This document shows, piece by piece, positions 1 through 64,000 of a stretch of DNA of 64,000 bases. The position numbers and the translations under genes are program-made. This stretch comes from Natronococcus occultus SP4 (GTDB taxonomy: Archaea > Halobacteriota > Halobacteria > Halobacteriales > Natrialbaceae). Positions within the stretch are counted from its first letter, which is position 1. Each line of letters opens with the position of its first letter. The notes under the pieces were generated by a model. That model was not told the origin of the DNA. It saw only the letters and a list, made by a program, of their open reading frames with translations, and did no database searches. The stretch lies in assembly GCF_000328685.1 (NCBI RefSeq), contig NC_019974.1, forward strand, positions 487,001-551,000. Direction: 5' to 3'.

Positions 1-1
1 C

Positions 2-874
2 GCGGACGTCCGGGAGCACCACGACGTTCACCTGATGGCGACGGTTGCCGACGCCGAGACCGGGCTCCCCGTTCCGACGTCGGTCGAGACGACGGTCCGA
101 GGCCCCGAGGAGCGAATCGACGGGCGCGCCCTGTGGCCGATGCTCTCCCAGCGGATGGGGTTTCACTACGGCGACAACGTTCCGCTGGGCGGGGACGGCC
201 CCCGTACCGTGACGGTCAAGATCGACCCGGCGGACGTCGAGGCGACCGGTGGACTCGCCGATCGACTCGAAACCGCCCGGACCGTCGACGTCGAGTTCGA
301 GTACGCGGCCGAGGAGATCGAGTCGCTCGAGCGGCGACTGATCGACGAGGACGAGGGGCGAGGCGAGGCCGGGGCGGTCGAGCCGATGGCCCACGACCAC
401 GGATCGGAGAGCGGCCACGACCACGAGTCGGGGAACGGCCACGGCCAACACGAGAACCACGACGACCACGGAGACGCTCGAGAACCGATCCTCGAGGACG
501 CCGTCGACGCGTGGCTCGGCACCGCCCGCAGCGGGGATCTCGAGTTCGGCATCGGCCTCGACGACTCGGACGGCGACGAGATCGCCGTGGTCGTGAGCGT
601 GCACACTCGGCACAACGAGTTCCCGGTTCCGTTCGCGGGACTGTCGGTCGCCCCGGTTCGGGACGGGTCGCCCGGGGAGACGACGGCGCTCACGGAGCGA
701 CTCGACGCCGAACTGGGTCACCACTACGGCGCCGTCCTCGAGCGCGAGCGGCTCGAGGCGACGGCGGAGCTGGCAGTGGTCCTCGACGCGACGCCACAGC
801 TCTCACGTCACGAGGGGTACGAGACGGCGTTTTTCGACCGCGAACCCGCGACGCTGGCGATCGACCTCGAGTAG
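2..874 (+). CDS. P19-like/DUF7350-type iron-transport-associated protein, 5' end outside window
   Basis: The reading frame is open from base 2, and the residues before the first internal Met (HHDVHLMATV followed by DAETGLPVP) already belong to the conserved domain, so the true start lies upstream. The 290 visible residues carry two domains of the haloarchaeal P19/Tpd-like type. These are secreted copper- or iron-binding proteins that assist ferrous iron uptake. The two halves are joined by a His/Asp-rich linker at about window residues 128-155 (repeated HDHGSE- and HENHDDHG-like runs) that could bind metal. A His pair (GHHYGAVL) lies near the C-terminus. The DUF2243 gene follows convergently after 23 bp. 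Family assignment is by motif memory; the role in iron uptake is inferred. Confidence 0.6.
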   Translation, partial: ADVREHHDVHLMATVADAETGLPVPTSVETTVRGPEERIDGRALWPMLSQRMGFHYGDNVPLGGDGPRTVTVKIDPADVEATGGLADRLETARTVDVEFEYAAEEIESLERRLIDEDEGRGEAGAVEPMAHDHGSESGHDHESGNGHGQHENHDDHGDAREPILEDAVDAWLGTARSGDLEFGIGLDDSDGDEIAVVVSVHTRHNEFPVPFAGLSVAPVRDGSPGETTALTERLDAELGHHYGAVLERERLEATAELAVVLDATPQLSRHEGYETAFFDREPATLAIDLE

Positions 875-897
875 CGAGCCGAGCAAAGCGCGCTCTC

Positions 898-1383
898 TCA
901 GTCGCTCCGGGCCGTGTGGCCGTCGGCGAACCGGAGCACGAGGAGTCCGACGGCGAGCATGAGCACGCTCACCGCGAGCCAGTGGGGGTTCCAGGCTTCC
1001 GTGCCGTGGACGACGTTGTGAAGATCGAGGACGTAGTGGCTGACGACGCCGTCGAAGACGTTGAACGCGCCCGCGCCGACGACGATCGCACCGACGAGGT
1101 ACGTCGTCGAGAGCCGGACGTCGGTGCCGTTGACGAGCCGCCAGGTGAGGCCGAGCCCGACGCCCATAACCCCGAGCATGGCAAACAGGAACAGCCCGTC
1201 GAACATGACGTTCGTGCGCATCCCGTCGAGGCTGTACGGATCGTAGATTCCCGACAGCAGGTGGTGAGTCTGCAGGGTGAGATGGAAGATCACGACGTCG
1301 ATAACCGCACCGAACCCGAACCCGGTCGTTCCGCCCGCGAGCAGGACGCGCCGCGAGCTCGCGGCTCCGGAAGCAGTCGTCAT
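898..1383 (-). CDS. DUF2243 domain membrane protein
   Basis: This 161-residue protein has four predicted membrane segments (about residues 12-38, 62-86, 92-120 and 134-152). It carries the DUF2243 signature: a Gly-rich first helix ending FGAVIDVVIFH, then LQTHHLLSG, and later NVFDGVVSHYVLDLHNV with several conserved His. Function is unknown. The His-rich membrane face suggests metal or haem binding, and such genes often sit near cytochrome or metal-handling genes, which fits the P19-like neighbour. The ATG start has no competing upstream start in the short gap. Confidence 0.8.
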   Translation of the reverse strand: MTTASGAASSRRVLLAGGTTGFGFGAVIDVVIFHLTLQTHHLLSGIYDPYSLDGMRTNVMFDGLFLFAMLGVMGVGLGLTWRLVNGTDVRLSTTYLVGAIVVGAGAFNVFDGVVSHYVLDLHNVVHGTEAWNPHWLAVSVLMLAVGLLVLRFADGHTARSD

Positions 1384-1429
1384 ACGGAACCCTCGACGAG
1401 CGCGGGCAAAAGCGACCTGCCGACGACTG

Positions 1430-1702
1430 CTACGTCCCTGACGACGCGTGCGCCCGGTCGCCGACGTCAGCGACCCGCTCGGCGACCTCGATCAGCGAGA
1501 ACCAGGTGTTCAGCGCCGCGCGGAGCGCAACGGGATCCGCGGCCTCGATCTCGATACGGACGAGGGCGTCCTCGCGATCGATCGTCGTCGCCGAGCGCTC
1601 GTCGTCGATCTCGCCGATCTCGCGGGCGACCGATTCGGCGACGATGCGGGCCCGAGCCGGCTCGTCGTACTCGAACTCGAGGGTCGCGCCGTGGGCGGAC
1701 AC
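1430..1702 (-). CDS. pcc1: KEOPS complex subunit Pcc1
   Basis: This 90-residue protein matches Pcc1, the small dimerising subunit of KEOPS, which makes the universal tRNA N6-threonylcarbamoyladenosine (t6A37) with Kae1, Bud32 and Cgi121. The visible signature is an N-terminal beta strand with EFEYDEPARARIVAES, a middle DREDALVRIEIEA and a C-terminal helix ALRAALNTWFSLIEVA. The start is GTG, 6 bp after the rpoP stop, so it is probably translated from the eL43-rpoP-pcc1 mRNA. This gene order is common in Halobacteria. Confidence 0.9.
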   Translation of the reverse strand: MSAHGATLEFEYDEPARARIVAESVAREIGEIDDERSATTIDREDALVRIEIEAADPVALRAALNTWFSLIEVAERVADVGDRAHASSGT

Positions 1703-1708
1703 GGTGCG

Positions 1709-1843
1709 CTATCGGACGTCGACTTCCTTGACGTCGCGGCTGCGTTCCTTCAGGAGGACGCGGTGACCGCAGTAGGGACACCGTACGCCGCCGTACTCGT
1801 CGAGCTGGACGTCGCGTTTACAGCGGGAACACTTGTAGCTCAT
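1709..1843 (-). CDS. rpoP: DNA-directed RNA polymerase subunit P (Rpo12)
   Basis: This 44-residue gene encodes [14 protein letters not shown], a short linker, then [16 protein letters not shown]. It is the archaeal Rpo12/RpoP, equivalent to eukaryotic Rpb12, which binds one zinc through two CxxC pairs (C5/C8 and C22/C25) and helps assemble the Rpo3-Rpo10-Rpo11-Rpo12 platform. The length is normal for the family. It lies 20 bp after eL43 and 6 bp before pcc1, so the three form an operon. All four cysteines are intact, in contrast to the upstream eL43 gene. Confidence 0.95.
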
Positions 1844-1863
1844 GCGTAGGGAGTGAGAGAGCG

Positions 1864-2121
1864 TTATTCGTCCTCGGCCAGCGCAGCGCGGATCGAGCGC
1901 TGGACGGTGCGACCTGCGGGGGTCTCCGGCCGGTAGGCACCGCCCGTGAAGACCTCGCCGGTCTCTTCGTTCTTCCAGATACCGGTGCCGACGCGGGTGA
2001 CGCTGTCCCCGTCGACCTCGGCGTTTTCCATGTCGTCTTCGATCTCGCTGACGCGGCGTCGAGCGACGCGACCGTAGCGTGCGCCAAAACGGCCCGCGCT
2101 GCCGACTTCTTGATTACCCAT
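1864..2121 (-). CDS. rpl37ae: Large-subunit ribosomal protein eL43 (L37Ae), zinc-ligand-free form
   Basis: This 85-residue ribosomal protein has the conserved N-terminal block [19 protein letters not shown] that contacts 23S rRNA, the central RVGTGIW strand, and the C-terminal block [16 protein letters not shown] then RSIRAAL. Family members normally fold around a C4 zinc ribbon, and the Haloarcula ribosome version has CxxC...CxxC. Here every cysteine is missing: the first pair is replaced by an acidic DGDSVTR-like stretch and the second by KNEETGEV. Length is close to normal, so this is substitution rather than truncation. It is first in the eL43-rpoP-pcc1 operon. Confidence 0.92.
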
Positions 2122-2169
2122 AGTATCGCTACCTATCGCTACTGGATTCTTAAACCTGTTGAGTCACGG

Positions 2170-2376
2170 CTACTCGTTTGCGGCGCGTTCGGCGACGGGT
2201 CCGGCAAGCAGCTCCCGAAAGACGAGCGCGAGTGCGGCGAACGGGCCGGCCGAAACGAGCGGTGCGGCGAGCAACCACGTTCCGATTCCCGAGACCGCGA
2301 TCAGCGTCTGGAACGCGACGCCACTTACCGCAAGCAGCGGGATCGCAGCCAGGATCGCGTCGGCTCGCTCGAGCAT
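2170..2376 (-). CDS. Small two-helix membrane protein
   Basis: This 68-residue hydrophobic protein has two predicted membrane helices (about residues 8-32 and 35-58) joined by a short turn. No family is recognised. An AT-rich patch (TAATTAGATATAATTA on the coding strand) lies just upstream of the start, but it is closer than a TATA box usually sits, so the transcription start is unclear. Codon pattern and position between real genes support it being a gene. Confidence 0.6.
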   Translation of the reverse strand: MLERADAILAAIPLLAVSGVAFQTLIAVSGIGTWLLAAPLVSAGPFAALALVFRELLAGPVAERAANE

Positions 2377-2602
2377 GGCTAATTATATCTAATTACACCC
2401 GGCCGGAAAAGGGACTGACAACCAGCAGCGTCTGTCGCTTCCATCGATTCCGGACAGTATTTGCCCGCTCGAGCGGTTCGTCTCCATTCGCTCGATCCGA
2501 ACGGCAACGAAGCGGAATTTTCGGTCAGCGGTAGTCCGAAAGAACGACACTCAGGACCGACTGTAACCATGTATTACGGTTTCTGCCCGCGTTCGGTCGC
2601 GT

Positions 2603-5600
2603 ATGCGGCGACGGCGATATCTCGCTGCCGGGGGAAGTCTGGCGGCAACGCTCACGGGCGGTGTGGCAGCGCTCGAATGGGGGGTCACGAGCCGGGTGGG
2701 AAGCGCCCTCGAGGACGACGGGCAGGTCGGCGTTCGGATCCTGGAGACGAACGCGCCGGTCGAGGGCGGGACGCTGCTCGAGGTGACCGTCGAACTCGAG
2801 AACGCCGGCACCGAGTCGGCGAGACCGACCGTCGAGAGCTTCGTCGACGGCGATCGTCACTCGGCAGTCACGACGACGGTCGACGCCAGCGATACCGCGA
2901 CAGTCGATCTCGGCGGCTACCGAACCGCCCCGGTCGAAGCGGACGAGCGGATCTCCGTACGGGCCGAGACCGAGGACGACGCGGACGAGCGGGCGGTCGA
3001 CGTGCTCGCGGTCCCGGAGCTCGATCCCGGAGGGATCGAGCCGGATCCGGAGATTGCGATTCGACCGGGGACGACGGTTCTCTTCGAGGTCGAATCCGAC
3101 GCGCTCGGCGAGTACGGCGGCCGAACGCAGTGGTTCGTCGACGGCGAGTACGTCGGGTGGTCGATGGGGCCCTGGTACAGCGCGTACTACAGCCACCGAG
3201 GTGTAGACTACTGGCAGCAGACGTTCGAGTCGCCGGGCACTCGCGAGGTTACCGCAGCCGTCGGTGACGACGACGAGACGTCCCGGGCGACGTGGACGGT
3301 CGAGGTGACGGAGATCGGAACCGCAGCCCCGTCCCTCGATGAGCACCGACCGACCGAGGAGTCGCTTGAAGTGGTTCGCGGCGAACCGACGGAACTCGAA
3401 CTGGACGTGAGCCAGCCGGACGGCGCCCTCGAGCGCGTCGTTTGGTGGCTCGGTCACTCGGACACTGTCCTGGACACGACCGACGTCAGCGGAACCGAAG
3501 ACACGACGTCGATCGGCCTCGCGGGAGGCTGCTACGCCTGCCCGATCGTCGTCTGGGTGATCGGCGAGGACGGGGCCGTCGCGTCCGAGAATCCGTGGGT
3601 AATCGACGAGGTCGGCGACCCCGACGACACCCTGGACGTGACGATCACCGAGACGAACGACCCCATCGACGCGGGCGAGGTGCTCGAGGTGACTGCCGAC
3701 GTCGAGAACGCGACCGCCGACGAGCGATCGGGGGAGGCGGACCTGATCGTCGGTCACGACCCGGAGCTGGTCGACAGTCAGTCGCTGACGGTCGACGGCG
3801 GAGGCACCGAGACGGTCGACCTGGAGTTCGAGACCGCCGTGGTTCGCCGAACCCAGACGTTCCCTGCACGGGTCGAAGTCGAGGACGTCGCCGACGAACG
3901 GACGGTCGAGGTGGTCGGAACCGAGGACGTCGCGCTCGACGTGACGATCGCCGAGACCAACGCGCCGGTCCGAACGGGGGAGTTCCTCGAGGTGGTCGCC
4001 GAACTCGAGAACGCCCACGATTCCGAACGTCACTCCGAGGTGCAACTCGTCGTCGGCCACGATCCGGACGTGGTCGAGACGAGGGTCGTCTCGGTGGAGC
4101 CGGGCGCGACAGAGACGATCACGATGGGGTACGAGACGGCCGTCGTCGAGCGAGAGCAGGAGTTCCCCGTGCGAGTCGAGACCGACGGCGACGCGGACGA
4201 AATCCCGGTGTTCGTCTACGTCGACGAGCCGCCCGTTCTCGTGAGCGTTTCCGAGACGAACGATCCGGTTGCCGCGGGCGAGTTCCTCGAGGTCACCGTG
4301 GAGCTCGAGAATACCGCGGATTCGGAAACGACGCGGGAGATCGACCTCGTCGTGGGCCACGACCCGCAGCTCGTCGATTCCCGCTCGGTGACGGTCGACG
4401 GCGGGGCGACCGAGACGATCACGCTGGGGTACGAAACCGCGCTCGTCCGGCGAACTCAGGAGTTCCCCATCCGCGTTGCGAGCGACGGCGACGCGGCCGT
4501 TCGCGACGTCGAGGTTATCGGAACGGACGACGCTGCCGTCGACGTGACGATCACGGGGAGCAACGATCCCGTCGACGCGGGCGAGGTGCTCGAGGTGACC
4601 GCTGACGTCGAGAACGAGGGCGAGGGCGCGGTCACGCAGGACCTCGAGTTCATCGTCGGCCACGATCCGACGGCCGTGGACACCGCGTCCGTGCGGATCG
4701 AGCCCGGGGAAACCGAAACGGTCGAGCTAGATTTCGAGACGGCACCCGTCGAGAACGACCAGGAGTTTCCGGTGCGCGTCGAGAGCTCCGTCACCGCGGA
4801 CGAGCGAACGGTCCTCGTCCGCGGCGTCGCCGACGGGGAAGTCGAGATCGAGTTCGTCGATTGTACGGAGGCTGCGGTCGCCGGCAGCTTCGAGGACGGC
4901 GACGACCTAACTGCGGAGACGCTCTTCGTGGATTCGGCCGGCGTCGGGAACGCACACTGGGGGATCACGGTCGGCGACGATGTCGACGCGCCGTTTTCGG
5001 GGACGGTCCGCGTCCGGGTCGGCGAGGAGAACCGAGTCGTCGACCGAACCGACGACGAACTCGTCCTCGAGCTGGCGTCGGCCGGATTCGGTTCGACCAT
5101 CGGCTCGATCATCGTCAACTGGTTCGATCCGGACGAACGTCGCGAATCCAACCCGCTCGACTGCATGGACGAGCGCCGACCCGATCGGCCGACGATCTCC
5201 CTCGAGGACGTCGAAGCCGTCACCGCCGACCGCTATGCCGTGACGTTCGGCTACGAGAACCCGAACGCCCTCGGGCTGGCGGGCGGGGCGTTCGTCGAGG
5301 GAACGACGCCGGACGAGCCGCCCACGCTCGAACCCGGGGAGGGCTCGTTTCGCGTCGAGTGGACACCGGAGACCGACGCGGAGCGTCTCGTCTGGGAGGT
5401 CGGCCTCGAGCGGTACCTCTACGACGAGTCGCTCCGGGCAGAGACGGAGCCCGCCGGGGAGTACCCCGCTCTCGAGCCGGCGACGTTTACGATACCGACG
5501 CTTGACGTGACCGACCCGGTTCCGGCTGGGGAGGTGCTCGAGGCGACGGCCGAGGTCGAAAACGTCGGCGACGAGGCCGGCGAGACCGTCGTCCAGCTGG

Positions 5601-5956
5601 ATACGGACCTGCAGCAGGGTCTCGATACCCGGTCCGTTTCGCTCGCTCCGACTGAGTCCGAGTCCGTCACGCTGACGTACCGAACGGGACGGGAAGACGT
5701 CGGCGAACGAACCGTTACCGCGAGCATCGACGACGACAGCGCGTCGGTTCGGGTTACCGTAGCCGACCCCGAACCGGAGGAACCCGACGACGAGCCGCCG
5801 GACGAGGATCCTCCGGTCGACCCGCCCGAGGAGGGACCGGACGAAGCCCCTGCGGAGGACGCTCCGGACGACCAGCCGGCGGAGTCGGCGGCAGAGGAAG
5901 CCGAACAGGACCCCGACGATCGACCGCCGGCAGAATCGTCCGAGGAGGGGGCCTGA
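2603..5956 (+). CDS. Large secreted CARDB-like repeat protein
   Basis: This 1117-residue protein starts with an Arg-rich, Tat-like leader (MRRRRYLAAGGSLA, then a hydrophobic stretch) without a lipobox Cys. CARDB-like beta-sandwich units follow: one near residue 43, four tandem units starting near 346, 447, 547 and 648 with a spacing of 100-101 residues, and one near 969. Each unit has an (E)TNDPVDAGEVLEVTA-type strand, a VVGHDP loop, a GGTETV-type strand and an EFPVRVE strand. A CYAC pair occurs near residue 310. Residues 1053-1117 form a Pro/Glu/Asp tail that could span the S-layer. CARDB domains are associated with cell-surface adhesion; the ligand is unknown. It stands alone, with its own weak TATA (GTATTACGG) about 30 nt upstream. 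Confidence 0.75.
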   Translation: MRRRRYLAAGGSLAATLTGGVAALEWGVTSRVGSALEDDGQVGVRILETNAPVEGGTLLEVTVELENAGTESARPTVESFVDGDRHSAVTTTVDASDTATVDLGGYRTAPVEADERISVRAETEDDADERAVDVLAVPELDPGGIEPDPEIAIRPGTTVLFEVESDALGEYGGRTQWFVDGEYVGWSMGPWYSAYYSHRGVDYWQQTFESPGTREVTAAVGDDDETSRATWTVEVTEIGTAAPSLDEHRPTEESLEVVRGEPTELELDVSQPDGALERVVWWLGHSDTVLDTTDVSGTEDTTSIGLAGGCYACPIVVWVIGEDGAVASENPWVIDEVGDPDDTLDVTITETNDPIDAGEVLEVTADVENATADERSGEADLIVGHDPELVDSQSLTVDGGGTETVDLEFETAVVRRTQTFPARVEVEDVADERTVEVVGTEDVALDVTIAETNAPVRTGEFLEVVAELENAHDSERHSEVQLVVGHDPDVVETRVVSVEPGATETITMGYETAVVEREQEFPVRVETDGDADEIPVFVYVDEPPVLVSVSETNDPVAAGEFLEVTVELENTADSETTREIDLVVGHDPQLVDSRSVTVDGGATETITLGYETALVRRTQEFPIRVASDGDAAVRDVEVIGTDDAAVDVTITGSNDPVDAGEVLEVTADVENEGEGAVTQDLEFIVGHDPTAVDTASVRIEPGETETVELDFETAPVENDQEFPVRVESSVTADERTVLVRGVADGEVEIEFVDCTEAAVAGSFEDGDDLTAETLFVDSAGVGNAHWGITVGDDVDAPFSGTVRVRVGEENRVVDRTDDELVLELASAGFGSTIGSIIVNWFDPDERRESNPLDCMDERRPDRPTISLEDVEAVTADRYAVTFGYENPNALGLAGGAFVEGTTPDEPPTLEPGEGSFRVEWTPETDAERLVWEVGLERYLYDESLRAETEPAGEYPALEPATFTIPTLDVTDPVPAGEVLEATAEVENVGDEAGETVVQLDTDLQQGLDTRSVSLAPTESESVTLTYRTGREDVGERTVTASIDDDSASVRVTVADPEPEEPDDEPPDEDPPVDPPEEGPDEAPAEDAPDDQPAESAAEEAEQDPDDRPPAESSEEGA

Positions 5957-6038
5957 AGACTGATCTCCTCTCACGCCTGCAGTCGCGGGATTTCGCGCTG
6001 CATCCGCCATTCCTTCCAGTCTCCGCGAGGCGTCGCTC

Positions 6039-6767
6039 CTACTGGAACTCCGCGTCGGTCAGCACGTCGTTGAGGTCGTCGCGGATCCGTTCGCCCAGCT
6101 CCCGGTTCGGCGCGGTCGTGACGACCCGGTTCTCTTGAACGCTCGAGCCGTCCCGGATGAGCATCCGCACGTTACCCCCGTCGTCGGCGCGGGTCACCTT
6201 CGCTCGCAGCCCCGACTGCGAGCCCTTCCCGCCCGCGTCGATCGGCCCCGGAATGACCTTCTTGACGTGAGGGTGGCCCGCGACGGTCTGGATCGCCCGC
6301 ATCCCGGTGCGGCCGCCGATTAGCGTCGAGTGGCTGCCGCCGATCTTCTCGGCGGGCGGGGTCTCGACGACCTCGAGCGCACGATTCCCGCGCCGTTCGA
6401 GGACGTCAGCGACGGGATCCTCGTCGTCGACTCGGTAGAAGGAGTGGTGGACGTCGCGTCTGACCGCGCGAACGACGTCTCGCTCGCCGCTGGCGTAGAC
6501 CTCGTCGGGACGCTTGCGTCGGATCTCGTCGGCCAGCAGCCCCGCGAAGTTCCGCAGCTCGACGACCTCGTTCTCGCCGTCCTCCGGCGTGGTGGTGATC
6601 GTCGTCTCGGCGATCACGGGGTCGTCCGCGTCCTCGTCGGCCAGCATCGTCAGCGTCGCCCGCTCGCGACCCGCCTCTAGCACGATCGCCGCCGTGTTCT
6701 CCTCCCGACAGCGCAGACAGAAGTCGCCGGGTTTCTCGAGGGACGAGCCACAGTGGCGACACTCCAT
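6039..6767 (-). CDS. DUF2103 predicted metal-binding protein
   Basis: This 242-residue protein begins with a zinc ribbon (CRHCG at the N-terminus and CLRCRE near residues 17-22). Its C-terminal part carries the DUF2103 signature HSTLIGGRTGMRAIQTV, then HVKKVIPGPIDAGGKG and KVTRADDGGNVRML. The biochemical role is unknown; the archaeal distribution and KH-like basic C-terminal block suggest RNA binding, which is inference. It is the last gene of a minus-strand run that includes truD and pth2. Confidence 0.75.
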   Translation of the reverse strand: MECRHCGSSLEKPGDFCLRCREENTAAIVLEAGRERATLTMLADEDADDPVIAETTITTTPEDGENEVVELRNFAGLLADEIRRKRPDEVYASGERDVVRAVRRDVHHSFYRVDDEDPVADVLERRGNRALEVVETPPAEKIGGSHSTLIGGRTGMRAIQTVAGHPHVKKVIPGPIDAGGKGSQSGLRAKVTRADDGGNVRMLIRDGSSVQENRVVTTAPNRELGERIRDDLNDVLTDAEFQ

Positions 6768-6816
6768 ACCGCGTGGTTCGAGGGGCGCGTGTAAAACGGC
6801 CGTGTTTTCGCTCGCC

Positions 6817-7086
6817 CTACACGTCCGGGTCGTCGACGAGCTCGAGTCCGCGGCGGTCGGCGACGGTCCGCAAGATCGACTGCGCCTCCTCGTCGGTGAC
6901 GTCGTCGACGAGACAGTCGACGAACCCGGCGAGGAGCTCGGGTTTGACCCGGAGGTCGACGTACTCGACCTGCCCGCCGGCGACGATGACGTCGACGTCC
7001 CACTCGCCCGCTGCGGGATCGGTCATTCTCACGTCGGCCCACTCTCCCGTCGGCTCGTCCGGCGTCGTGAACACTTCGTTTGGCAT
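6817..7086 (-). CDS. Conserved small haloarchaeal protein of unknown function
   Basis: This is an 89-residue acidic soluble protein with no family I can name. It opens MPNEVFTTPDEPTGEW and has a beta-rich middle (WDVDVIVAGGQVEYVDLRV) followed by a helix ending AQSILRTVADRRGLEL. It sits 49 bp upstream of the DUF2103 gene and 104 bp downstream of truD on the same strand, so co-transcription is likely. There are no cysteines, signal peptide or membrane segments. Confidence 0.65.
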   Translation of the reverse strand: MPNEVFTTPDEPTGEWADVRMTDPAAGEWDVDVIVAGGQVEYVDLRVKPELLAGFVDCLVDDVTDEEAQSILRTVADRRGLELVDDPDV

Positions 7087-7190
7087 ATCAGACGGCTAGA
7101 ACGCGTTCAGCGAGGATAACTCTCTCGCCCGGACGACCGTCGACCGGTCGTGACTAACCGTCGATCCGACGGCCGCGACCGCGGAACGGA

Positions 7191-8603
7191 TCAGCCGAGG
7201 TCGATCGGATCGACCTTCAGGTACTCCCGCGCGACGACGGTCGCGTACGACCCCTTCGGCAGAGCGAAGGAGATCGTCAGCGGCTCGCGGTCGAGTTCAA
7301 GCGCCGTCCGGACGAGGACGGCCCGACGCGTGCCCGTCGAGTGGAACTCGCCGGGGAGATCGAAGTCCTCGGGTGCGAGCTCGAGGTCCGCGAGGACGTC
7401 GCGTTCGATCTCGCCTTGCTCGCCGTCGGCCAGCTCGGTCTCGGTGCCGACAAGCGGCGCGGTGACGAAGGCGCGGCCGCGCTCGCAGTGGCGTGTGACG
7501 GAGTCGACCCGGCGCTCGTCGACCCGCTGGAGGCGATCGGTGTCGGGCAGGACGAGCCCTTCGGGGGCGTCCGAATCCGCGAAACAGACGACATCGCCGG
7601 CGACGGGGCGGTCGAACGGGAGCCCGCGCTCGAGGCGCTCGCTCAGCATCCGGTTGAAGGCGTACGACTGGGCGGCGTGGACGAACAGCCGCTGGAGGTT
7701 CGAGGGGACCCGCTCGAGGGCCGCGCGGAACTCCTCGGGACCGGGCTCCTCATCGAGTTCGGCCAGCGCGTGACACATCGAGCGCTCGTAGCGCAGGCGG
7801 TTGGGAATCCGCTCGAGGGCCTCCTGCCAGTCTCCCGGGTCGCGTCGCTCCCCGCTCGAAGAATCCGAACTCCGTCGGAGTTCGCGGTCGACGAAGGCAC
7901 GAGCCTCCTGTGTCCCCTCGGGCTCCGCGTCGGTCGGGTTCCCCAGGTACGCCATCACGGCTCCCTCCCAGTTCCCGCGGACGATCTCGAGGCCCACTTT
8001 GTGGGTGACCGGGCGACGGCTGCCGAAGCGCTGTTGGCCGAAGAAGTTGGGGACGCCGATCGGCGTTTCCTTTCCGTCGCCCTCCTCTCCGCCCCGTCGG
8101 CGATCGAGCCCGCCGAACTCGCGGAGCGCGTCGGTGATCGGCTCGGCGTTCCCGGGCCGATCGGGGTCGGCGACGACGATCTCGAAGGCGTTGCCCGCCA
8201 GATCCCCGAACTCGAGGTTCCGTCCCGCCCGACCAAGCACCTCGAGATCGGCGCCGTCGACGTCGGGCAACTCCTCGGGCTCGGCGCCGTAGACCGAGAA
8301 CAGCTGCGTGGTCACGGCGTACTTGTCCTTCGTGCCGGCCCAGTTCACTCGCTCCCGGGAGATTCCCAGGGCGTCGGAGAGCCTGGAAGCGAAGTCGTTG
8401 GTGTCCCACCCCCGAAGCGTCGCCCGGAACACGAGGTGGGGGTAGGCGTCGGTCGAGGACTCGAGGGGCTCGGTCCCGAAGCGCTCGAGCTCGCGCACGC
8501 GAAAGTGGGCGTCCTCGGTGCGGAGGCGGCCGCCGACGCCGTCGGCGTCGCTGACGTAGTGGTCGATCCCGACGGCCTGCTCTGTAGGATGGGCTGGGCG
8601 CAT
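7191..8603 (-). CDS. truD: tRNA pseudouridine(13) synthase TruD
   Basis: This 470-residue TruD-family enzyme isomerises U13 (and in archaea related positions) of tRNA to pseudouridine. The catalytic motif [12 protein letters not shown] places the catalytic Asp at residue 93. [12 protein letters not shown] and [12 protein letters not shown] are the other family signatures, and the C-terminal [17 protein letters not shown] completes the fold. I chose the ATG at 8603 because upstream sequence in frame is low complexity and the family N-terminus begins at [19 protein letters not shown] short in-frame palindrome lies in the variable TRUD insertion domain (7866-7884). Confidence 0.93.
7866..7884. 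repeat. Perfect hairpin palindrome inside truD
   Basis: CGAACTCC-GTC-GGAGTTCG is a perfect 8-bp stem with a 3-nt loop. It lies in frame within a hydrophilic Arg/Ser-rich loop ([12 protein letters not shown] on the protein). The geometry resembles the hairpin inside topA at 31095. Confidence 0.6.
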
Positions 8604-8686
8604 GCTCGTTGCCAGCGGTTCGGACGCCGGCGGTAAATCGGTTCGTTCTCGGACGCTGGCGGTTCGGGTGCCGGCACCGCGGGTCG

Positions 8687-8815
8687 CTACAGCGAGACCT
8701 TCCACTCGTGGCTACAGTCGGGACACTCGAACGCCGCGGTGACGCCGTCGGCGTCGCGGTTCTTCTCGATCAGTTCCCCGAGACAGTCGCCACACGCCGG
8801 GCACCACGCGTTCAT
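8687..8815 (-). CDS. Small zinc-ribbon protein
   Basis: This 42-residue gene encodes [15 protein letters not shown], then a short linker, [14 protein letters not shown] and a stop. Two CxxC pairs form a one-zinc ribbon. It lies between truD and the esterase on the same strand, with 83 bp to truD. Such mini zinc-finger proteins are abundant and conserved in Halobacteria, mostly uncharacterised. Confidence 0.8.
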
Positions 8816-8892
8816 TCTGACGGAGCCTACCGAACCGACGGTGATCAACACCGGCCCCCGTTATTTTGGATCAGAGCTGCTGGTGAACGCAA

Positions 8893-9549
8893 CTACCGCT
8901 CGGCGACGTCGGCGACGAGCCCCCGGACGTACTCGAGTTCGTCCTCCAGCACCGTGTGGCCGACGCCCTCGTAGATCCGCTTCTCGACGTCGGCCTCGAG
9001 CTCCTCGAAGACGCGGGCGGTCTCCGCGACGCGCTCGACCGGGATGTGGGGGTCCTGATCGCCGCAGCCGGCGAAGACGGGCGTTCCGTCCATCGATCCC
9101 TCGTACTCCCGCGGCGTCCCCTCGGGGCCGATCAACCCGCCGCTCAGGGCGACGACCCCGCCGTAGCGGTTGGCGTTCCGGGCGGCGTACTCCGTCGCGA
9201 GACAGCCCCCCTGCGAGAACCCAAGCAGTACTGTCCGCTCGAGGGGGACACCCCCGTCGCCGTCCTCGTCCGTCACCTCATCGAGGACGTCCCCGAGCAG
9301 CTCGATCGCCGACCCGAGATGGGGCTGGTTGGACTCGATCTCGGCGAGAAAGGAGTTGGGGTACCAGGTCCGCCGGGCCGCCTGCGGGGCGAGGTAGGCG
9401 ACGTCGTCGCGCCCGATCTCGTCGGCGAGCCCGAGCATGCCACGTGCCCGGGCGCCGCGGCCGTGGACCAGAATCATCGCCGCCGCGGCCTCGTCGAGGT
9501 CGGCCCCGGCCCGTTCGATCGGCTGTCCGCCGTGTGGATCGTCGGTCAT
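8893..9549 (-). CDS. Alpha/beta hydrolase, phospholipase/carboxylesterase family
   Basis: This 218-residue serine hydrolase of the COG0400-type carboxylesterase family starts the fold with AAAMILVHGRG. The nucleophile elbow is GFSQGG (Ser near residue 118), the acid lies in GCGDQDPHIPVERV, and the His in EGVGHTVLEDEL. There is no signal peptide, so it is cytoplasmic; it probably hydrolyses short acyl esters or lysophospholipids. It is preceded by pth2 and followed by the mini zinc-ribbon gene on the same strand. Confidence 0.87.
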   Translation of the reverse strand: MTDDPHGGQPIERAGADLDEAAAAMILVHGRGARARGMLGLADEIGRDDVAYLAPQAARRTWYPNSFLAEIESNQPHLGSAIELLGDVLDEVTDEDGDGGVPLERTVLLGFSQGGCLATEYAARNANRYGGVVALSGGLIGPEGTPREYEGSMDGTPVFAGCGDQDPHIPVERVAETARVFEELEADVEKRIYEGVGHTVLEDELEYVRGLVADVAER

Positions 9550-9608
9550 ACCCGATCAAGAGCCGCCAGCGGAAAAGGCGTTTGCCAGCCGGCGAAGCAG
9601 ACGGCGAG

Positions 9609-9947
9609 TCAGAACAGTGAGAGCTCCCCGGTGACTCGATCGACGACGTCCTCGTCGCCGGGGCCGACCGCCAGCGCGGTGACGGTGCCCGACTCGAGCT
9701 GGGTGTGGCCTGCGTCCCGGATCAGGGCGTTTGGCAGTCCGCGGCTGTCGGCGATCTCCGAGAGCTCGTGGAGCTGGCGCTCACTCTCCCCCTTGAGGAC
9801 GACCTTCTTCTGGCCGCCGGATTTCCACTGATTGCGAGCGCGGTCGTCGGCGTTCTCGTAGGCCGACAGCGAGGCGTGGGCGACCTGCGCGGCGAGCTTT
9901 CCCTGTCCCATGCCGATGTCGGTGCGGGCGACGATGGCCTGTTTCAT
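9609..9947 (-). CDS. pth2: Peptidyl-tRNA hydrolase Pth2
   Basis: This 112-residue Pth2-family enzyme releases tRNA from prematurely dropped peptidyl-tRNA. The signature runs [68 protein letters not shown] and [15 protein letters not shown] chose the ATG at 9947 because the family starts at MKQAIVAR; the in-frame extension upstream is not conserved in character. It heads the minus-strand cluster with truD. Confidence 0.95.
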
Positions 9948-10036
9948 ACTCGAGCGAACGAGGCCGACCCCTATAGCCGCGGCGAAAGCGTCGCTCGATC
10001 CGAACCGTTTTGGGCCGCTCGTCTGTTGGTCGGCCC

Positions 10037-10603
10037 GTGACGCGGTCGACCCCACTCGTCGATCCCGACGGCTACTTCGCTCGCACGGACGCCTTCTCGC
10101 TGCAGCGAGCGGTCGGACTCGTCCTCGCGTACTGGCTCGGCTCGCTCGCCGTCGATCTCGGCTGGTGGCTCGCCGGTGACCTCGCTGGCGACCCAGTGAC
10201 GGTGCTCTCTGCGCTTCAACATCTCGAGGCGACGCTGCTGTACTGGGTCGTACCGACGATCGTCCTCTACGGGCTCGTCCTCGCGGTCGGCGCCGAGGGC
10301 GAGCCGGCCGAGACGCTGGCGCTCGCGGCCTGGGGGCTCGTTCCCCTGCTGGTCGGGTTGGCTACCTTCAACCTCGCGCTCGCCGCGCTCGCGACCCTCG
10401 GCGTCGATCCGGGCGCGATTCCGTCGGACCCCGACGTCTGGCTGTTCGTCCCGCTCGCGCTCCTTGCCTGCGGCTGGGCCGCCTACGTCTGGCGCGGCGG
10501 GCTGGCGGTCGGATTCAGCCTCGAGCGATCGACCGCTACCGCGACTGCCCTGCTGGCGGGCGGGGTCTGTGCGGCGCTGCTCGTCGTCCCCGTCCTCGGC
10601 TGA
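10037..10603 (+). CDS. YIP1-family-like membrane protein
   Basis: This 188-residue protein has about five membrane helices (near residues 25-45, 65-85, 92-112, 130-150 and 165-185). A short N-terminal stretch with [12 protein letters not shown] resembles the entry segment of archaeal Yip1-domain proteins. I chose GTG at 10037 ([12 protein letters not shown]). Function is unknown; proteins of this type are linked to membrane trafficking in eukaryotes only by fold. It is divergent from pth2 and 52 bp upstream of dcd. Confidence 0.6.
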
Positions 10604-10655
10604 GCCTTCGATCCGAGTCGAACCGTTTACACCCCCGCCGTTCGACTCGTCGGGT

Positions 10656-12704
10656 ATGATCCTCTCCGACGCCGATATTCTGAAGCGCCTCGAGGACGGC
10701 GACCTCGCTATCGATCCCCTTGACGATCCCGAGTTGCAGATCCAGCCCGCCAGCGTCGATCTCCGCCTGGGCCGGGAGTTCCTCGAGTTCCAGCGGACGA
10801 ACATCTCCTGTATCCACCCCGACGCCGAACACGAGGTCGACGAGTACGTCACCGAGACCGTCGTCGACGATGACGACGACTTCATCCTCCATCCCGGGGA
10901 CTTCGTGCTGGGAACGACGTACGAACGCGTCGAGATCCCCGCCGACCTGATCGCCCACGTCGAGGGCCGCTCCTCGCTGGGACGGCTCGCCGTCGTCGTG
11001 CACGCGTCGTTGCCCGCCGACGAGGAGGTCTTCCTGTGGACGCCGGAGGACGGATACGGCTTCTACGAGATCGGCGACATCGTCAAAAACGAGCGCCCGG
11101 CTCACGCGGTCGCGTTTGACCCGAAGACGCTTCGCGTGAGCACCCACCCGGTGACGAACTACATCACGAATCCGACGAAGCGGATCTACCGCGTCACGCT
11201 CGAGTCCGGACGACAGGTACACGTTACGAAGGACCACAACCTGTTCACGATCGACGAGTGGGGCGGCGTCACCCGGATTCCGAGCGAGGACGCCGAAGGA
11301 ACGCACGTGATGGTTCCCGATCAGCTCCCCGGACCGCGCGGGACGGAGACGGAGCTGGATCTCGTGACGCTGTTCGAGGGAGACGACGAGATCGTCGCGT
11401 ACGCAGCCGATGGGTTGGGAACCGTTCGATGGACCGACGATATCGGACGAACGACTCGCCGGCACTACGAATCGAGAAACGCGGCCCCGCTCTCCTGTGT
11501 CTCATCGGTGAAGACGCCGGACGACGCCGAGGTTGCGTTCAAACAGAGTGACGCGCGGCTTCCCCGACATCTCGATATCACGCCCGAGTTCGGGTGGGTC
11601 CTCGGCTTCTACATCGCCGAGGGCTCCGTCCGCCGAAAGCAGGTCCAGATCGCGAACACCGACTCGGAGCTGCTCGACCGCGTCGAATCGTGGTTCGAGC
11701 AGTACGGGACAAGTATCTACCGGCGGGAACGAAACGACGGCGTCGAACGACTGACCGTCTGTTCGGCACTCTGGGCGAAACTGTTCCGGCGGTTGGCGGG
11801 TGAGGGTGCCGAAAAGAACGTCCCGGAGCGTGCGTGGAACTGGTCCGACGACGTACTAGAGGCGCTGCTCGAGGGGATGCTCGACGGAGACGGCTGTCGG
11901 CGCGAGACGAGAGACACGCTATACACGGCAAACGAAGCGCTCGCCGACCGAACGCTGTATCTCGCGAGTCGGCTTGGACTGTTGAGTTCGACCTACAGCA
12001 GGGAACGCGAGAACTATATCGAACCGAGCGACGTTCACAACAGCGGCACCGAATGGGCGATCGATCTCGCTTCGGACGCTCACAAGCGGGGTCAGTACGT
12101 TCCCGTCCCAAGCGAACTGCTTCGATCGCTCCGCGAGGAGGCAGAGCTCCGTATGATCGACGCCGCAGAGAAGATAGGCTACTCCTCGAAATCGAGCATT
12201 TCGAACGTCGAAAACGAGGAGTACGGCTCGGTGAAGCGATCGACGCTGCGTCGGTTCTGTGACGTCTACGCCGACGAAGGTGCGGACACCGAACGGCTCG
12301 AGCAGCTCCTCGAGGGAGGGGTCCGGTTCGAGAAGGTAGCAGCCGTCGAGGAGACCGATCGCGTCGAGCCGACCTACGACCTCGAGGTACAGCCGAACGG
12401 ACGGACAATCGAAAACTTCCTCGGCGGCCGGGGCGGGGTGTTTCTGTCGAATACGGCTGGCCTTTGCGACCCCGGATACCGCGGCCAGATCACCCTCGAG
12501 CTGTCGAACCTCGGCACTGCGCCTGTCGCGCTCACGCCCGGGATGCGGATCTCACAGCTTACCTTCACCGAACTCAAAACGGAGGCGGAACGACCCTACG
12601 GTAGCGAGCGGGGCTCGAAGTATCAGGACCAGCACGGTCCTCAGGCCTCGCGCATCCAGAGTGACGACGAGTTCGGCGGCGACCAGCTCGAGCGGGAGGA
12701 CTAG
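10656..12704 (+). CDS. dcd: dCTP deaminase precursor with an in-frame intein
   Basis: The 682-residue precursor splits into two exteins that together give a normal dCTP deaminase of about 200 residues. Residues 1-117 run from [15 protein letters not shown] to [14 protein letters not shown]. Residues 600-682 begin [19 protein letters not shown] and end with the family's [15 protein letters not shown] block. The enzyme makes dUTP from dCTP for dTTP synthesis; the catalytic Glu is the E of ITLEL, about 14 residues past the junction. Splicing would restore [14 protein letters not shown], the uninterrupted family sequence. The stop codon overlaps the stop of the convergent downstream membrane gene. 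Confidence 0.93.
11007..12452 (+). other. Intein with LAGLIDADG homing endonuclease and HTH module in dcd
   Basis: The insertion is 482 residues, from Ser118 of the precursor ([11 protein letters not shown]) to the Asn in FLSN before Thr600. Splicing block B is [14 protein letters not shown] with its Thr-x-x-His. The endonuclease dodecapeptides are [11 protein letters not shown] and [10 protein letters not shown], both with the acidic catalytic residue. Block F is [16 protein letters not shown]. Between the endonuclease and block F lies an XRE-like helix-turn-helix (about residues 496-540, with [17 protein letters not shown]). The splice ends are class-variant: Ser at +1, Ser-Asn rather than His-Asn at the end, and Thr as the first C-extein residue. 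Confidence 0.92.
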
Positions 12705-13054
12705 ACCCGATCGGAGGCGACGACTCCTAGGACGATTCCGACGGCCGCGCCCGCGGCGACCGACGAGCTGAGATCGAAGTGTAGCAGGTACGCCGACAGC
12801 GCGGTTCCGAGCACGAAGCCGATGGTGAATCCGGCGAACCCACCGGTTAGCCGGCGCTGACGGGGTGGGGTCGACTCGGCGAGCCCGGTCGCGACGCTTG
12901 CAACCGCGACGGCACCGGCCAGCGCGCCGACCGGAAGGCCGACGAGCAGTCCCACTCCGAGCAGCTGGCGGGCGAGCTCGCCGACGGCGACGCTGACGAT
13001 GAAAAACGTCGCGACGCCGGAGCCGATCACGAGCCCGATCGATTGGTCGGTCAT
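12701..13054 (-). CDS. Four-helix haloarchaeal membrane protein of unknown function
   Basis: This 117-residue hydrophobic protein has about four predicted membrane helices (residues 7-25, 32-55, 70-88 and 95-113) rich in Gly/Ala/Val. No family is recognised. I chose the ATG at 13054 ([13 protein letters not shown]); the longer in-frame upstream sequence is hydrophilic and atypical. It is convergent with dcd, with interlocked stop codons (CTA/TAG sharing bases), so the two messages have complementary 3' ends. Confidence 0.65.
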
Positions 13055-13181
13055 CGCGAGTGGATTTCGTCGACAGCGGGATAAATCGTCCGTACGCGAC
13101 TGACCCGAGGACGCCCGCGCGCTCGCGCATGTCGGTTGGCCGGACGATGCCGATTTGTGCGCTCGGGTGGGAGGTAGTATC

Positions 13182-13607
13182 ATGGGGGAGCAGATCCTCG
13201 TTCCTGTCGACCGATCCGCCCACTCCGATCGCGCGCTCGAGTACGCCGTCGACTCGTTTCCCGACGCCGAACTCACGGTCCTGCACGTCATCAACCCCTC
13301 GAGCTACTGGTACGGCAACACGGACGGCTACATCTACAGCGACGAGATCGAGGCGTGGCTCCGCAATCGGGGCGAGGCGGTGCTCGAGGACGCACGGCGG
13401 ACGGCAGCCGGGCACGACCGCGAGGTTCGCACGGAGCTGAAGCTGGGATCGCCGTCGCGGACGATCACCGAGTACGTCAACGCGCGTGGAATCGACCACG
13501 TCGTCCTCGGCAGCCACGGTCGGGACGGCGTCTCGCGGATGCTGCTGGGTAGCGTGGCGGAAACCGTCACCCGGCGCGCACCCGTTCCGGTGACGATCGT
13601 TCGCTGA
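13182..13607 (+). CDS. Universal stress protein UspA family
   Basis: This single Usp domain of 141 residues starts QILVPVDRSAHSDRAL and ends with the ATP-binding motif GSHGRDGVSRMLLGSV then VPVTIVR. The G-2x-G-9x-G(S) pattern is intact, indicating an ATP-binding subtype. ATG at 13182 is chosen because the strand VPVDRS begins six residues later; the upstream in-frame start adds a non-conserved Cys-containing leader. Role: cytoplasmic stress adaptation, ligand-dependent and otherwise unknown. Confidence 0.9.
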   Translation: MGEQILVPVDRSAHSDRALEYAVDSFPDAELTVLHVINPSSYWYGNTDGYIYSDEIEAWLRNRGEAVLEDARRTAAGHDREVRTELKLGSPSRTITEYVNARGIDHVVLGSHGRDGVSRMLLGSVAETVTRRAPVPVTIVR

Positions 13608-13663
13608 TCGCCGGGAGCGGACCCAGGAGTTATTTCCGCGGCGCGCGTCTGCTCACTTACGAG

Positions 13664-14563
13664 ATGCAATTCGTCGAAGAGATCGTCGTCGACGAGTTCC
13701 TGCCGACCTTCCGCTCGCTGCTGGCCGGCGAGCTCCGGGAGCGGGGACTCACGCAAAGCGAGGTCGCGGCGGTGCTTGGCATCAGCCAGAGCGCCGTCTC
13801 GAAGTACGCCCACGGTGACGTGACGGTCAACGACCGCATCGCCGACGACGAGCGGGTCACCGCCCTCGTCGACGAGCTCGGCGAGGGGCTCGCCAGCGGC
13901 GATATGGCGCCGGTACAGGCACTGATCGAGACCGAGGTGCTGATTCGCGAACTCGAGAACGGGAGCGACCTGCTCGCCCAGCTTCACGAGGACGCCGTCC
14001 CCGAGCTGGCCGACCACGGCTCGAGCTTCCGGGTACACGACCCCGAGAGCGAGCTTCGGACCAGCGAGCGGGTGTTGTCCTCGCTGCGGCGCGGGCTGCG
14101 GATCCTCGAGAACGCCAGCGGGTTCGCCACCCTGATCCCCGCGGTCGGCTCGAACCTCGTCGCCTGTACGCCCGACGCCGAGGACGTCGACGACGTCGCC
14201 GGCGTTCCAGGTCGGATCTTCGACGTGAAGGGGCGGGCGACGGTCCCTAAGAGCCCGGAGTTCGGCGTCTCCGAGCACGTTGCGACGGTGTTGCTCTCGG
14301 CGCGCCGTCACGGCTCCGAGGCGTCGGCGGCGATCAACGTCGCCTACGACCCCGACCTACTCGAGGACCTCGCCGCGCAGGGTCACGTCACCGCCGAGTT
14401 CGACGAGTCGGACGACGTCGACGAGAGCGTCGGCGCGGTCATCGAGGACCAGCCCGACGCGACGGTGCTCTACCAGACGGGCGGAATGGGGATCGAGCCG
14501 CTAATCTACGTGCTTGGCTCCGACGCGGAGTCGGTCGCCGACAGCGTCCGCCAGCTCCTGTAG
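13664..14563 (+). CDS. thiR: HTH-ThiN thiamine-biosynthesis regulator (ThiR-like)
   Basis: This 299-residue protein has an N-terminal helix-turn-helix (residues about 24-58, with GLTQSEVAAVLGISQSAVSKY) fused to a C-terminal ThiN domain (about 130-299). ThiN is a thiamine-phosphate synthase domain; in HTH fusions it acts as the ligand sensor of the archaeal repressor ThiR, which controls thi genes in response to thiamine phosphates. ThiN motifs seen are FATLIPAVGSNLV, DVAGVPGRIFDV, GSEASAAINVAYDP and VLYQTGGMGIEPLIYVLG. One base separates its stop from the next ATG. A likely target, thi4, lies about 10 kb downstream. Confidence 0.88.
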   Translation: MQFVEEIVVDEFLPTFRSLLAGELRERGLTQSEVAAVLGISQSAVSKYAHGDVTVNDRIADDERVTALVDELGEGLASGDMAPVQALIETEVLIRELENGSDLLAQLHEDAVPELADHGSSFRVHDPESELRTSERVLSSLRRGLRILENASGFATLIPAVGSNLVACTPDAEDVDDVAGVPGRIFDVKGRATVPKSPEFGVSEHVATVLLSARRHGSEASAAINVAYDPDLLEDLAAQGHVTAEFDESDDVDESVGAVIEDQPDATVLYQTGGMGIEPLIYVLGSDAESVADSVRQLL

Positions 14564-14564
14564 C

Positions 14565-15248
14565 ATGTCGGCGAGTACGAGCGACGAGAGCGCACAGGAG
14601 TTCTACGGCCGCTGGGCGCGCCTCTACGACTTGATCGCGCGCCGCACGCCCGGCATCCCCGCGCTCCGCCGACGGGCCGCGGCCGCCTGCCGGCTCGAGC
14701 GCGGCGACACCGTCGTCGAGATGGGCTGTGGGACGGGCGCGAACCTCCCCTCCCTGCGCGAACAGGTCGGTCCCGAGGGGACCGTGATCGGGATCGACTT
14801 CACCGAACCCGTCCTCGAGCGGGCCCGCGAGCTGACCGCCGAGTACGACAACGTTCACGTCGCCCGCGGCGACGCGACCAGCCCGCCCGTCACCGAGGAC
14901 GTCGACGCCGTCCTCGCGACGTTCGTCGTCGGCATGCTCGAGGACCCCGCGGAGGCCGTCGACGACTGGTGTGACCTCGTCGGCCCCGGGGGCCACGTTG
15001 TGCTTGCCAACGCCGCCCGGAGCGACGCGTGGTACGCTCCGCCGGTCAACGCCGTCTTCCGGGCGATCGTCGTTCTCTCGACGCCGCCGACGACGAAACT
15101 GCGCTACGAGGACGCCCCCCACCTGCGCCTCGATGCGAAGATCGACGCGGCCCACGCGCGGCTCCGGGAGCGTTCGCGGGCGATCGCTGACGAGACCCAC
15201 GTCTTCGGGGTCGTCCGGCTGACGGGTGGGCGGATCGGCGAGGCTTAG
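14565..15248 (+). CDS. Class I SAM-dependent methyltransferase
   Basis: This 227-residue Rossmann methyltransferase has motif I VVEMGCGTGANLPSL (residues about 50-64), the acidic strand IGIDFTEPVLERARE, a GDATSPP loop and VDAVLATFVVGMLEDP. It resembles UbiE/phosphatidylethanolamine N-methyltransferase-like enzymes (YGRWARLYDLIARR at the N-terminus). The substrate is unknown; a lipid or quinone is possible. ATG at 14565 follows the thiR stop by one base, so translation is coupled. Its stop overlaps that of the convergent thioesterase gene. Confidence 0.85.
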   Translation: MSASTSDESAQEFYGRWARLYDLIARRTPGIPALRRRAAAACRLERGDTVVEMGCGTGANLPSLREQVGPEGTVIGIDFTEPVLERARELTAEYDNVHVARGDATSPPVTEDVDAVLATFVVGMLEDPAEAVDDWCDLVGPGGHVVLANAARSDAWYAPPVNAVFRAIVVLSTPPTTKLRYEDAPHLRLDAKIDAAHARLRERSRAIADETHVFGVVRLTGGRIGEA

Positions 15249-15655
15249 GTCGGCGCTTCGAGCCCCTCGTACTCGCGGATCCGTTCGCGGACGTCGTCGT
15301 CGATCGGCGCCGGAGAGCCGGTCTCGCCGTCGGTGTGGACCATCACGGTCTCGGCGGTCGCGGCGACCTCGCCGTCGACCCGGATCTCGTAGGCCATCGT
15401 ACAGCTCGTCTCGCCCAGCTCGGTCACCCACAGCGCGACGACGGGCTCGTCGCCGTACTCGATCGGCCGCCGGTAGGAGAGTTCGAGGTTCGCGATCACG
15501 AACGACAGCTCCCGCAGGCGCTGGTCCAGTACCTCCTCGATGTAGTCGATCCGGACCGACTCGAGGTAGCTCGCGTAAACGGCATGGTTGACGTGGTTCA
15601 GGGGATCGAGATCCCGAAACCGGACGGGAACGTCCCTCGTAAACTCCTCACTCAT
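15245..15655 (-). CDS. Acyl-CoA thioesterase, 4HBT hot-dog family
   Basis: This 136-residue hot-dog fold protein of the 4-hydroxybenzoyl-CoA thioesterase family has the N-terminal block VRFRDLDPLNHVNHAVYASY carrying the catalytic acidic residue and the NHVNH motif, followed by ELSYRRPIEYGDE and ETVMVHTD. It hydrolyses acyl-CoA thioesters in the cytoplasm; chain preference is not readable. Standard length. Convergent with the methyltransferase gene with a 4-bp overlap at the stops. Confidence 0.9.
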   Translation of the reverse strand: MSEEFTRDVPVRFRDLDPLNHVNHAVYASYLESVRIDYIEEVLDQRLRELSFVIANLELSYRRPIEYGDEPVVALWVTELGETSCTMAYEIRVDGEVAATAETVMVHTDGETGSPAPIDDDVRERIREYEGLEAPT

Positions 15656-15818
15656 TGTCGGTTTTCCAGGACGGTTGGACAGAAGTAGGCTCCGGTTCCG
15701 ACCCTGACCGTCGATCGCGGCTCAGGACGCCGACGGCAACGGGAGCGTCCTCGATCGACCCCGGGCGCAGGCACCAGATGGAAGGACTTACGCGTGTCAC
15801 TCTGCTATCGGATTCACC

Positions 15819-18800
15819 ATGGATTCGACTTCCGAGGCGGACGCGGCGCTCCGCCGTCGGATACGACAGCAGGAAGTCGTCGCCGACCTCGGTCAGCAAG
15901 CGCTCGAGACGGACGATCTCGACCGGTTACTACGCGATGCGGTGGTCGCCGTCGCCGAGACCCTCACGGTCGAGTACGCGACGGTTCTCGAGCTGCGTTC
16001 CGAGGACGACGCGCTCGCGCTCAGACAGGGCGTCGGCTGGCGGGAGGGGGTGATCGGCTCGGCGACGGTTCCCGTCGAGACGTCCTCGCAGGCGGGGCAC
16101 GCGCCGTTCTCGGCGGAACCGGTCGTCGTCGATGATCTCCGGTGCGAGGAGCAGTTTTTCGCCGCCGAGCTGCACGCCGATCGCGACGTCGGCGGCGGTA
16201 TCAGCGTCGTCATCGGTTCGGCCGAGGAGCCGTGGGGCGTGCTGGAAGCGCACGCGACCGAGGAGCGGGAGTTCGTCCGCCACGATGCGGAGTTCCTCGA
16301 GCGCGTCGCGGACGTCCTGGCGGCGGCGATCGACCGCGAGGAACGCCGGACCGAACTCGAGGAGATCCATGGGCGGATCTCGGACGCGTTTTTCGCGCTC
16401 GACGAGGACTGGACGTTCACCTACCTCAACGAGCGGGCCCACGAGCTGATCAACCCGGAGAGTCGAGAGCTCGTCGGCAGGAACGTCTGGGAGGCGTTCT
16501 CCGCGGCGACCGAGCGCGAGTTCAAACCGAAGTACGAGCGTGCGATGACCGACGAGGAGGCGGTCACGTTCGAGGAGTACTACCCGGAACCGCTGGACAG
16601 CTGGTTCGAGGTGCGGGCCTACCCCTCCGAGACGGGGCTGTCAGTGTACTTCCGGGACGTTACCGAGCGCAAGGAGCGCGAACGAAAACTCGAGGAGGCG
16701 AGGCGGCGCTACCGGACGCTGGTCGAGCACTTCCCGAACGGTGCCGTCGCGCTCGTCGACGAGGAGCTCCGGTACGTCACCTTCGGCGGGACGCCGAGCG
16801 GGGAGGTCGACGTCGCGCGGGAAGATCTCGAGGGTGAACGACTGTACGAAGCGCTCCCGGCGGAGCTAGCGGAGCTCGTCGGACCCCGCTACGAGCGCGC
16901 CCTCGAGGGCGACCCGTCGACGTTCGAGGCGACGATCGGCGACAGGACCTACCAGTTTCACTTCGTCCCGGTTCGCGACGACGACGGAGCGGTCGTCGCC
17001 GCGATGGGTCTCTCCCAGGACATCACCCAGCGAGTCGGGATCGAGCGTCGGCTCGAGGAGAGCGAGCAGCGGTACCGAACGCTCGCGGAGAACTTCCCGA
17101 ACGGCGTCGTCGCGCTGTTCGACGACAACCTCGAGTTCACGCTGGTAGCGGGACGCGCGTTCGAGGACCTCCCGATGGAAGCCGACGAGCTCGAGGGACG
17201 ACACGTCCGGGAGATCGGCGACGGTTCCGTCGCCGACGCGCTGGAGCCGAACCTGCAGGCGACGCTCGAGGGAGAGGAGAGCACGGTCGAACTCGAGTAC
17301 GCGGATCGGAGCTGGCGGGTGCATACGGTTCCGGTAACTGACGAGGACGGAGCCGTCGTCGTCGGGCTGGCGATGGCCCAGGACGTCACCGAGCAGACGG
17401 AACGCGCGCGGTACCTCCAGGACGCGAAATCTCAGCTCGAGGCCGCGACCGACGCCGGTGCGGTCGGTACCTGGGAGTGGCACGTCCAAGAGGATCGGTT
17501 CGTCGCTGGTCCTTCGTTCGCCCGCCAGTTTGGGGTCGACCCCGACGCAGCCCGGGAGGGCGTCTCGCTCGAGGCGTTCGTCTCCTCGATCCACGAGGAC
17601 GACCGCGAGCGGATCGAACGCAAGATCGAGGCAGCCGTCGAGAGCTGCGGCGAGTACGAGGCCGAGTACCGCGTCCGAAACGCTGACGGTGAACTCCGGT
17701 GGGTCGTGGCCCGCGGCCACGTCGAGTGCGACGCCGACGGGACGGCGATCACGTTCCCAGGCGCGCTGACCGATATCACGGAACGGAAGCGGGCCGAGCG
17801 GAAGCTCCAAAAGCAACGGGAGCATCTCGAGACACTGTTCGAGGTGTTGCCCGTCGGCGTCGTCGTCGCGGAGCCGGACGGGCGGCTGGTCGAGGCCAAC
17901 GACGCCGCCGCGGAGATCTGGGGCGGCGACGTCTTCGACGCCGAAAGCGTCGCCGACTACGAGCGCTACGACGGCTGGTGGGCCGACACCGGCGAGCCGA
18001 TCGATCCCGGTGAGTGGACGATGAGCCGCGTCCTCGAGGGCGAGACCGTCCTCGAACCGGACGTCGTCGAGATCGAGACGGCTGACGGGGATCGACGCAC
18101 GGTGATGATCCACGGGATGCCGATCAGAAACGAGGCCGGCGAGGTCGTCCGCGGCGTCCTCACACAGACCGACGTCACCGAACGACGGGAGTACCGCCGC
18201 AAGCTCGAGGAGAGCGAGCAGCGGTACCGAACGCTCGCGGAGAACTTCCCGAACGGGGTCGTTGCACTGTTCGACGACGACCTGCGGTACAGGGCCGCCG
18301 GCGGGACCCTCGTCACCGAGCTCGGTATCGACCGGGAGAGCGCGGTCGGGAAGACGATCTACGAGCGGTATCCCGACGAGCTCGTCGAGACGGTCGAACC
18401 ACATTTCGAGGCTGCGCTCGAGGGCGAGGAGACCACCTTCGAGGTGACCTACGCCGGACGGGAGCTGCGGGCTCACACTATCCCCGTCCGAACGACGGGC
18501 TCGAGCCGGAGAGGGATGCTCGTCGTGCAGGACGTGACCGAGCGCAAGGAGTACCAGCGCAAGCTCGAGGCCTCGAACGAGCGATTAGAGCAGTTCGCCT
18601 ACGCCGCCAGCCACGACCTCCAGGAGCCCCTGCGGATGATCACGAGCTACCTCGGGCTCATCGAGGAGCGGTACGCCGACGCCCTCGACGAGGACGGCGA
18701 AGAGTTCCTGGAGTTTGCCGTCGACGGCGCCGAGCGGATGCGCGAGATGATCGACGGGCTGCTGGAGTACTCTCGCGTCGAGACCCAGGGCGAACCGTTC

Positions 18801-19253
18801 GAGCCGATCGAGCTGGACGCCGTCCTCGAGGACGTCCTCGCGGATCTGCAGCTGCGGATCGAGGAGAGCGACGCCGAGATCACGACCGAGTCGCTACCGC
18901 GCATCGAGGGCGACGGGGGCCAGCTCCGGCAGGTGTTCCAGAACCTGCTGGCGAACGCGATCACCTACAGCGGCGACGACCCCCCGCGGATTCACGTCGA
19001 AGCCGAACGAGCCGGCTCCGGGTGGCGGATCGCCGTCCACGACGAGGGGATCGGAATCGAGCCCGACGAGCAGGACCAGGTCTTCGAGGTGTTCCAGCGG
19101 CTCCACAGCCACGAGGAGTACGGCGGAACGGGGATCGGGCTGGCGCTGTGTCGGCGCATCGTCGAGCGCCACGGCGGCGAGATCACGGTCGACTCCGAGC
19201 CCGGTGAGGGCTCGACGTTCACGATCCGCCTACCGGAGGAGCGCGACCGGTAG
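15819..19253 (+). CDS. Multi-PAS sensor histidine kinase (paralogue 1)
   Basis: This 1144-residue soluble kinase without membrane helices has a GAF domain (about 20-170), six PAS domains (about 180-290, 295-410, 415-530, 545-665, 670-790, 800-905), HisKA (about 915-985, phosphoacceptor His in YAASHDLQEPLR) and HATPase_c (about 1010-1144, with NLLANAI, DEGIGI and GGTGIGLALC). Two PAS units share RYRTLAENFPNGVVALFDD, an internal duplication. It is intracellular, so it senses a cytoplasmic or redox/light-type signal; no cognate regulator is adjacent. A paralogue lies inverted at 21428-24124. It opens MDSTSEADAAL from an ATG about 30 nt after a weak TATA. Confidence 0.92.
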   Translation: MDSTSEADAALRRRIRQQEVVADLGQQALETDDLDRLLRDAVVAVAETLTVEYATVLELRSEDDALALRQGVGWREGVIGSATVPVETSSQAGHAPFSAEPVVVDDLRCEEQFFAAELHADRDVGGGISVVIGSAEEPWGVLEAHATEEREFVRHDAEFLERVADVLAAAIDREERRTELEEIHGRISDAFFALDEDWTFTYLNERAHELINPESRELVGRNVWEAFSAATEREFKPKYERAMTDEEAVTFEEYYPEPLDSWFEVRAYPSETGLSVYFRDVTERKERERKLEEARRRYRTLVEHFPNGAVALVDEELRYVTFGGTPSGEVDVAREDLEGERLYEALPAELAELVGPRYERALEGDPSTFEATIGDRTYQFHFVPVRDDDGAVVAAMGLSQDITQRVGIERRLEESEQRYRTLAENFPNGVVALFDDNLEFTLVAGRAFEDLPMEADELEGRHVREIGDGSVADALEPNLQATLEGEESTVELEYADRSWRVHTVPVTDEDGAVVVGLAMAQDVTEQTERARYLQDAKSQLEAATDAGAVGTWEWHVQEDRFVAGPSFARQFGVDPDAAREGVSLEAFVSSIHEDDRERIERKIEAAVESCGEYEAEYRVRNADGELRWVVARGHVECDADGTAITFPGALTDITERKRAERKLQKQREHLETLFEVLPVGVVVAEPDGRLVEANDAAAEIWGGDVFDAESVADYERYDGWWADTGEPIDPGEWTMSRVLEGETVLEPDVVEIETADGDRRTVMIHGMPIRNEAGEVVRGVLTQTDVTERREYRRKLEESEQRYRTLAENFPNGVVALFDDDLRYRAAGGTLVTELGIDRESAVGKTIYERYPDELVETVEPHFEAALEGEETTFEVTYAGRELRAHTIPVRTTGSSRRGMLVVQDVTERKEYQRKLEASNERLEQFAYAASHDLQEPLRMITSYLGLIEERYADALDEDGEEFLEFAVDGAERMREMIDGLLEYSRVETQGEPFEPIELDAVLEDVLADLQLRIEESDAEITTESLPRIEGDGGQLRQVFQNLLANAITYSGDDPPRIHVEAERAGSGWRIAVHDEGIGIEPDEQDQVFEVFQRLHSHEEYGGTGIGLALCRRIVERHGGEITVDSEPGEGSTFTIRLPEERDR
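18720..18802 (+). repeat. 83-bp inverted repeat, copy A (in histidine kinase 1)
   Basis: This stretch covers the end of HisKA and following linker, coding from VDGAERMREMIDGLLEYSR to the GEPFE block. It is identical over 83 bp, in inverse orientation, to 21882-21964 inside the second kinase. Surrounding sequence is similar but diverged. Confidence 0.85.
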
Positions 19254-19257
19254 CCGA

Positions 19258-20070
19258 CTACGACCGTCCGTACCGCTGTGCGTGGTCGGGGCAGAACTCG
19301 GGTTCACGGAGCTGGGCCGCGATCAGGTCCTCGTGGTAGTGGGCGTTGAAGAGCCGACACCCCTCCCGCTCGCAGAAGGCCTCGCCCGTCTCGAGGACGT
19401 GGTACGCCTGCAGGGCGTACCCCTTCAGGGCGTCTGTCGTTCGGGGGTCGTCCTCGATCAGGAAGTCGCCCTCGACGCGGTTCTCGAGGACTTCCCGGGG
19501 CGGAACGTCGCCCGACAGCAGCGAGTGGCGCTGTTTCTCCTTGTAGTAGGCCTCGGGCTTCGCGGGGGCCTCGTAGAGCCCGGGCACCGAGAGCAGCGCC
19601 GGCTGGCCGAGGACGGTCACACGCTTGTGCCAGCGCCCGTCGTGGTCACCCCAGGTGCCGATCGCCCGATCGAGGAGTGCGACGTGTAGCGTCTCGAGTC
19701 CTCGCTCCTCGGGCGGGAGCGCGCTGTTTAACGCGCGCTGGACCTGCCGGCCGTCGTAGAGGACACCTCCCTCGCGCTCGGGGTTCTCGAGGGCGCGTTC
19801 CTCGTATCGGATCGTTCCCAGCATCGTGTTCCCGGTCTCGCGGTCGTACGGCGAGCGGACCCGCGCCTCGGCGAACCGTTCGGCGAGCTCGTCGGTCCGG
19901 TGGACGTCGAGGAACCGATCTCGGACCGAGACCTCCGCTTCGACGCGGTCCGCGAGCCAGGCCGCGATCGCGTCCGCGTCGACGGTTCCACCGTCCTCGT
20001 GTGGCGGTTCTGACCCCTCTCCGTCGCCGCCTCTCGCGGGCGCCCGATAGATGATCGCTCGATCGACCAT
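19258..20070 (-). CDS. DUF6775-family putative metallopeptidase
   Basis: This 270-residue protein matches my memory of the archaeal DUF6775 family: LHVALLDRAIGTW, RWHKRVTVLGQPALLSVPG, LYEAPAKPEAYY and, near the C-terminus, the Cys/His cluster FCEREGCRLFNAHYHEDL then FCPDHAQRYG. Those Cys and His could bind zinc. No HExxH is present, so peptidase activity is only the family's putative label. Convergent with histidine kinase 1 with a 4-bp gap. Confidence 0.7.
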   Translation of the reverse strand: MVDRAIIYRAPARGGDGEGSEPPHEDGGTVDADAIAAWLADRVEAEVSVRDRFLDVHRTDELAERFAEARVRSPYDRETGNTMLGTIRYEERALENPEREGGVLYDGRQVQRALNSALPPEERGLETLHVALLDRAIGTWGDHDGRWHKRVTVLGQPALLSVPGLYEAPAKPEAYYKEKQRHSLLSGDVPPREVLENRVEGDFLIEDDPRTTDALKGYALQAYHVLETGEAFCEREGCRLFNAHYHEDLIAAQLREPEFCPDHAQRYGRS

Positions 20071-20127
20071 GTATTACCTAGTCGTACCACGGAGTGAATC
20101 AGTTACGGTCCCGCGGTCGCCGACCGA

Positions 20128-20135
20128 TTTATATT
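20128..20135 (+). promoter_or_regulatory. TATA box of the 20162 gene
   Basis: TTTATATT ends 27 nt before the ATG, the distance expected for a leaderless haloarchaeal transcript starting at or next to the start codon. Confidence 0.6.
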
Positions 20136-20161
20136 GCCGTCGGTCGTTCACTTCTACAAAC

Positions 20162-20446
20162 ATGTTTCCGCCGGTACTCTCGAACGAGTCGATCCTCACC
20201 GACGAGATGAACCCGCTCACGCGGGCGTACCACGACGCGGTCGTCTACGACGAGGTCGACGCCGAGGACCCCCTCTACGAGGGGCCGCTGGTGATCTACG
20301 CCAACGGCTGGCTCGAGCTCGAGGGGAACCGACTGCTCTCGCCGAGCGCGGTCCACCACGTCGATATCTACGACGACGAGCGTCCGCCTGCGGCAGACGA
20401 CGACCGCGACGACGATCGGCGAACTGGACGGTCCGGCCCCCGGTAG
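20162..20446 (+). CDS. Conserved short haloarchaeal protein of unknown function
   Basis: This 94-residue protein begins MFPPVLSNESILTDEM and has a compact middle (DPLYEGPLVIYANGWLELEG, a possible beta hairpin) and a charged Asp/Arg tail. No family is recognised. The start at 20162 is favoured over in-frame upstream codons because the strong TATA box at 20128-20135 would put the transcript start at this ATG. Confidence 0.65.
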   Translation: MFPPVLSNESILTDEMNPLTRAYHDAVVYDEVDAEDPLYEGPLVIYANGWLELEGNRLLSPSAVHHVDIYDDERPPAADDDRDDDRRTGRSGPR

Positions 20447-20469
20447 TCGCCCCGGGTGTCGGCTCCGAG

Positions 20470-21372
20470 TCACCCCTCCAGAAACGACGGCGTCGTCGGC
20501 TCTTCTTGCTCTGCCTCCCGCCAGGTGTGCTCGGGCTCCCAGCCTAGTTCCGCTCGAGCTTTCGTTGTCGCAAACGCCGCGTCCTCGCCCTCAAGGGTGC
20601 AGTTCGGGGGCAGGTCGTCGTAGACGTCCTCGATCGCCGCCGCTGTAGGTCGGCCGAGGTAGTTCTCCGCCGCGACCGCGAGGTAGGCCTCGTGACCCTC
20701 GCGGTCGGCCGTGAGCGCGGCGTCGACCAGCGAAACCAGATCCCGGACGTCGACGTACGACCAGAAGTTGCCGCTCCCCTGATCCCCGGGTGCGGTCGTT
20801 TCGGGGTCGAACGCCTCTCTGACTCGGGCGAGCTGTTGGCTGCCGGGGTAGCTCACCCACGCGGGACGCAGCGACGTTACCGGCACGTCGAACACCCGGA
20901 CCGTGCGCTCGGCGATCACCTCGCCGACGAGCTTCGAGGTTCCGTAGGGATCCTCCGGGCGTTGCGGGTGGGCCTCGTCGATCGGCAGGTAATCGGGCAG
21001 GGAGGGGGTCGCCGCGAACGGCATCCCGTAGGTGCTCTCGCTGGAGGTCCAGATCACCTCCGCGTTCGTCCGTCCGGCGGCCTCGAGGACGTGGTAGGTG
21101 CTCAGGACGTTCGTCTCGAAGGTCTCGCCGCCCGCACGGATCCCCATCGCCGGGATCCCGGCGCAGTGGACGACGGCGTCGGGATCGGGATCGCGGAGCA
21201 GCTCCCTGGCGACGCCCTGGTCGGTCAGATCCCCCGCGAGAAAGGTCGCGTGCTCCCGCTTGCCGGGCGGGCGTTCGAGGTCGACGCCGACGACCTCGTG
21301 GCCCGCGCTCGCGAGCCCATCGACGATCCAGCTGCCGATCCCACCGGTCGCACCGGTGACGACGACGTGCAT
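20470..21372 (-). CDS. NAD(P)-dependent epimerase/dehydratase (extended SDR)
   Basis: This 300-residue extended short-chain dehydrogenase has the NAD-binding motif VVTGATGGIGSWIV at residues 4-17, the acidic D32-region (VVGVDLERPP), the strand VVHCAGIPA, the catalytic Ser in TSSESTYG and the YGTSK pair (Tyr and Lys). It probably acts on a nucleotide sugar or related substrate. I chose ATG 21372 (MHVVVTGATG); the same frame stays open upstream into the kinase gene but only as a shadow. It lies 55 bp from histidine kinase 2 on the same strand. Confidence 0.9.
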   Translation of the reverse strand: MHVVVTGATGGIGSWIVDGLASAGHEVVGVDLERPPGKREHATFLAGDLTDQGVARELLRDPDPDAVVHCAGIPAMGIRAGGETFETNVLSTYHVLEAAGRTNAEVIWTSSESTYGMPFAATPSLPDYLPIDEAHPQRPEDPYGTSKLVGEVIAERTVRVFDVPVTSLRPAWVSYPGSQQLARVREAFDPETTAPGDQGSGNFWSYVDVRDLVSLVDAALTADREGHEAYLAVAAENYLGRPTAAAIEDVYDDLPPNCTLEGEDAAFATTKARAELGWEPEHTWREAEQEEPTTPSFLEG

Positions 21373-21427
21373 GCTCGAGTCGACTCGATCCCGGGGAAAA
21401 ACCGTGGGGGTTCCCGCCCGACCCCGC

Positions 21428-24124
21428 TCACTCCGGTTCGTCGGCCGCGGGGAGCGTAATCGTAAACGTCGAGCCTTCGCCGGGCTCGGAGTCGACGGCG
21501 ATCTCGCCGTCGTGGCGCTCGACGATGCGCTGACACAGCGCCAGCCCGATTCCCGTCCCCTCGTACTCCTCGGCGGAGTGCAGGCGGTCGAACACCTGGA
21601 AGACCCGGTGCTGATCCTCCGGATCGATCCCGATCCCCTCGTCGCTGACCGAGATCGTCCACTCGGCGCCCCGTCGGTCCGCGTCGACGTGTACTCGCGG
21701 CGGTTTTTCGCCGCTGTAGGTGATCGCGTTCTCGAGTAGGTTCTGAAGCACCTGCCGGAGCTGGCTCCCGTCGCCGCGGACCCGCGGGAGCGTCCCGGTC
21801 GTGATCTCGGCGCCGCTCTCCTCGATCCGCAGCTGCAGATCCGCGAGGACGTCCTCAAGAACGTCCTCGAGGGCGACGGGTTCGAACGGTTCGCCCTGGG
21901 TCTCGACGCGAGAGTACTCCAGCAGCCCGTCGATCATCTCGCGCATCCGCTCGGCGCCGTCGACCGCGTACGCGATGAACTCCTCGCCGTCCTCGTCGAG
22001 CGCCTCGGCGTACCGCTCCTCGATGAGTCCGAGGTAGCTGGTGACCATCCGCAGGGGTTCCTGCAGGTCGTGGCTGGCGGCGTAGGCGAACTGTTCGAGG
22101 CGTTCGTTCGAGGCCTCCAGCTGGCGCCGGCGCTCCTTGAGCCGCTCCTCCAGTCGCTTCCGGTCGGTGATATCGGCGATGATCCCCTCCACGTCGATGA
22201 CGGCCCCCTCCTCGTCGAAGAGTGCGCGGCCACGGTCCCTGACCCACCGCACGTCGCCGTCGGCCGTCTCGATGCGGTAGGTCTCCGAGAAGGGCTCTCC
22301 CTTCGCCGCCTGCTGGTTGACGGTCTCCCAGAGCCGTTCGCGATCGCTCTCGACCATCACATCCTCGCCCCAGCTGAGCTCGCCGCTCTCGAGGACGTCG
22401 GGATCGTACCCGGTTAGAGCCTCGCAGGCGTCGCTGACGAACGTCATGGGCCAGCCGCGCTCGGTCTTGCAGCGGTAGACCATCCCGGGGACGTTTTCGA
22501 TCAGCGTCGAGAGCCGGCGCTCGCGCATTCGGAGCTGGCGCTCTCGCTCCTTCCGCTCGGTGATATCCTGGGCGATGGTCATCCCGCCGAAGACGTCGCC
22601 GTCGCCGTCGGTGATCGGCACGACGTGGACGACCCACTCCCGGTCGGCGTACTCGAGCTCGACCTCTCGGGACTCGCCCCCGAGGGCGGCCCGGAAGGCT
22701 CCCTCGAGGCTCCGGCCGATCCCGTCGGGCCAGACCTCCTGGACGGGCTGGCCCTCGATCTCGGTTGCCGACACCGGCAGCGTATCGAACGTTCGTCCCG
22801 CCGCGAGCGTGTACCGCAGGTCGTCGTCGAACAGCGTCACGATCCCGTTGGGGACGTTCTCGGCGAGCGTTCGGTACTGCTGCTGGGACTGTCTGAGCCG
22901 GCGCTCGCGTCGCCTGCGGTCGGTGATGTCGCGGGCGACGGCGATCATGTAGCCGTCGTCGACTCCGACGTAGCTGACGTTGACTTCCGCCGGGTAGGTC
23001 GTTCCGTCCTTTCGCTCGTGGACCCCCTCGATCGTCACGGCGTCCTCGAGTGCGACGTCCTCGACGTGGTCGCGCCACGCCTCGACGTCGGCGAACCGTC
23101 GTTCGATGTCGGGGACCGCGAGCGCGAGCAGCTCGTCCCGGTCGTAGCCGAGCCGGCGACAGGCCGTCTCGTTTGCGTCGAGGATCCGTCCCGTCTCCGA
23201 CTCGATCACCAGAACGACGTCGTTCGAGTGATCCAGCAGCGTCCGGAACAGCTCGAGCTCCCGCTCGCGTTCCTTGCGGTCGGTGACGTCCCGGAAGTAT
23301 ACCGACAGCCCCGTCTCGGAGGGGTAGGCCCGCACCTCGAACCAGCTGTCCAGCGGCTCCGGGTAGTACTCCTCGAACGTGACCGTCTCCGTCTCGGTCA
23401 TCGCACGCTCGTACTTCGGTTTGAACTGCCGCTCGAGGGCGGACGAGAACGTCTCCCAGACGTTCCTGCCGACGAGCTCCCGATCGTCGGGGTTGATCAG
23501 CTCGTGGGCTCGCTCGTTGAGGTAGGTAAACTCCCAGTCCTCGTCGAGCGCGAAAAATGCGTCCGAGATCCGACCGTAGGTGTCCTCGAACTGCCGACGG
23601 CTCCGTCGGTTCTCGATCGCCGTCCCGAGGACGGCTGCGACGCTTTCGACGAAGCTGGCGTCGTGTGGGATGAATGACCGGGCGTCGGTCGCGTACGCCC
23701 CCAGCACGCCCCAGGGCTCCTCAGCGGAACCGATCCGGACGCCGATCCCGCCGACGACGCCGTGATCGGCGAACAGCTCGGGGCTGTGGACGCGCTCCTC
23801 GCCACGGACGTCCTCGACGAGGAACGGCTCCTTGCACCGAAGCACCTCGCCGACGAGCGTGTCGGCGCTCGCCGGAACCGTCGCCGAACCGACCAGTCCC
23901 GCACGCCAGCCGGCGCCCGCCCGGAGCAACGCCTCGTCGGCGGTGCGAAACTCGAGGACGGCCGCGCGCTCGACCGCAAGCCCCTCGGTGAGGGCGTCCG
24001 CCGCTTCGTCGAGCAGCGCCTCGAGATCGTCCGTCTCGAGCGCCCGTTGGCCGAGATCGGCGACGACCTCCTGTCGCCGTGTTCGCGTACAGACGTCGGG
24101 ACTGTTCGACGAGGACGACTCCAT
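21428..24124 (-). CDS. Multi-PAS sensor histidine kinase (paralogue 2)
   Basis: This 898-residue soluble kinase has a GAF domain (about 18-175), four PAS domains (about 180-292, 297-415, 420-535, 545-665), HisKA (about 672-745, His in YAASHDLQEPLR) and HATPase_c (about 770-898, with NLLENAI, DEGIGI and GTGIGLALC). It is a paralogue of the kinase at 15819-19253: the GAF, first PAS (LNERAHELINP, YYPEPLDSWFEVRAYPSE) and kinase core align closely, while the middle PAS domains differ in number and type. It is read in the opposite direction. A TATA box at 24152-24158 suggests a leaderless transcript from the ATG. Confidence 0.92.
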   Translation of the reverse strand: MESSSSNSPDVCTRTRRQEVVADLGQRALETDDLEALLDEAADALTEGLAVERAAVLEFRTADEALLRAGAGWRAGLVGSATVPASADTLVGEVLRCKEPFLVEDVRGEERVHSPELFADHGVVGGIGVRIGSAEEPWGVLGAYATDARSFIPHDASFVESVAAVLGTAIENRRSRRQFEDTYGRISDAFFALDEDWEFTYLNERAHELINPDDRELVGRNVWETFSSALERQFKPKYERAMTETETVTFEEYYPEPLDSWFEVRAYPSETGLSVYFRDVTDRKERERELELFRTLLDHSNDVVLVIESETGRILDANETACRRLGYDRDELLALAVPDIERRFADVEAWRDHVEDVALEDAVTIEGVHERKDGTTYPAEVNVSYVGVDDGYMIAVARDITDRRRRERRLRQSQQQYRTLAENVPNGIVTLFDDDLRYTLAAGRTFDTLPVSATEIEGQPVQEVWPDGIGRSLEGAFRAALGGESREVELEYADREWVVHVVPITDGDGDVFGGMTIAQDITERKERERQLRMRERRLSTLIENVPGMVYRCKTERGWPMTFVSDACEALTGYDPDVLESGELSWGEDVMVESDRERLWETVNQQAAKGEPFSETYRIETADGDVRWVRDRGRALFDEEGAVIDVEGIIADITDRKRLEERLKERRRQLEASNERLEQFAYAASHDLQEPLRMVTSYLGLIEERYAEALDEDGEEFIAYAVDGAERMREMIDGLLEYSRVETQGEPFEPVALEDVLEDVLADLQLRIEESGAEITTGTLPRVRGDGSQLRQVLQNLLENAITYSGEKPPRVHVDADRRGAEWTISVSDEGIGIDPEDQHRVFQVFDRLHSAEEYEGTGIGLALCQRIVERHDGEIAVDSEPGEGSTFTITLPAADEPE
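21882..21964 (-). repeat. 83-bp inverted repeat, copy B (in histidine kinase 2)
   Basis: This is the reverse complement of 18720-18802 with no mismatch over 83 bp. It encodes the same VDGAERMREMIDGLLEYSR-containing stretch in kinase 2. Identity stops abruptly at both ends (third-codon changes). Confidence 0.85.
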
Positions 24125-24151
24125 TCTCGTCTACGATAGCCGAACTGTAGG

Positions 24152-24158
24152 TATAAAA
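24152..24158 (-). promoter_or_regulatory. TATA box of histidine kinase 2
   Basis: On the minus strand GATTTTATACC lies about 28-34 nt before the ATG at 24124, consistent with a leaderless mRNA. Confidence 0.55.
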
Positions 24159-24215
24159 TCTGTGTCGTTCGGTTCGTCACGATTCCGACCGACGGTCGAC
24201 AAAGACGACTCCGTC

Positions 24216-25145
24216 TCAGTCGTCGGCCGGCGTCGCCCGCGAGGTCACGTCGACGGGCTCGGCGTCGACCCCGAGCTCGTCGATGGCCTCCTGGGCTGCG
24301 CGTTTCCCCGAAACGAGCATGGCGCCGAAGGTCGGCCCCATGCGGGGCAGGCCGTAGGTCGTCGCGGTCGCCATTCCCGTTGCGATCAGCCCGTCGTGGA
24401 CGAGGCCGGTGTGTTCGACGACGGCGTCCTCGCTCTTGCCGACCCACATCGAGTCGTGGCCGGGCGAGTCGTGGCCGGGCGCGCCGTAGCTGTCGTCGTC
24501 GGTCTGGTCCATGCCGGTCGCGGAGGCCTCAGCGTCGCCGATGCCGGGTGCGTCCAAGACGCCGCGCTCGTCGAGTTTCTTGACTGCCATCGCGTCGTGG
24601 CCCGTCGCGTCGATGACGAGGTCGGCCTCGACGGCGATCGGGTCGACACACGTAATTTCGCGTGGCAGTGCGTGGACCGGCGTCCAGTTCATCACGATCC
24701 CCGAGACCTTGTGGTCCTCGCGGATGACGATGTCCGTGAACTCGGTCATGTTCTGCATCTTCGCGCCCGCGTCACAGGCAGCCTTGATCAGCCCCGAACA
24801 GGCTTCCGGCCCGTTCGCGACGTAGAGATCCTCGCTGTCCTGGGACTCCTTGTAGGAAACCTCGAGTTCCTCGAGGATCCCCTGGGCGGGATCGCGTACG
24901 GTGACCTTGTTCATCAGGAAGCCGCCGAGCCAGAACCCGCCGCCGAGATAGTTGTTCTTCTCGACGACCATCGTCTTGACCCCGCGCTCGGAGAGCTCCT
25001 TGGCGGCGGTCAGCCCCGAGGGGCCGCCGCCGACGATGATGACGTCCGAGTCCGAGAAGTCCATGAACTCCTCGGTCCACTCCTGACCGATCGCACGGGT
25101 TACGTCCGCTTCACCGACGTCGCTGAACTGATCGAACTCGCTCAT
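24216..25145 (-). CDS. thi4: Thi4 thiazole synthase, cysteine-donor type
   Basis: This 309-residue Thi4 enzyme makes the adenosine-diphospho thiazole precursor of thiamine from NAD and glycine. The dinucleotide-binding motif is [18 protein letters not shown] (about residues 34-51), then [16 protein letters not shown]. The sulfur-donor position holds Cys166 in REITCVDP, matching the essential Cys of Haloferax Thi4 and the suicide Cys of yeast Thi4, rather than the His of methanogen enzymes. The C-terminal [18 protein letters not shown] is intact. It is probably repressed by the ThiR-like protein at 13664; I could not define an operator. Confidence 0.93.
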
Positions 25146-25249
25146 ACGACTAGGTGGTAACAGCGGGTGGTGAAAAGTGTGTCGAGACCCGTCGGCTGGC
25201 TGACTGAAACCCGTACCCTCAATACCCGCGGCTGCAAACGAGCGACTCG

Positions 25250-25639
25250 ATGTATCGCCGCGCGTTCCTGGCGCTCGCCGCCGCGGTGTCGGTGTCGGGC
25301 TGTCTCGAGTACTTCACCGAGGACGCCGAGGAGATCACCGAACCCGGCGACGTCGAGATCGTCTGGGACGACCTCGTGCGCGACGACCCCGGAACCGACG
25401 AGGAGCGCGTCTACGTCTGGGGAGTCGTCAGGAACGCGGGCGAGCGGACCCTCTCGTACGTCGAGATCCGGGTCACGTTTTTCGACGCCGAGGGCGAGGA
25501 GCTAGAGAGCGTCATCGAGAACGTCGAGGAGAACGTCGCCGAGGACGAGGAGTGGCCGTTCGACGCCGAGTTCCCCCACTTCGGCGAGGCCGCCGCCGCG
25601 GTCGCAGACTACGAACTCGAGCCGGCGACGGGTGTCTGA
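25250..25639 (+). CDS. FxLYD-type lipoprotein
   Basis: This is a 129-residue exported lipoprotein: [18 protein letters not shown] is a short signal with a lipobox (Cys18). The mature part is a single beta-sandwich with [20 protein letters not shown] and the F-x-D-x-E-G-E turn typical of FxLYD domains. Function unknown; such domains are common in haloarchaeal lipoproteins. A related gene is at 42013. Confidence 0.75.
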
Positions 25640-25708
25640 CGTGTCCGTTCCGACAGCGAGCCGACGACCGCCCCCGACGTGCCGCACCCACCGACACCAC
25701 ACGCAGCC

Positions 25709-27229
25709 ATGACCGATCAGGACGAGGGCGTCACCACGCTCGCCAGGCAGGGCAGCATCACGTTCGTCGGGAACGTGATCAACGGGGTGCTGGGCTTCGC
25801 GATCGTCATGTTGATGACGCGGTTCGTCAGCCCCTCTGTCTACGGGCTGTTCGTCCTGGCGACGTCGGTCATCCTCTTCATGCAGGTGTTCGCGAACCTC
25901 GGGCTCCCACTCGCGATCGACTACTTCGTCCCCCAGCACCTCGACGCCGGGGACCGCGGGAAGGCCAAGGGCGTGATCGTCCAGGTGACCGCGACCGTCC
26001 TCGTGACCTCGTCGCTCGTCGCGCTCGTGCTCGCGCTCGGCGCCGGCGCGCTGGCCGAGTTCTTCCAGGAGCCGCCGCTGCGGGTCGGACTTCTCCTGCT
26101 TTCGGTGACGATTCCGATGCTGGCGATCTACAACGTCTTGCTGACCTCCTACTACAGCATCAAGAAGCTCCAGTACCGGGTGATCATGCGCGACCTCGTG
26201 CGGCCGATCGTCCGTTTTGCCGTCACCGCGGGGCTCCTGCTGGCCGGGTTCGGGCTGCTCGGGCTGGTCGCCGGCTACATCGTCGGCCTGTTCGTCGCGA
26301 TCACGGTCGGCGCCGCCGTCTTCACCTACAAGGCCTGGGACCTCCTGACGACGGAGATCGAACTCGTCGCCACCGGCCCGCTCGTGCGGTACTCGGTACC
26401 GCTGGCGATGACCAGCGTCGTCTTCGTCCTGATGGGCCACGTCGACTACTTCGTGCTCGGCTTCTTCCTCGACTCCGACGACGTCGGGATCTATCGAGTC
26501 GGCTACATGCTGGGATCGGGGCTGATGATCATCTTCAACTCGCTGTCGCCCGTGTTCAAACCCCTGATCGCCGAGAGCCGGGACGATATCGAGCTGGTCG
26601 AACAGCGGTTCCGGATCATGGCCCGCTGGATCGCCGGTATCACCCTGCCGGTCGCCATCTTCCTCTCGCTTGGCGCGAGCTCCTACCTCGCCGTGCTGTA
26701 CACGCCCCAGTACGCCGAGGCCGCGGCGGTCGTCGCCCTGCTGGCAGCCGCCTTCCTGTTCAACGTCACCTTCGGTGGCCCCGACGGCTCCCTGCTGCAG
26801 GGCCTTGGCTACTCGCGGTTCGTCTTCGCCAACACGCTCGTGCTTTTCGGGGCGAACCTGGTGGTCTCGTTCACGCTCGTTCCGTTCCTCGGCATGGAGG
26901 GCGCCGCGATCGGCTCGGCGACCGCCCTGTTTCTCGTCGGCGGGCTCACCCTCGTCGAGATCTACTCCCTCGACGGAATCCATCCCTTCACCCGGGACTT
27001 CGCCAAGGTCGTCGGCGCCGGCCTCCCGGCGACCGTCGCCGGCGCACCCGTCGTCTACGTCCTCGAGTCGGATTACGTGATCGCCGCCGTCCTCCCGATC
27101 GTCGTCGTCGGCACCTACGCAGGGACGCTCGTGCTCACCGACGCGTTTACCGACGACGACGCCCAGATGGCCGCGGCGTTCAGCCCGACGCTTCGCAAGT
27201 GGCTCCCCGTCGGCGGCTCCGGCCAGTGA
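25709..27229 (+). CDS. Oligosaccharide flippase (Wzx/MVF family)
   Basis: This 506-residue membrane protein has about 14 predicted helices. The N-terminal block ARQGSITFVGNVINGVLGFA and the LMGHVDYFVLGFFLDSDDVG segment are typical of the polysaccharide-export/flippase branch of the MOP superfamily. It probably moves lipid-linked sugars across the membrane for glycosylation or surface polymers, but no glycosyltransferases are adjacent. ATG 25709 (MTDQDEGVTTLARQG) is chosen because the first helix starts shortly after. It ends 2 bp before the convergent MATE gene. Confidence 0.85.
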   Translation: MTDQDEGVTTLARQGSITFVGNVINGVLGFAIVMLMTRFVSPSVYGLFVLATSVILFMQVFANLGLPLAIDYFVPQHLDAGDRGKAKGVIVQVTATVLVTSSLVALVLALGAGALAEFFQEPPLRVGLLLLSVTIPMLAIYNVLLTSYYSIKKLQYRVIMRDLVRPIVRFAVTAGLLLAGFGLLGLVAGYIVGLFVAITVGAAVFTYKAWDLLTTEIELVATGPLVRYSVPLAMTSVVFVLMGHVDYFVLGFFLDSDDVGIYRVGYMLGSGLMIIFNSLSPVFKPLIAESRDDIELVEQRFRIMARWIAGITLPVAIFLSLGASSYLAVLYTPQYAEAAAVVALLAAAFLFNVTFGGPDGSLLQGLGYSRFVFANTLVLFGANLVVSFTLVPFLGMEGAAIGSATALFLVGGLTLVEIYSLDGIHPFTRDFAKVVGAGLPATVAGAPVVYVLESDYVIAAVLPIVVVGTYAGTLVLTDAFTDDDAQMAAAFSPTLRKWLPVGGSGQ

Positions 27230-27231
27230 GG

Positions 27232-28716
27232 TCAGTCGACGGCATCGGGCTCGTCTCCCGCGCCGGACTCCGCCCCGGGTCCACGGGCGTCGCCGTCCTC
27301 GTCGATGATCCCCTCGGTCCAGGTCCCCAGCCGGAACCAGCCGACGGCGACGACGAACGAGGCGACCATCCCGAACGAGAACGCCCACCAGATCCCCGCG
27401 ACGCCGAGGTCGATCGCGGCGACAGTCGGGATCGTCACGCCGATGAACGGCACCGTCACGGCCGTGAAGGCAAGCACCAGCGCGACCGGAACCCGGAAGA
27501 TCCACCGCGAGAGAAAGGACAGCACCATCGCCTCGCGGGTGTTGCCGGCGCCGCGGAACGCGCCTTGCAGCACCATCACGCCCGCGAACAACGCCCAGAA
27601 CGGCGCCATAATTCGCAAGAAGAGAACGCCCTCGGCGATCACGGCTGGATCGGCGACGAAGATTCCCATTGCCTGGGCCGGGAAGGCGACGAGGACGGCG
27701 GCGACCACGAAGATCAACAGCATCGTCCCCGCCGTGGCGATCCGCGCGACGGCTGCGGCTCGGTCGGGCGTCCTCGCGCCGAGGTTCTGGCCGACGCCGG
27801 TCGCCGTCGCGTTACCGACCGCGCCCGCGACGGCCCACGTGACCGACATGTACCGCACGCCGATCCCGTAGGCTGCGGTCGGCGCGGCCCCGAAACGGGC
27901 GACGAAGCCGGCCATCGCGACCGACGCGAAGCTGCGCGCCCAGCCGTCGATCGTCGCCGGGTAGCCGACGTCGATCAGCCGGCGCTGGACCGAGAGGTCG
28001 GGCGCGAGGTCGCCGATCCGGAGCCGAACGCCGAACCGTCCGTCGAGCAGGATGTAGATTCCGACGACGGCCGCGAACGCGCGGGCGATGAACGTCGCGA
28101 TCGCCGCGCCGCGGGTTCCCAGCTCGGGGAACGGCCCCCAGCCGAGGATGAGGAACGGATCGAGGACGACGTTCAGTCCGGCGGAGACGAGCACCAGCCA
28201 CATCGCGGTCTTGGTGTCGCCGGCGCCCTGCAGCGACGACCGGAACGCGAAGAACAGAAACGTCAGGGGAAGGGCGAGAAAGATCACCTCGATGTAGGCC
28301 AGTGCCTCGACGAAGACCTGATCACGCGCGCCGATCAACCACAGTAGGGGTCGACGGAAGTAGAGGCCGACGGCGGCGAGGACGCTCGAAACCGCGAGCG
28401 CGAGCAGGATCGTCTGGGCGACGACCCGGTCTGCCATTCGGTCGTCGTCGGCGCCGACGTACTGGGAGACCAACGCGATCGTCGCCGCCGTCAGTCCCAT
28501 CGCCGTCGAGACGAACATCCACGACAGGGGAAACATCAGCGAGACGGCCGCGACGGCCTCGCTGCTCACGCGACCGACCCAGAACATATCCGCGAGATTG
28601 TAGAAGGTCTGCAGAAGGTTGCCGAGCACGAGCGGCCAGGCTAACTGGAGGAGCTTCGGGGGGATCGATCCCGTCGTCATGTCGACGCGTTTGCGTTCTG
28701 GCTCGGACTCGGACAC
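27232..28716 (-). CDS. MATE family efflux transporter
   Basis: This 494-residue protein has 12 predicted helices in two homologous halves, each opening with a typical MATE block (LAWPLVLGNLLQTFYNLAD; VGYPATIDGWARSFASVAM). MATE proteins export cationic drugs or metabolites using Na+ or H+ gradients. I chose the GTG at 28716 (MSESEPERKRVD); the ATG at 28680 (MTTGSIPPKLL, 482 residues) is the alternative. It is divergent from topA and convergent with the flippase. Confidence 0.9.
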   Translation of the reverse strand: MSESEPERKRVDMTTGSIPPKLLQLAWPLVLGNLLQTFYNLADMFWVGRVSSEAVAAVSLMFPLSWMFVSTAMGLTAATIALVSQYVGADDDRMADRVVAQTILLALAVSSVLAAVGLYFRRPLLWLIGARDQVFVEALAYIEVIFLALPLTFLFFAFRSSLQGAGDTKTAMWLVLVSAGLNVVLDPFLILGWGPFPELGTRGAAIATFIARAFAAVVGIYILLDGRFGVRLRIGDLAPDLSVQRRLIDVGYPATIDGWARSFASVAMAGFVARFGAAPTAAYGIGVRYMSVTWAVAGAVGNATATGVGQNLGARTPDRAAAVARIATAGTMLLIFVVAAVLVAFPAQAMGIFVADPAVIAEGVLFLRIMAPFWALFAGVMVLQGAFRGAGNTREAMVLSFLSRWIFRVPVALVLAFTAVTVPFIGVTIPTVAAIDLGVAGIWWAFSFGMVASFVVAVGWFRLGTWTEGIIDEDGDARGPGAESGAGDEPDAVD

Positions 28717-29022
28717 GGCGTTGCAGTGGAGGTTCTCTCCGGGCGGACCAAAAGGGCTCGACTCCCCGGTTCCGTTGCCGACTTTCGGGCCCCGTCCCGA
28801 CCGAACCGGACGCGCCGACACGGTTCGCGCTCGGCGCAGTCGACGACACCTCGTGCACGCGCGAGCGCAAACCGTGCGCGAGCGCAACGCCCGCGTAACG
28901 CACGCACACCCGCGCTGTCTGCGGGTTTTGCCGAAAGCGTTATCAGAGGCTCGATCGTACCGGGCGACCATGACCGCAGTTTTCGCTCCGGACCTGCCGC
29001 CCGAGCCGCGAGGTGATCGACG
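28717..29022. other. Intergenic region between MATE gene and topA
   Basis: About 306 bp with divergent promoters but no convincing long gene. The region near 28931-28945 (CGAAAGCGTTATCAG) could be a weak promoter for topA. The only open frame of note is the 20-codon upstream ORF at 28970. No RNA gene or repeat was seen. Confidence 0.5.
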
Positions 29023-29032
29023 GTGGAACTGA
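28970..29032 (+). CDS. Possible upstream ORF overlapping topA start
   Basis: This is a 20-codon frame (MTAVFAPDLPPEPRGDRRWN) whose stop lies 10 bases inside topA in another frame. Its ATG is placed where a leaderless transcript could begin. It may be a translated leader that couples to topA; there is no protein-level evidence. Confidence 0.3.
   Translation: MTAVFAPDLPPEPRGDRRWN
29010..29018 (+). promoter_or_regulatory. Shine-Dalgarno of topA
   Basis: GAGGTGATC is a near-perfect anti-16S match ending 4 nt before the GTG start at 29023. It fixes that GTG as the start and lies inside the short upstream ORF. Confidence 0.7.
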
Positions 29033-31551
29033 TCATCACCGAGAAGGACAACGCCGCGCGACGGATCGCCGACATCCTTTCCGGCGGTAGCTATGATTCG
29101 ACGCGCGAGAACGGTGTCAACGTCTACGAGTGGGGCGGCAAGCGCTGCGTGGGTCTGTCGGGCCACGTCGTCGGGGTCGACTTCCCCTCGGAGTACTCCG
29201 ACTGGCGGGACGTCGAGCCCGTCGAGCTCATCGACGCGGATATCGAGAAGACCGCGACGAAAGAAAACATCGTCGCCACGCTGCGGATCCTCGCCCGCCG
29301 GGCCGAACGGGTTGCGATCGCGACCGACTACGACCGCGAGGGCGAACTCATCGGGAAGGAGGCCTACGACATCGTCCGCGAGGTCGACGAGGACGTCCCT
29401 ATCCGTCGGGTGCGCTTTTCCTCGATCACCGAAAACGAGGTCAAAAACGCCTTCGACGAGCCCGACGAGCTGGACTTCGATCTGGCCGCGGCGGGCGAGG
29501 CCCGCCAGATCATCGACCTGATCTGGGGCGCCGCGCTCACCCGATTCCTCTCGCTGTCGGCGGGCCAGCTCGGCAACGACTTCATCTCGGTCGGACGGGT
29601 CCAGTCGCCGACGCTGAAGCTGATCGTCGACCGCGAGCGGGAGATCCAGGCGTTCGATCCGGAGACGTACTGGGAGCTTTTTGCCGACCTCCGACAGGCG
29701 GAGACGACGTTCGAGGCCCAGTACTTCTACCGCGACGAGGACGACAACGAGGCCGAGCGCGTCTGGAAGGAGGCCCGCGCCGACGAGGTCTACGAGACCC
29801 TGTCGGGTCGCAACGCCGCGACGGTCGTCGACGTCAATCGCCGTACCCGGACCGACGCGCCGCCCGCGCCGTTTAACACGACCCAGTTCATCCGCGCGGC
29901 CAGCGCGATCGGCTACTCGGCCAAGCGGGCGATGTCGATCGCCGAGGACCTCTACACCGCCGGCTACATTACCTATCCGCGGACCGACAACACCGTCTAC
30001 CCCGACGACCTCGATCCCGAGGAGCTGCTCGAGGAGTTCGTCGGCCACTCGACGCTCGGCGACGCGGCCGACTCGCTGCTCGAGGCCGACGAGATCCGGG
30101 CCACCGAAGGTGACGAGGAGACGACCGACCACCCGCCGATCCACCCGACGGGCGAGATCCCGACCCGGGGCGGCGACGTCAGCGACGACGAGTGGGAGAT
30201 CTACGAGCTGGTCGTGCGCCGGTTCTACGCGACCGTCGCCGATCCCGCGAAGTGGGAACACCTCAAGGTCGTCGCCGAGGTCGACGACGTCCGCTTGAAG
30301 GCAAACGGCAAGCGCCTCGTCGAGCCGGGCTACCACGACGTCTACCCGTACTTCAACACGACCGAGAACTACGTCCCCGACGTCGAGACCGGCGAGGAGC
30401 TTTCGATCGAGGACGTCGAGCTCGAGGAGAAGGAGACACAGCCGCCCCGTCGGTACGGCCAGTCGCGTCTCATCGAGACCATGGAGGATCTCGGCCTGGG
30501 GACAAAAAGCACACGGCACAACACTATTGAAAAATTATACGACCGGGGCTACATCGAGAGCGATCCGCCCCGTCCGACCAAGCTGGCGATGGCGGTCGTC
30601 GACGCCGCCGAGAGCTACGCCGACCGGGTCGTCAGCGAGGAGATGACGGCCCAGCTGGAACAGGATATGGACGCCATCGCCTCCGGCGAGGCCGGTCTCG
30701 AGGACGTCACCGACGAATCTCGAGAGATGCTCGAGGAGATCTTCGCGAACCTGGCCGAGTCCCGGGAGGAGATCGGCGACCACCTCCGGAAGTCGCTGAA
30801 AGACGACAAGCGCCTCGGTCCCTGTCCGGAGTGTGGCGAGGACTTGCTCGTCCGTCAGAGCCGCCACGGCTCCTACTTCATCGGCTGTGACGGCTACCCG
30901 GACTGCGAGAACACGCTGCCGCTGCCCTCGACGGGCAAGCCGCTGATCATGGACGGCGAGTGCGACGAGCACGGGCTCAACGAGGTGAAGATGCTCGCCG
31001 GCCGCCAGACGTTCGTCCACGGCTGTCCGCTGTGTACAGCCGACGAGGCGGGTGAGGGCGAGATCCTGGGCGACTGTCCGGACTGTGGGGAGGGCGCGAC
31101 GTCTCCGACGTCGCGAGGCGAAGGCGGTGAAACCGCCGAAGCGGACGGGGAACTCGTAATCAAGACTCTCCAGAGCGGCTCCCGGCTGGTCGGCTGTACG
31201 CGCTATCCGGACTGCGAGTACTCGCTGCCGCTACCCCGGCGCGGCGAGATCGAAGTCACCGACGAGCGCTGCGAAGAACACGACCTACCCGAACTGCTCG
31301 TCCACAGCGGCGACGAGCCCTGGGAGCTCGGCTGTCCGATCTGTAACTACCGCGAGTTCCAGGCCCGGGAGGCAGACAGCGGTTCGGACCTCGAGAGCCT
31401 CGACGGCGTCGGCGCCAAGACCGCCGAGAAGCTCGTCGACGCGGGCATCGAGAGCCTCGAGGACCTGACCGACGCCGACCCCGACGCGGTCGCCGAGGAC
31501 GTCGACGGTGTCAGCGCCGATCGGGTCCGCAGCTGGCAGGCCGAGGCGTAG
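29023..31551 (+). CDS. topA: DNA topoisomerase I (type IA)
   Basis: This 842-residue type IA topoisomerase relaxes negative supercoils. The TOPRIM domain is N-terminal (LIITEKDNAARRIADIL; IATDYDREGE with the metal-binding acids). The active-site Tyr is residue 318 in GYITYPRTDN, the same place as in E. coli TopA. The C-terminal third has several zinc ribbons (CPECG, CDGYPDC, CPLC, CPDCG, CTRYPDC, CPIC). A helix-hairpin-helix ends the protein (SLDGVGAKTAEKLVDAGIE). Starts at GTG 29023 with a strong Shine-Dalgarno. No intein is present. A low-complexity insert coded by a twin hairpin splits two ribbons near residues 692-708. Confidence 0.95.
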   Translation: MELIITEKDNAARRIADILSGGSYDSTRENGVNVYEWGGKRCVGLSGHVVGVDFPSEYSDWRDVEPVELIDADIEKTATKENIVATLRILARRAERVAIATDYDREGELIGKEAYDIVREVDEDVPIRRVRFSSITENEVKNAFDEPDELDFDLAAAGEARQIIDLIWGAALTRFLSLSAGQLGNDFISVGRVQSPTLKLIVDREREIQAFDPETYWELFADLRQAETTFEAQYFYRDEDDNEAERVWKEARADEVYETLSGRNAATVVDVNRRTRTDAPPAPFNTTQFIRAASAIGYSAKRAMSIAEDLYTAGYITYPRTDNTVYPDDLDPEELLEEFVGHSTLGDAADSLLEADEIRATEGDEETTDHPPIHPTGEIPTRGGDVSDDEWEIYELVVRRFYATVADPAKWEHLKVVAEVDDVRLKANGKRLVEPGYHDVYPYFNTTENYVPDVETGEELSIEDVELEEKETQPPRRYGQSRLIETMEDLGLGTKSTRHNTIEKLYDRGYIESDPPRPTKLAMAVVDAAESYADRVVSEEMTAQLEQDMDAIASGEAGLEDVTDESREMLEEIFANLAESREEIGDHLRKSLKDDKRLGPCPECGEDLLVRQSRHGSYFIGCDGYPDCENTLPLPSTGKPLIMDGECDEHGLNEVKMLAGRQTFVHGCPLCTADEAGEGEILGDCPDCGEGATSPTSRGEGGETAEADGELVIKTLQSGSRLVGCTRYPDCEYSLPLPRRGEIEVTDERCEEHDLPELLVHSGDEPWELGCPICNYREFQAREADSGSDLESLDGVGAKTAEKLVDAGIESLEDLTDADPDAVAEDVDGVSADRVRSWQAEA
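31095..31137. repeat. Twin hairpin element inside topA
   Basis: Two adjacent perfect palindromes: CGCGACGTC-TCC-GACGTCGCG (9-bp stem, 31095-31115) and GGCGGT-GAA-ACCGCC (6-bp stem, 31123-31137). They are in frame and encode a Ser/Gly/Glu-rich stretch (ATSPTSRGEGGETAEADG) between two zinc ribbons. Confidence 0.65.
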
Positions 31552-31603
31552 CGTCGGCGCGGGCTCGGGTTCGATCCTTCGCAGACAGAGCTCTTCGAGG
31601 GGA

Positions 31604-32455
31604 TCAGTCCGAGTCGTCGGTTGCGGGTGCTGACGAGCCACCGTCGGCCTCGTCCTCGGACACCGCCTGGTCGTCGGCTTCGGATTCTCCGTCTGCTTCG
31701 GATTCTCCGTCTGCTTCGGATTCTCCGTCTGCTTCGGGTTCTCCGTCTGCTTCGGGTTCTCCGTCAGCGTCAGGTTCAGTTGCGTCGTCGTCCGCAGCGT
31801 CGCCGTCCGACGACTCGTTTGCGCCCGCTTCCTCGGTATCGTCGCCGTCTGACTCCTCGCCGTCGTCACCGTCGTCCGCGTCGGCTCTCGCCGCGAGGAC
31901 GGCCTCGACCTCCGAGGCGATCCGGCTGCCGTCGGTGGTTCCGGTCTCGCGCCAGTGCTCCTCGCCGTCGGGATCGATGACGATCGTGACCGGGTAGCCG
32001 ACCGCCGAGTACTCTCGCATCGGCTCGGAGGCGTCGTAGCTCACGTAGCCGTTCCCGCCGTGGGTCTCCCACCACTCGCGGAGCTCCTCGGGCGGGAACC
32101 CCTCCTCGGAGTCGTACGTTAGCGACAGGAAGCTGACGTCCTCGCCGTGGTCGTCCGCGAGCTGTGCTCTGGCGTCGGCGAGCCGTCCGGCCTGCACCTG
32201 ACAGTTGCCACAGCCGTTGACGAAGAACATCAACACCATAACGTCCTCGGAGGGGACGGTCAGCGTCCCGTCCTCGCTCCCCCGGGCCGCGACCGTCTCG
32301 ACCTCCATCGGCCACTCCCGTTCCTCCCCGTCGTCGTCGGCCGCGTCGTCCTCGCCGTCGTCGCCGACCGACGGCGGCCCATAGCGAACGATCGCGCCCG
32401 CGCCACCGAGCACGCCGAGACTGCCGATTCCGGCGACGATATCGCGCCGTCTCAC
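31604..32455 (-). CDS. TlpA-like thioredoxin-fold protein with acidic repeat tail
   Basis: This 283-residue protein begins with MRRRDIVAGIGSLGVLGGAG, an Arg-led Tat/anchor segment, then an acidic linker. The thioredoxin-like domain (about residues 48-195) has the redox pair in FFVNGCGNCQVQAG (CxxC) and the cis-Pro loop VGYPVTIVIDPDGEE. It is thus an exported thiol-disulfide oxidoreductase of the TlpA/ResA type. The tail from about 200 is almost only Asp, Glu, Ala, Gly and Ser, with six-residue repeats (EADGES/EADGEP) coded by 18-bp tandem repeats. A shorter paralogue without CxxC follows at 32564. Confidence 0.8.
   Translation of the reverse strand: MRRRDIVAGIGSLGVLGGAGAIVRYGPPSVGDDGEDDAADDDGEEREWPMEVETVAARGSEDGTLTVPSEDVMVLMFFVNGCGNCQVQAGRLADARAQLADDHGEDVSFLSLTYDSEEGFPPEELREWWETHGGNGYVSYDASEPMREYSAVGYPVTIVIDPDGEEHWRETGTTDGSRIASEVEAVLAARADADDGDDGEESDGDDTEEAGANESSDGDAADDDATEPDADGEPEADGEPEADGESEADGESEADGESEADDQAVSEDEADGGSSAPATDDSD
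31673..31780. repeat. 18-bp tandem repeat array in the TlpA-like gene
   Basis: Six units of 18 bp (GTCTGCTTCGGATTCTCC type), five well conserved and the sixth degenerate, encode the acidic EADGE(S/P) hexapeptide. The array is in frame, so changes in copy number would only change tail length. Confidence 0.9.
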
Positions 32456-32563
32456 CAGTCGGTCACCCCTCGCGGACGACCGCTCCCGCCGATCGATCGA
32501 CGGACGCGAACCGAACTCATAACCGTTCGTACGGGTCGGACGAAAAAGGGTCCACCGGTTCGG

Positions 32564-33244
32564 TCAGTCATCCGACTCGTCGGTCGCTCCGTCGGTGTCG
32601 TCTTCCGGCGACGCAACGTCGGGTGCAGCCTCGAGGGCGCGTTCGATCCCGGTCACCATGTTGCTCGAACCGGTGCCGCCCGTGTCACGCCAGTGGACGT
32701 CGTCGTCGGTGCCGAGGGCCAGCACCGTCGGAAACCCGCTGATCTCGTAGTGGTCGTTGATCGACCCGTCCTCGTCGATGCCGATCGTCCACTCGCCGCC
32801 GTGTTCGACCCACCAGTCGGCCAGCTCCTCCGGGGTCGGGTCCGGCCCCGACCGAGGATCGACCAGCGAAACGAACCGGACGTCCTCGTCGAGGGTGATG
32901 TCGTCCCGGGACTCGAGTTCGTCCCTAGCGTCGGCGATCGTCTCGATCAACCCCTCGCTGGTCGGACACATCAGCCGCGTCGCGTTGAGAAACGTCACTC
33001 GGTCCTCGCCCGGAACGATCGCCGTTCGGTCCTCGCTTCCGGGTGCATCGACCGTCCGCAGCTCGAAGGGGGGCTCCTCGGACTCGGCGTCGTGATCTGC
33101 CTCCCTCTCGGCGTCGTCTTCGTCGTCCTCGAGACAGCCAGCCAGCGCCGTCGTTCCGAGAGCTGCCAGCAGCCGTCGCCGTCGCGTTGTCCCCCCGCGT
33201 ATCCGCTCGCGGTTCTCGGCCGACTCGCGGTCGCGACGTTCCAT
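32564..33244 (-). CDS. Thioredoxin-like lipoprotein lacking the CxxC pair
   Basis: This 226-residue protein has a Tat-type lipoprotein signal (TRRRRLLAALGTTALAGC). The mature domain aligns with the TlpA-like neighbour: the EELADWWVEHGGEW, ISGFPTVLALGTDDDVHW and DTGGTGSSNMVTGIE segments match EELREWWETHGG, VGYPVTIVIDPDGEEHW and ETGTTDGSRIASEVE. Where the neighbour has CGNC it has RLMCPTSEG, leaving one Cys. It cannot do classical dithiol exchange and may instead bind metal or a partner, as SCO-like proteins can. ATG at 33244 is chosen because the signal sequence starts soon after. Confidence 0.75.
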   Translation of the reverse strand: MERRDRESAENRERIRGGTTRRRRLLAALGTTALAGCLEDDEDDAEREADHDAESEEPPFELRTVDAPGSEDRTAIVPGEDRVTFLNATRLMCPTSEGLIETIADARDELESRDDITLDEDVRFVSLVDPRSGPDPTPEELADWWVEHGGEWTIGIDEDGSINDHYEISGFPTVLALGTDDDVHWRDTGGTGSSNMVTGIERALEAAPDVASPEDDTDGATDESDD

Positions 33245-33474
33245 ACGCTCATCGGTACGCGGCCGCGGCTCAAAGAGGCGGTGGTCGATCGAGTCCGTCG
33301 GCCCGGTTCCGATGACAATCGCCAGTAGAAATAAGTCCGTTCGGGGAAACGTTGCGCTCGAGACCGACTCGGGAACGCAGGCGTCCCGAGCGGTTCGAAT
33401 ATCATGACCTATGACCGCACGACACGCCCGCGGCCTCGCTCGCGACGACCGACGGCGACGATCCGAGGACGACG

Positions 33475-33618
33475 ATGACCGGCGACGCCGCGGACGCGTC
33501 GTCGCGCCCCGACTGCCCGCTCTGTGGACGACCGATCGCGATGGTGACGCTGACCGGGCCGACCGACGGCGTGGTCTCCCCGTGTGGCTGTCGGGTCGTC
33601 CCCGACGTCCTCGAGTAG
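33475..33618 (+). CDS. Small zinc-ribbon protein
   Basis: This 47-residue gene (MTGDAADASSRPDCPLCGRP to the stop, with SPCGCRVVPDV) has a CxxC and a CxC that could bind one zinc. It sits 51 bp before the LysE-type gene on the same strand. Short acidic haloarchaeal zinc-finger proteins of this look are common. The upstream ATG at 33411 is out of frame. Confidence 0.55.
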   Translation: MTGDAADASSRPDCPLCGRPIAMVTLTGPTDGVVSPCGCRVVPDVLE

Positions 33619-33650
33619 CCGCGAACGCGTCGCTTTTCACGATTCATACC

Positions 33651-33658
33651 GGAGGTGA
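33651..33658 (+). promoter_or_regulatory. Shine-Dalgarno of the LysE-type gene
   Basis: GGAGGTGA is a perfect anti-16S match 11 nt before the GTG at 33670. The alternative GTG at 33655 lies inside this motif, so 33670 is the better start. Confidence 0.65.
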
Positions 33659-33669
33659 GAGCGAACACC

Positions 33670-34344
33670 GTGCCAGTCGCCACCGTCCTCGCCGGAATCG
33701 TCTTCGGCATCGCGCTCGCCGCCCCACCTGGCCCGATGAACGCGATCATCGCCGAGGAGAGTGTCGTCCGGGGGTGGTCGGCCGGCTTCCGTGCGGGACT
33801 GGGCGCGATGCTCGCCGACGTTCTCTTCTTCGTGTTGACGCTCGCCGGCGTCGTCGCCGTGATCGACCGCTACCCGGTCGTCCGTCCCGTCCTCTACCTG
33901 CTCGGCGGGCTGTTGATGTGTTATTTCGCCGTCGGTGCCGTCCGCGAGGCCCGCGCGGCAACCTCCTTTACCGACGGCGGGCAGACGGCCTCGAAAGGGT
34001 TTCGCAAGACGTTCGCGCTGTCGCTGACAAACCCCTACCAGATCGGATTCTGGCTTACCGCCGGCGTCGGCCTGCTGCGGTCGGGAAGTCTGGACGTCCT
34101 CTCGCACGTTCCGGCCGTCGGCGCCTCTCTCGAGGGGACGCTGGTCGTCGAAACGGGGTCGCCGACGCTGCTGGCGGGGTTCTTCGGCGGGATCGCACTC
34201 TGGATCGTCGTCTACCCCGCGGGGCTGGTGTCGGCCGGGAGACGGATCGACGCCCTGGCACCGATCGTCGCCGCGGGGAGCGCGCTGGTGCTCGTCGGGT
34301 TCGGCGTCGTCTTCCTCGCAGTGGGGGCGCTCGCGTTGCTGTGA
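33670..34344 (+). CDS. LysE-family exporter
   Basis: This 224-residue membrane protein has about six helices. The first has the LysE/RhtB signature (GIALAAPPGPMNAIIAEESV), and FALSLTNPYQIGFWLTAGVG is the second-repeat signature. Family members export amino acids or small metabolites; the substrate is not readable. The start is GTG with a strong Shine-Dalgarno. Confidence 0.87.
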   Translation: MPVATVLAGIVFGIALAAPPGPMNAIIAEESVVRGWSAGFRAGLGAMLADVLFFVLTLAGVVAVIDRYPVVRPVLYLLGGLLMCYFAVGAVREARAATSFTDGGQTASKGFRKTFALSLTNPYQIGFWLTAGVGLLRSGSLDVLSHVPAVGASLEGTLVVETGSPTLLAGFFGGIALWIVVYPAGLVSAGRRIDALAPIVAAGSALVLVGFGVVFLAVGALALL

Positions 34345-34419
34345 GTCGGTCGAACGCGGCGCCGGGCGTTCCGACGCGGAGAACCGTTCGGCGGTCGTTA
34401 TCGAAGTACAGGCGCAAAA

Positions 34420-34439
34420 CCCACGACTTCAGTCGTAGG
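34420..34439. mobile_element. Possible IS200/IS605 end remnant (hairpin)
   Basis: CCCACGACT-TC-AGTCGTAGG forms an imperfect hairpin like the subterminal palindromes at the ends of IS200/IS605/IS1341 elements and of haloarchaeal palindrome-associated elements. No TnpA or TnpB gene is near, so at most it is a relic. Confidence 0.4.
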
Positions 34440-34445
34440 AGCACG

Positions 34446-35117
34446 TCACCCCATCGCAGCGATCTCGTCCTCAAGCCACTCCCGGAACCACTTGACCCGC
34501 TTGAGCCGCTGGTGGGCGATCCCCTCGGCGGTGTCGCTCTGGACCCGCGAGGCGGCGTCGTAGCCGCGTTCGAGGACGCGCTCGACCATCTCGTCGGTTT
34601 CCATGTGCGTGCGAGCCTCGTACCCCATGCGTAACAGCATCAACGCGGTGCCGTTGGCGCCGATCTTGTCGAGCAGGTCGGCCTCGATGAGACACTGGGT
34701 TTCAAGCGAGACGTCGTTCAGATCGCCCTGGTAGGCGTGTTGTTCGACGGCCCGACACACCTGGTCGATGAAGGAGTCGGGGTACTCCGCGCGGGACTCG
34801 AGGTACTCCCGGGCGACGCGGGCGCCGGCCTCGGGGTGGAGGTCCTGGTCGGTTTCGAGTTTCGCGACGTCGTGAAAGAGCGCGGCGACGCGGGTGATGT
34901 CGACGTCGGCGCCTTCCTTCCGGGCGATCTCTTCGGAGAGTTCGACGACGTTGAGGATGTGGTTGTGGCGATACTCCGCGGAGTGCCACGGGTACCAGCG
35001 CATGCGACCGCCTTCCTCTTCTTTCTCGACGCTTGCTGCGAGGTACTCGAAGACGAACTCCCGCATCGCTTCGAACTCGGCGTCGGTTACTCTGGATTCT
35101 TTTATTTCGACGCCCAT
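34446..35117 (-). CDS. HD-domain phosphohydrolase-like protein
   Basis: This 223-residue HD-domain protein has metal-binding motifs HNHILNVVELSEEIA (first His), ALFHDVAKLE (HD) and a later VEQHAYQ then LIEADLLDKIGANG (Asp). It is probably a cytoplasmic phosphohydrolase on a nucleotide or related phosphoester. ATG 35117 (MGVEIKESRVTDAEFEAM) is chosen; longer in-frame sequence upstream contains low-quality residues and no family match. Confidence 0.83.
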   Translation of the reverse strand: MGVEIKESRVTDAEFEAMREFVFEYLAASVEKEEEGGRMRWYPWHSAEYRHNHILNVVELSEEIARKEGADVDITRVAALFHDVAKLETDQDLHPEAGARVAREYLESRAEYPDSFIDQVCRAVEQHAYQGDLNDVSLETQCLIEADLLDKIGANGTALMLLRMGYEARTHMETDEMVERVLERGYDAASRVQSDTAEGIAHQRLKRVKWFREWLEDEIAAMG

Positions 35118-35325
35118 GAGAGATCCCTCCGCAATAGATGTACGATAGTCATTGGGTGAATGTAAGCCGGTTTCGCTCTTAGGCCTTTGGTTCCGAATGA
35201 TGGATGTTATCACGGTCGGTCAACCGTCGTCCGTTCCGGTCGGATCGGCCCCGGCGCGGCTGAACGCCGGCGGGAATTGCAGGATTTTCCGTTAAAGTCA
35301 AACAGCCGGCTCGGGAAGGGAGGGT

Positions 35326-35742
35326 ATGAGCAGTGAACAGGAGCAGGAGTCGATCCGTTGTCTGGTTGCCAAGGTCGGTCTCGACGGGCACGACCGCGGC
35401 GCACACGTCATCGCGCGCGCGTTCCGCGACGCCGGGTTCGAGGTCATCTACTCGGGGCTGCACAAGGCTCCCGAGGAGATCGTCCAGGCTGCGGTCCAGG
35501 AGGACGTCGACGTCCTTGGGATCTCGATTCTCTCGGGCGCCCACGACACCCTCGTTCCGAAGATCATGGACGGGCTCGAGGAGTACGACGCGAAAGACGA
35601 CACGCTCGTCCTCGTCGGCGGCGTGATCCCCGAGGAGGACCGTCCCGAGCTCGAGGAGGAAGGGGTCTCGGCAATCTTCGGCCCCGGAACGTCGATCGAG
35701 GAGACCATCGAGTTCGTCCGCGAGAACGCACCCGAGCGATGA
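35326..35742 (+). CDS. mcmA2: Methylmalonyl-CoA mutase, cobalamin-binding subunit
   Basis: This 138-residue stand-alone B12-binding domain has the base-off/His-on motif DGHDRG (Asp20-x-His22-x-x-Gly25), the loop SILSGAHDTLVP and the final VLVGGVIPEED, then FGPGTS. It pairs with a separate catalytic subunit (not in this window) to interconvert methylmalonyl-CoA and succinyl-CoA. The last codon overlaps the meaB start (ATGA), so translation is coupled. Confidence 0.93.
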   Translation: MSSEQEQESIRCLVAKVGLDGHDRGAHVIARAFRDAGFEVIYSGLHKAPEEIVQAAVQEDVDVLGISILSGAHDTLVPKIMDGLEEYDAKDDTLVLVGGVIPEEDRPELEEEGVSAIFGPGTSIEETIEFVRENAPER

Positions 35743-36815
35743 ACGCCGACGACGAGACGCTGCTGACCGAGCTGCTCGAGGGGAAACACCGGGCGTTAGC
35801 GCGGGTCATCTCGAAGATCGAGAACCGCTCGCCGGGCTACCGGGACCTGGTCTCCGAGCTGTACGCCCACACGGGCGAGGCCGAAGTGATCGGGATCACC
35901 GGCAGCCCCGGCGCGGGGAAGTCGACGCTCGTCGACAAGCTCGCCGAGACTTACCGCGAGCGCGGCGAGACCGTCGGCGTCATCGCGATCGATCCGTCCT
36001 CGCCGTTTACGGGGGGTGCGGTGCTGGGCGATCGGATCCGAATGGCCTCGACGGTCGGGGACATGGACGTCTTCGTCCGCTCGATGAGCGCCCGCGGCAC
36101 GCTTGGCGGGCTCTCGACGGCGACCGCGGACGCCGTCAAGGCGATGGACGCCTTCGGGAAGGACAAGATCATCATCGAGACCGTCGGCGCCGGCCAGAAC
36201 GAGATCGACATCGTCCGCACCGCCGACACGGTCGCCGTGCTCGTTCCGCCGGGCTCCGGCGACGATGTCCAGACGCTGAAGGCCGGAATCCTCGAGATCG
36301 CGGACGTCTTCGCCGTCAACAAGGCCGATCGTCCGGGCTCCGACCGCACTGTCCAGGAGCTCCGGGAGATGATCGAACTCGACTCCGGGGGCGGGTTCGG
36401 TGGGGGCGGCCACCACGGCCCCGACACGGAGGGCGACCAGCACGGCGCCACCGCGGCGACGACCCAGGAGTCGAGCGAGGACGCCGCCGAGTGGACGACG
36501 CCGATCGTCGAGACCGTCGCGACCGACGGCACCGGCGTCGAGACGTTCATCGACGAGCTGGCTGCCCACCGGGAGTTCCTCGTCGATTCCGGTACCCGAA
36601 CGGAGAAGGCCCGCCAGCGCTACGCCGAGGAGATCCGCACACTGCTTCGCGAGGACGTCCACGCGATGCTCGAAGACGAACTCGAGGACGCGGGCGGGAT
36701 CGACGAGCTGGCGGCCGCGGTCGCCGCGGGCGAGACCGATCCCTACACGATCGCCGACGACGTCCTCGCGCCGGTCGAGGACTGCCTCGAGGACGTCGAC
36801 ACCCGGACCCGGTAA
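35739..36815 (+). CDS. meaB: MeaB GTPase, methylmalonyl-CoA mutase chaperone
   Basis: This 358-residue G3E-type GTPase protects and reloads the cobalamin of methylmalonyl-CoA mutase. Walker A is GITGSPGAGKSTLVDKL (about residues 51-67). DPSSPFTGGAVLGDRIRM is the switch region, ETVGAGQNEIDI is the next family block and FAVNKADRPGSD has the NKxD base-recognition motif. Right after it an unusual Gly/His/Asp-rich insert (GGGFGGGGHHGPDTEGDQHG) extends the G domain. It starts by ATGA overlap with the B12-subunit gene. Confidence 0.94.
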   Translation: MNADDETLLTELLEGKHRALARVISKIENRSPGYRDLVSELYAHTGEAEVIGITGSPGAGKSTLVDKLAETYRERGETVGVIAIDPSSPFTGGAVLGDRIRMASTVGDMDVFVRSMSARGTLGGLSTATADAVKAMDAFGKDKIIIETVGAGQNEIDIVRTADTVAVLVPPGSGDDVQTLKAGILEIADVFAVNKADRPGSDRTVQELREMIELDSGGGFGGGGHHGPDTEGDQHGATAATTQESSEDAAEWTTPIVETVATDGTGVETFIDELAAHREFLVDSGTRTEKARQRYAEEIRTLLREDVHAMLEDELEDAGGIDELAAAVAAGETDPYTIADDVLAPVEDCLEDVDTRTR

Positions 36816-36861
36816 CTGTGCCGACCGCAAATCTAAGGCGGTCGCCGCGGTACGGGACGGT

Positions 36862-37854
36862 ATGCGACTCCGAACAGTTCTGGGCGGTATCGTCGGCACC
36901 GTCGGGGCGGCCGCGGTCGGGAATCGACTGCTGAAACGCCGTGCCAGCGAGTTCGACCACCGGCTCACCGGGATCGAGCGAACCTACCGCTGGCGCGGGA
37001 TGGAGGTGAGCTACACCGTCGCGGGCGACCCCGACGACGAGGAGATGCTGTTGCTCCACGGGATCCACGCCGGCGCCAGCAGCTACGAGTTCGAGCCCGT
37101 CATCGAGCGGCTGGCCGAGAACTACCGCGTCGTCGCGGTCGATCTCCCCGGGTTCGGCCGCTCGGAGCGCCCGCCGCTGGTTTACTCGGCGGGACTGTAC
37201 GCCGAGTTCGTCCGGGATTTCGCAGCCGACGTCACCGACGAGCCGATCGTCGTCGCGTCCTCGTTGACCGGAGCTTTCGCCGTCGACGCGGCCGAAGACA
37301 GCGAGTTCGCCCACCTCGTGTTGATCGGGCCGACTGCCGACACCGGCGGCAAGCGACCGTGGCTGCGCACCCTGCTTCGCTCGCCCGTGGTCGGAACGAC
37401 CCTCTTTAACCTGCTGGCGAGCAAACCCTCGATCCGGTACTTCTACGACCGCGACGGCTACTACGAACCCGACCGGATCGACGACGAGGAGGTCGCGTAC
37501 GCCTGGACGAGCGCCCACCAGCCAGGCGCCCGATACGCGCCCGCCTCCTTCGCCTCGGGGACGCTCGATCCCGACTTCGATCTGCAGACCGAGCTCGCCG
37601 CCCTGGAGACGCCGACCACGCTCGTCTGGGGCCGGGACGCCGAGCTCGTCCCGCTGCGGGAGGGCCGTACCCTCGCCGACGCGGCCGACCTGGATCTGGT
37701 CGTCATCGACTACGCGACCCAGCTCCCCCACGCCGAACACCCCGAGAAGTTCGTCGAGTATCTGACGACCGAGCTGCTGGCGGGTGATCTCGGGGTCGAC
37801 TCCGACGCCGACTCGAACACCGGTATCGGCTCGGACTCCGACGTCGAAGCGTAG
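36862..37854 (+). CDS. Alpha/beta hydrolase with N-terminal membrane segment
   Basis: This 330-residue alpha/beta hydrolase begins with a short hydrophobic segment (LGGIVGTVGAAAVGN) that may anchor it. The oxyanion HG is in MLLLHGIHAGASS, the nucleophile elbow region is VVASSLTGAFAV (Ser), the acid is in WGRDAELVPL and the His in PHAEHPEKF. The elbow ASSLTG is degenerate compared with GxSxG. The tail is Asp/Ser-rich. It follows meaB after 46 bp but a functional link is not evident. Confidence 0.8.
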   Translation: MRLRTVLGGIVGTVGAAAVGNRLLKRRASEFDHRLTGIERTYRWRGMEVSYTVAGDPDDEEMLLLHGIHAGASSYEFEPVIERLAENYRVVAVDLPGFGRSERPPLVYSAGLYAEFVRDFAADVTDEPIVVASSLTGAFAVDAAEDSEFAHLVLIGPTADTGGKRPWLRTLLRSPVVGTTLFNLLASKPSIRYFYDRDGYYEPDRIDDEEVAYAWTSAHQPGARYAPASFASGTLDPDFDLQTELAALETPTTLVWGRDAELVPLREGRTLADAADLDLVVIDYATQLPHAEHPEKFVEYLTTELLAGDLGVDSDADSNTGIGSDSDVEA

Positions 37855-37920
37855 TCGAGCGATCGGCGAGCTGACGGCACCCTCGAAAACAAGCGAGAAG
37901 AAGCGAACGGCGGGAAGTCC

Positions 37921-38775
37921 TCAGAACAGCGGCTCGGGGGTCGCCGGCGGCGTCCGCTTGTGGGCGCTTTCCTCGTGGAACTCCTGGATGCGCTCGACGG
38001 CCTCGACCGAGGTGTCGGTCAGTCGGGCGGTGACCGACGCCGGGAGGTTGCCGTCGACGTAGAACGCGAGGACGGCGTCGAGGGTGTCGTAGCTCATTCC
38101 CATCTCCTCCTCGTCGGTGTCGTAGTCGACCATCCCGCCCGTCGGCGTCTTCTGGACGACCGACTCGTCGACGCCCAGGTGGGCCGCGACCTGCCGGACC
38201 TGCTGTTTGTAGAGGTTGGCGAGCGGGTTACAGTCGACGCCGCCGTCGCCGTACTTGGTGACGTAGCCGGTCGCGAGCTCGGCGCGGTTGCCGGTGCCGA
38301 GCACGATCCGGTTCTCGCGGTTGGCCAGCAGGTAGATCAGGGTCATCCGGACGCGGGCGCTGGTGTTGCCGACGTACCGACCCTCCCACTCGTCCTCGGA
38401 GGGATTCTCGGTCTGGGCGTCGCCCTGGGCCAGGACCTCTTCCATGACCGAGTCAATCCCGATCACCTCGTAGTCGATACCCAGCTCCTCGGCGACGCGT
38501 TCGGCGTCGCTCATGTTCGCCTCCTCGTTTACCTCCTTGGGGAGGAGGACGCCGTGGACGTTCTCCGCGCCGAGCGCCTCGACGGCGAGGTAGGCGGTCG
38601 CCGTGCTGTCGATCCCGCCCGAGAGCGCGATCTCCGCACCGTCGGCACCCATCGCGTCGACGCGTTCCCGGATGAAGTCGGTCAGGTGATCGACCTGTGC
38701 TTCCATCTCGTCTTCGGAAAATCGGAGGTCTACGGGACTGATCTCGTCTTGCGTCTGCTCGTAGAGGTCTTCCAT
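37921..38775 (-). CDS. nadE: NAD(+) synthase, ammonia-dependent
   Basis: This 284-residue NadE adenylates deamido-NAD and transfers ammonia to make NAD. The PP-loop is IALSGGIDSTATAYLAVEA (about residues 48-66). NTSARVRMTLIYLLAN, VLGTGNRAELATGYVTKYGD and NPLANLYKQQVRQVA are the family motifs. No glutaminase domain, so it uses ammonia. The 260 bp upstream (38776-39034) hold its promoter region and no other gene that I can support. Confidence 0.95.
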   Translation of the reverse strand: MEDLYEQTQDEISPVDLRFSEDEMEAQVDHLTDFIRERVDAMGADGAEIALSGGIDSTATAYLAVEALGAENVHGVLLPKEVNEEANMSDAERVAEELGIDYEVIGIDSVMEEVLAQGDAQTENPSEDEWEGRYVGNTSARVRMTLIYLLANRENRIVLGTGNRAELATGYVTKYGDGGVDCNPLANLYKQQVRQVAAHLGVDESVVQKTPTGGMVDYDTDEEEMGMSYDTLDAVLAFYVDGNLPASVTARLTDTSVEAVERIQEFHEESAHKRTPPATPEPLF

Positions 38776-39034
38776 GTGAGTACTGGATAACCGGGCGTCT
38801 AACTGAAAAGCTATGCGCTTTCGGTAGCAGATCAGGCCCTGATACCCTCGATTTCGGGTGAATTATCATCGGCGACCCCGGTTTCGTCGGACCGGTCGGT
38901 ACTCGTGTATGGTAGTCGACGAACTGCACCCGTGGACGACCGCCCGGTCCGTCACGGCTGGAAGCAACGCGTCTTCCGAACCGATCGTCGCTCTCGTTCC
39001 GAGAGAGAAGGCAGTATCGCGTTGTTCGAACGCC

Positions 39035-39421
39035 TCAGACGGGGCTGAACCCGAGGACGCGCTCGCCGGTCGTCTCCGAGACGGTGATCTCGATGTCGAC
39101 CTCGAGGCCGGTCTCGACGGTCTCGAGGTCGGCGTCGACGACCTGGCCGGTGAGCCGAACGGGACCGAAGGCGGCGACCGCCGTCGCGTAGGGGGCGTCC
39201 TCCTCGAAGGCGGGCGTCGGGACGTGGGTGACGGTGAACGTCTCGATCTCGCCGCTGTCGGGCAAGGCGGTCTCCTCGAGGTCGGTCGCGCCACAGTCCG
39301 GACAGACCCGGCGGGGCGGCAGCGAGGCGTGGCCCTCGGGACACTCGAGGTAGTAGGCCGCGTCGTCCTCGGCGGCGTCGAGCCACTCGTCGAAGCCGGC
39401 GTCCTGGACGTCGTCGCTCAT
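39035..39421 (-). CDS. DUF35 zinc-ribbon/OB-fold acyl-CoA protein
   Basis: This 128-residue protein has a rubredoxin-like zinc ribbon (CPEGHASLPPRRVCPDCG; three Cys plus a His-containing knuckle) followed by an OB fold (GEIETFTVTHVPTPAFEEDA and later strands). DUF35 proteins sit on archaeal thiolases and, in the thiolase-HMGCS complex, pass acetoacetyl-CoA. The thiolase gene is immediately upstream on the same strand (58 bp), supporting a two-subunit complex. Confidence 0.9.
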   Translation of the reverse strand: MSDDVQDAGFDEWLDAAEDDAAYYLECPEGHASLPPRRVCPDCGATDLEETALPDSGEIETFTVTHVPTPAFEEDAPYATAVAAFGPVRLTGQVVDADLETVETGLEVDIEITVSETTGERVLGFSPV

Positions 39422-39479
39422 TGTTCGCTCACCCCCGGAGCAAGCACCGGCGTCGTTGCGCTCGCTCGACGAACGTCGC

Positions 39480-40646
39480 TCACGCAACCACCTCCAGAAC
39501 GTGAACGGTCGCGCTGGCGACGGTGCCACCCGCGTTGTGCGCGACCCCGGTCGTCGCCCCGTCGACGAACTCGCTGTTGGGGTGGTCCCCCGCGAGCAGG
39601 TCGGTGAGTTCGGCGATCTGGGAGACGCCCGTCGCGCCGACGGGATGGCCCTTGGCCTTCAGCCCGCCCGAGAGGTTGATCGGCGTCTCGCCGTCGGCGG
39701 TCGTGCGACCGTTCCGGGCGGCCGAGATCCCCTCACCGACCGGCTCGAGGTCCAGCGCCTCGATCGCAAGCACCTCGGCGATCGTAAAGCAGTCGTGGAC
39801 CTCGGCGACGTCGACGTCGGCCGCGTCGATCTTCGCGTCGGCGTAGGCCTCCTCGCCGGCCTCGCGGGCGGCGGGCGAGCGGGCGAGGTACTCCCGGTCG
39901 TGTAAGGCCATCCGATCGCCGCCCTGTCCCGTTCCCGAGATCGAGACCGGCGCGTCGAGATCGTGTTCCTCGGCGTAGGACTCGCTGACCAGCACGGCCG
40001 CGGCGGCCCCGTCGGAGATCGGACAGGAGTCGTACAGTCCGAGCGGCTCGGAGACGGGCGGCGCCTCGAGGACGTCCTCGATCTCGATCGCGCTCTGGTA
40101 CTGGGCCTTCTCGTTGGTCAGGGCGTTCTCGTGGTTTTTCATCGCGACGTGGGCCAGGTCCTCGTGTTCGCCGCCGTACTCGTCGAAGTACGCCTGGGCC
40201 ATCAGGGCGTAGGCGCCGGGAAAGGTCATTCCCGCTCGGACCTCCCAAAGGTCGTCGGCCGCGATCGCTAAGGCCTCGGTCGCGCCCGCGGTGCCGAGGT
40301 TGGTCATCCGCTCGGCACCCCCGACGAGGACGACGTCGTCCTCGCCGTTGCGGAGTCGAAACACGGCATCGCGGACGGCCGCCCCGCTCGAGGCACACGC
40401 CGACTCGTAGCGGGTCGCCGGAGCCTGGATTCCCGCGGCCTCGGCCATCAGCGGGCCGTGGTGACCCTGGTGTTCCGAGAGCTCCCCCATGAAGTTACCG
40501 TACAACAGTGCGTCGACGTCCTCCCGTGGAACGTCGGCGTCCTCGAAGGCAGTAATGGTCGCCTCCGCGAAGAGGTCCCGGCTCGTTCGCTCGGGACTGT
40601 GGCCGAACTCGGTCAGCCCGGCACCTGCGACACGTACGTCAGACAT
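39480..40646 (-). CDS. Thiolase domain protein (acetyl-CoA acetyltransferase-like)
   Basis: This 388-residue archaeal thiolase has the nucleophilic Cys84 in YESACASSGAA, then VGGAERMTNLG, SCPISDGAAAAVLVSE, EVHDCFTIAEVLAIE and the C-terminal GGLKAKGHPVGATG with the catalytic His. Either acetoacetyl-CoA formation or a degradative thiolase/sterol-carrier-like role fits. ATG 40646 (MSDVRVAGAGLTEFG) is chosen over a codon two residues upstream. It pairs with the DUF35 gene downstream. Confidence 0.92.
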   Translation of the reverse strand: MSDVRVAGAGLTEFGHSPERTSRDLFAEATITAFEDADVPREDVDALLYGNFMGELSEHQGHHGPLMAEAAGIQAPATRYESACASSGAAVRDAVFRLRNGEDDVVLVGGAERMTNLGTAGATEALAIAADDLWEVRAGMTFPGAYALMAQAYFDEYGGEHEDLAHVAMKNHENALTNEKAQYQSAIEIEDVLEAPPVSEPLGLYDSCPISDGAAAAVLVSESYAEEHDLDAPVSISGTGQGGDRMALHDREYLARSPAAREAGEEAYADAKIDAADVDVAEVHDCFTIAEVLAIEALDLEPVGEGISAARNGRTTADGETPINLSGGLKAKGHPVGATGVSQIAELTDLLAGDHPNSEFVDGATTGVAHNAGGTVASATVHVLEVVA

Positions 40647-40812
40647 ACACATCCCTTGTGGACGGATCGGTTAATACCCCGCGGTTAATATCTCAACGTC
40701 GGCGGCAGCGATCGTCGGATCTGGAGTGTTTACTCGCCCTCGAGTTCGAATCCGAGACCGTACGGCGATCGGTTTCCACGCGCTTATCACCGTTTCGTCC
40801 TCACGTGCAAGC

Positions 40813-41880
40813 ATGAAATCCGCCCCGTTCGACACCGAGCTTCTGGAGACGCTCACCGAAACCAGCGGCGTCCCCGGCTACGAGGATCGCGTGCGCGAAC
40901 TCGTCGTCGAAGAACTCGAGGACAGCGTCGATCGGGTCCGAACCGACGCGATGGGTAACGTCGTTGGCACGCTCGAGGGCGACGGGGAGTACTCGGTCGC
41001 CGTCGCCGCCCACATGGACGAGATCGGCTTCATGGTTCGCAACGTCCGCGGCGAGGACGACGGCTTCGGCTTCGTCGAGCTCGATGCGCTGGGCGGGTGG
41101 GACGCCCGCGTGCTCACGGCCCAGCGGGTGATGATCCACACCGAGGACGGCGATGTTCCGGGCGTCATCGGTTCGCCTCCGCCTCACACCCTGGACGAGG
41201 AGGAACGCGAGAAGACCCCGGAGGTCGAGGACGTCGCTGTCGACGTCGGTCTCCCCTACGAGGAGGCCGACGAGCGGATCTCGCCGGGCGATCTGGTCAC
41301 GATGGATCAGACCACCGAGCGTGTCGGCGAGACGATCACGGGGAAGGCCCTGGACGACCGGGTCTGTCTGTTCGCGATGCTCGAGGCCGCCCGCCGCCTC
41401 GAGGCGCCCGACGCGACGATCCACTTCTGTGCGACAGTTCAGGAGGAGGTTGGGCTCCGCGGCGCGAACGCGCTGGGCGTCGACGTCGACCCCGACCTCG
41501 CGGTCGCGCTCGACGTCACCGTCGCCAACGACCTCCCCGAGTTCGACGACGGCGAACACGTCACCGAACTCGGTGAGGGAACCGCGATCAAGCTCAAGGA
41601 TTCGAGCGTCATCACGAACCCGAAGGTCCACCGTCGGATGCAGGCCGTCGCCGACGAGCGGGGGATCGACCACCAGCTCGAGATCCTGCCCGCGGGCGGC
41701 ACCGACACCGCCGGCTTCCAAAACACCGCCGGCGCAAAACCCGTCGGCGCGATCTCGGTTCCGACGCGGTATCTCCACACCGTCACCGAGACCGCCCACG
41801 TCGACGATATCGCGGCCACCATCGACCTGCTCGAGGCGTTCCTCGAGACCGAGGACGGCGACCACGAGTACACGTTCTAG
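40813..41880 (+). CDS. M42 family metallopeptidase (TET aminopeptidase-like)
   Basis: This 355-residue co-catalytic zinc aminopeptidase or glucanase-like enzyme of family M42 has metal ligands visible in VAAHMDEIGFMV (His, Asp), KALDDRVCLFA (Asp), ATVQEEVGLRGA (catalytic and ligand Glu pair), ALDVTVANDLP (Asp) and VPTRYLHTVTE (His). Family members form dodecameric TET particles that trim peptides. It could process the peptides imported by the ABC systems downstream, but this is only context. ATG 40813 follows a short promoter region. Confidence 0.92.
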   Translation: MKSAPFDTELLETLTETSGVPGYEDRVRELVVEELEDSVDRVRTDAMGNVVGTLEGDGEYSVAVAAHMDEIGFMVRNVRGEDDGFGFVELDALGGWDARVLTAQRVMIHTEDGDVPGVIGSPPPHTLDEEEREKTPEVEDVAVDVGLPYEEADERISPGDLVTMDQTTERVGETITGKALDDRVCLFAMLEAARRLEAPDATIHFCATVQEEVGLRGANALGVDVDPDLAVALDVTVANDLPEFDDGEHVTELGEGTAIKLKDSSVITNPKVHRRMQAVADERGIDHQLEILPAGGTDTAGFQNTAGAKPVGAISVPTRYLHTVTETAHVDDIAATIDLLEAFLETEDGDHEYTF

Positions 41881-42012
41881 CACGACTTCCCCGAGCCGTT
41901 CGATCGGTCTTCCCGATTCATTATCTCCTGAATATCAAAAGTACAGTGACAGTTCTCGCTACACTTATATCAAATAAACAATCTTTTGTATGTCGGAAGC
42001 GTTGACTGTTTC

Positions 42013-42522
42013 GTGGATCGAAGAAGTGTGCTGCTTGGTGGATCAGTGGTACTGACCAGCGTTCTGGCCGGCTGCGCGAGCGACGGCGACAACGGCGACG
42101 ACGAGTACCAGAACGGTGATGAAAACGGTGACGACGAAAACGGTGATGACGACGCCAACGGTGGCGACGACGCGGACGACGACGAGCTCGACGAGGAGGA
42201 CGTCGAGGACCGCGAGGAGGGCGAGGACGTCCTCGAGTTCGGCGACCTCGAAGTCCTCGAACACGAACTTGTCGTCGAGGAAGACGAGTTCAGCGACGAC
42301 ATTGCCGTCGAAGGGATCGTCGAAAACACCGGCGAGGAGATGTTCGACTACGTCGAGGTCGGCGTTCGGATCTACGACCCGGACGGCCACCAGCTCGACC
42401 GGTACATGACTAACACCCAGGACCTCGACGGCGACCAGACCTGGGCGTTCGAGATCATGGTGCTCGAGGACGCCGAGGACGTCGACGAGTACGATATCGG
42501 CGTCAGCGGTAGCCAGTACTGA
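42013..42522 (+). CDS. FxLYD-type lipoprotein, acidic linker
   Basis: This is a 169-residue exported lipoprotein. I chose GTG 42013 because it gives a compact signal (MDRRSVLLGGSVVLTSVLAGC) with lipobox Cys21; the TTG at 41986 adds nine non-signal residues. An Asp/Asn/Glu-rich linker (about 22-75) precedes a single FxLYD-like domain (VEGIVENTGEEMFDYVEVGV, YDPDG). Function unknown; similar in kind to the gene at 25250. An AT-rich TATA candidate (ACTTATATCAAATAA) lies about 45 nt upstream. Confidence 0.7.
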   Translation: MDRRSVLLGGSVVLTSVLAGCASDGDNGDDEYQNGDENGDDENGDDDANGGDDADDDELDEEDVEDREEGEDVLEFGDLEVLEHELVVEEDEFSDDIAVEGIVENTGEEMFDYVEVGVRIYDPDGHQLDRYMTNTQDLDGDQTWAFEIMVLEDAEDVDEYDIGVSGSQY

Positions 42523-42549
42523 GAGCCGTCGAGCTGGGTTCGAGCCGAC

Positions 42550-42999
42550 TCAGTCGGGCAGCTGCGCGAGCGAAAACCAGAACGACTCGATCAGCTCGAC
42601 CCGCTCGACGAGCTCGTCGGGATCGACCGGCTTCGTCAGGTAGGCGTTGGCTCCGGCCGCGTAGGCCCGCTGGACGTCCTCTTCGTCGTTCGAACTCGAG
42701 AGCACGATGATCGGGATCCGGCTGTGCTCCGGGTTCGATTTGAGCTCGGTTAACACCTCGTGGCCGTCGGTGTGGGGCAGGTTCAGATCCAGTAAGACGA
42801 GATCGGGCTGGGGAGTGTCGTCGTACTCCCCGCGCTGGTAGACGAATTCGATGGCCTCGTTGCCGTTGGTGACCGTGTGGAGTCGGTGGGGGATGTCGGT
42901 GACCGCAAGGGCCTCTTCGAGCAAGCGAACGTCGCCGGGATTGTCCTCGACCAGAAGGATCTCTACCGAGTCACGGTCCGAGCCCTCGTCGTCGCTCAT
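42550..42999 (-). CDS. Single-domain response regulator (Rcp1-like)
   Basis: This 149-residue receiver domain has no output domain. It has the acidic pair EDN (18-20), phosphoacceptor Asp71 in LVLLDLNLPHTDGHEV, Ser/Thr switch SSSND and Lys in YLTKPVD. Rcp1-like regulators serve phytochrome- or PAS-type histidine kinases, so a partner could be one of the two PAS kinases in this window, but no gene adjacency supports that. ATG 42999 is chosen; an in-frame GTG at 43101 would add a low-complexity leader. Confidence 0.9.
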   Translation of the reverse strand: MSDDEGSDRDSVEILLVEDNPGDVRLLEEALAVTDIPHRLHTVTNGNEAIEFVYQRGEYDDTPQPDLVLLDLNLPHTDGHEVLTELKSNPEHSRIPIIVLSSSNDEEDVQRAYAAGANAYLTKPVDPDELVERVELIESFWFSLAQLPD

Positions 43000-43151
43000 C
43001 GCTCCTCGGTCGTGGACGGCGGGATGTCGGTGGTCGCCGACAGCGCTTTGACTCCATCGTCCACCGACGCCGACCGGTGCTCGCTTGCTCGTCCCATACA
43101 CGGGCGAAGCGTACCTACCATCGAGAGCGTACGGACTACCTATGTAACGCT

Positions 43152-43162
43152 TTTATATATTA
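43152..43162 (-). promoter_or_regulatory. TATA box upstream of the response regulator
   Basis: On the minus strand TAATATATAAAAG lies about 155 nt from the chosen ATG and about 50 nt from the alternative GTG at 43101, implying either a roughly 130-nt leader or the longer start. Confidence 0.45.
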
Positions 43163-43192
43163 CCACGGGAATCACGCCGTGTTGCGGACGGC

Positions 43193-43753
43193 TCACGGCA
43201 TTTCGTGAACCGCCAGCTCCACGTCGCGACGCCGCCCCTCGATGTCCGCGACGAGTCGTTCGACGACGGTCTCGGCCTCGTCGAGCAGCTTGGGTTCGAC
43301 CTTCCGGACGACCCAGTCCAGCGAGACGAACCGAGGGAGGGCAAGCGCGTTCTCGTCGGCCGAGTAGGGGTCGTACGTCGCGTCGAAGTAGATCCGACTG
43401 GCGCTCTCGGCGCCGTCGGGCGCAGACTCCGGTTCGGGCTCGACGCGCCACTCGCCGCGGGCGTCGACGTCGTTGACCAGGTGCCATCGCAGCGATTTGG
43501 GTGGTTCGATCGTCGTCACCTTCGATCGGGCGGTGTAGCTGAGCTTCCACCAGGCGAGTTCCAGGTCGTAGATCGAGCCGACGTCACCGCTGCCACGGAC
43601 GCGCACTTCCTTGAGGTGGTCGGTATACCGCGGGTAGTCGACGAACGACCGGACGTACGGGAACACCTCCTCGGGGGGGCGGTACGCAACCGTACTGAGC
43701 AGGATCCTGTCCACGGGGTGGCTAAGACGGGGATCGGTAGTAAGGATTCCCAT
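43193..43753 (-). CDS. SRPBCC/START-like protein
   Basis: This 186-residue hydrophobic-ligand-binding fold has strand LLSTVAYRPPEEVFPYVRSF then YPRYTDHLKEV, the YDLELAWWKLSYTARSKV block and SLRWHLVNDVDARGEWRVEP, then a C-terminal long helix (LLDEAETVVERLVADIEGRR). Resembles polyketide-cyclase/coenzyme-Q-binding COQ10-like proteins. Ligand unknown. ATG 43753 is chosen; MDRILLST 15 residues later (GTG) is possible. Confidence 0.75.
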   Translation of the reverse strand: MGILTTDPRLSHPVDRILLSTVAYRPPEEVFPYVRSFVDYPRYTDHLKEVRVRGSGDVGSIYDLELAWWKLSYTARSKVTTIEPPKSLRWHLVNDVDARGEWRVEPEPESAPDGAESASRIYFDATYDPYSADENALALPRFVSLDWVVRKVEPKLLDEAETVVERLVADIEGRRRDVELAVHEMP

Positions 43754-43858
43754 TCGGGGTATCGCGCGCCGTGACCGCGACCGACGCCGACGGCCACGGA
43801 GCGCGCTCGGCCGAGGACGGTGGCAATCTTCTATACGCCCGGGGGATAACGCCGACCC

Positions 43859-44647
43859 ATGCGAGACGTCTGTATCGTCGGCGGGGGCGTCGCTGGCCTC
43901 GCCGCATCGATCTTTACTGCCCGTGCGGGACTGGACACCCTCGTCGTCGACGGCGGCGAGTCGATCCTGGCGCGCAACGCCAGCCTCGAGAACTACCCCG
44001 GGTTTCCCGACGGGATCGACGCCCGTCGGTATCTCCAGCTCACGCGCGAGCAAGCCCGGAACGCGGGCGCCGAGTTCGAACTCGGCCGAGTGACGAGCGT
44101 CGAACCCATCGACAGCGCGGCTCCGTCGGAATCGCGAGGAGCCGGGGAACCCGGCGTCGAGACCGACCTCGGGCAAGGGTTCGTCCTCGAGACTGACGGC
44201 GGGGATCCGATCGAGGCACGGCGGGTAATCGCCGCCTCCTGGTCGGACAGCGACTACCTCGTTCCCCTCGACGTCGGGCGGCTCCAGCGCGGGAACAAAC
44301 ACTTCGTCAGCGTCGACGAGGGCGGCCGAACCGCCGTCGACGGCGTCTACGCGGCGGGCCGGATCGCCGACGAACCCCACCAGGCGATCGTCGCCGCCGG
44401 CCACGGCGCGAAGGTCGGCTTCGCGGTGATTCACGACGCCGACGTCGGCTTCTACCAGGACTGGGTCGTCCCCGACGGCTACTTCACGGGTCGGGGCCGC
44501 GAGGTGCCCCCGGGCTGTGAGGAGATCGACGACGAGGAACGGCGGCGACGCGACGAGCGAGCCCGGGAGACGATGCTCGAGGCACTGTCGGAGCCGCTGG
44601 AGGAACGGCCGACGATGCACCCGAGCGTCGAGCGGGACCGATCGTGA
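43859..44647 (+). CDS. Thioredoxin-reductase-like FAD oxidoreductase without CxxC
   Basis: This 262-residue flavoprotein has the FAD-binding motif CIVGGGVAGLAASIF (5-19), then NASLENYPGFPDGID and the second FAD contact VDGVYAAGRIADEPHQAIV. The size and blocks match the thioredoxin-reductase-like family but no CxxC redox pair is present, so it is not a classical reductase. The final bases overlap the NIS synthetase start (GTGA), so the two are co-translated. A possible job is supplying a reduced or hydroxylated precursor, but its chemistry is not readable. Confidence 0.8.
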   Translation: MRDVCIVGGGVAGLAASIFTARAGLDTLVVDGGESILARNASLENYPGFPDGIDARRYLQLTREQARNAGAEFELGRVTSVEPIDSAAPSESRGAGEPGVETDLGQGFVLETDGGDPIEARRVIAASWSDSDYLVPLDVGRLQRGNKHFVSVDEGGRTAVDGVYAAGRIADEPHQAIVAAGHGAKVGFAVIHDADVGFYQDWVVPDGYFTGRGREVPPGCEEIDDEERRRRDERARETMLEALSEPLEERPTMHPSVERDRS

Positions 44648-46782
44648 GTCCTCGTCGTCGTCGTCAGGTCGATGGCAAACCGGTACGCCTTCGAACGAGC
44701 GCCGAGCGTGAGACGCTGGGCGCCGCGACCGCGTACGCGCGAACGCACGGCCTCGGAACCCCGGTGGAGACGGCGTACCTCGCGGCGCTTCCGGACGCGC
44801 GCCGAGAGATCTGTCGCCGGCTCGTCCGCGGGCTGCTCCGCGGGCGTCCGGCGGCGCTTCCCGACGCCGCGTTCGTCGATCCGGCGACCCCCGCCGTTCC
44901 CGACGCACCGACACCCCTCGAGGCGCTGACCGGGGATCGGCTCCGCGCGCTCGTCGATCCGATTCCCGACGGCTGTCGTCGGCTCGCAGTGCTTCCGTTT
45001 CCGTCCTCGGAGACGGCACTGATCGCGCCGATCACGGCGAGACACGGCTACGATCGCTTCCGGTTCGTCGGTCCGACGTTCCGGTGGTCCTCGGCGGCTG
45101 CGGGACGAGACGGCGAGGACGCCGGGCGACTCACCCATCCCGTCGACCTCGTCCCGTTGCTCTCCGGCGAAGACGCGTTCGCCGACGCCGACCAGGCCGA
45201 ACGGATCCGGACCGAGCTCGCGGAGAGCGTCGCCAACCTCGCGCTGGCGCGGCTGGCGACGCCCGTCCTCGCGGGGGAGATCGAGGACCGAGTCGATTCC
45301 GCGGTCGAGTCGCCGCTCGAGGCCGTCGCGAGGGGCGTCCCGAGCGCCGACGCCGCGACCGCCTTCGAGCGGATCGTCACCGACGGCCACCCGTTCCATC
45401 CCGCCGGCAAGATCCGACGCGGGATGACCGCCGCTGACGGGCTGGCGTACGCGCCCGAGTTCACCGAGCGAATCGACCTGCGGTTCGTCGGCGTCGACCG
45501 GGAGTACGCCCTCGAGACCTGCACGGAGGGGTCCGCTGACGGTCACGGTCGGCTGACCGACCGCCTGTACGCGACGTTCGAGGGCCTCGAGGGCGCGCTC
45601 GAGCGTGCTGTTCCCGCGGGGCGGGCGGGTGAGGAGTACGCCGTCGTCCCCGTCCACCCGATGCAGTACCACCGGACGATTCCGGACCGCTACGCCGACG
45701 CGATCGAGGACGGACGGGTCGTCCCGATCCCCGACTACGCGACGCCGGCGACGCCACAGCTCAACCTCCGGACGGTCGTCCCCTACGCCACCGATCGCAC
45801 CGCCGACGGCCCGCTGCCCCACCTCAAGCTCGCGATTCCCGTCCAGACCACCAACGTCGTACGGACCCTGTCGCCCCACGCCGTGACGAACGGGCCGCAG
45901 GTAACCGACGTCGTCCGCGCGATCGAGCGCCGGGAGTCGCTCGAGGAGCTGGGGTTGCTCGCCGAGCCGGCGGCGACCTGCTACTCCCCGCCCGGCGGCC
46001 CCCACCCCGAAGGCGAGGCGTTCGACGACGCGCGTCACCTCTCCGGGCTGGTGCGACAGAACCCGTCGGCCCACCGGCTCGTCCCCGAGGACGGGATTCC
46101 GGTGGTGGCCTCGAGCCTCGTCGCCGACCTCCCGACGACCGGGCGCCCGCTCGTCCGGGAGCTGCTCGAGCGCTACGGCGAGCGGATCGACGCGGCGACC
46201 GTCGCCGACGCGGCGCGCGCCTTCCTCGAGCGCTACGTCGCGGTCGTCGTCCCCGAGCAGCTGCGCCTGCTCTCGGCGTACGGCGTGGCCCTCGAGAGCC
46301 ACCTCCAGAACAGCCTGGTCGTCTTCGACGGCCCCGAACCGGTCGCGACGCTGATTCGGGATCTCGGGGGCATTCGGATCCTCCGGAGTCGGCTCGCCGA
46401 GCGCGGGCTCGCGGTCGACCCCTACCCCGACTCGGACGTCGACGCCGCCGACGAGGCGGCCCTCTACCGGAAGCTCTACTACGCGCTCTTCCAGAACCAC
46501 CTGGCGGAGCTCGTCGCGACGGTCGCCAGCGAAACGCCCGTCGACGAACGGGACTGCTGGACCCTGGTCCGCGAGCGGTGCGATCGGGCCTTCGAGCGAC
46601 TGCGGGCCGAGGACGCGGCCTCGTCGGCGCGACTCGACCGCGACCGGGCGGCGCTGCTCGAGCAGCCGACGGACCACAAGGCCCTGACGGCGATGCGCCT
46701 GCGGGGCAAGCGCCACGAGTACGTGACCAGCCAGATCTCGAACCCGCTCGCCGCGGCTGGCCGGGAGCGGATCGTGCCGTGA
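44644..46782 (+). CDS. IucA/IucC family siderophore synthetase (NIS)
   Basis: This 712-residue NRPS-independent siderophore synthetase condenses a carboxylate (citrate type) with an amine or alcohol using ATP. Family blocks: GHPFHPAGKIRRGM, VVPVHPMQYHRTIP, QLNLRTVVPY, HLKLAIPVQTTNVVRTLSP then AVTNGPQVT, and the C-terminal FhuF-like helix region RLLSAYGVALESHLQNSLVV. It starts with GTG overlapping the preceding stop. No decarboxylase, monooxygenase or second NIS gene is next to it, unlike complete siderophore clusters. Confidence 0.9.
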   Translation: MSPRRRRQVDGKPVRLRTSAERETLGAATAYARTHGLGTPVETAYLAALPDARREICRRLVRGLLRGRPAALPDAAFVDPATPAVPDAPTPLEALTGDRLRALVDPIPDGCRRLAVLPFPSSETALIAPITARHGYDRFRFVGPTFRWSSAAAGRDGEDAGRLTHPVDLVPLLSGEDAFADADQAERIRTELAESVANLALARLATPVLAGEIEDRVDSAVESPLEAVARGVPSADAATAFERIVTDGHPFHPAGKIRRGMTAADGLAYAPEFTERIDLRFVGVDREYALETCTEGSADGHGRLTDRLYATFEGLEGALERAVPAGRAGEEYAVVPVHPMQYHRTIPDRYADAIEDGRVVPIPDYATPATPQLNLRTVVPYATDRTADGPLPHLKLAIPVQTTNVVRTLSPHAVTNGPQVTDVVRAIERRESLEELGLLAEPAATCYSPPGGPHPEGEAFDDARHLSGLVRQNPSAHRLVPEDGIPVVASSLVADLPTTGRPLVRELLERYGERIDAATVADAARAFLERYVAVVVPEQLRLLSAYGVALESHLQNSLVVFDGPEPVATLIRDLGGIRILRSRLAERGLAVDPYPDSDVDAADEAALYRKLYYALFQNHLAELVATVASETPVDERDCWTLVRERCDRAFERLRAEDAASSARLDRDRAALLEQPTDHKALTAMRLRGKRHEYVTSQISNPLAAAGRERIVP

Positions 46783-46855
46783 GCCGAGGCCGTGGCTGTG
46801 GTCCCGTCGCGACGCCTCGCTACGCTTAACACACCCCGGGCGTGAATATCAGCCA

Positions 46856-48058
46856 ATGCTGGAGGGAGTCAACGTCGCACTCGGGGTGACGGGGTCGATC
46901 GCAGCCGTCAAAACGGTCGAACTGGCCCACGAACTGCGGCGCCGCGGCGCCGCGGTTCGCGGGGTGATGACCGACAGCGCTCAAGGGATCATCCACCCCT
47001 GGGCTGTCGAGTTCGCCACCGAGAACGATGTCGTCACCGAGATCACGGGCAGCGTCGAGCACGTCGAGCTCTGTGGCTACGAAGGGTGGGCCGACGTCTT
47101 GCTGATCGCACCGGCGACGGCGAACACCGTCGGCAAGATCGCAGGCGCGGTCGACGACACGCCCGTGACGACCTGCGCGACGACGGCGCTGGGCGCCGAC
47201 ACGCCGGTCGTGATCGCCCCCGCGATGCACGAACCGATGTACGACCACCCCGGCGTCCTCGAGGCGATCGACACCGTTGAGGCGTGGGGCGTCGACTTCG
47301 TCGAACCCCGGCTCGAGGAGGGGAAAGCCAAGATCGCCAGCGAGGACGCGATCGCCGCGAGCGCCGCCCGCGCGGCCGGGACTCGTCCGCTCGCGGACCG
47401 CCATGTCGTCGTCACCAGCGGCGCGACGAGCGAGTCGATCGACCCTGTTCGCGTGCTGACCAATCGCTCGTCGGGCAAGACCGGGCGGGCGGTCGCCGAG
47501 GCGTGTGCGGCCCGGGGCGCCGACGTGACGCTGGTCCACGGCGTCGTCGGCCCCCACGCCCTCGAGACGGGCAGCGGCTCGGACTGGGAGTCAATCCCCG
47601 GGATCGACGTTCGCCGGGTCGAGAGCGCACGCGAGATGCTCGCGGCGACGGCGACGGCCTGCGAGGACGCCGACGCCCTGGTCTCGGTCGCCGCCATCGG
47701 CGACTACACCCTCGACTCCAGTCCGGAGAAGATCCGCTCCGGCCAGGAGCTGACCCTGGAGCTCGAGCCGACGCCGAAACTCATCGACGAGATCCGCGCG
47801 GATCACCCCGATCTACCGATCGTCGGCTTCAAGACCGAGACGTCGGGCGACGACGAGGCGATGGTCGACCGCGCCAGGGAGACCCTCGAGCGGGCCGACC
47901 TCGCGTTCGTGGTCGCGAACGACGCGAGCGTGATGGGGGCAGAGCGGACCCGGGCGCTGCTGGTCGAGGACGACGCGGCGCGGACCTACGACGGCTCAAA
48001 GACGGGGCTTGCCGTCGAGGTCGCCGACGCGCTCGCGGCCGAGTTCGGCGTCGCCTGA
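46856..48058 (+). CDS. coaBC: Bifunctional phosphopantothenoylcysteine decarboxylase/synthase CoaBC
   Basis: This 400-residue fusion in CoA biosynthesis has an N-terminal flavoprotein CoaC domain ([30 protein letters not shown] in place of PASANT, and [10 protein letters not shown]) and a C-terminal CoaB ligase ([19 protein letters not shown], then SSGKTG and the [10 protein letters not shown] block, NDASVMGAE). Both domains are complete. It starts at ATG 46856 after a promoter region of 73 bp. Confidence 0.95.
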
Positions 48059-48210
48059 TCGTCGGCTTCGCGCCGGCTCCGAGACGTCCTCGGACGTGCG
48101 GTTCGGTCACAGTGGTCGATATCGAACGGAGAGGCCCGAAACGGCCCGATCTCGGTCTCGGAGCCGACGTGTATCGTCAACTTTTACTCGCCCACCGTCT
48201 GACCCACGAC

Positions 48211-48777
48211 ATGGACCAGTTGAAGCGGTCGCTCCTCGAGGCGCCGATCATCGAGAAAGACGGCTACCACTACTTCGTCCACCCGATCAGCGACGGCGTC
48301 CCGAAGCTCGACCCCGGGCTGCTTCGCGAGATCGTCGTCCGCATCATCCGGAAGGCCGACCTCGAGGACGTCGACCGGATCGTCACGCCCGCGGCGATGG
48401 GGATCCACATCTCGACGGCGGTATCGCTGATGACCGACATCCCGCTGACGGTCATCCGCAAGCGCCAGTACGGCCTCGACGACGAGGTCGCGATCTTCCA
48501 GGAGACCGGCTACTCGGAGTCGGAGATGTACATCAACGACGTCCGCGAGGGCGAGCGCGTCCTCGTCCTCGACGACGTCCTCTCGACGGGCGGCACCCTC
48601 ACGGCCGTCCTCGATGCGCTCGACGATATCGGCGCCGAGGTCATCGACACGGTCGCGGTGATCAAGAAAGCCGGCGGTGAGAACAAGGTCGCCGACGCCG
48701 GCTACGATGTCAAGACGCTGATCAACGTCGACGTCGTCGACGGCGAGGTCGTCATCGTCGACGAAGAAGGCGATTAA
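48211..48777 (+). CDS. hpt: Hypoxanthine/guanine phosphoribosyltransferase-like Hpt
   Basis: This 188-residue archaeal Hpt in purine salvage opens [20 protein letters not shown], with [15 protein letters not shown], the [15 protein letters not shown] substrate loop and the PRPP-binding loop [17 protein letters not shown] (about residues 116-132). ATG 48211 is chosen; the frame remains open far upstream as a shadow in coaBC. A pyrimidine-rich tract downstream (CTATTCTTTC) may end transcription. Confidence 0.93.
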
Positions 48778-48948
48778 CTGACAGGAACGTCCTCGGAAGA
48801 TTGAAACTCCCGATACGTTCTCTATTCTTTCAAGGGGAAACAGTTCATTTCCAACGATCGTTGCCTATAGGATTCGGTTATGGACGCCCATGCGGTGAGA
48901 TAACGTCGAATTAGACGGGGTAAGTATTGCACTGTCGTGAAGCAATAC

Positions 48949-48971
48949 ATATATATGTGTGTTTTACACAT
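48949..48971 (+). promoter_or_regulatory. TATA box and inverted repeat upstream of first SBP gene
   Basis: ATATATAT (48949-48956) is a strong TATA 24-31 nt before the ATG. Overlapping it, ATGTGT-GTTTT-ACACAT (48955-48971) is a perfect 6-bp inverted repeat that could be an operator between the TATA and the start. Confidence 0.6.
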
Positions 48972-48979
48972 GAAGAATC

Positions 48980-50917
48980 ATGGTGCAGGATCACAAGCAA
49001 TCTTCCATTGACGTCGATCGGCGACGATTACTGCAAGGTGCTGGTGGGGTAAGTATCGCAGCGGTTGCCGGTTGTCTGGGCGGGGACAACGGCGACGAGG
49101 ACGCGCCGATCCACGTTCGGCTGGAAGTCAACTCCGACAACGACGATCGGGTTCAGATGATCGACCTGATCTCGAACTCGCTGGAGGAGTCGGGCTACTT
49201 CACGACCGAAATCGAGACCTACGAGTTCAACGACTACACCCAGCGGGTGATGGACCCCGACTACGCCGAGAACGGCTACGTCCCCTGTATCGGGCTGTCG
49301 GGCACGTTCAACCCCGAGAGCTTCTGCCAGGCGCTTCACCACAGCGACAACATTGGGCAGTGCTGTAACTTAAACGGGATCAGCGACGACGAGCTCGACC
49401 AGATGATGGACGACGCTCGCTACGGTATCGACGTCGCCGACGACGACGAGGAGCGACGCGAGCGCTACGACGAGATCTGGGAGTACCTCGCCGAGGAACG
49501 GTACAGCTCGATCACGCACTTCGACCTGCAGGCCGGCGTGATGAACACCGACGTCCACGGGTTCCGACAGAACCCCTTCACCGAGAGCACGTTCGAATAC
49601 GGGCTCTACGCCCCCCAGGACGAGGTCGTCACCTGGATCGACGAGGACGCCCATCCCGACGAGACCGACCTCTCGGACCTCGAGGAGGGTGGCACCCTCC
49701 GGGCCGGCCTCACCGAGGACCCCGAGCTGTTCGATCCGCCGTACACGACCGGCGCGAACTCGACGATCGTCCAGGTGCTGATCTTCGAGCAGCTGGTCGT
49801 CAGCGACAGCGAGGGGAACCTCTACCCGTGGCTCGCCGAGGACTACGAACTCGTCGAGAGCCAGGACATCGACCGGACCGACTACGAGGAGTACATGATC
49901 GAGGTCGACGCCGACGAGGAGGGCGTCCTCGACACCGACGAGCAGGTCGTCGTCACTCACCCCGAGGACAGCCCGATCGAGGACGATACGGTCCGGGTCC
50001 TCACGCCCGAACAGGCCGGCGAGGCCGTCGAGGACGGCACCTTCGGGATGCAGTTCCAGTACGACCTCCACGAGGGAATCGAGTTCACCAACGGCGAGGA
50101 GCTCACGGCCGAACACGTCGTCGCGACCGCCGAGCGCTACGAGAACTCCGATCTGGAGGCCCAGACCTACGACTCGCTTTTGTACGCCGAGGAGGTCGAC
50201 GAGTACACCGTCAACCTCTACGCCCAGATTCCCGACGCCGAGGCCGAACGCGAGCTGCCGGGACTGTACATCCATTCGCTCGAGCAGGCCGACCTCGAGG
50301 GCGGCGAGCTCGACCCCGACGCGGGCAACGAGCCGATCGGGACCGGCCCCTACGAGCTCAGCGAGTACGAAGAAACCCAGTACATCGAGTACACCAAAAA
50401 CGACGACTACTGGCTCGAGGAGCTCGGCCTCGAGAGCAAGGAGTGGTTCGACGGCTCCGAGGAGTTCCCGGACGGCCCCGTCATCGACGAACTCGAGTTC
50501 GAGATCGTCCCCGACGACTCGAGCCGCGCCGGCGCGCTCCAGAGCGACGAGATCGACATGACCTACGGGCTGGCCACCGACGTCCTCGACGACTTCGAGG
50601 AGGACGACGACTACGTCATCGACAGCGTCGAGGCCGGCGGCTACGAGTACATCCAGTACCCGATGCACGTCGAGCCGTGGGACGACGAACGGCTCCGCCA
50701 GGCGGTCAATCATCTCATCCCGCGCGAGGAGATCGTCGACAACGTCCTCAACGGCTGGGCGCGTCCGGCCTGGACCGACCTGCCGGAGCTCGCCGAGGAG
50801 AACGGGACGACCGACGCCGAGGCCCTCGAGGAGGACATCCGGCCCCGCAACGAGTACGATCCCGAAACCGCAGCGGAGTTACTCGAAGAAGTGATCGACG
50901 ACTACGACCTCGAGTGA
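48980..50917 (+). CDS. Family 5 substrate-binding lipoprotein, apparent circular permutant (system 1)
   Basis: This 645-residue lipoprotein of an Opp/Dpp-type importer has Tat signal DRRRLLQGAGG and lipobox AAVAGC (Cys32). Residues about 43-231 look like the C-terminal lobe of the family (RLEVNSDNDDRVQMIDL, GLSGTFNPESF, GQCCN at 126-130, ELDQMMDDAR, then THFDLQAGVMNT). Residues about 237-645 contain the normal N-terminal start (GGTLRAGLTEDPELFDPPY, LIFEQLVVSD, YPWLAEDYE) and run to RPAWTDLP and a short AAELLEEVIDDYDLE end, just where the lobe found at the front would normally follow. Operon with the four genes after it; TATA at 48949. Ligand class: peptide-like. Confidence 0.88.
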   Translation: MVQDHKQSSIDVDRRRLLQGAGGVSIAAVAGCLGGDNGDEDAPIHVRLEVNSDNDDRVQMIDLISNSLEESGYFTTEIETYEFNDYTQRVMDPDYAENGYVPCIGLSGTFNPESFCQALHHSDNIGQCCNLNGISDDELDQMMDDARYGIDVADDDEERRERYDEIWEYLAEERYSSITHFDLQAGVMNTDVHGFRQNPFTESTFEYGLYAPQDEVVTWIDEDAHPDETDLSDLEEGGTLRAGLTEDPELFDPPYTTGANSTIVQVLIFEQLVVSDSEGNLYPWLAEDYELVESQDIDRTDYEEYMIEVDADEEGVLDTDEQVVVTHPEDSPIEDDTVRVLTPEQAGEAVEDGTFGMQFQYDLHEGIEFTNGEELTAEHVVATAERYENSDLEAQTYDSLLYAEEVDEYTVNLYAQIPDAEAERELPGLYIHSLEQADLEGGELDPDAGNEPIGTGPYELSEYEETQYIEYTKNDDYWLEELGLESKEWFDGSEEFPDGPVIDELEFEIVPDDSSRAGALQSDEIDMTYGLATDVLDDFEEDDDYVIDSVEAGGYEYIQYPMHVEPWDDERLRQAVNHLIPREEIVDNVLNGWARPAWTDLPELAEENGTTDAEALEEDIRPRNEYDPETAAELLEEVIDDYDLE

Positions 50918-50962
50918 GGTCGCACCGGTATCCGTTCGCAGTGTTTGATAAATGATTTCATC

Positions 50963-51919
50963 ATGAGTTTACGACGTTTCATACTGAAGCGACTGTTGTC
51001 GATCGTTCCGATCCTGTTCGGCGTCTCGGTGATCACCTTCGCGCTGGTGCATCTCACGCCGGGTGATCCGATCAGCCAGATGGTCGCGACCAACCCCCAC
51101 GTGACCGCGGCCGACGAGGCCCAGATGCGCTCCCGGTACGGGCTCGACGGCCCGATCTGGGAGCAGTATCTGACCTGGATGGGGAACGTCCTGACCGGGG
51201 ACTTCGGCGAGGTCATCAGCTCCGGCCAGGACGTCTCCTCGGTTATCATCGCGCGACTTCCCGAGACGATCGTCCTCGGGCTGTTCGGCTGGGTGTTCGG
51301 TCTCGTGATCGCGATCCCGACCGGGATCTACGCGGCCATCAACAAGGACCAGCTCGCCGACACCGTCAGCCGCTTCGTCGCGCTGTCGGGCATCTCGATC
51401 CCGAACTTCTGGCTCGGCCTGATGTTGATCCTGATCGGCGCGCTCTGGCTGGAGATCTGGACGGTGCTACCGCCCTCGCGCCTGCCGCTGTACCATCCCG
51501 AGATGCTGTTCTATCTGATCCTCCCGGGGATCACGATCGGGACCGCTGCAGCGGCGAGTATCATGCGCGTGATGCGGACCTCGATGGCCGAGGAGCTGAA
51601 CAAGGAGTACGTCACCGCGGCGCGAGCGAAGGGGCTTCCCGAGCGACAGGTCATCCTCAAACACGTGCTGCGGAACTCGCTGATCTCGGTGGTGACGCTG
51701 GCGGCGACGCTGACCGCGAGCATCGTCGCCGGTTCGGTCGTCGTCGAGATGGTGTTCAACTGGCCGGGACTTGGCCGGGAGCTCATCCAGGCGATCAACC
51801 AGCGCGAGATCAACCTCATTATGGCGATCACGCTGTTTACCGGCGTGTTCATCGTCCTGGCGAATCTGCTAGCAGACATTCTGTACGCGGTTCTGGATCC
51901 GAGGATCAGATATGAGTAG
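50963..51919 (+). CDS. dppB: ABC transporter permease, DppB/OppB-like (system 1)
   Basis: This 318-residue inner-membrane permease of a peptide-type importer has six helices. It opens RRFILKRLLSIVPILFGVS, has the FALVHLTPGDPI signature, and the EAA loop EYVTAARAKGLPERQVILKH for ATPase contact, ending ILYAVLDPRIRYE. ATG 50963 begins it; an upstream in-frame TTG is not needed. It overlaps the next gene by 8 bp. Confidence 0.93.
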   Translation: MSLRRFILKRLLSIVPILFGVSVITFALVHLTPGDPISQMVATNPHVTAADEAQMRSRYGLDGPIWEQYLTWMGNVLTGDFGEVISSGQDVSSVIIARLPETIVLGLFGWVFGLVIAIPTGIYAAINKDQLADTVSRFVALSGISIPNFWLGLMLILIGALWLEIWTVLPPSRLPLYHPEMLFYLILPGITIGTAAAASIMRVMRTSMAEELNKEYVTAARAKGLPERQVILKHVLRNSLISVVTLAATLTASIVAGSVVVEMVFNWPGLGRELIQAINQREINLIMAITLFTGVFIVLANLLADILYAVLDPRIRYE

Positions 51920-52961
51920 CAAGGAACACACCGAACGCGGACGCATCCGAATCACCGGGTTCGACCCGGACCAGGTCCGGCAGCGCGATCCACTATCGGA
52001 CTGGACCGAGGAGAGTGGCGGCGAAACCGAGGGCCGGCTCGAACGGGCCTGGAAACGGTTCAAGCGCAACCGCTCCGCGCTGATTGGACTGCTCGTGGTC
52101 GGCGTCCTCACCCTGCTTGCGATCTTCGCTCGCCCGATATCGGTGATGGGGATGACGGTCCAACCGTTCTCGATCGCACCCTACGATCCGACGGCGATCA
52201 TGTACATGAACCCCGACTCGTCGGCGGGCGTCTACGACTCGCCGTCGCTTTCCCATCCGATGGGGACCGACGGCGACGGTCGTGACCTGTTCTCGCGGGT
52301 CCTGTACGGCGGCCGCTACAGTATCTCGATCGGCTTCATCGTCGTCGGGCTCAGCGCTACCTTCGGACTGGTATACGGGGCGATCTCGGGCTACTACGGC
52401 GGCTGGACCGACGAGATCCTGATGCGAATCGTCGACACCGTCTACGCGTTCCCGGGGCTGATCCTGGCGCTGATCATCGTCGCTACGCTCGGTGGCGGCT
52501 ACTGGCAGCTCGTCGCCGCGTTCGCGATCCCGGGCTGGATCACCTACGCCCGCCTCATCCGCGGCGAGGTCCTGACGATCAAGGAAAACGAGTACGTTAT
52601 GGCGGCGAAGGCGCTAGGTGCCCGCGATCGATCGGTGATTTTCAAACACATCGTCCCGAACGCGATGCCGCCGATGATCGTCTACGGGACGCTCAATATC
52701 GGGACCGTCGTCATCGGCGTTGCGGCGCTTGGCTTCCTCGGACTCGGGATGCCGCCGGGCACCGCCGAGTGGGGAACGATGCTCGACCAGACCCGGGAGA
52801 CGCTCATTCAGGGGCCCGGCGGTTCGATCCCCTGGTGGGCGACTGTCTTCCCCGGCGGGGCGATCTTCCTGTTCGTGATGGCGATGAACATGATCGGCGA
52901 CGGAGTCAACGACGCACTGGACGCCCAGGAAACCGGTATCGAAGGGCAGGGAGGTGGATAA
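51912..52961 (+). CDS. dppC: ABC transporter permease, DppC/OppC-like (system 1)
   Basis: This 349-residue permease partner has an N-terminal cytoplasmic segment of about 55 residues, a first helix (ALIGLLVVGVLTLLAIFA), the SHPMGTDGDGRDLFSRVLYG periplasmic motif, the EAA loop EYVMAAKALGARDRSVIFKH and the late helix LGFLGLGMPPGTAEWG. It overlaps dppB by 8 bp and ends one base before dppD. Confidence 0.93.
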   Translation: MSSKEHTERGRIRITGFDPDQVRQRDPLSDWTEESGGETEGRLERAWKRFKRNRSALIGLLVVGVLTLLAIFARPISVMGMTVQPFSIAPYDPTAIMYMNPDSSAGVYDSPSLSHPMGTDGDGRDLFSRVLYGGRYSISIGFIVVGLSATFGLVYGAISGYYGGWTDEILMRIVDTVYAFPGLILALIIVATLGGGYWQLVAAFAIPGWITYARLIRGEVLTIKENEYVMAAKALGARDRSVIFKHIVPNAMPPMIVYGTLNIGTVVIGVAALGFLGLGMPPGTAEWGTMLDQTRETLIQGPGGSIPWWATVFPGGAIFLFVMAMNMIGDGVNDALDAQETGIEGQGGG

Positions 52962-52962
52962 G

Positions 52963-54048
52963 ATGGCACTACTCGAAATCAATGACCTCACGGTGAAGTT
53001 CTACACGCAGGAAGGTGTCGTCACCGCCGTCGACGACCTCTCCTACCGCATCGAGCGCGGCGAGAAGTTCGGCGTCGTCGGCGAAAGCGGCGCCGGAAAG
53101 AGCGTCACCGCCCTCTCGTTGATGCGGCTCATCGAGAGTCCGGGTCGTATCGAGAGCGGCGAGATCCTGTTCAAAGGCGAGGACTTGCTCGCGATGAGCG
53201 AGGAGGAGATCCGGACGATTCGAGGCAACGAGATCGCAATGATCTTCCAGGACGCCCAGACGGCGTTGAACCCCGTCTACACCGTCGGCGAGCAGATCGC
53301 CGAGGCGATCCGTCACCACCTCGACTACGACGAGGCCGAGGCCCGCGAGCGGACGATCCAGTTGCTCGACACCGTCGGCATCCCCGAAGCCGAGTCGCGC
53401 TACTCCGACTACCCTCACGAGTTCTCCGGCGGGATGCAACAGCGAGCTGTGATCGCAATGGCGCTGTCCTGTGACCCCGACCTGTTGCTCTGTGACGAGC
53501 CGACGACGGCGCTCGACGTCACGATCGAGGCCCAGATCCTGGAGGAGCTCGAGGAACTCGCCGACGAGTTCGACACCGCGATTCAGCTCATCACCCACGA
53601 CCTTGGTGTCGTCGCCGAGGTCTGTGACCGGGTGATGGTCATGTACGCGGGCAGTCCCGTCGAGAAGGCGCCCGTCGAGGAGCTGTACTACGACCCGAAA
53701 CATCCCTACACGGTCGGGCTGATGAGCTCGATCCCCCGTGTCGGCGACGAGCGCGAGCGATTACAGACGATTCCGGGAACGATGCCGGACCTCGTCGAGC
53801 TCCCGCCTGGCTGTAGCTTCCATCCCCGGTGTCCGTACGCCGAGGACGTCTGCACCAAGCGCGAGCCGCCGCTGCTTGATCCCGAGACGGGCCGGGACGC
53901 GTCGGGCACGGACGCCGACCGCGCGGCCGCGTGTCTCGAGTACACCGGCGAGCTGCAGGAGGGGCTGGACTATTCCGTCGAGGTCGGCGACGGCCACGAG
54001 ACCCGTACCGACGCGACCGCGCCGAACCCGGAGGGTGAACGACGATGA
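52963..54048 (+). CDS. dppD: ABC transporter ATPase, DppD/OppD-like (system 1)
   Basis: This 361-residue ATPase has Walker A VVGESGAGKSVTALSL (about residues 38-53), Q-loop [18 protein letters not shown], signature [16 protein letters not shown], Walker [15 protein letters not shown] and the H-loop LITHDLG. The peptide-transporter C-terminal extension is present (GCSFHPRCPYAEDVC). ATG 52963 (MALLEINDLTVKFY) is chosen, one base after the permease stop. ATGA overlap with the next gene. Confidence 0.95.
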   Translation: MALLEINDLTVKFYTQEGVVTAVDDLSYRIERGEKFGVVGESGAGKSVTALSLMRLIESPGRIESGEILFKGEDLLAMSEEEIRTIRGNEIAMIFQDAQTALNPVYTVGEQIAEAIRHHLDYDEAEARERTIQLLDTVGIPEAESRYSDYPHEFSGGMQQRAVIAMALSCDPDLLLCDEPTTALDVTIEAQILEELEELADEFDTAIQLITHDLGVVAEVCDRVMVMYAGSPVEKAPVEELYYDPKHPYTVGLMSSIPRVGDERERLQTIPGTMPDLVELPPGCSFHPRCPYAEDVCTKREPPLLDPETGRDASGTDADRAAACLEYTGELQEGLDYSVEVGDGHETRTDATAPNPEGERR

Positions 54049-55421
54049 CCCGGCCGGACGAGGAGCCGATCCTGCGGGCCGAGAACCTGACGAAGTACTA
54101 CGACGCGAGCAGCGGATTCATCGACGGCCTGCTCGGCCGCACGAACTGGGTCAAGGCCGTTGACGGGATCGACCTCGAACTGTACGAGGGTGAGACGCTG
54201 GGCGTCGTCGGCGAGTCGGGCTGTGGGAAGAGTACGCTCGGCCGGTCGCTGTTGCGTCTGCTCGAGCCGACCGACGGCTCGGTCTACTACCACCAGCAGG
54301 TCGACGGCGGCGACCGACGCGAGGAAGTCGAGATCACCGAGCTCTCGAGTTCGGAGCTGCGAGATCTCCGCACCGACGTCCAGTACATCTTCCAGGATCC
54401 GTTCTCGAGTCTGAACCCACGGCTGACGGTCGGGGATATCATCGGCGAGCCACTGGACATCCACGACATCGCCGAGGGTGAGGACCGAACCGAACGGATC
54501 TACGAACTGCTCGAGACCGTCGGGCTCAGCCAGAGCCACGCCCACCGCTACCCCCACGAGTTCTCCGGGGGTCAGCGCCAGCGCATCGGAATCGCCCGCG
54601 CGCTGGCGGTCGACCCGGAGATCATCGTCTGTGACGAGCCCGTCTCGGCGCTCGACGTCTCGGTCCAGGCCCAGATCCTCAACCTGCTCGAGGATCTCCA
54701 GGAGGAGTTCGGCCTCTCGTATATCTTCATCGCCCACGACCTGAGCGTCGTCGAGCATATCTCCGATCGGATCGCCGTGATGTATCTCGGGGAGTTCGCG
54801 GAGGTCGGGACGACCGAGGAGGTGTTCTCGCCGCCCCACCACCCCTACGCCGAGGCGTTGCTCTCGGCGATCCCCGAACCGGATCCGCTCTGGCAGGGCG
54901 AACAGATCCTCCTGCCAGGAACCGTCCCGTCGCCGATGAACCCGCCCTCGGGCTGTCGGTTCCACACCCGCTGTCCCCGCATCATCCCGCCCGAGGACGT
55001 CGACCTGCCACAGGACGTCTGGCGGTCGATCGTCGACTTCAAGCTGCGGGTTCGGGGCGCGGAGGAGCTCGGGGCGATCACCGCCGTCGACGACGTCGAT
55101 GACGAGGCGACCGATCCCAACGCGCTCTCCCGCGAGGCGTTCGCGTCCTCGGTCCGCGAGGAGTTCGGCCTTCCGGAGCCCGTCGCCGATCGGAGCGCCG
55201 AGCAGGCGTTGAGCGAGAGTATCGACGCGCTTCACGCCGGCGAGTTCGACGCCGCCCGCGAGCGCCTCGAGGAGGCGTTCACCTCGCCTTGCGAGACCAC
55301 CGACCCCCACCAGGTTCCAACCGGCGAGACCCACGAGATCGCGTGTCTGCTGTACGACGACCGGTACGCCGAGGGCGAGTTCCGGACCGACGACGACGCG
55401 GGCGCCGTCGCCGACGACTGA
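54045..55421 (+). CDS. dppF: ABC transporter ATPase, DppF/OppF-like with extended C-terminus (system 1)
   Basis: This 458-residue second ATPase has Walker [18 protein letters not shown]-loop [17 protein letters not shown], signature [16 protein letters not shown], Walker [15 protein letters not shown] and H-loop [10 protein letters not shown]. The usual C-terminal oligopeptide region ([16 protein letters not shown]) is split by about 100 acidic residues, then closes with [11 protein letters not shown]. It ends the operon; the next gene has its own TATA-like CTTTAGTTTT. Confidence 0.94.
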
Positions 55422-55460
55422 CCCCAGAACCCTTTAGTTTTCCTCGCCCCTGTCTCCGCT

Positions 55461-56003
55461 ATGCGCCGGATCTACGAGTCCTCGGCCCTCCAGCGGGACG
55501 ACGACGACCAGTTCACCCCGCGGGAACGAGAGACCGAACCCCAGTCGCTGCGGTCGATCGACAGCACCGGGCTGAGCCGGCGGCTCGTTCCGGCGTGGCT
55601 CTCCCACCGAGCGATCTCGGTCGACGTCTCGACGCCCCGATCGACCTACCCTGTCGACACCGCCGTCCCCTTCCGGGTGACGATGCGAAACGCGATGCCG
55701 TTCCCGATCACGATTACGACCCGGTCGCCGATCCCCTGGCACTGGACCGTCGATGGGCTCACCGACGCCGCCGAAATATCGCTTCACGATCCGCCCGCGG
55801 AGCCCCAGGGGTTCCGGTTCGACCGCGGCGAGCGAAAGCGGTTCACGAAACGATGGCACCAGCGCTTTCGCGTCGCCGACGACGAGTGGGAGGCGGCCGA
55901 GCCCGGCACCCACACGATCGGCGCCGGGCTGAACGTCGCCGACGCCGCCAAGAAGGGACTGTACGACGAGACGACGATTACCATCGAAGCCGACGACGCT
56001 TGA
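55461..56003 (+). CDS. Conserved haloarchaeal protein of unknown function
   Basis: This 180-residue soluble protein has no family I can name. The middle (ISVDVSTPRSTYPVDTAVPF through PITITTRSPIPWHWTVDG) looks like a beta-sandwich; the C-terminal half has THTIGAGLNVADAAKKGLYD. It follows the first transporter operon by 39 bp, but a TATA-like CTTTAGTTTT at 55432-55441 sits 20-29 nt before the ATG and suggests separate leaderless transcription. Confidence 0.6.
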   Translation: MRRIYESSALQRDDDDQFTPRERETEPQSLRSIDSTGLSRRLVPAWLSHRAISVDVSTPRSTYPVDTAVPFRVTMRNAMPFPITITTRSPIPWHWTVDGLTDAAEISLHDPPAEPQGFRFDRGERKRFTKRWHQRFRVADDEWEAAEPGTHTIGAGLNVADAAKKGLYDETTITIEADDA

Positions 56004-56054
56004 TCCGGACCCCAACTCCGGTGGTCCCACGATCGCCGGGCGAGGACGCCGGTG

Positions 56055-56924
56055 CTACGGCTGGAACCCACCGCCCGTGCCGTGGTCGACGTCGTTCGGA
56101 TCGAACTCGAGGAGCGGCTGGCCACAGTCCCGACACTCCAGTGCGTGGACCTCGTAGCGCTGACAACAGGACTCGACGGTGTCCTCGGTCAGCGAGAGCG
56201 GGCCGCCACAGGCCGGACACGCTCCGTGGAACGATCGCAGCGCCTCCAGCAGCTCGATCCGCTGGCCCTGGGGAACCTCGTGCCAGCGGTCCGTCAGTTC
56301 CGCGAGCGCCCGGTGGGTCGCGACGTCGGCCCGCAGGGCAGCCGTCGACGGCCACTTGTGGATCCGCCGTCCGATCCTTACGGCGGGGTACGGGCGGTCC
56401 TCGATCGAGACCGCGCCGGGCTCGATCCCGTACAGCTCGGCGACGGGCGCTGGCTCGAGGGGGTCGTCCGGGAGCGAGCGGAGTCGGTCGTCGATCAGCT
56501 CGGCGAGCGCCTCGGTGAACGCGACGTCTCCGTCCCGGGGCTCGACGGCGCCGACCTCGAGGAGAAACCGCTCGGGATCGACCGCCTGCTCGCGCTGGCG
56601 CTCGTACTCCGCGATCGTCTCGGTCGTCGCTTCCCGGTCGTCGCCGTCCTCGAGCGGGTGGGTGTCGAACCGCTCGAGGACGGCCGCCGGCAGATACCGC
56701 TTCGTTAGCGTCGGCGTTCCGGGAACGAGATACCCCCGCAGTCCGATCGCCGCGAGCGATCCCGCGAACGCGGCGACGCCGCCCGCCCGCGAGACCTTTC
56801 CGACGACGACGCTCCCCGCCGCAGCGAGGGCGACGTTGACGGCTGTACACGGCAGGCAGCGGTTCTCGCCGGTGTAGGCCGGCTTTCGGACGCGATCGAG
56901 CGTCTCCCGGATCGACTCTCTCAT
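56055..56924 (-). CDS. Haloarchaeal protein with membrane segment and C-terminal zinc ribbon
   Basis: This 289-residue protein has an early Cys pair (ENRCLPCTAVNV), a hydrophobic stretch (about residues 28-70), an acidic middle (about 75-220) and a C-terminal zinc-ribbon-like part (CPACGGPL, SCCQRYEVHALECRDCG). No family recognised. It is transcribed toward the 55461 gene and its start region is back-to-back with the second SBP promoter. Confidence 0.6.
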   Translation of the reverse strand: MRESIRETLDRVRKPAYTGENRCLPCTAVNVALAAAGSVVVGKVSRAGGVAAFAGSLAAIGLRGYLVPGTPTLTKRYLPAAVLERFDTHPLEDGDDREATTETIAEYERQREQAVDPERFLLEVGAVEPRDGDVAFTEALAELIDDRLRSLPDDPLEPAPVAELYGIEPGAVSIEDRPYPAVRIGRRIHKWPSTAALRADVATHRALAELTDRWHEVPQGQRIELLEALRSFHGACPACGGPLSLTEDTVESCCQRYEVHALECRDCGQPLLEFDPNDVDHGTGGGFQP

Positions 56925-57013
56925 AGCTCTCGGTTGTGACGGGGCGGTCAAAAACGGGGAGGCTTCTCCGTTTCAGAAGCGACATAAAATACGGTCGATC
57001 TAATGCCGACAGA

Positions 57014-57018
57014 TATAT
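57014..57018 (+). promoter_or_regulatory. TATA box of second SBP gene
   Basis: AGATATATACAA is centred about 30 nt before the ATG at 57045, consistent with a leaderless or nearly leaderless mRNA. Confidence 0.6.
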
Positions 57019-57044
57019 ACAATAGCATTTTGTAACAGTTTTTC

Positions 57045-58886
57045 ATGTCCGATAGTTCGGATGGTCAAGGTGTAGATCGGTCGCGTCGGAAGATGCTGGG
57101 GCTTCTCGGGGGAAGCGCCACCGTGGGGCTCGCGGGCTGTTCTGCTCTGCTCGATGGAGACGGGGGCGACGACGATGAGGTCGACGGTGGGGATCACGAA
57201 GTCGCCGAGCACGCCGACAAGGCACAGGCTGCCTGGGAGACCGTCGTCGAGAACCCTGGGCCGGACGAGGAAGACACCCGGAACGATGCCTACATCGAGA
57301 TCGAGGAGGCCGTCAGGGACGACATGGTGTTGCTCCCGCTGTACCACAGCAAGGGCGAGCGCTGGTGGTACGACTACGTCGACATTCCGGAGCTGGGTGC
57401 GCTCGGTAGCCACCACCAGCAGTACAACGAGGTCGAGATCGACGGTGACGACGAGCTGAACCTTCTCAACAGCACGTTCGACGAGCTGGATCCGATCATG
57501 TCGACCGACACCGCGTCGGGAACGGTTATCAACCAGCTGTACGAGACCCTAACTCACTACCCGAACGGCGTCGCCGAGGTCGAAAACCAGCTCATCGAGG
57601 ACGTCGAAACGTCCGAGGACAGCCTGGTCTGGACGTTCACCCTCCAGGAGGGGGTCCAGTTCCACGGCGGCGAGGAGCTGACGGCGGACGACGTCGTCTA
57701 CTCGTTCCGGCGGCTGGCCGAGTCCGAGTACAGCGAACGGGCGAACTTCATCCTCGGGACACCCGACGGGCTTGGAATCGAGTACGAGGAGACCGATGAC
57801 GGCGGCGTCGAACCGGACTCCCTGGGCGTCGAGGCCGTCGACGATCGGACCGTCGAACTGACGCTTCGCGAGCCGAACCCGGCGGTGCTCGACATTCTGA
57901 CTTACGACGGGTTCGCGATCGTTCCGGAGGGGATCGTCGGCGACGTCGAGGGGTACGACGGCGAGGTCGACCACGACGAGTTCCAGACCGAGATGGCAAA
58001 CGGGACCGGTCCCTTCGAGTACGACGAGTTCAATGTCGGCGAGGAGATGCGGGTCGTTCGTAACGACGACTACCACGGCACCGTTCCGAGCGTCGAGGCG
58101 GTCCACTGGGAGATCAACGAAGACCCCGAATCCATGTTCACTTACGTCATGGAGGGGAACGCCGACGTCTTCGAGAACAGCCAGATCCCCACCTCCCAGT
58201 ACGACGCGGACCTGATCGACGCCGAAGAGGACGACATGGGCCGCGAGGTCGGGACCTACGGTCCGTTCGAGAACGACGAGGAAGCCAACTACCTCGCGGT
58301 TCCCGAACTCGGGACCTACTACTTCGCCTTTAACGTCACGAACGTCCCTCGTCCCGTCCGGCAGGCGATCGCGTACGTCGTCGATCACGAGGAGCTCATC
58401 GAGGACATCCTCGAGGAACGCGGATTCGAGGCCTTTAGCTTCACGCCACCCCGGATGTGGCCGACCGGCGACGACGGCTACGACGACTGGGTCGACGAGT
58501 GGCCCTACGGCGCCAACGAGACCGACATCGAAGGTGCCCAGGACGTCCTCGACGAGACGGAGTACACGGAGGACGACCCCTTCGAGCTGACGGCCTCGAC
58601 CTACGAGTCCGCTCCCGAGTACGGCGAGATGGCCGAACTGATTCGACAGAAGCTCGGCGATCTGCCACTCGAGATCACCAACAACGAGACGCAGTTCTCG
58701 ACGCTGCAGGACCGCGGCGAGGACGGTGACCTCGAGATGTACTCGCTGGGTTGGGTCTGGAGCTGGCCGGACGTCGCGTACGGTCACTTCGGGTTCGAAC
58801 CGAAAAACACCGACACCTCCGAGATGCCGACCGACGCGACCGGCTACTACCTGGACTGGCAGGCGAACCTGGACGAACAGGCCTGA
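57045..58886 (+). CDS. Family 5 substrate-binding lipoprotein, apparent circular permutant (system 2)
   Basis: This 613-residue lipoprotein has a Tat-like signal RSRRKMLGLLGG and lipobox VGLAGC (Cys32). Right after a short acidic linker, residues about 58-137 look like the family C-terminus (AWETVVENPGP, AYIEIEEAVRDDMVLLPLYH, ERWWYDYVDIPELGALGS, QYNEV). From residue 138 the usual mature start follows (LNLLNSTFDELDPIMSTD, LYETLTHYP) with the core (GGEELTADDVVYSFRRL, GTGPFEYDEF, RPVRQAIAYVVDHEELI). The protein ends at YYLDWQANLDEQA, where the segment now at the front would normally continue. The break point is later than in the first system's protein. Confidence 0.88.
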   Translation: MSDSSDGQGVDRSRRKMLGLLGGSATVGLAGCSALLDGDGGDDDEVDGGDHEVAEHADKAQAAWETVVENPGPDEEDTRNDAYIEIEEAVRDDMVLLPLYHSKGERWWYDYVDIPELGALGSHHQQYNEVEIDGDDELNLLNSTFDELDPIMSTDTASGTVINQLYETLTHYPNGVAEVENQLIEDVETSEDSLVWTFTLQEGVQFHGGEELTADDVVYSFRRLAESEYSERANFILGTPDGLGIEYEETDDGGVEPDSLGVEAVDDRTVELTLREPNPAVLDILTYDGFAIVPEGIVGDVEGYDGEVDHDEFQTEMANGTGPFEYDEFNVGEEMRVVRNDDYHGTVPSVEAVHWEINEDPESMFTYVMEGNADVFENSQIPTSQYDADLIDAEEDDMGREVGTYGPFENDEEANYLAVPELGTYYFAFNVTNVPRPVRQAIAYVVDHEELIEDILEERGFEAFSFTPPRMWPTGDDGYDDWVDEWPYGANETDIEGAQDVLDETEYTEDDPFELTASTYESAPEYGEMAELIRQKLGDLPLEITNNETQFSTLQDRGEDGDLEMYSLGWVWSWPDVAYGHFGFEPKNTDTSEMPTDATGYYLDWQANLDEQA

Positions 58887-58932
58887 CGGCTCGGCCACAG
58901 CCGTCGGTACTCCGATATTTCGAAGCGAAATG

Positions 58933-58940
58933 TTTAGATA
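58933..58940 (+). promoter_or_regulatory. TATA-like box before the mini-ORF/permease
   Basis: TTTAGATA lies 30-37 nt before the ATG of the 16-codon mini-ORF at 58970, suggesting an internal promoter between the SBP gene and the permease genes. Confidence 0.4.
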
Positions 58941-58969
58941 CCCTTAGTTGGGCAATTATTGATGTAAGT

Positions 58970-59020
58970 ATGGGCGACTATCTTCGAAACGTGTCTCGGA
59001 TTGTTCGTGGTGTCTCATGA
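58970..59020 (+). CDS. 16-codon mini-ORF coupled to permease start
   Basis: ATG at 58970 encodes MGDYLRNVSRIVRGVS; its TGA shares bases with the ATG of the permease (ATGA). It may be a leader whose translation delivers ribosomes to the permease. No conservation data. Confidence 0.4.
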   Translation: MGDYLRNVSRIVRGVS

Positions 59021-60075
59021 GTCGGTGGGGATACTTCGTTAGACGGCTTCTGTTGTCGATCCCCGTCCTGTTCCTGGTGTTGACGTTCATCTTCGCGCTG
59101 TTGCGGATGGGTCCGGTCGATCCGGTCGCCGCCAGGCTCGGTCCAGAAGCGACCGGGGCGGAAGCCGAGCGAATGCGCGAGCGACTCGGTCTCAACGATC
59201 CGCTCTGGGAGCAGTACGTCGACTTCGTCACCGACTTCCTGGTTCTCGATCTGGGCCAGTCCTGGGTCGTGTTCGCCGGCTGGGATGTCTCGTCGATCGT
59301 GATAAACTCGGGGCCACCGACGCTCTGGCTGGGCTTCTGGGCGATCCTGCTCCCGCTGTTTATCGGCATCCCGCTGGGGTTCTACGCGGGGCTTCGGCCG
59401 AACAGCTGGGGTGACTACACCGCCTCGGTCAGTGGCATCCTCTGGCAGGCGATGCCGAACTTCTGGCTGTGTATCATCCTGCTTGCCGTGTTGCGCCAGA
59501 CCCAGGGTGGCGGCTGGTTCGGCTTCGACTGGTATACGTTCGGGCCGGAGATCAGGAGTATCACCGGAACGCCGGATCTCGCCTTCCTCTCCTGGTCGAA
59601 CCTGGTCGGTCCCGTTCCGTATCCGACCGGAGTCGACTGGGGGGCACTCGCCGTCGACATCAAACTCATCCTGCCGCCCGCGCTGGTGCTTGGCTCCGCG
59701 TCGATGGCGGCCGAGTTACGTATCGGGCGGACGGCGATCCTCGAGACGATCAACTCGAACTTCGTCGAGACTGCCAGAGCGAAGGGGCTCAAAGAGCGGG
59801 CTATCGTCTGGAAACACGTCTTCAGGAACGCGCTAATCCCGCTGGTGCCGGTCATCACCAACGAGGCGTTCCTGCTGATCGGCGGCTCGGTCATCGTCGA
59901 ATCGATCTTCAACATCAACGGTCTCGGCAGGATCTTCTTCCTCGCGATGATCCAGGGTGATCTGCCGCTTGCCGGTGCGTTGCTGTTTATCTTCACGCTG
60001 ATCATCATCTTCCTGAACATCCTGCAGGACTTCCTGTACACGATCATCGATCCGCGAGTGGGGTACGAACGATGA
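59017..60075 (+). CDS. dppB: ABC transporter permease, DppB/OppB-like (system 2)
   Basis: This 352-residue permease has six helices: start MSRWGYFVRRLLLSIPVLFL, FALLRMGPVDPVAARLG, the EAA loop NFVETARAKGLKERAIVWKH and the end FLYTIIDPRVGYER. It is longer than the system 1 counterpart because of a periplasmic insert (about residues 160-215, GGGWFGFDWYTFGPEIRS and following). ATG 59017 overlaps the mini-ORF stop; its last codons overlap the next gene by ATGA. Confidence 0.92.
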   Translation: MSRWGYFVRRLLLSIPVLFLVLTFIFALLRMGPVDPVAARLGPEATGAEAERMRERLGLNDPLWEQYVDFVTDFLVLDLGQSWVVFAGWDVSSIVINSGPPTLWLGFWAILLPLFIGIPLGFYAGLRPNSWGDYTASVSGILWQAMPNFWLCIILLAVLRQTQGGGWFGFDWYTFGPEIRSITGTPDLAFLSWSNLVGPVPYPTGVDWGALAVDIKLILPPALVLGSASMAAELRIGRTAILETINSNFVETARAKGLKERAIVWKHVFRNALIPLVPVITNEAFLLIGGSVIVESIFNINGLGRIFFLAMIQGDLPLAGALLFIFTLIIIFLNILQDFLYTIIDPRVGYER

Positions 60076-61805
60076 ACACGAGAGCTACGACCGACGCGAG
60101 TGAATCGGATCCCGAAGAGACGCTGCTTCGCGAACGGGTCGTGGAGAACCCGGGCCCGGCCCTGTACTGGCTGGCCGGAGCCGCGGTGCTTGTCGCGCTC
60201 GAACTGGGACGTCTCGCCGGCTGGCTGACGGGGATCGGGTCGGCTATCGAGTTCGTGTTCGACATGATCGCCGCGATCCCCGGCTGGATCGCCGGCAACG
60301 TCGCCGACGCGACGACGCCGCTGGTCGGCTACCTCGTTAACGACGCGGTAACGCTGCTGTTGCTGTTCGGGATCGCCGCCGTGTTGCTCCGACTCGTTCC
60401 CTGGAGTCTCAGGGACCGGTTCGACGTCGGGACGCCACGAACGCGGGCCGTCCTCGAGCAGCTCGGCGTGACGGTCCTCCTGGCGGTCGTGCTGGTCGCG
60501 CTCCTGTTTACGCCGATCGGGGGACTCCTCAGAACCGCCGTCGTCACCCCCGTCGACCTGCTGTCGTCGCTTCCGTCGCTGACCAGCCACGAACTCATCT
60601 CGAATCAGGGCCACCGAACGCCCGACGGCGGGTGGGACGGAACCTTCCTCGGACTCTCGCCCGCAGTCGCGTGGGGCATTCGGGTCCTGCTCGTCTACGG
60701 CTATGCCTTCGCCGTCCTCGCCTGGGTCTGGAAGGGGTACAACGTCTTCCGCGATCACTACCGCCAGGCCGACTGGACGCCCCGGGACGACACGTTCGCC
60801 CGGTTCCGGAACCACTACTGGGGACTGTTCGGTCTGCTCGTCGTAGTGTTGTTCATCGTCACTGCTCTCTGGGCACCAGCCGTAAGCCCGGCCACGGCCG
60901 AGCAAAACATCTACTCGCCGTACTCCTACGAGGTACAGTACCTCGAGGACGGCGAGGTCGCCACGACGACGGTCGGGGACGCGAACCTCGGCAGCCAGTC
61001 CGACGGACAGAACACGATCGGGCCGATGAGCTACGACGACTACGATCGCTGGGCACCGTTTGGCACCACGCCGAACGGACAGGACTTGCTCACACACGTC
61101 GCCTACGGGGCCCAGACCTCGCTCGTGATCGGGCTGCTGGCGATCGGTCTGGGCGGACTGATCGCGGTCACGATGTCGCTGCTGACCGCCTACTACAAGG
61201 GTGCCGTCGACGTCCTGACCGTGGTCGCAAGCGACACGATCATCTCGATCCCGGCGTTCCTGCTGGTGATGATGCTGTCGGTGATCTTCGATCAGGGTGA
61301 TCACGTCCTCGCGGAGCCGCTCAACGGGGGTGTGCTCCTCGGGTTGATCTTCGCGTTCGTCTACTGGCCCGGGATGTGGCGCTCGATACGGGGGCCCTCA
61401 CTCCAGGTCGCCGAGGAGGAGTGGGTCGACGCCGCCAAGAGCTACGGCCAGACGCCGGCGAACACAATGCGTAAGCACATGGCTCCGTACATCGCCGGAT
61501 ACATCATGATCTACGGCTCGCTGCTGCTCGGCGGCGTTATCATCTTCACCGCCGCTCTCTCGTTCCTCGGCCTGGGTATCAACGCACCCACTCCCGAGTG
61601 GGGGCGGCTCATCAGCGACGGCGAGGCGTACGTCTCGACGTCGTCGTGGCACGTCGCGACGATCCCGGGACTGATGATCGTCCTCGTTGTCACTGCCTTT
61701 AACGCGCTCGGTGACGGGCTTCGCGACGCGATCGATCCCGAGACCGCAGCCGGCGACGCCAACACGGACGACACCGGTGCCGCGGCAGCCGGAGGTGGTG
61801 GCTGA
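60072..61805 (+). CDS. dppC: ABC transporter permease, DppC/OppC-like with long N-terminal membrane extension (system 2)
   Basis: This 577-residue protein is about 230 longer than ordinary DppC. The first 220 residues carry four or five extra hydrophobic segments (YWLAGAAVLVALELGRLAG, AVTLLLLFGIAAVLLRLV, GVTVLLAVVLVALLFTPIG, AWGIRVLLVYGYAFAVLAWV). The standard permease then starts with DWTPRDDTFARFRNHYWGLF, with TTPNGQDLLTHVAYG, EAA loop EWVDAAKSYGQTPANTMRKH and LSFLGLGINAPTPEWG. ATGA overlaps on both sides. Confidence 0.9.
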   Translation: MNTRATTDASESDPEETLLRERVVENPGPALYWLAGAAVLVALELGRLAGWLTGIGSAIEFVFDMIAAIPGWIAGNVADATTPLVGYLVNDAVTLLLLFGIAAVLLRLVPWSLRDRFDVGTPRTRAVLEQLGVTVLLAVVLVALLFTPIGGLLRTAVVTPVDLLSSLPSLTSHELISNQGHRTPDGGWDGTFLGLSPAVAWGIRVLLVYGYAFAVLAWVWKGYNVFRDHYRQADWTPRDDTFARFRNHYWGLFGLLVVVLFIVTALWAPAVSPATAEQNIYSPYSYEVQYLEDGEVATTTVGDANLGSQSDGQNTIGPMSYDDYDRWAPFGTTPNGQDLLTHVAYGAQTSLVIGLLAIGLGGLIAVTMSLLTAYYKGAVDVLTVVASDTIISIPAFLLVMMLSVIFDQGDHVLAEPLNGGVLLGLIFAFVYWPGMWRSIRGPSLQVAEEEWVDAAKSYGQTPANTMRKHMAPYIAGYIMIYGSLLLGGVIIFTAALSFLGLGINAPTPEWGRLISDGEAYVSTSSWHVATIPGLMIVLVVTAFNALGDGLRDAIDPETAAGDANTDDTGAAAAGGGG

Positions 61806-63160
61806 TGTCCCTCGAACAGTCCGCCACGGAGACCTCCGAGCGCGGAGAGCCGATCCTCGAGGTCCGGAACCTGCAGACCGCCTTCTTCACCGAGAAGGAG
61901 ACGATCCGAGCCGTCGACGACGTCGGCTTCGCTATTCGACCAGGAGAGACCGTCGGGATCGTCGGCGAGAGCGGTTCGGGCAAGAGCGTCACCGCCCGCT
62001 CGATCATGGGGCTGGTCGACTCGCCCGGTCGCGTTCTCGACGGGAGCAGCATCCGGTTCTCTCATCTCGAGACCGTCCGGGAGTACGCCGAGGCGTTCCC
62101 CGACCGGACCGTCGACCTCGAGTCGCTGCGAGCCGAGTACGACCCGGTCGAGCTGTTCGACCGGTCGGACGTCGACGTCGAACCGACGGACCTCGGACAC
62201 GAGCGAGCCAACGAGGTTCCCCTCGAGGACGTCGTGGCCGCCGGCTACGGCGACGTCCTCGGCGTCGACGGCGACGACTGCGTGTTCGTTACGGACGGCT
62301 CCCCGGCGTCGCCGTCCTCGATCGCGGAGGGGTTCGTCGAGCTCACGCGACTCAGCGGCGAGTCACAGCGACGCATGCGCGGTGGGCGGATCGCGATGGT
62401 GTTCCAGGATCCGCTAACGAGCCTCAACCCCGTCTACACGGTCGGCAACCAGATCAAGGAAGCGCTCCGTCTGCATCAGGGACTGCGCGGCGAGGCCGCG
62501 ACGCGGGAGGCCGCCGAGCTGCTCGAGGACGTTGGCATCCCGGACGCCAGACGGCGGGTCAACGAGTACCCCCATCAGTTCTCGGGCGGGATGCGCCAGC
62601 GGGCGGTGATCGCGATGGCGCTGGCCTGCGATCCGGAGCTGTTGATCTGTGACGAGCCGACGACGGCACTCGACGTGACGATCCAGGCCCAGATTCTCGA
62701 TCTACTCGCGGAACTACAGGAGAAGCGAGATCTCGCGATGATGTTTATCACCCACGACATGGGCGTCATCGCGGAGATCAGCCACCGCGTGAACGTCATG
62801 TACGCCGGCGAGATCGTCGAGACTGCGGGCGTCCACGACCTGTTCGCGGATCCGAGACACCCCTACACCCAGGGGCTGTTGCAGTCGATCCCGGGCCGAC
62901 AGGAGGGTGATCGACTGCAGACGATCGAGGGGAACGTGCCGACGCCCAATCAGCCGGCGACGTCCTGTCGGTTCGCGCCGCGCTGTCCGAAGGCGTTCGA
63001 GGACTGCGAGGCGGTCCATCCCGTCTCCGTCCCCGTCGAGGAGGGAGCGACCGACCACACCGCGGCCTGTCTGCTTTACCCCGAGGAGCTGCCGACCGAG
63101 GAGGCGGTCGCCAGACACCAGCGACGAACCGACGCCGAAACTCGAGGCGATACCGAATGA
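61805..63160 (+). CDS. dppD: ABC transporter ATPase, DppD/OppD-like with large insertion (system 2)
   Basis: This 451-residue ATPase has Walker [18 protein letters not shown]-loop [18 protein letters not shown], signature [16 protein letters not shown], Walker [16 protein letters not shown] and H-loop FITHDMG; the C-terminal peptide-transporter region is [14 protein letters not shown]. Between Walker A and the Q-loop there are about 100 extra residues (about 84-180, beginning after [10 protein letters not shown]) where relatives have only a short IRFDGEDLL-type hairpin. It overlaps its neighbours at single ATGA/GATG junctions. Confidence 0.93.
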
Positions 63161-64000
63161 GCCAGGAAGCGATTCGATCGGAGACCGACGCACCGACCGG
63201 AAGCGACGAGGAGACGCTGATCTCCGTCCGGGAACTCAAGACCTACTACGATGACGGCGGACTGTTCGGCGGGACGCCGGTCAAGGCCGTCGACGGCGTC
63301 AGCTTCGACGTCCGTCGCGGCGAGACGCTGGGACTGGTCGGCGAGTCCGGCTGCGGGAAGACGACGCTCGGCCGGACGCTGCTCCAGCTCGAGGAGGCGA
63401 CTGCGGGCGACGTTCTGTTCGACGGGACTGACGTCACGACGCTTAGCGGCGACGAGCTCCACGAGTGGCGCCGGAACGCCCAGATGGTGTTCCAGGACCC
63501 CGAATCGAGCCTCAACGATCGGATGACGATCGGCGAGATCGTTCGCGAACCGCTCGACGTCCACGACTGGAAGACGCCCCGCGAGCGGCGCCAGCGGGTC
63601 AAGGAACTGCTCGCGACCGTCGGCCTCCAGCGCGAACACTACTACCGCTACCCCCACCAGTTCTCCGGGGGGCAACGTCAGCGGATCAGCATCGCCCGAA
63701 CGCTGTCGCTCGAGCCCGACTTCGTCGTTCTCGACGAGCCCGTTTCGGCGCTCGACGTCTCGGTTCAGGCCGAGATCATCAACCTGCTCGAGGACCTCCA
63801 GGAGGAGTTCGGCCTGACCTACCTCTTTATCGCCCACGACCTCTCGGTTGTCAGACATATCTGCGACCGGGTCGCCGTGATGTACCTCGGAAACGTTATG
63901 GAGATCGGTCCGACCGAGGAGCTGTTCGCGAATCCCTCGAACCCCTACACTCACTCCCTGCTGTCGGCGATCCCCGAACCCGATCCGACGAGCGATCGCG
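63157..64000 (+). CDS. dppF: ABC transporter ATPase, DppF/OppF-like, 3' end outside window (system 2)
   Basis: 281 codons are visible before the window ends. Walker [18 protein letters not shown]-loop [17 protein letters not shown], signature [16 protein letters not shown], Walker [16 protein letters not shown] and H-loop [10 protein letters not shown] are intact, and the frame is open at [12 protein letters not shown]. It begins with an ATGA overlap and completes the second importer. Confidence 0.93.

Follow-up and report, generated by a model that had tools for sequence, protein, structure and literature searches.

The locus

The window analysed here is a stretch of 64,000 nucleotides from the 4.31-Mb genome of Natronococcus occultus SP4 (G000:C1:487001–551000), and positions are counted from its first letter. 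It holds two convergent genes about 2.2 kb apart, gene A (15819–19253, plus strand, 1,144 amino acids) and gene B (21428–24124, minus strand, 898 amino acids), each recognized from its open reading frame (ORF), its translation and Pfam matches to GAF, PAS, HisKA and HATPase_c. The presence of HisKA (residues 923–989 of A and 676–742 of B) and HATPase_c (residues 1031–1141 and 784–894, respectively) identifies both products as histidine kinases, with GAF and PAS domains in their sensor parts. From its place in the translation and from what is known of HisKA, we take the codon at 18612–18614 (plus strand) to encode the likely phospho-acceptor histidine of A. Among the genomes examined, only two carry both A and B: that of N. 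occultus and that of the congener G002.

Three further ORFs lie between the kinases: a DUF7001/DUF6775 gene (19258–20070, minus strand, Pfam), a short ORF that has no Pfam match (20051–20446, plus strand) and a gene for an NAD-dependent epimerase (20470–21363, minus strand, Pfam). The short ORF overlaps the divergent DUF7001 gene at the latter's listed start, and a counterpart occupies the same place in all seven congener loci compared. Elsewhere in the window, two long ORFs on opposite strands, 25552–28347 (plus) and 27232–30519 (minus), overlap by about 1.1 kb; the minus-strand ORF encodes MatE domains, and for the plus-strand ORF Pfam gave no match at E 0.001.

An exact inverted tract in the kinase cores

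Pairwise comparison confirmed the report, in a first-pass annotation made from the sequence alone, that the two facing PAS kinases share 83 identical base pairs in inverse orientation: the tract lies at 18720–18802 (plus strand) in A and at 21882–21964 (minus strand) in B, with one mismatch flanking each end. The copies are in the same codon phase, correspond to residues 968–995 of A and 721–748 of B, and cover in both genes the end of HisKA and part of the linker that precedes HATPase_c; their outer ends span 3,245 bp. The tract is the longest exact run of a wider inverted match between the kinase cores (684 nt, 86%; 18542–19225, plus strand, in A and 21459–22142, minus strand, in B), and core identity between A and B is 84.5% across 690 aligned nucleotides. 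A second exact core run, of 43 bp, is found at 18828–18870 (plus strand) in A and, after conversion of its offset to window coordinates, at 21814–21856 (minus strand) in B.

The sensor parts share an exact run of 53 bp (16590–16642, plus strand, in A and 23304–23356, minus strand, in B, both converted from offsets), and the A copy sits inside an inverted match of 338 nt at 89% (16357–16694 and 23252–23589). We considered this match as proof of copying from B into A and dropped it. Over 16428–16691, the A gene of N. occultus is closest to its own B (0.89); it also matches the A genes of G004, G001 and G008 better (0.81–0.83) than the A gene of G002 does (0.73–0.75), so the G002/G003 lineage may be the odd one.

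The adjoining PAS region of A, 16692–17003, matches A of G001, G004, G005 and G008 (0.75–0.78) but fails to match A of G002 and G003 (0.52–0.53), and over the same interval the A sequence of G002 and G003 is nearer to B (0.68–0.70); in that lineage, one PAS domain appears to have been swapped. Further along, at 17829–18548, the alignment leaves B with nothing opposite two stretches of the sensor part of A, of which the second (18189–18548) is also missing from A of G001, G004, G005 and G008. Judging from these alignments, the sensor arrays seem to gain and lose units the size of a PAS domain.

Family-wide and identity-matched controls

Because the tract region encodes a kinase motif that is common to the family, each genome holds many matches to the 83-mer. 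At least 20 were found in N. occultus, including A and B, the best of the other 18 reaching 92% (a lower bound, as scoring covered 40 of the 113 first-look candidates), and at least 12 to at least 20 per genome were found across the nine Natronococcus genomes searched (again lower bounds, with 40 candidates scored per genome). The first 37 bp of the tract recur exactly in 3 of 17 other N. occultus cores, and its codons TCT and CTG CTG are also present, singly, in other paralogues of that genome. Some of the identity, mostly in those first 37 bp, comes from amino-acid constraint and shared codon choice.

The full length of the run was compared with several chance expectations. Free shuffling of codon columns produced a run of at least 83 bp in 1 of 20,000 replicates, and a shuffle that kept the amino-acid identity pattern, swapping codon pairs only among positions identical in amino acid, did so in 45 of 20,000. 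Among all 171 pairs of the 19 kinase cores of N. occultus, the A/B run ranks first (83 bp; next 62, median 26), as does the A/B run of G002 among the 153 within-genome core pairs there. This core set comprises 19 of the 20 N. occultus matches to the 83-mer (L088, which lacks a core match, was dropped) and, from the other genomes, all 18 matches of G002, all 16 of G003, 17 of 18 of G004, 17 of 19 of G008 and 16 of 17 of G001, the weakest being dropped; none was taken from G005, G006 or G007, and L095 (G006) and L089–L093 stand outside the separate analysis. Across the six Natronococcus genomes, runs of at least 83 bp occur in 2 of 836 within-genome pairs, both of them A/B pairs (N. occultus and G002), and in 2 of 4,417 cross-genome core pairs. 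These cross-genome runs, like the 45 hits of the shuffle that kept amino-acid identity, count against conversion.

No other core pair of the N. occultus genome is as similar as A and B (identity 0.853); this alone lengthens exact runs and makes an identity-matched control necessary. In the bin of 83–86% identity (29 pairs), A/B of N. occultus shows the longest run (83 bp; next 64, median 35), and in the bin of 80–83% (64 pairs), A/B of G002 does so (92 bp; next 62, median 29.5). Over four bins that cover 80–93% identity (132 pairs), no pair besides these two reaches 83 bp. Separately, two unlinked kinase cores of G008 (L161 and L164) have an exact run of 72 bp in common, a candidate case of conversion between distant paralogues.

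Paralogues compared with orthologues

Inside the tract, A and B of N. occultus differ at 0 of 83 positions (1 of 84 if the last codon is completed), whereas each differs from its orthologue in G002 at about a tenth of positions (9 of 84 for A and 10 of 84 for B). Outside the tract the relation is reversed for A, with 104 differences in 600 positions between the two N. occultus genes and 82 in 603 between the A genes of N. occultus and G002. Four tract codons common to A and B of N. occultus (the second CTG, TCT, GAG and GAA) occur in none of eight other A/B sequences.

Variable sites in the four sequences were classed as concerted if the genes of one genome agree against those of the other, orthologous if orthologues agree, and crossed if the crossed pairs agree. 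Of the classed sites in the tract, 6 are concerted, 0 orthologous and 1 crossed (6 versus 1, p = 0.125), and the whole core (18549–19250) has 19, 30 and 6, respectively, with concerted sites in excess of crossed ones (p = 0.0146; 16 versus 6 at third positions, p = 0.0525). Along the core, sites classed as concerted and as orthologous fall into blocks (runs tests, p ~1e-5 and 2e-5), with p = 0.054 when third positions are taken alone.

The first-pass annotation had read the sharp edges of the identity as a sign of recent gene conversion, for which it proposed a comparison of synonymous sites as a check. With all polymorphic codons, a Sawyer-type run test for A/B of N. occultus gave p values of 0.0002–0.017 (0.002–0.10 after Bonferroni correction); with silent sites alone it was not significant in any of four sets (p = 0.087, 0.15, 0.21 and 0.195). 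In the four-sequence set, the best silent-site run of this pair falls outside the tract, and in the ten-sequence set the pair is outside the best eight pairs listed. The corresponding pair in G002 gave p values of 0.0002–0.0026 in every set and of 0.0004–0.0026 for silent sites alone, all before correction. Its longest exact run over the whole gene measures 93 bp and lies at the start of the core, over the phospho-acceptor box; a second, of 56 bp, lies in the region of the N. occultus tract and carries variants of its own.

A tree of the cores groups the A cores of six genomes without B (99/90) and pairs B of N. occultus with B of G002 (99/97), values for which the bootstrap is not fully settled; by this tree, A and B fall into separate lineages.

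Alternative explanations

The first-pass annotation had proposed that recombination at the 83-bp copies could flip the intervening 3.2 kb and exchange the ATPase domains of the two kinases. Read as an invertible switch, this would be a working form of variation in which each sensor array changes over to the linker and HATPase_c of the other kinase. The geometry would allow it: the repeat is exact and inverted, a wider homology of 684 nt surrounds it and, as that annotation held, the matching codon phase leaves both junction products in frame. We nevertheless consider a working switch very improbable. A fixed flip would leave the middle genes turned round relative to their flanks, and no flipped orientation was seen at the seven congener loci with A (G001, G002, G003, G004, G005, G007 and G008), of which only G002, the one that has B, offers a direct comparison; the six without B could not flip in this way. 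(At the G008 locus, which has no epimerase match, the DUF7001 gene and the short ORF served to establish orientation, and G006 has no orthologue of the A locus among the matches listed.) Linkage downstream of the tract is likewise parental: over 18803–19250, the comparison of N. occultus with G002 yields 24 orthologous sites, 8 concerted and 4 crossed, whereas an odd number of fixed flips would make crossed sites dominant. A search of the N. occultus genome for two recombinase families found 15 integrase (PF00589) and 2 resolvase (PF00239) matches, none of them within the window (C1:487001–551000). Nor would the exchanged parts be output domains, as they had been called, because the region with the phospho-acceptor is located 5′ of the tract and would stay put; a flip would exchange only the linker and HATPase_c, not the phospho-acceptor histidine. 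Partner choice of histidine kinases rests mainly on the HisKA helices, and with the H-box of A outside the exchanged part, it would change little on a flip. A rare flip within a population would be compatible with these observations.

Two other accounts dispense with a switch. One needs no transfer of sequence at all: amino-acid constraint, GC-rich codon bias and the common descent of kinase cores would give the run by chance. The 18 other N. occultus places (at least) that match the 83-mer, the similar abundance in every Natronococcus genome searched, the recurrence of the first 37 bp in other cores and the non-significant silent-site tests in the N. occultus pair all speak for it, and we leave it a small chance of being right. 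Against it stand the shuffle that preserves amino acids, the first rank of the A/B run in both genomes that have the two genes, the excess of both pairs over their identity-matched controls, and the variants that A and B of N. occultus alone have in common. The other account makes the core of B a young inverted copy of that of A, or the reverse. That A and B are the most similar core pair of their genome would fit, but the core tree separates them, and outside the tract the A gene of N. occultus differs more from its own B than from A of G002; we regard a recent duplication as the most improbable of the explanations considered.

Probable recurrent short gene conversion

Taken together, the shared codons, the site patterns, the run tests, the exact runs in G002 and the core tree favour short conversion over both recent duplication and constraint alone, and recurrent short gene conversion between A and B is, in our judgement, a likely explanation of the tract and the best one. 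The part of the earlier conversion claim that stands rests on paralogues that are closer than orthologues in the tract, on the blocks of concerted sites, on runs that exceed identity-matched controls and on the separate A/B runs of G002; the silent sites, by themselves, do not carry it for N. occultus. As far as sequence comparison can tell, conversion in more than one lineage (N. occultus and G002) is favoured.

A plausible course of events is as follows. A and B belong to the large histidine-kinase family of the genus, and their cores are alike enough that they would occasionally pair by homology, whereby one gene acquires a short stretch, of tens to about 100 bp, from the other with no crossover. 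The exact 83-bp tract at the border of HisKA and linker, and perhaps the adjoining 43-bp run, would be traces of such copying in the N. occultus lineage; in G002 the traces would be the run of 93 bp around the phospho-acceptor histidine and that of 56 bp. We infer that the process at A/B is gene conversion and that the nearness of the two genes favours it; pairing may take place within one chromosome or between copies, and conversion machinery of the haloarchaeal kind presumably acts between these paralogues.

Discussion

The tract is most likely a fairly ordinary case of a known kind of event, gene conversion. As in other instances of ectopic conversion and concerted evolution, there are short tracts in which paralogues are closer to each other than to their orthologues, in more than one lineage and with gene order unchanged. 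What differs here is that the partners are convergent histidine kinases with differing sensor arrays in a haloarchaeon, that the tracts are very short and that the silent-site signal of the N. occultus pair is weak. In Haloferax volcanii, according to PMC11276520, efficient intermolecular gene conversion equalizes genome copies and involves at least 16 proteins; the assay described there concerns alleles on the copies of one chromosome, unlike the diverged paralogues A and B. Conservative site-specific inversion and phase variation, the subject of PMC5903667, depend on dedicated recombinases, and its authors report no sign of inversion in their six archaeal datasets. Like the locus here, such systems have a segment bounded by inverted repeats; no flipped form was seen at A/B. 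Neighbouring histidine-kinase paralogues in archaea, as here, also appear in a passage of PMC5847659; the copies it concerns are nearly identical and in tandem, whereas A and B have diverged and face each other. Among the titles listed in searches of an open-licence library, none was on gene conversion between archaeal histidine kinases, which is no proof of absence.

The locus is an example, from two species, of archaeal signalling paralogues that have diverged and yet carry conversion tracts of very short length. It also shows why an extended identity of two kinase cores should first be set against the rest of the family, with divergence matched, and only then be read as an inversion switch. 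A further idea, which we think unlikely to be right, is that conversion at A/B is kept by selection, so that the phospho-transfer helices and the linker are re-equalized while the sensor arrays diverge, and two different sensors can thereby signal to one common partner or join in mixed dimers. Selection of this kind, if real, would be relevant to how partners shared by kinases are retained or lost when the sensors differ.

Follow-up and report, generated by a model that had tools for sequence, protein, structure and literature searches.

Circular permutation of a family-5 substrate-binding lipoprotein from Natronococcus occultus and recurrent changes of chain order among its haloarchaeal relatives

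Overview

P0001, a family-5 substrate-binding protein (SBP) of Natronococcus occultus SP4, begins its mature chain with the part that ends the chain in linear members of the family. An earlier note had proposed from the DNA letters that the protein is circularly permuted; linear orthologs of the opposite order and profile–profile alignment bear this out at the sequence level. It is highly probable that P0001 is a functional, lipid-anchored cluster C SBP, of predicted fold and function, whose gene was permuted within the haloarchaea. The permutation arose repeatedly, with at least five permuted clades among related proteins. Within the ortholog group of P0001 the order changed more than once, and it appears to have switched back to linear at least once.

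Parts of P0001 and evidence for the exchanged order

The window (the whole stretch of DNA analysed, 64,000 nucleotides) carries the P0001 gene as part of a transporter operon, here called system 1. Its parts are as follows.

48980..50917, forward strand: P0001, circularly permuted family-5 SBP lipoprotein, 645 aa, system 1
48980..49075, forward strand: twin-arginine (RRR) signal peptide with a lipobox to Cys32 (...AVAGC), from the sequence
49103..49648, forward strand: moved segment B, residues about 42-223, profile positions 419-602
49649..49687, forward strand: linker, residues 224-236 (...DETDLSDLE)
49688..50914, forward strand: segment A, residues 237-645, with the canonical start GGTLR...DP

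The twin-arginine signal and the lipobox cysteine Cys32 are invariant in the orthologs, and an acidic linker follows them in P0001. In a linear family-5 protein, segment B corresponds to the second half of lobe 2 together with the end of the chain. The linker behind it bridges the former C-terminus and the former mature N-terminus, and it is similar to the linker at the mature N-terminus of linear orthologs (REEVDFADLQ). Segment A then runs to the loop after the helix AAELLEEVIDDYDLE, where the chain ends. The positions given in the earlier note (moved lobe at 43-231, usual start at 237, chain end at ...AAELLEEVIDDYDLE) were right to about 8 residues.

Family membership is given by SBP_bac_5 (PF00496), which scored 185.8 bits against a gathering cut-off of 32.4. 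The best Pfam stretch covers residues 356-637 and has reached profile position 275 of 368 when the chain runs out; Pfam alone finds nothing on residues 1-240. Against a reference profile built from 35 linear haloarchaeal proteins, residues s8-191 of P0001 (mature numbering) matched profile positions 419-602 with 204 bits, followed by s192-614 on positions 20-421 with 540 bits, whereas linear proteins run against their own profile gave one or two colinear stretches without any exchange. Each fold segment therefore occurs once in P0001, the canonical linear order is absent, and the parts of the linear homolog are rotated, the cut point falling within the linear chain. The supposition that nothing was lost, only reordered, holds within a few residues when judged by the linear profile and the linear orthologs.

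Independent alignments gave the same picture. Analysis with hhalign returned complementary template ranges of 362-546 and 23-360 with probabilities of 99.9 and 100. In alignments to solved linear proteins, AppA (1xoc) residues 71-310 corresponded to P0001 348-599 and AppA 361-507 to P0001 45-200, while HbpA (3m8u) residues 107-314 corresponded to P0001 382-603 and HbpA 341-505 to P0001 34-209 (i-E 2.4e-4). An AlphaFold model of P0001 computed on a 7-row alignment had a mean pLDDT of 40.9, too low for a confident structure. Two findings had been named beforehand as ones that would speak against permutation, and neither was encountered in the sequence comparisons: the C-terminal lobe of the family has its homologous counterpart in the N-terminal 190 residues, and P0001 contains no incomplete second domain.

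Linear and permuted orthologs share one operon

Orthologs were sought in 61 genomes from the family and 194 from the class. The search for the same order in haloarchaeal genomes, which the earlier note had recommended, yielded permuted orthologs that align with P0001 from end to end without a change of order (54-93% identity), the 93% being reached in Natronococcus spp.; named genomes with this order include Natronococcus amylolyticus, Halobiforma haloterrestris and Halostagnicola. Linear orthologs were also retrieved, among them WP_247995043.1 of Halocatena salina, annotated 'ABC transporter substrate-binding protein'. Two of them, L021 and L022, consist of the equivalent of P0001 223-645 followed directly by 41-223, joined exactly at the cut and 54-61% identical. 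Permuted and linear members are 54-73% identical, depending on the pair, and the N-terminal part of P0001 shares 53-73% identity with the C-terminal part of its close linear orthologs. In the sister pair formed by the permuted L048 (genome G103) and the linear L062 (genome G120), identity is 72.7% in both segments and the signal peptides are homologous.

Permuted members share a linker with the motif W-x-[DN]...TDLSDL-EGG, in which a linear C-terminus (..AWVNRE, ..YLERDE) is combined with residues resembling the linker at the mature N-terminus of linear proteins (REEVDFADLQEGG). The linker of L062 is NG-rich; that of most other linear members is of the form DR..VD..LQEGG.

The remaining genes of system 1 follow P0001 directly.

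50963..51919, forward strand: permease, DppB/OppB type (BPD_transp_1), syntenic in all orthologous operons
51912..52961, forward strand: permease, OppC type (BPD_transp_1 and OppC_N)
52954..54048, forward strand: ATPase (ABC_tran and oligo_HPY)
54045..55421, forward strand: ATPase (ABC_tran and oligo_HPY)
55461..56003, forward strand: 180-aa protein without a Pfam family, last gene of the operon

OppB/OppC-type permeases and oligo_HPY ATPases are the neighbours expected of a family-5 SBP, and the order SBP-permease-permease-ATPase-ATPase is common to permuted and linear orthologs of P0001. The 180-aa protein, 44-67% identical, ends nearly every operon examined. Upstream of the transporter genes, positions 44644-46782 encode an IucA/IucC-type siderophore synthetase with an FhuF-like C-terminal part.

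The suggestion that a displaced lipid anchor might change docking on the permeases found no support, since both orders occur in the same operon and the permeases are about equally conserved: identity to the permB of the window is 77-82% beside permuted and 73-84% beside linear orthologs. In the partner-gene tree, the neighbouring genes show no division by SBP topology. The same permeases and ATPases stand beside either order, and transport therefore very probably proceeds as usual; judging from this synteny, chain order is probably nearly neutral for transport. A flexible acidic linker between lipid and protein would let either end be tethered, which would account for such near-neutrality.

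Chain order changed more than once in the ortholog group

The history of the order was followed in a 47-sequence tree, for which all chains were brought into one order and the segments aligned separately; trees were computed without a mixture model. L048 and L062 were sisters in the joint tree (100/100), in the tree of segment A (100/100) and in that of segment B (100/89), and their neighbouring permeases and ATPases were sisters as well (99/98). Because the SBPs and their partner genes share this relation, the SBP changed order within an inherited operon.

A single clade of all permuted members was rejected (AU p 1e-4 for the joint data, 0.0018 for segment A alone and 0.018 for segment B alone), and the order must therefore have changed more than once in this group; the unconstrained tree requires three changes. 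One permutation followed by one return to linear order in L062 was not rejected (p 0.128), nor were the permuted sequences as one clade once L062 was left out (p 0.178). The common linker type of the permuted members favours one origin in this group, and the NG-rich linker of L062, so unlike that of other linear members, favours a return to linear order. The nesting of linear L062 among permuted proteins indicates that the change is reversible.

A second permuted protein with a different cut site

System 2, further downstream, contains a second permuted SBP.

57045..58886, forward strand: P0002, circularly permuted family-5 SBP, 613 aa, system 2, cut at a different site
57189..57434, forward strand: moved segment of P0002, residues about 49-130, profile positions 515-593, 46 bits
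57438..58871, forward strand: remainder of P0002 in the usual order, residues about 132-609, profile 32-519, 390 bits
59017..60075, forward strand: permease
60072-61805, forward strand: second permease, by sequence
61805-63160, forward strand: ATPase, by sequence
63157 to the window end (64000), forward strand: ATPase, by sequence

P0002 scored 214.5 bits against PF00496 (cut-off 32.4). Its linear orthologs are 55-60% identical in the main part and carry the small piece at the C-terminus, where identity is 48-55%. The permuted members form one clade (FastTree support 1.0; 100/99 in a second tree). At 577 aa, the second system 2 permease is unusually long, and it has extra N-terminal transmembrane-like segments.

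Distribution and cut sites

Five of the eight family-5 SBPs in this genome are permuted (P0001, P0002, L006, L007 and L008). The last three belong to the large group D, present in 57 of the 61 genomes of the family. Single members of group D gave weak matches for the moved lobe (2-26 bits); profiles of the group placed it on template columns 353-519 with probabilities of 90.6-97.0, and the main part on columns 31-362. The genes for the permuted L006 and L007 lie close together (G000 contig C1, about 1.007 and 1.010 Mb), and each precedes a membrane protein resembling a PAP2-type phosphatase; no permease gene was seen beside them in the short stretches read.

Across a sample of 24 haloarchaeal genomes, the permuted layout was found in 41 of 105 family-5 matches (about 39%), counted as profile matches that end no later than position 288 and have the main lobe C-terminal, with P0002 added; some of the 41 were judged by position alone, their N-terminal part being too diverged for a single-sequence match. 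Two further haloarchaeal proteins with early-ending Pfam matches, L195 and L196, were ruled out as permuted and are linear with insertions. The large insertion, of about 100 residues, lies between two parts of lobe 2 (profile gap 384-414), near the cut position of other members. Outside the Halobacteria, none of 47 matches in a sample of the phylum was permuted by this criterion, which would miss cuts of the P0002 type; the only full-length early-ending match outside the class, L238 (G329), is linear with an insertion. A scan of viral contigs found no relatives.

A cross-group tree of 61 representative sequences contained at least five permuted clades (A, B, C1, C2 and D) and eight order changes, six of them forced by well-supported branches; the exact number of events is uncertain because the deep branches are long. 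On a linear template of 550 columns, the cuts fall between columns 360 and 362 in clade A, at about 362 in D, between 329 and 354 in C1, at about 340 in C2 and between 450 and 457 in B. These make three or four cut sites, all in the part corresponding to lobe 2 by the boundaries of AliD (PMC11192437), which may mean selection or structural constraint.

Predicted fold and origin

In cluster C SBPs both chain ends lie in lobe 1, and lobe 2 forms a single uninterrupted insert; in AliD, lobe 1 comprises residues 29-296 and 583-617 and lobe 2 residues 297-582, and the first and last stretches of the chain both lie in domain I of lobe 1 (PMC11192437). In alignments the end of P0001 falls near DppA residue 350 and that of P0002 near residue 448, both inside lobe 2, these positions being extrapolated past the aligned ends. 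The permuted chain would fold into the ordinary two-lobed trap, with the short linker connecting the old C- and N-termini in lobe 1 and the new termini lying in a loop of lobe 2. Lobe 1 would then be continuous and lobe 2 split, and the lipid tether would sit on lobe 2 instead of lobe 1. P0001 is predicted to feed the same DppBC/DppDF-type transporter as its linear orthologs.

The most likely origin is a tandem duplication or fusion of the gene followed by loss of the inner signal and the spare parts, because the inter-lobe linker resembles the C-terminus of a linear protein joined to the start of a linear mature chain. Among the proteins examined, none was an intermediate carrying the moved part twice. 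One candidate footprint of duplication, an overlap of 28 profile positions in L083, proved to be a low-complexity NG-rich linker.

Interpretation and alternatives

We tentatively propose that permutation of cluster C SBPs is recurrent, reversible and peculiar to haloarchaea, reflecting either an easy mutational route or favoured tethering at lobe 2, so that chain order may be a switchable trait; as a whole, this reading stands somewhat below an even chance. An adaptive explanation, in which moving the anchor from lobe 1 to lobe 2 alters docking or mobility of the SBP and haloarchaea selected the change repeatedly, is rather unlikely. It is consistent with the placement of every mapped cut in the lobe 2 part, with the number of clades that made the change and with the strong enrichment in Halobacteria (41/105 against 0/47 outside the class), but the even conservation of the permeases, the undivided partner genes and the reversibility indicated by L062 all argue against it.

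Gene replacement by distant transfer, without any change in place, could also produce mixed topologies, given that the group trees are not fully resolved, that haloarchaea exchange genes readily and that linear and permuted homologs coexist in some genomes, such as G035. For G103 and G120, however, the SBP segments agree with the four neighbouring transporter genes on the sister relation, which makes transfer improbable. The early end of the Pfam match and the unmatched residues 1-240 would suit a truncated SBP fused to a domain from another gene; the identity of the N-terminal part to the C-terminal part of linear orthologs leads us to reject this for P0001, and with the trees of both parts agreeing on the sister pair it is scarcely credible. 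An assembly or sequencing artefact is excluded because the same order, collinear over the whole length at 54-93% identity, recurs in independent assemblies of a dozen genomes and in further families.

Comparison with known systems

By sequence family, operon type and lipoprotein signal, P0001 resembles AppA, DppA, OppA, HbpA and NikA (PF00496, cluster C), and it differs from linear family-5 members in that the last about 180 residues come first (about 80 in P0002). Standard profile annotation is blind to this: the Pfam match breaks off early and leaves the moved lobe without annotation. Many haloarchaeal SBPs could therefore be mistaken for truncated proteins or for proteins with an unknown N-terminal domain.

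As a rule, natural circular permutants are ancient and their relatives have diverged. The present orthologs, about 73% identical, with the same operon and partner genes and opposite chain orders, constitute a natural experiment, which permits a direct test of how chain order and lipid-anchor position bear on folding, docking and transport in an ABC importer. Circular permutation by duplication is known from saposin/swaposin and the DNA methyltransferases. The haloarchaeal change is of the same type, although here no intermediate is seen and an apparent return to linear order is. Type I and type II SBP folds are related by domain dislocation, in which strands are reordered within the two-lobed architecture. 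That dislocation is ancient and lies between fold types, whereas the haloarchaeal change is recent and lies within orthologs; the relation between the two fold types is touched on in PMC9815098 and PMC10601554.

No permuted family-5 SBP and no permuted haloarchaeal SBP was found in the literature, most subscription journals lying outside the coverage. The nearest precedent found is Tp0684 (TpMglB-2) from Treponema pallidum, a naturally permuted glucose-binding protein assigned to 'Type Ic / Cluster Bc', whose authors remark that permuted members tend to be tethered proteins (PMC4990184). TpMglB-2 and P0001 are alike as naturally permuted, lipid-anchored ABC SBPs. TpMglB-2 has the type I fold and is an MglB-like protein of cluster B, whereas P0001 is not of cluster B and matches PF00496 (cluster C). 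The permuted part of TpMglB-2 is poorly conserved, at 13% identity, and its homologs occur mainly in treponemes and Gram-positive bacteria (PMC4990184); the moved part here retains 50-73% identity to close linear orthologs. Compared with TpMglB-2, the haloarchaeal SBPs also show several cut sites, and linear and permuted orthologs standing in a sister relation.

Follow-up and report, generated by a model that had tools for sequence, protein, structure and literature searches.

Background

Natural circular permutations of proteins are usually known as single, old events, with the linear partner absent from the same genomic place. Among ABC substrate-binding proteins, the nearest precedent to the case described here is TpMglB-2 (Tp0684; the 'Type Ic / Cluster Bc' glucose-binding lipoproteins), which, in the part of its report drawn on here, has a Type I / cluster B sugar-binding fold, is described from treponemes and Gram-positive bacteria in one topology, and retains its binding function, with anchoring proposed by the authors as the driver (PMC4990184). 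Its permuted parts are poorly similar in sequence, and no same-operon linear orthologue is described in that part of the report (PMC4990184). Engineered permutants of periplasmic binding proteins (e.g. ribose-binding protein halves) show that such folds withstand being rotated or cut; these are laboratory constructs, neither natural nor recurrent (PMC9815098). Two further proteins serve as points of reference: EppA, of cluster C, in which the C-lobe (domain III) comprises residues 303–530 of 563 and is flanked by hinge strands (PMC7312458), and DppA, in which D436 of the precursor (D408 of the mature protein) binds the peptide amino group (PMC12136057).

A binding lipoprotein with exchanged parts

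The window that we analysed is a stretch of 64,000 nucleotides of Natronococcus occultus SP4 (genome of 4.31 Mb in 3 contigs) with two neighbouring importer operons, systems 1 and 2, whose substrate-binding proteins (SBPs) we call P1 and P2. P2 is made up as follows.

57045–58886 (+): P2 SBP gene, a 613-aa open reading frame (ORF), from the sequence
57045–57140 (+): residues 1–32, Tat-type signal peptide and lipobox (RRKMLGLLGGSATVGLAGC, Cys32), in front in linear as well as permuted members, from the sequence
57141–57212 (+): residues 33–56, Asp/Gly-rich tether linker leading to the new N-terminus, from the alignment of permuted orthologues
57213–57449 (+): residues 57–135, family C-terminal segment now in front (B-type permutation), from matches to linear orthologues
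57450–58883 (+): residues 136–613, family N-terminal strand through domain III, from SBP_bac_5, linear orthologues, PDB matches and breakpoint mapping

By homology, P2 is a predicted binding lipoprotein of the SBP_bac_5 (DppA/OppA/NikA) class: the Pfam profile SBP_bac_5 (PF00496) matches residues 178–579 with E 3e-63, and it scores 214.5 bits for P2 and 185.8 bits for P1 against a curated cut-off of 32.4. The signal of P2 has the twin arginine (residues 14–15) and lipobox cysteine (residue 32; RRKML...LAGC32) of an archaeal Tat lipoprotein, with predicted processing; R14, R15 and C32 are at least 90% conserved across 20 orthologues, and the twin-arginine and lipobox pattern is present in 109 of the 111 permuted rows scanned. 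The nearest named relative is from Natronococcus jeotgali (87% identical).

What sets P2 apart is the order of its parts. The segment in front bears the motifs AWETVVEN (from residue 63), DDMVLLPLYH (92–101) and QYNEV and ends in VEIDGD, which serves as the linker fusing the old C-terminus to the old N-terminus; the family N-terminal strand, LNLLNSTFDELDP, follows at residues 138–150. The chain ends with ...YYLDWQANLDEQA at residue 613, and the breakpoint, which we call B, lies at DWQANLDEQA, about mature residue 436 of DppA. The original prediction had placed these motifs correctly, as we found on re-reading the ORF, and its claim that the family C-terminal strand set precedes the family N-terminal strand is borne out by BLASTP, in which P2 and its linear orthologues match as two swapped blocks with about 47–58% identity in the closest members. 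For example, P2 residues 133–610 match residues 50–530 of linear L032 (58% identical) and residues 57–133 match L032 532–608 (54.5%, E 5e-23), while against linear L030 the corresponding pairs are 136–607 with 301–771 and 54–133 with 774–853 (56%, E 4e-27). In all of L030, L032, L033, L041 and L047, it is the last 77–80 residues that the moved segment matches. On a re-linearised profile that segment occupies positions 473–553, and P2 as a whole covers 1–474 plus 473–553 of 553, with nothing missing. At the level of sequence, then, P2 is confirmed as a natural circular permutation, i.e. swapped homologous blocks relative to a linear relative with no part lost. Neither P2 nor P1 has the canonical N-to-C order of the SBP_bac_5 domain; for both, family membership stands by homology and canonical topology does not.

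Might residues 57–135 be an extra N-terminal domain, or the gene a chimera or an assembly error? Annotation does leave room for that reading: Pfam and NCBIfam show the core only, which conceals the swap. However, residues 58–137, when searched for homology to a different family, returned the same family, and none of the close linear homologues carries an extra N-terminal domain of this kind; instead, residues 57–135 are homologous to the last 77–80 residues of linear orthologues, and the core is without that segment at its own end. The permuted arrangement also recurs in dozens of independent assemblies with dN/dS of about 0.1. Homology and recurrence together rule out all three readings, to which we give next to no credence. 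All 20 of the full-length public-genome relatives retrieved with a permuted query have the order and ends of P2, the exception being L019, which ends early. Between P2 and the 87%-identical orthologue L009, dN/dS is 0.098 in the moved segment and 0.135 in the rest, and thus both parts are under purifying selection. In L019 and L040 (Halorubrum saccharovorum type), the permuted protein stops with ...NGFYRLC in place of LDWQTELEEEAE, probably through a frameshift.

An AlphaFold model of P2 (mean pLDDT 59.7, pTM 0.55) was built from close relatives only, which accounts for its modest quality, and it served for fold search alone; the packing of residues 57–135 therefore rests on homology. From residues 133–136 to 613, the model aligns with NikA 4–430 (of ~499) and DppA 29–469 (of 535, precursor numbering), and the last ~70 residues of the two solved chains that are left uncovered are the part that P2 carries in front. 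With Foldseek E values down to 2e-19 and VIA Z scores up to 16 for residues 133–613 against CtaP, NikA, DppA and OppA, this low-confidence model points to the two-lobe fold of cluster C.

A second permuted protein and the operon context

The genes of system 1 and the remaining genes of system 2 are as follows.

48980–50917 (+): P1 SBP gene (system 1), from the ORF
48980–49102 (+): P1 signal peptide, lipobox Cys32 and short linker, from the sequence and the match to L101
49103–49684 (+): P1 about residues 42–235, family C-terminal part in front plus joining linker (E-type), from BLASTP and profile
49685–50914 (+): P1 residues 236–645, family N-terminal part ending at the E breakpoint (LLEEVIDDYDLE, about DppA mature 340)
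50945–55421 (+): system 1 permeases and ATPases, four genes, from ORFs, in an order kept beside linear and permuted SBPs
59017–60075 (+): system 2 DppB-type permease, from Pfam BPD_transp_1 and BPD_transp_1_N, a conserved neighbour
60072–61805 (+): system 2 DppC-type permease with a long N-terminal extension, from Pfam BPD_transp_1 and OppC_N
61805–63160 (+): system 2 ABC ATPase 1 (DppD-type), from Walker A GESGSGKS, a conserved neighbour
63157–64000 (+): system 2 ABC ATPase 2 (DppF-type), from the sequence, a conserved neighbour that continues past the window end

The SBP of system 1 had been said to be permuted at another point, with about 190 residues moved as against about 80 in P2, and this too is correct: relative to linear L101 the blocks of P1 are swapped, opening at the E breakpoint, with P1 227–645 matching L101 79–497 (63%) and P1 43–223 matching L101 499–679 (55%) in BLASTP. 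The linear orthologues L101–L103 are about 55–63% identical to P1 over both blocks. P1 residues 1–41 match L101 residues 28–68, the signal peptide stands in front as it does in linear L101 and L102, and the signal peptides of linear L103 and permuted L109, which form a pair, are near-identical. Such sharing between linear and permuted relatives indicates that rotation affected the mature domain while the signal in front of it stayed where it was.

Both systems are predicted DppABCDF/OppABCDF-type importers, each with two permeases and two ATPases, the assignment in system 2 being by Pfam (BPD_transp_1) for the permeases and by Walker motif and position only for the ATPases. The operons are the same around linear and permuted proteins. 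In the P1 family, the order Hpt–SBP–permease–permease–ATPase–ATPase–ORF180 surrounds linear (genomes G075, G060) and permuted (G054, G085) SBPs, and the part from SBP to ORF180 is also found in G047 (linear) and G038 (permuted); in the P2 family, SBP–permease–permease–ATPase–ATPase surrounds linear (G013, G085) and permuted (G046, G045, G038) SBPs. The permeases and ATPases are about 55–87% identical across linear- and permuted-SBP operons.

Several features of the surroundings deserve mention in their own right. The DppC-type permease of system 2 (60072–61805, +) has an N-terminal extension of ~235 aa ahead of OppC_N that is kept in orthologues beside both linear and permuted SBPs. A 180-aa ORF (55461–56003, +) without a Pfam match comes right after system 1, as it does in the orthologous operons that we checked, and is about 47–67% identical among orthologues, making it a candidate accessory component. 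Between the two importers is a 298-aa ORF (56055–56951, –) that contains paired Cys motifs and matches nothing in Pfam, and upstream of both is a 712-aa ORF (44644–46782, +) that we take, by eye, to resemble an IucA/IucC-type (NRPS-independent) siderophore synthetase. At G150:C2:850698–855018, P1-family and P2-family SBP genes adjoin divergently, both linear.

Distribution of linear and permuted forms

In a sample of 391 Halobacteria genomes, one per species, scored from profile match ranges rather than gene by gene, 60 have a P2 orthologue, which 42 of them carry permuted at P2's loop and 18 in linear form; of the 80 with a P1 orthologue, 36 have it permuted and 44 linear. A profile (A1) made from re-linearised sequences and searched against 116 Halobacteria genomes returned full-length collinear matches (linear), matches of 1–479 plus 477–558 (B, the P2 type), matches split into 1–349 plus 346–554 (C) and a single match of 126–554 plus 5–129 (D). 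Together with a further group, F, groups C and D thus add to B and E. A 246-genome draw from the phylum yielded no match to the P2-family profile, the only one used there, at E ≤ 1e-40 outside Halobacteria.

Group F includes three SBP_bac_5 proteins of the P2 genome itself (L006, L007 and L008), permuted at E's loop, and five of the eight SBP_bac_5 proteins of this genome are permuted. The F family is present in 74 of the 116 genomes, and its origin is not polarisable because no linear member was found among the matches listed. Relatives on named plasmids of Haloferax gibbonsii, Haloarcula and Haladaptatus carry no annotation beyond 'ABC transporter substrate-binding protein'. The three F genes of the P2 genome lie on C1 at ~1.007, ~1.010 and ~1.681 Mb, L006 and L007 being tandem paralogues. 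The D-type permutation occurs only in G067 (L076), a genome that also has a distant 185-aa ORF, L098 (G067:C1:332 kb), that matches no more than the initial ~130 positions of the profile and may be a piece of a second copy.

Number of permutation events

Aligned with E. coli DppA and OppA, the breakpoints fall on mature DppA (507 residues) at ~434–438 (B), ~320 (C), ~124 (D), ~338–340 (E) and ~340 (F). By this placement, the new termini of B, C, E and F would lie in the C-lobe and those of D in the N-lobe. In a tree built from 86 P2-family proteins after re-linearisation, group C forms a single clade (SH-aLRT 100), and linear rows separate it from B. When the families are combined in one tree, E falls in a family of its own that has linear outgroups and F makes up another clade; neither joins B, C or D. 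Linear rows surround each of B, C, D and E. The alignments and trees together indicate a minimum of five permuted groups, opened at four positions in the structure.

Two explanations for the differing breakpoints of P1 and P2 had been offered, namely that permutation happened more than once or that a permuted form slid its termini. Descent of both from one permuted ancestor is suggested by their presence as permuted lipoproteins in neighbouring operons and by the C, E and F breakpoints, which are within 20 residues of one another on DppA. Against it, P1 and P2 belong to different families; both families contain many linear members and have linear orthologues in the same operon, and a single origin would demand many precise reversions. 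We judge sliding from one ancestral permutation to be very improbable and drop it, each protein lying inside its own family with linear members. The first explanation is supported: the re-linearised phylogeny, proposed for deciding whether the two are sisters, has them arise separately in two distant families, each with close linear orthologues in the same operon position.

Within groups the history is less simple. Linear L030 and L197 fall among permuted rows within B, and linear L103 pairs with permuted L109 in E (100/99). AU tests reject B as one clade (p 0.003 in a first set, 0.0065 in a larger one) and E as one clade (p 0.0027) and do not reject E plus L103 as one clade (p 0.21), with p values that are somewhat optimistic given that the first trees prompted the tests, and with some weak inner forks. 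Either reversion to linear or repeated opening of the same loop is therefore needed. Gene conversion of one block was considered as an explanation for L103 among permuted rows and rejected: the L103/L109 pairing is the same from the whole protein and from each segment alone.

Are the nested linear rows (L030 and L197 in B; L103 and the L101/L174 group in E) reversions, or was the same loop opened independently two or three times? The second answer draws on the rejection of B and E as single clades, on slight differences between two B subgroups in C-terminal end and junction, and on the linker of the L101/L174 group, which resembles that of ancestral linear members. On the other side are an X-Y linker motif common to most E subclades, a Phe-Pro ahead of the strand of L103, a feature frequent in E that the other linear rows of the alignment lack, and the survival of E plus L103 in the AU test. 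We leave both answers standing and rate repeated opening at a little less than even odds.

A proposed route

A review of circular permutation reportedly covers a general duplication–fusion–truncation model, and our proposal follows it. The most likely start would be an in-frame tandem duplication of the mature coding region, after which the C-terminus of copy 1 would be fused to the linker of copy 2 and, lastly, copy 1 would lose its front and copy 2 its back. In keeping with this, the E junction still carries the tail end of the native linker at the N-terminus (ETDLSDLQEGG versus EVDFADLQEGG in linear members), as duplication–fusion–truncation predicts, and a linker of only about 5–15 residues connects the old termini. 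Profile scans for tandem-fused intermediates found no two-copy ORF in the fetched loci, where long open frames were without a second copy.

In P2, the old N- and C-termini, both in the N-lobe, would have been fused via a few residues and the new termini opened in a loop of the C-lobe (domain III), with fold and binding cleft presumably retained and the lipid tether moved from the N-lobe to the C-lobe. Like events at other loops may have given E (system 1), C, D and the old, widespread F, and the order would have changed again within the B and E families, some of these extra changes perhaps being reversions. We consider it very probable that P2 works as the binding lipoprotein of a DppABCDF-type importer and that its permutation took place in situ and left the preceding Tat/lipobox signal as it was; transport would then be retained.

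Binding pocket, tether and selection

At the position aligned with DppA D408, P1 has Thr, and P2 and its linear orthologues have Ser. With the aspartate replaced in both, DppA-like recognition of a peptide amino group is not expected, and since Ser is common to permuted P2 and its linear orthologues, the change in the pocket is not tied to permutation. Likewise, linear members are also lipoproteins, and thus tethering alone fails to explain permutation; what would differ between the two forms is which lobe holds the tether.

Is permutation then selectively neutral, such that any surface loop near an allowed position will do and the tether site is irrelevant? The coexistence of linear and permuted orthologues in one operon context speaks for neutrality, as does the shared Ser in the B family. 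However, the breakpoints cluster, with D alone in the N-lobe by the published domain limits (PMC7312458), and permuted forms are retained in many genera. We find neutrality nearly as easy to accept as to doubt, with doubt slightly ahead.

Comparison with known systems

We found no report of permuted SBP_bac_5 or haloarchaeal SBPs in the open-access literature; what appears to be new is permutation of SBP_bac_5 in archaea, the number of events, the in-place pairs of linear and permuted orthologues, and the mixed states. With DppA, OppA and NikA, P2 shares family and fold, by profile and fold search, and the five-gene importer layout; it differs from them in its rotated mature domain, its lipid anchor and the replacement of D408 (Ser in P2, Thr in P1). 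The linear haloarchaeal proteins L030, L032, L101 and L103 are closer still, with the same operon, the same type of signal peptide and 55–63% identity over both blocks, and they have the canonical order.

P2 resembles TpMglB-2, as described in the part of that report used here, in being an ABC substrate-binding lipoprotein that was circularly permuted in nature and kept its N-terminal tether (PMC4990184). P2 lacks the Type I / cluster B fold with permuted N-lobe that defines Type Ic / Cluster Bc; it is by homology a cluster C SBP_bac_5 protein, from archaea, with several breakpoints across its relatives and 50–60% identity to linear orthologues in the same operon. One protein family in one archaeal class thus appears to have been permuted several separate times, at four structural positions and in otherwise unchanged operons, as though nature had repeated the "circular permutation" experiment.
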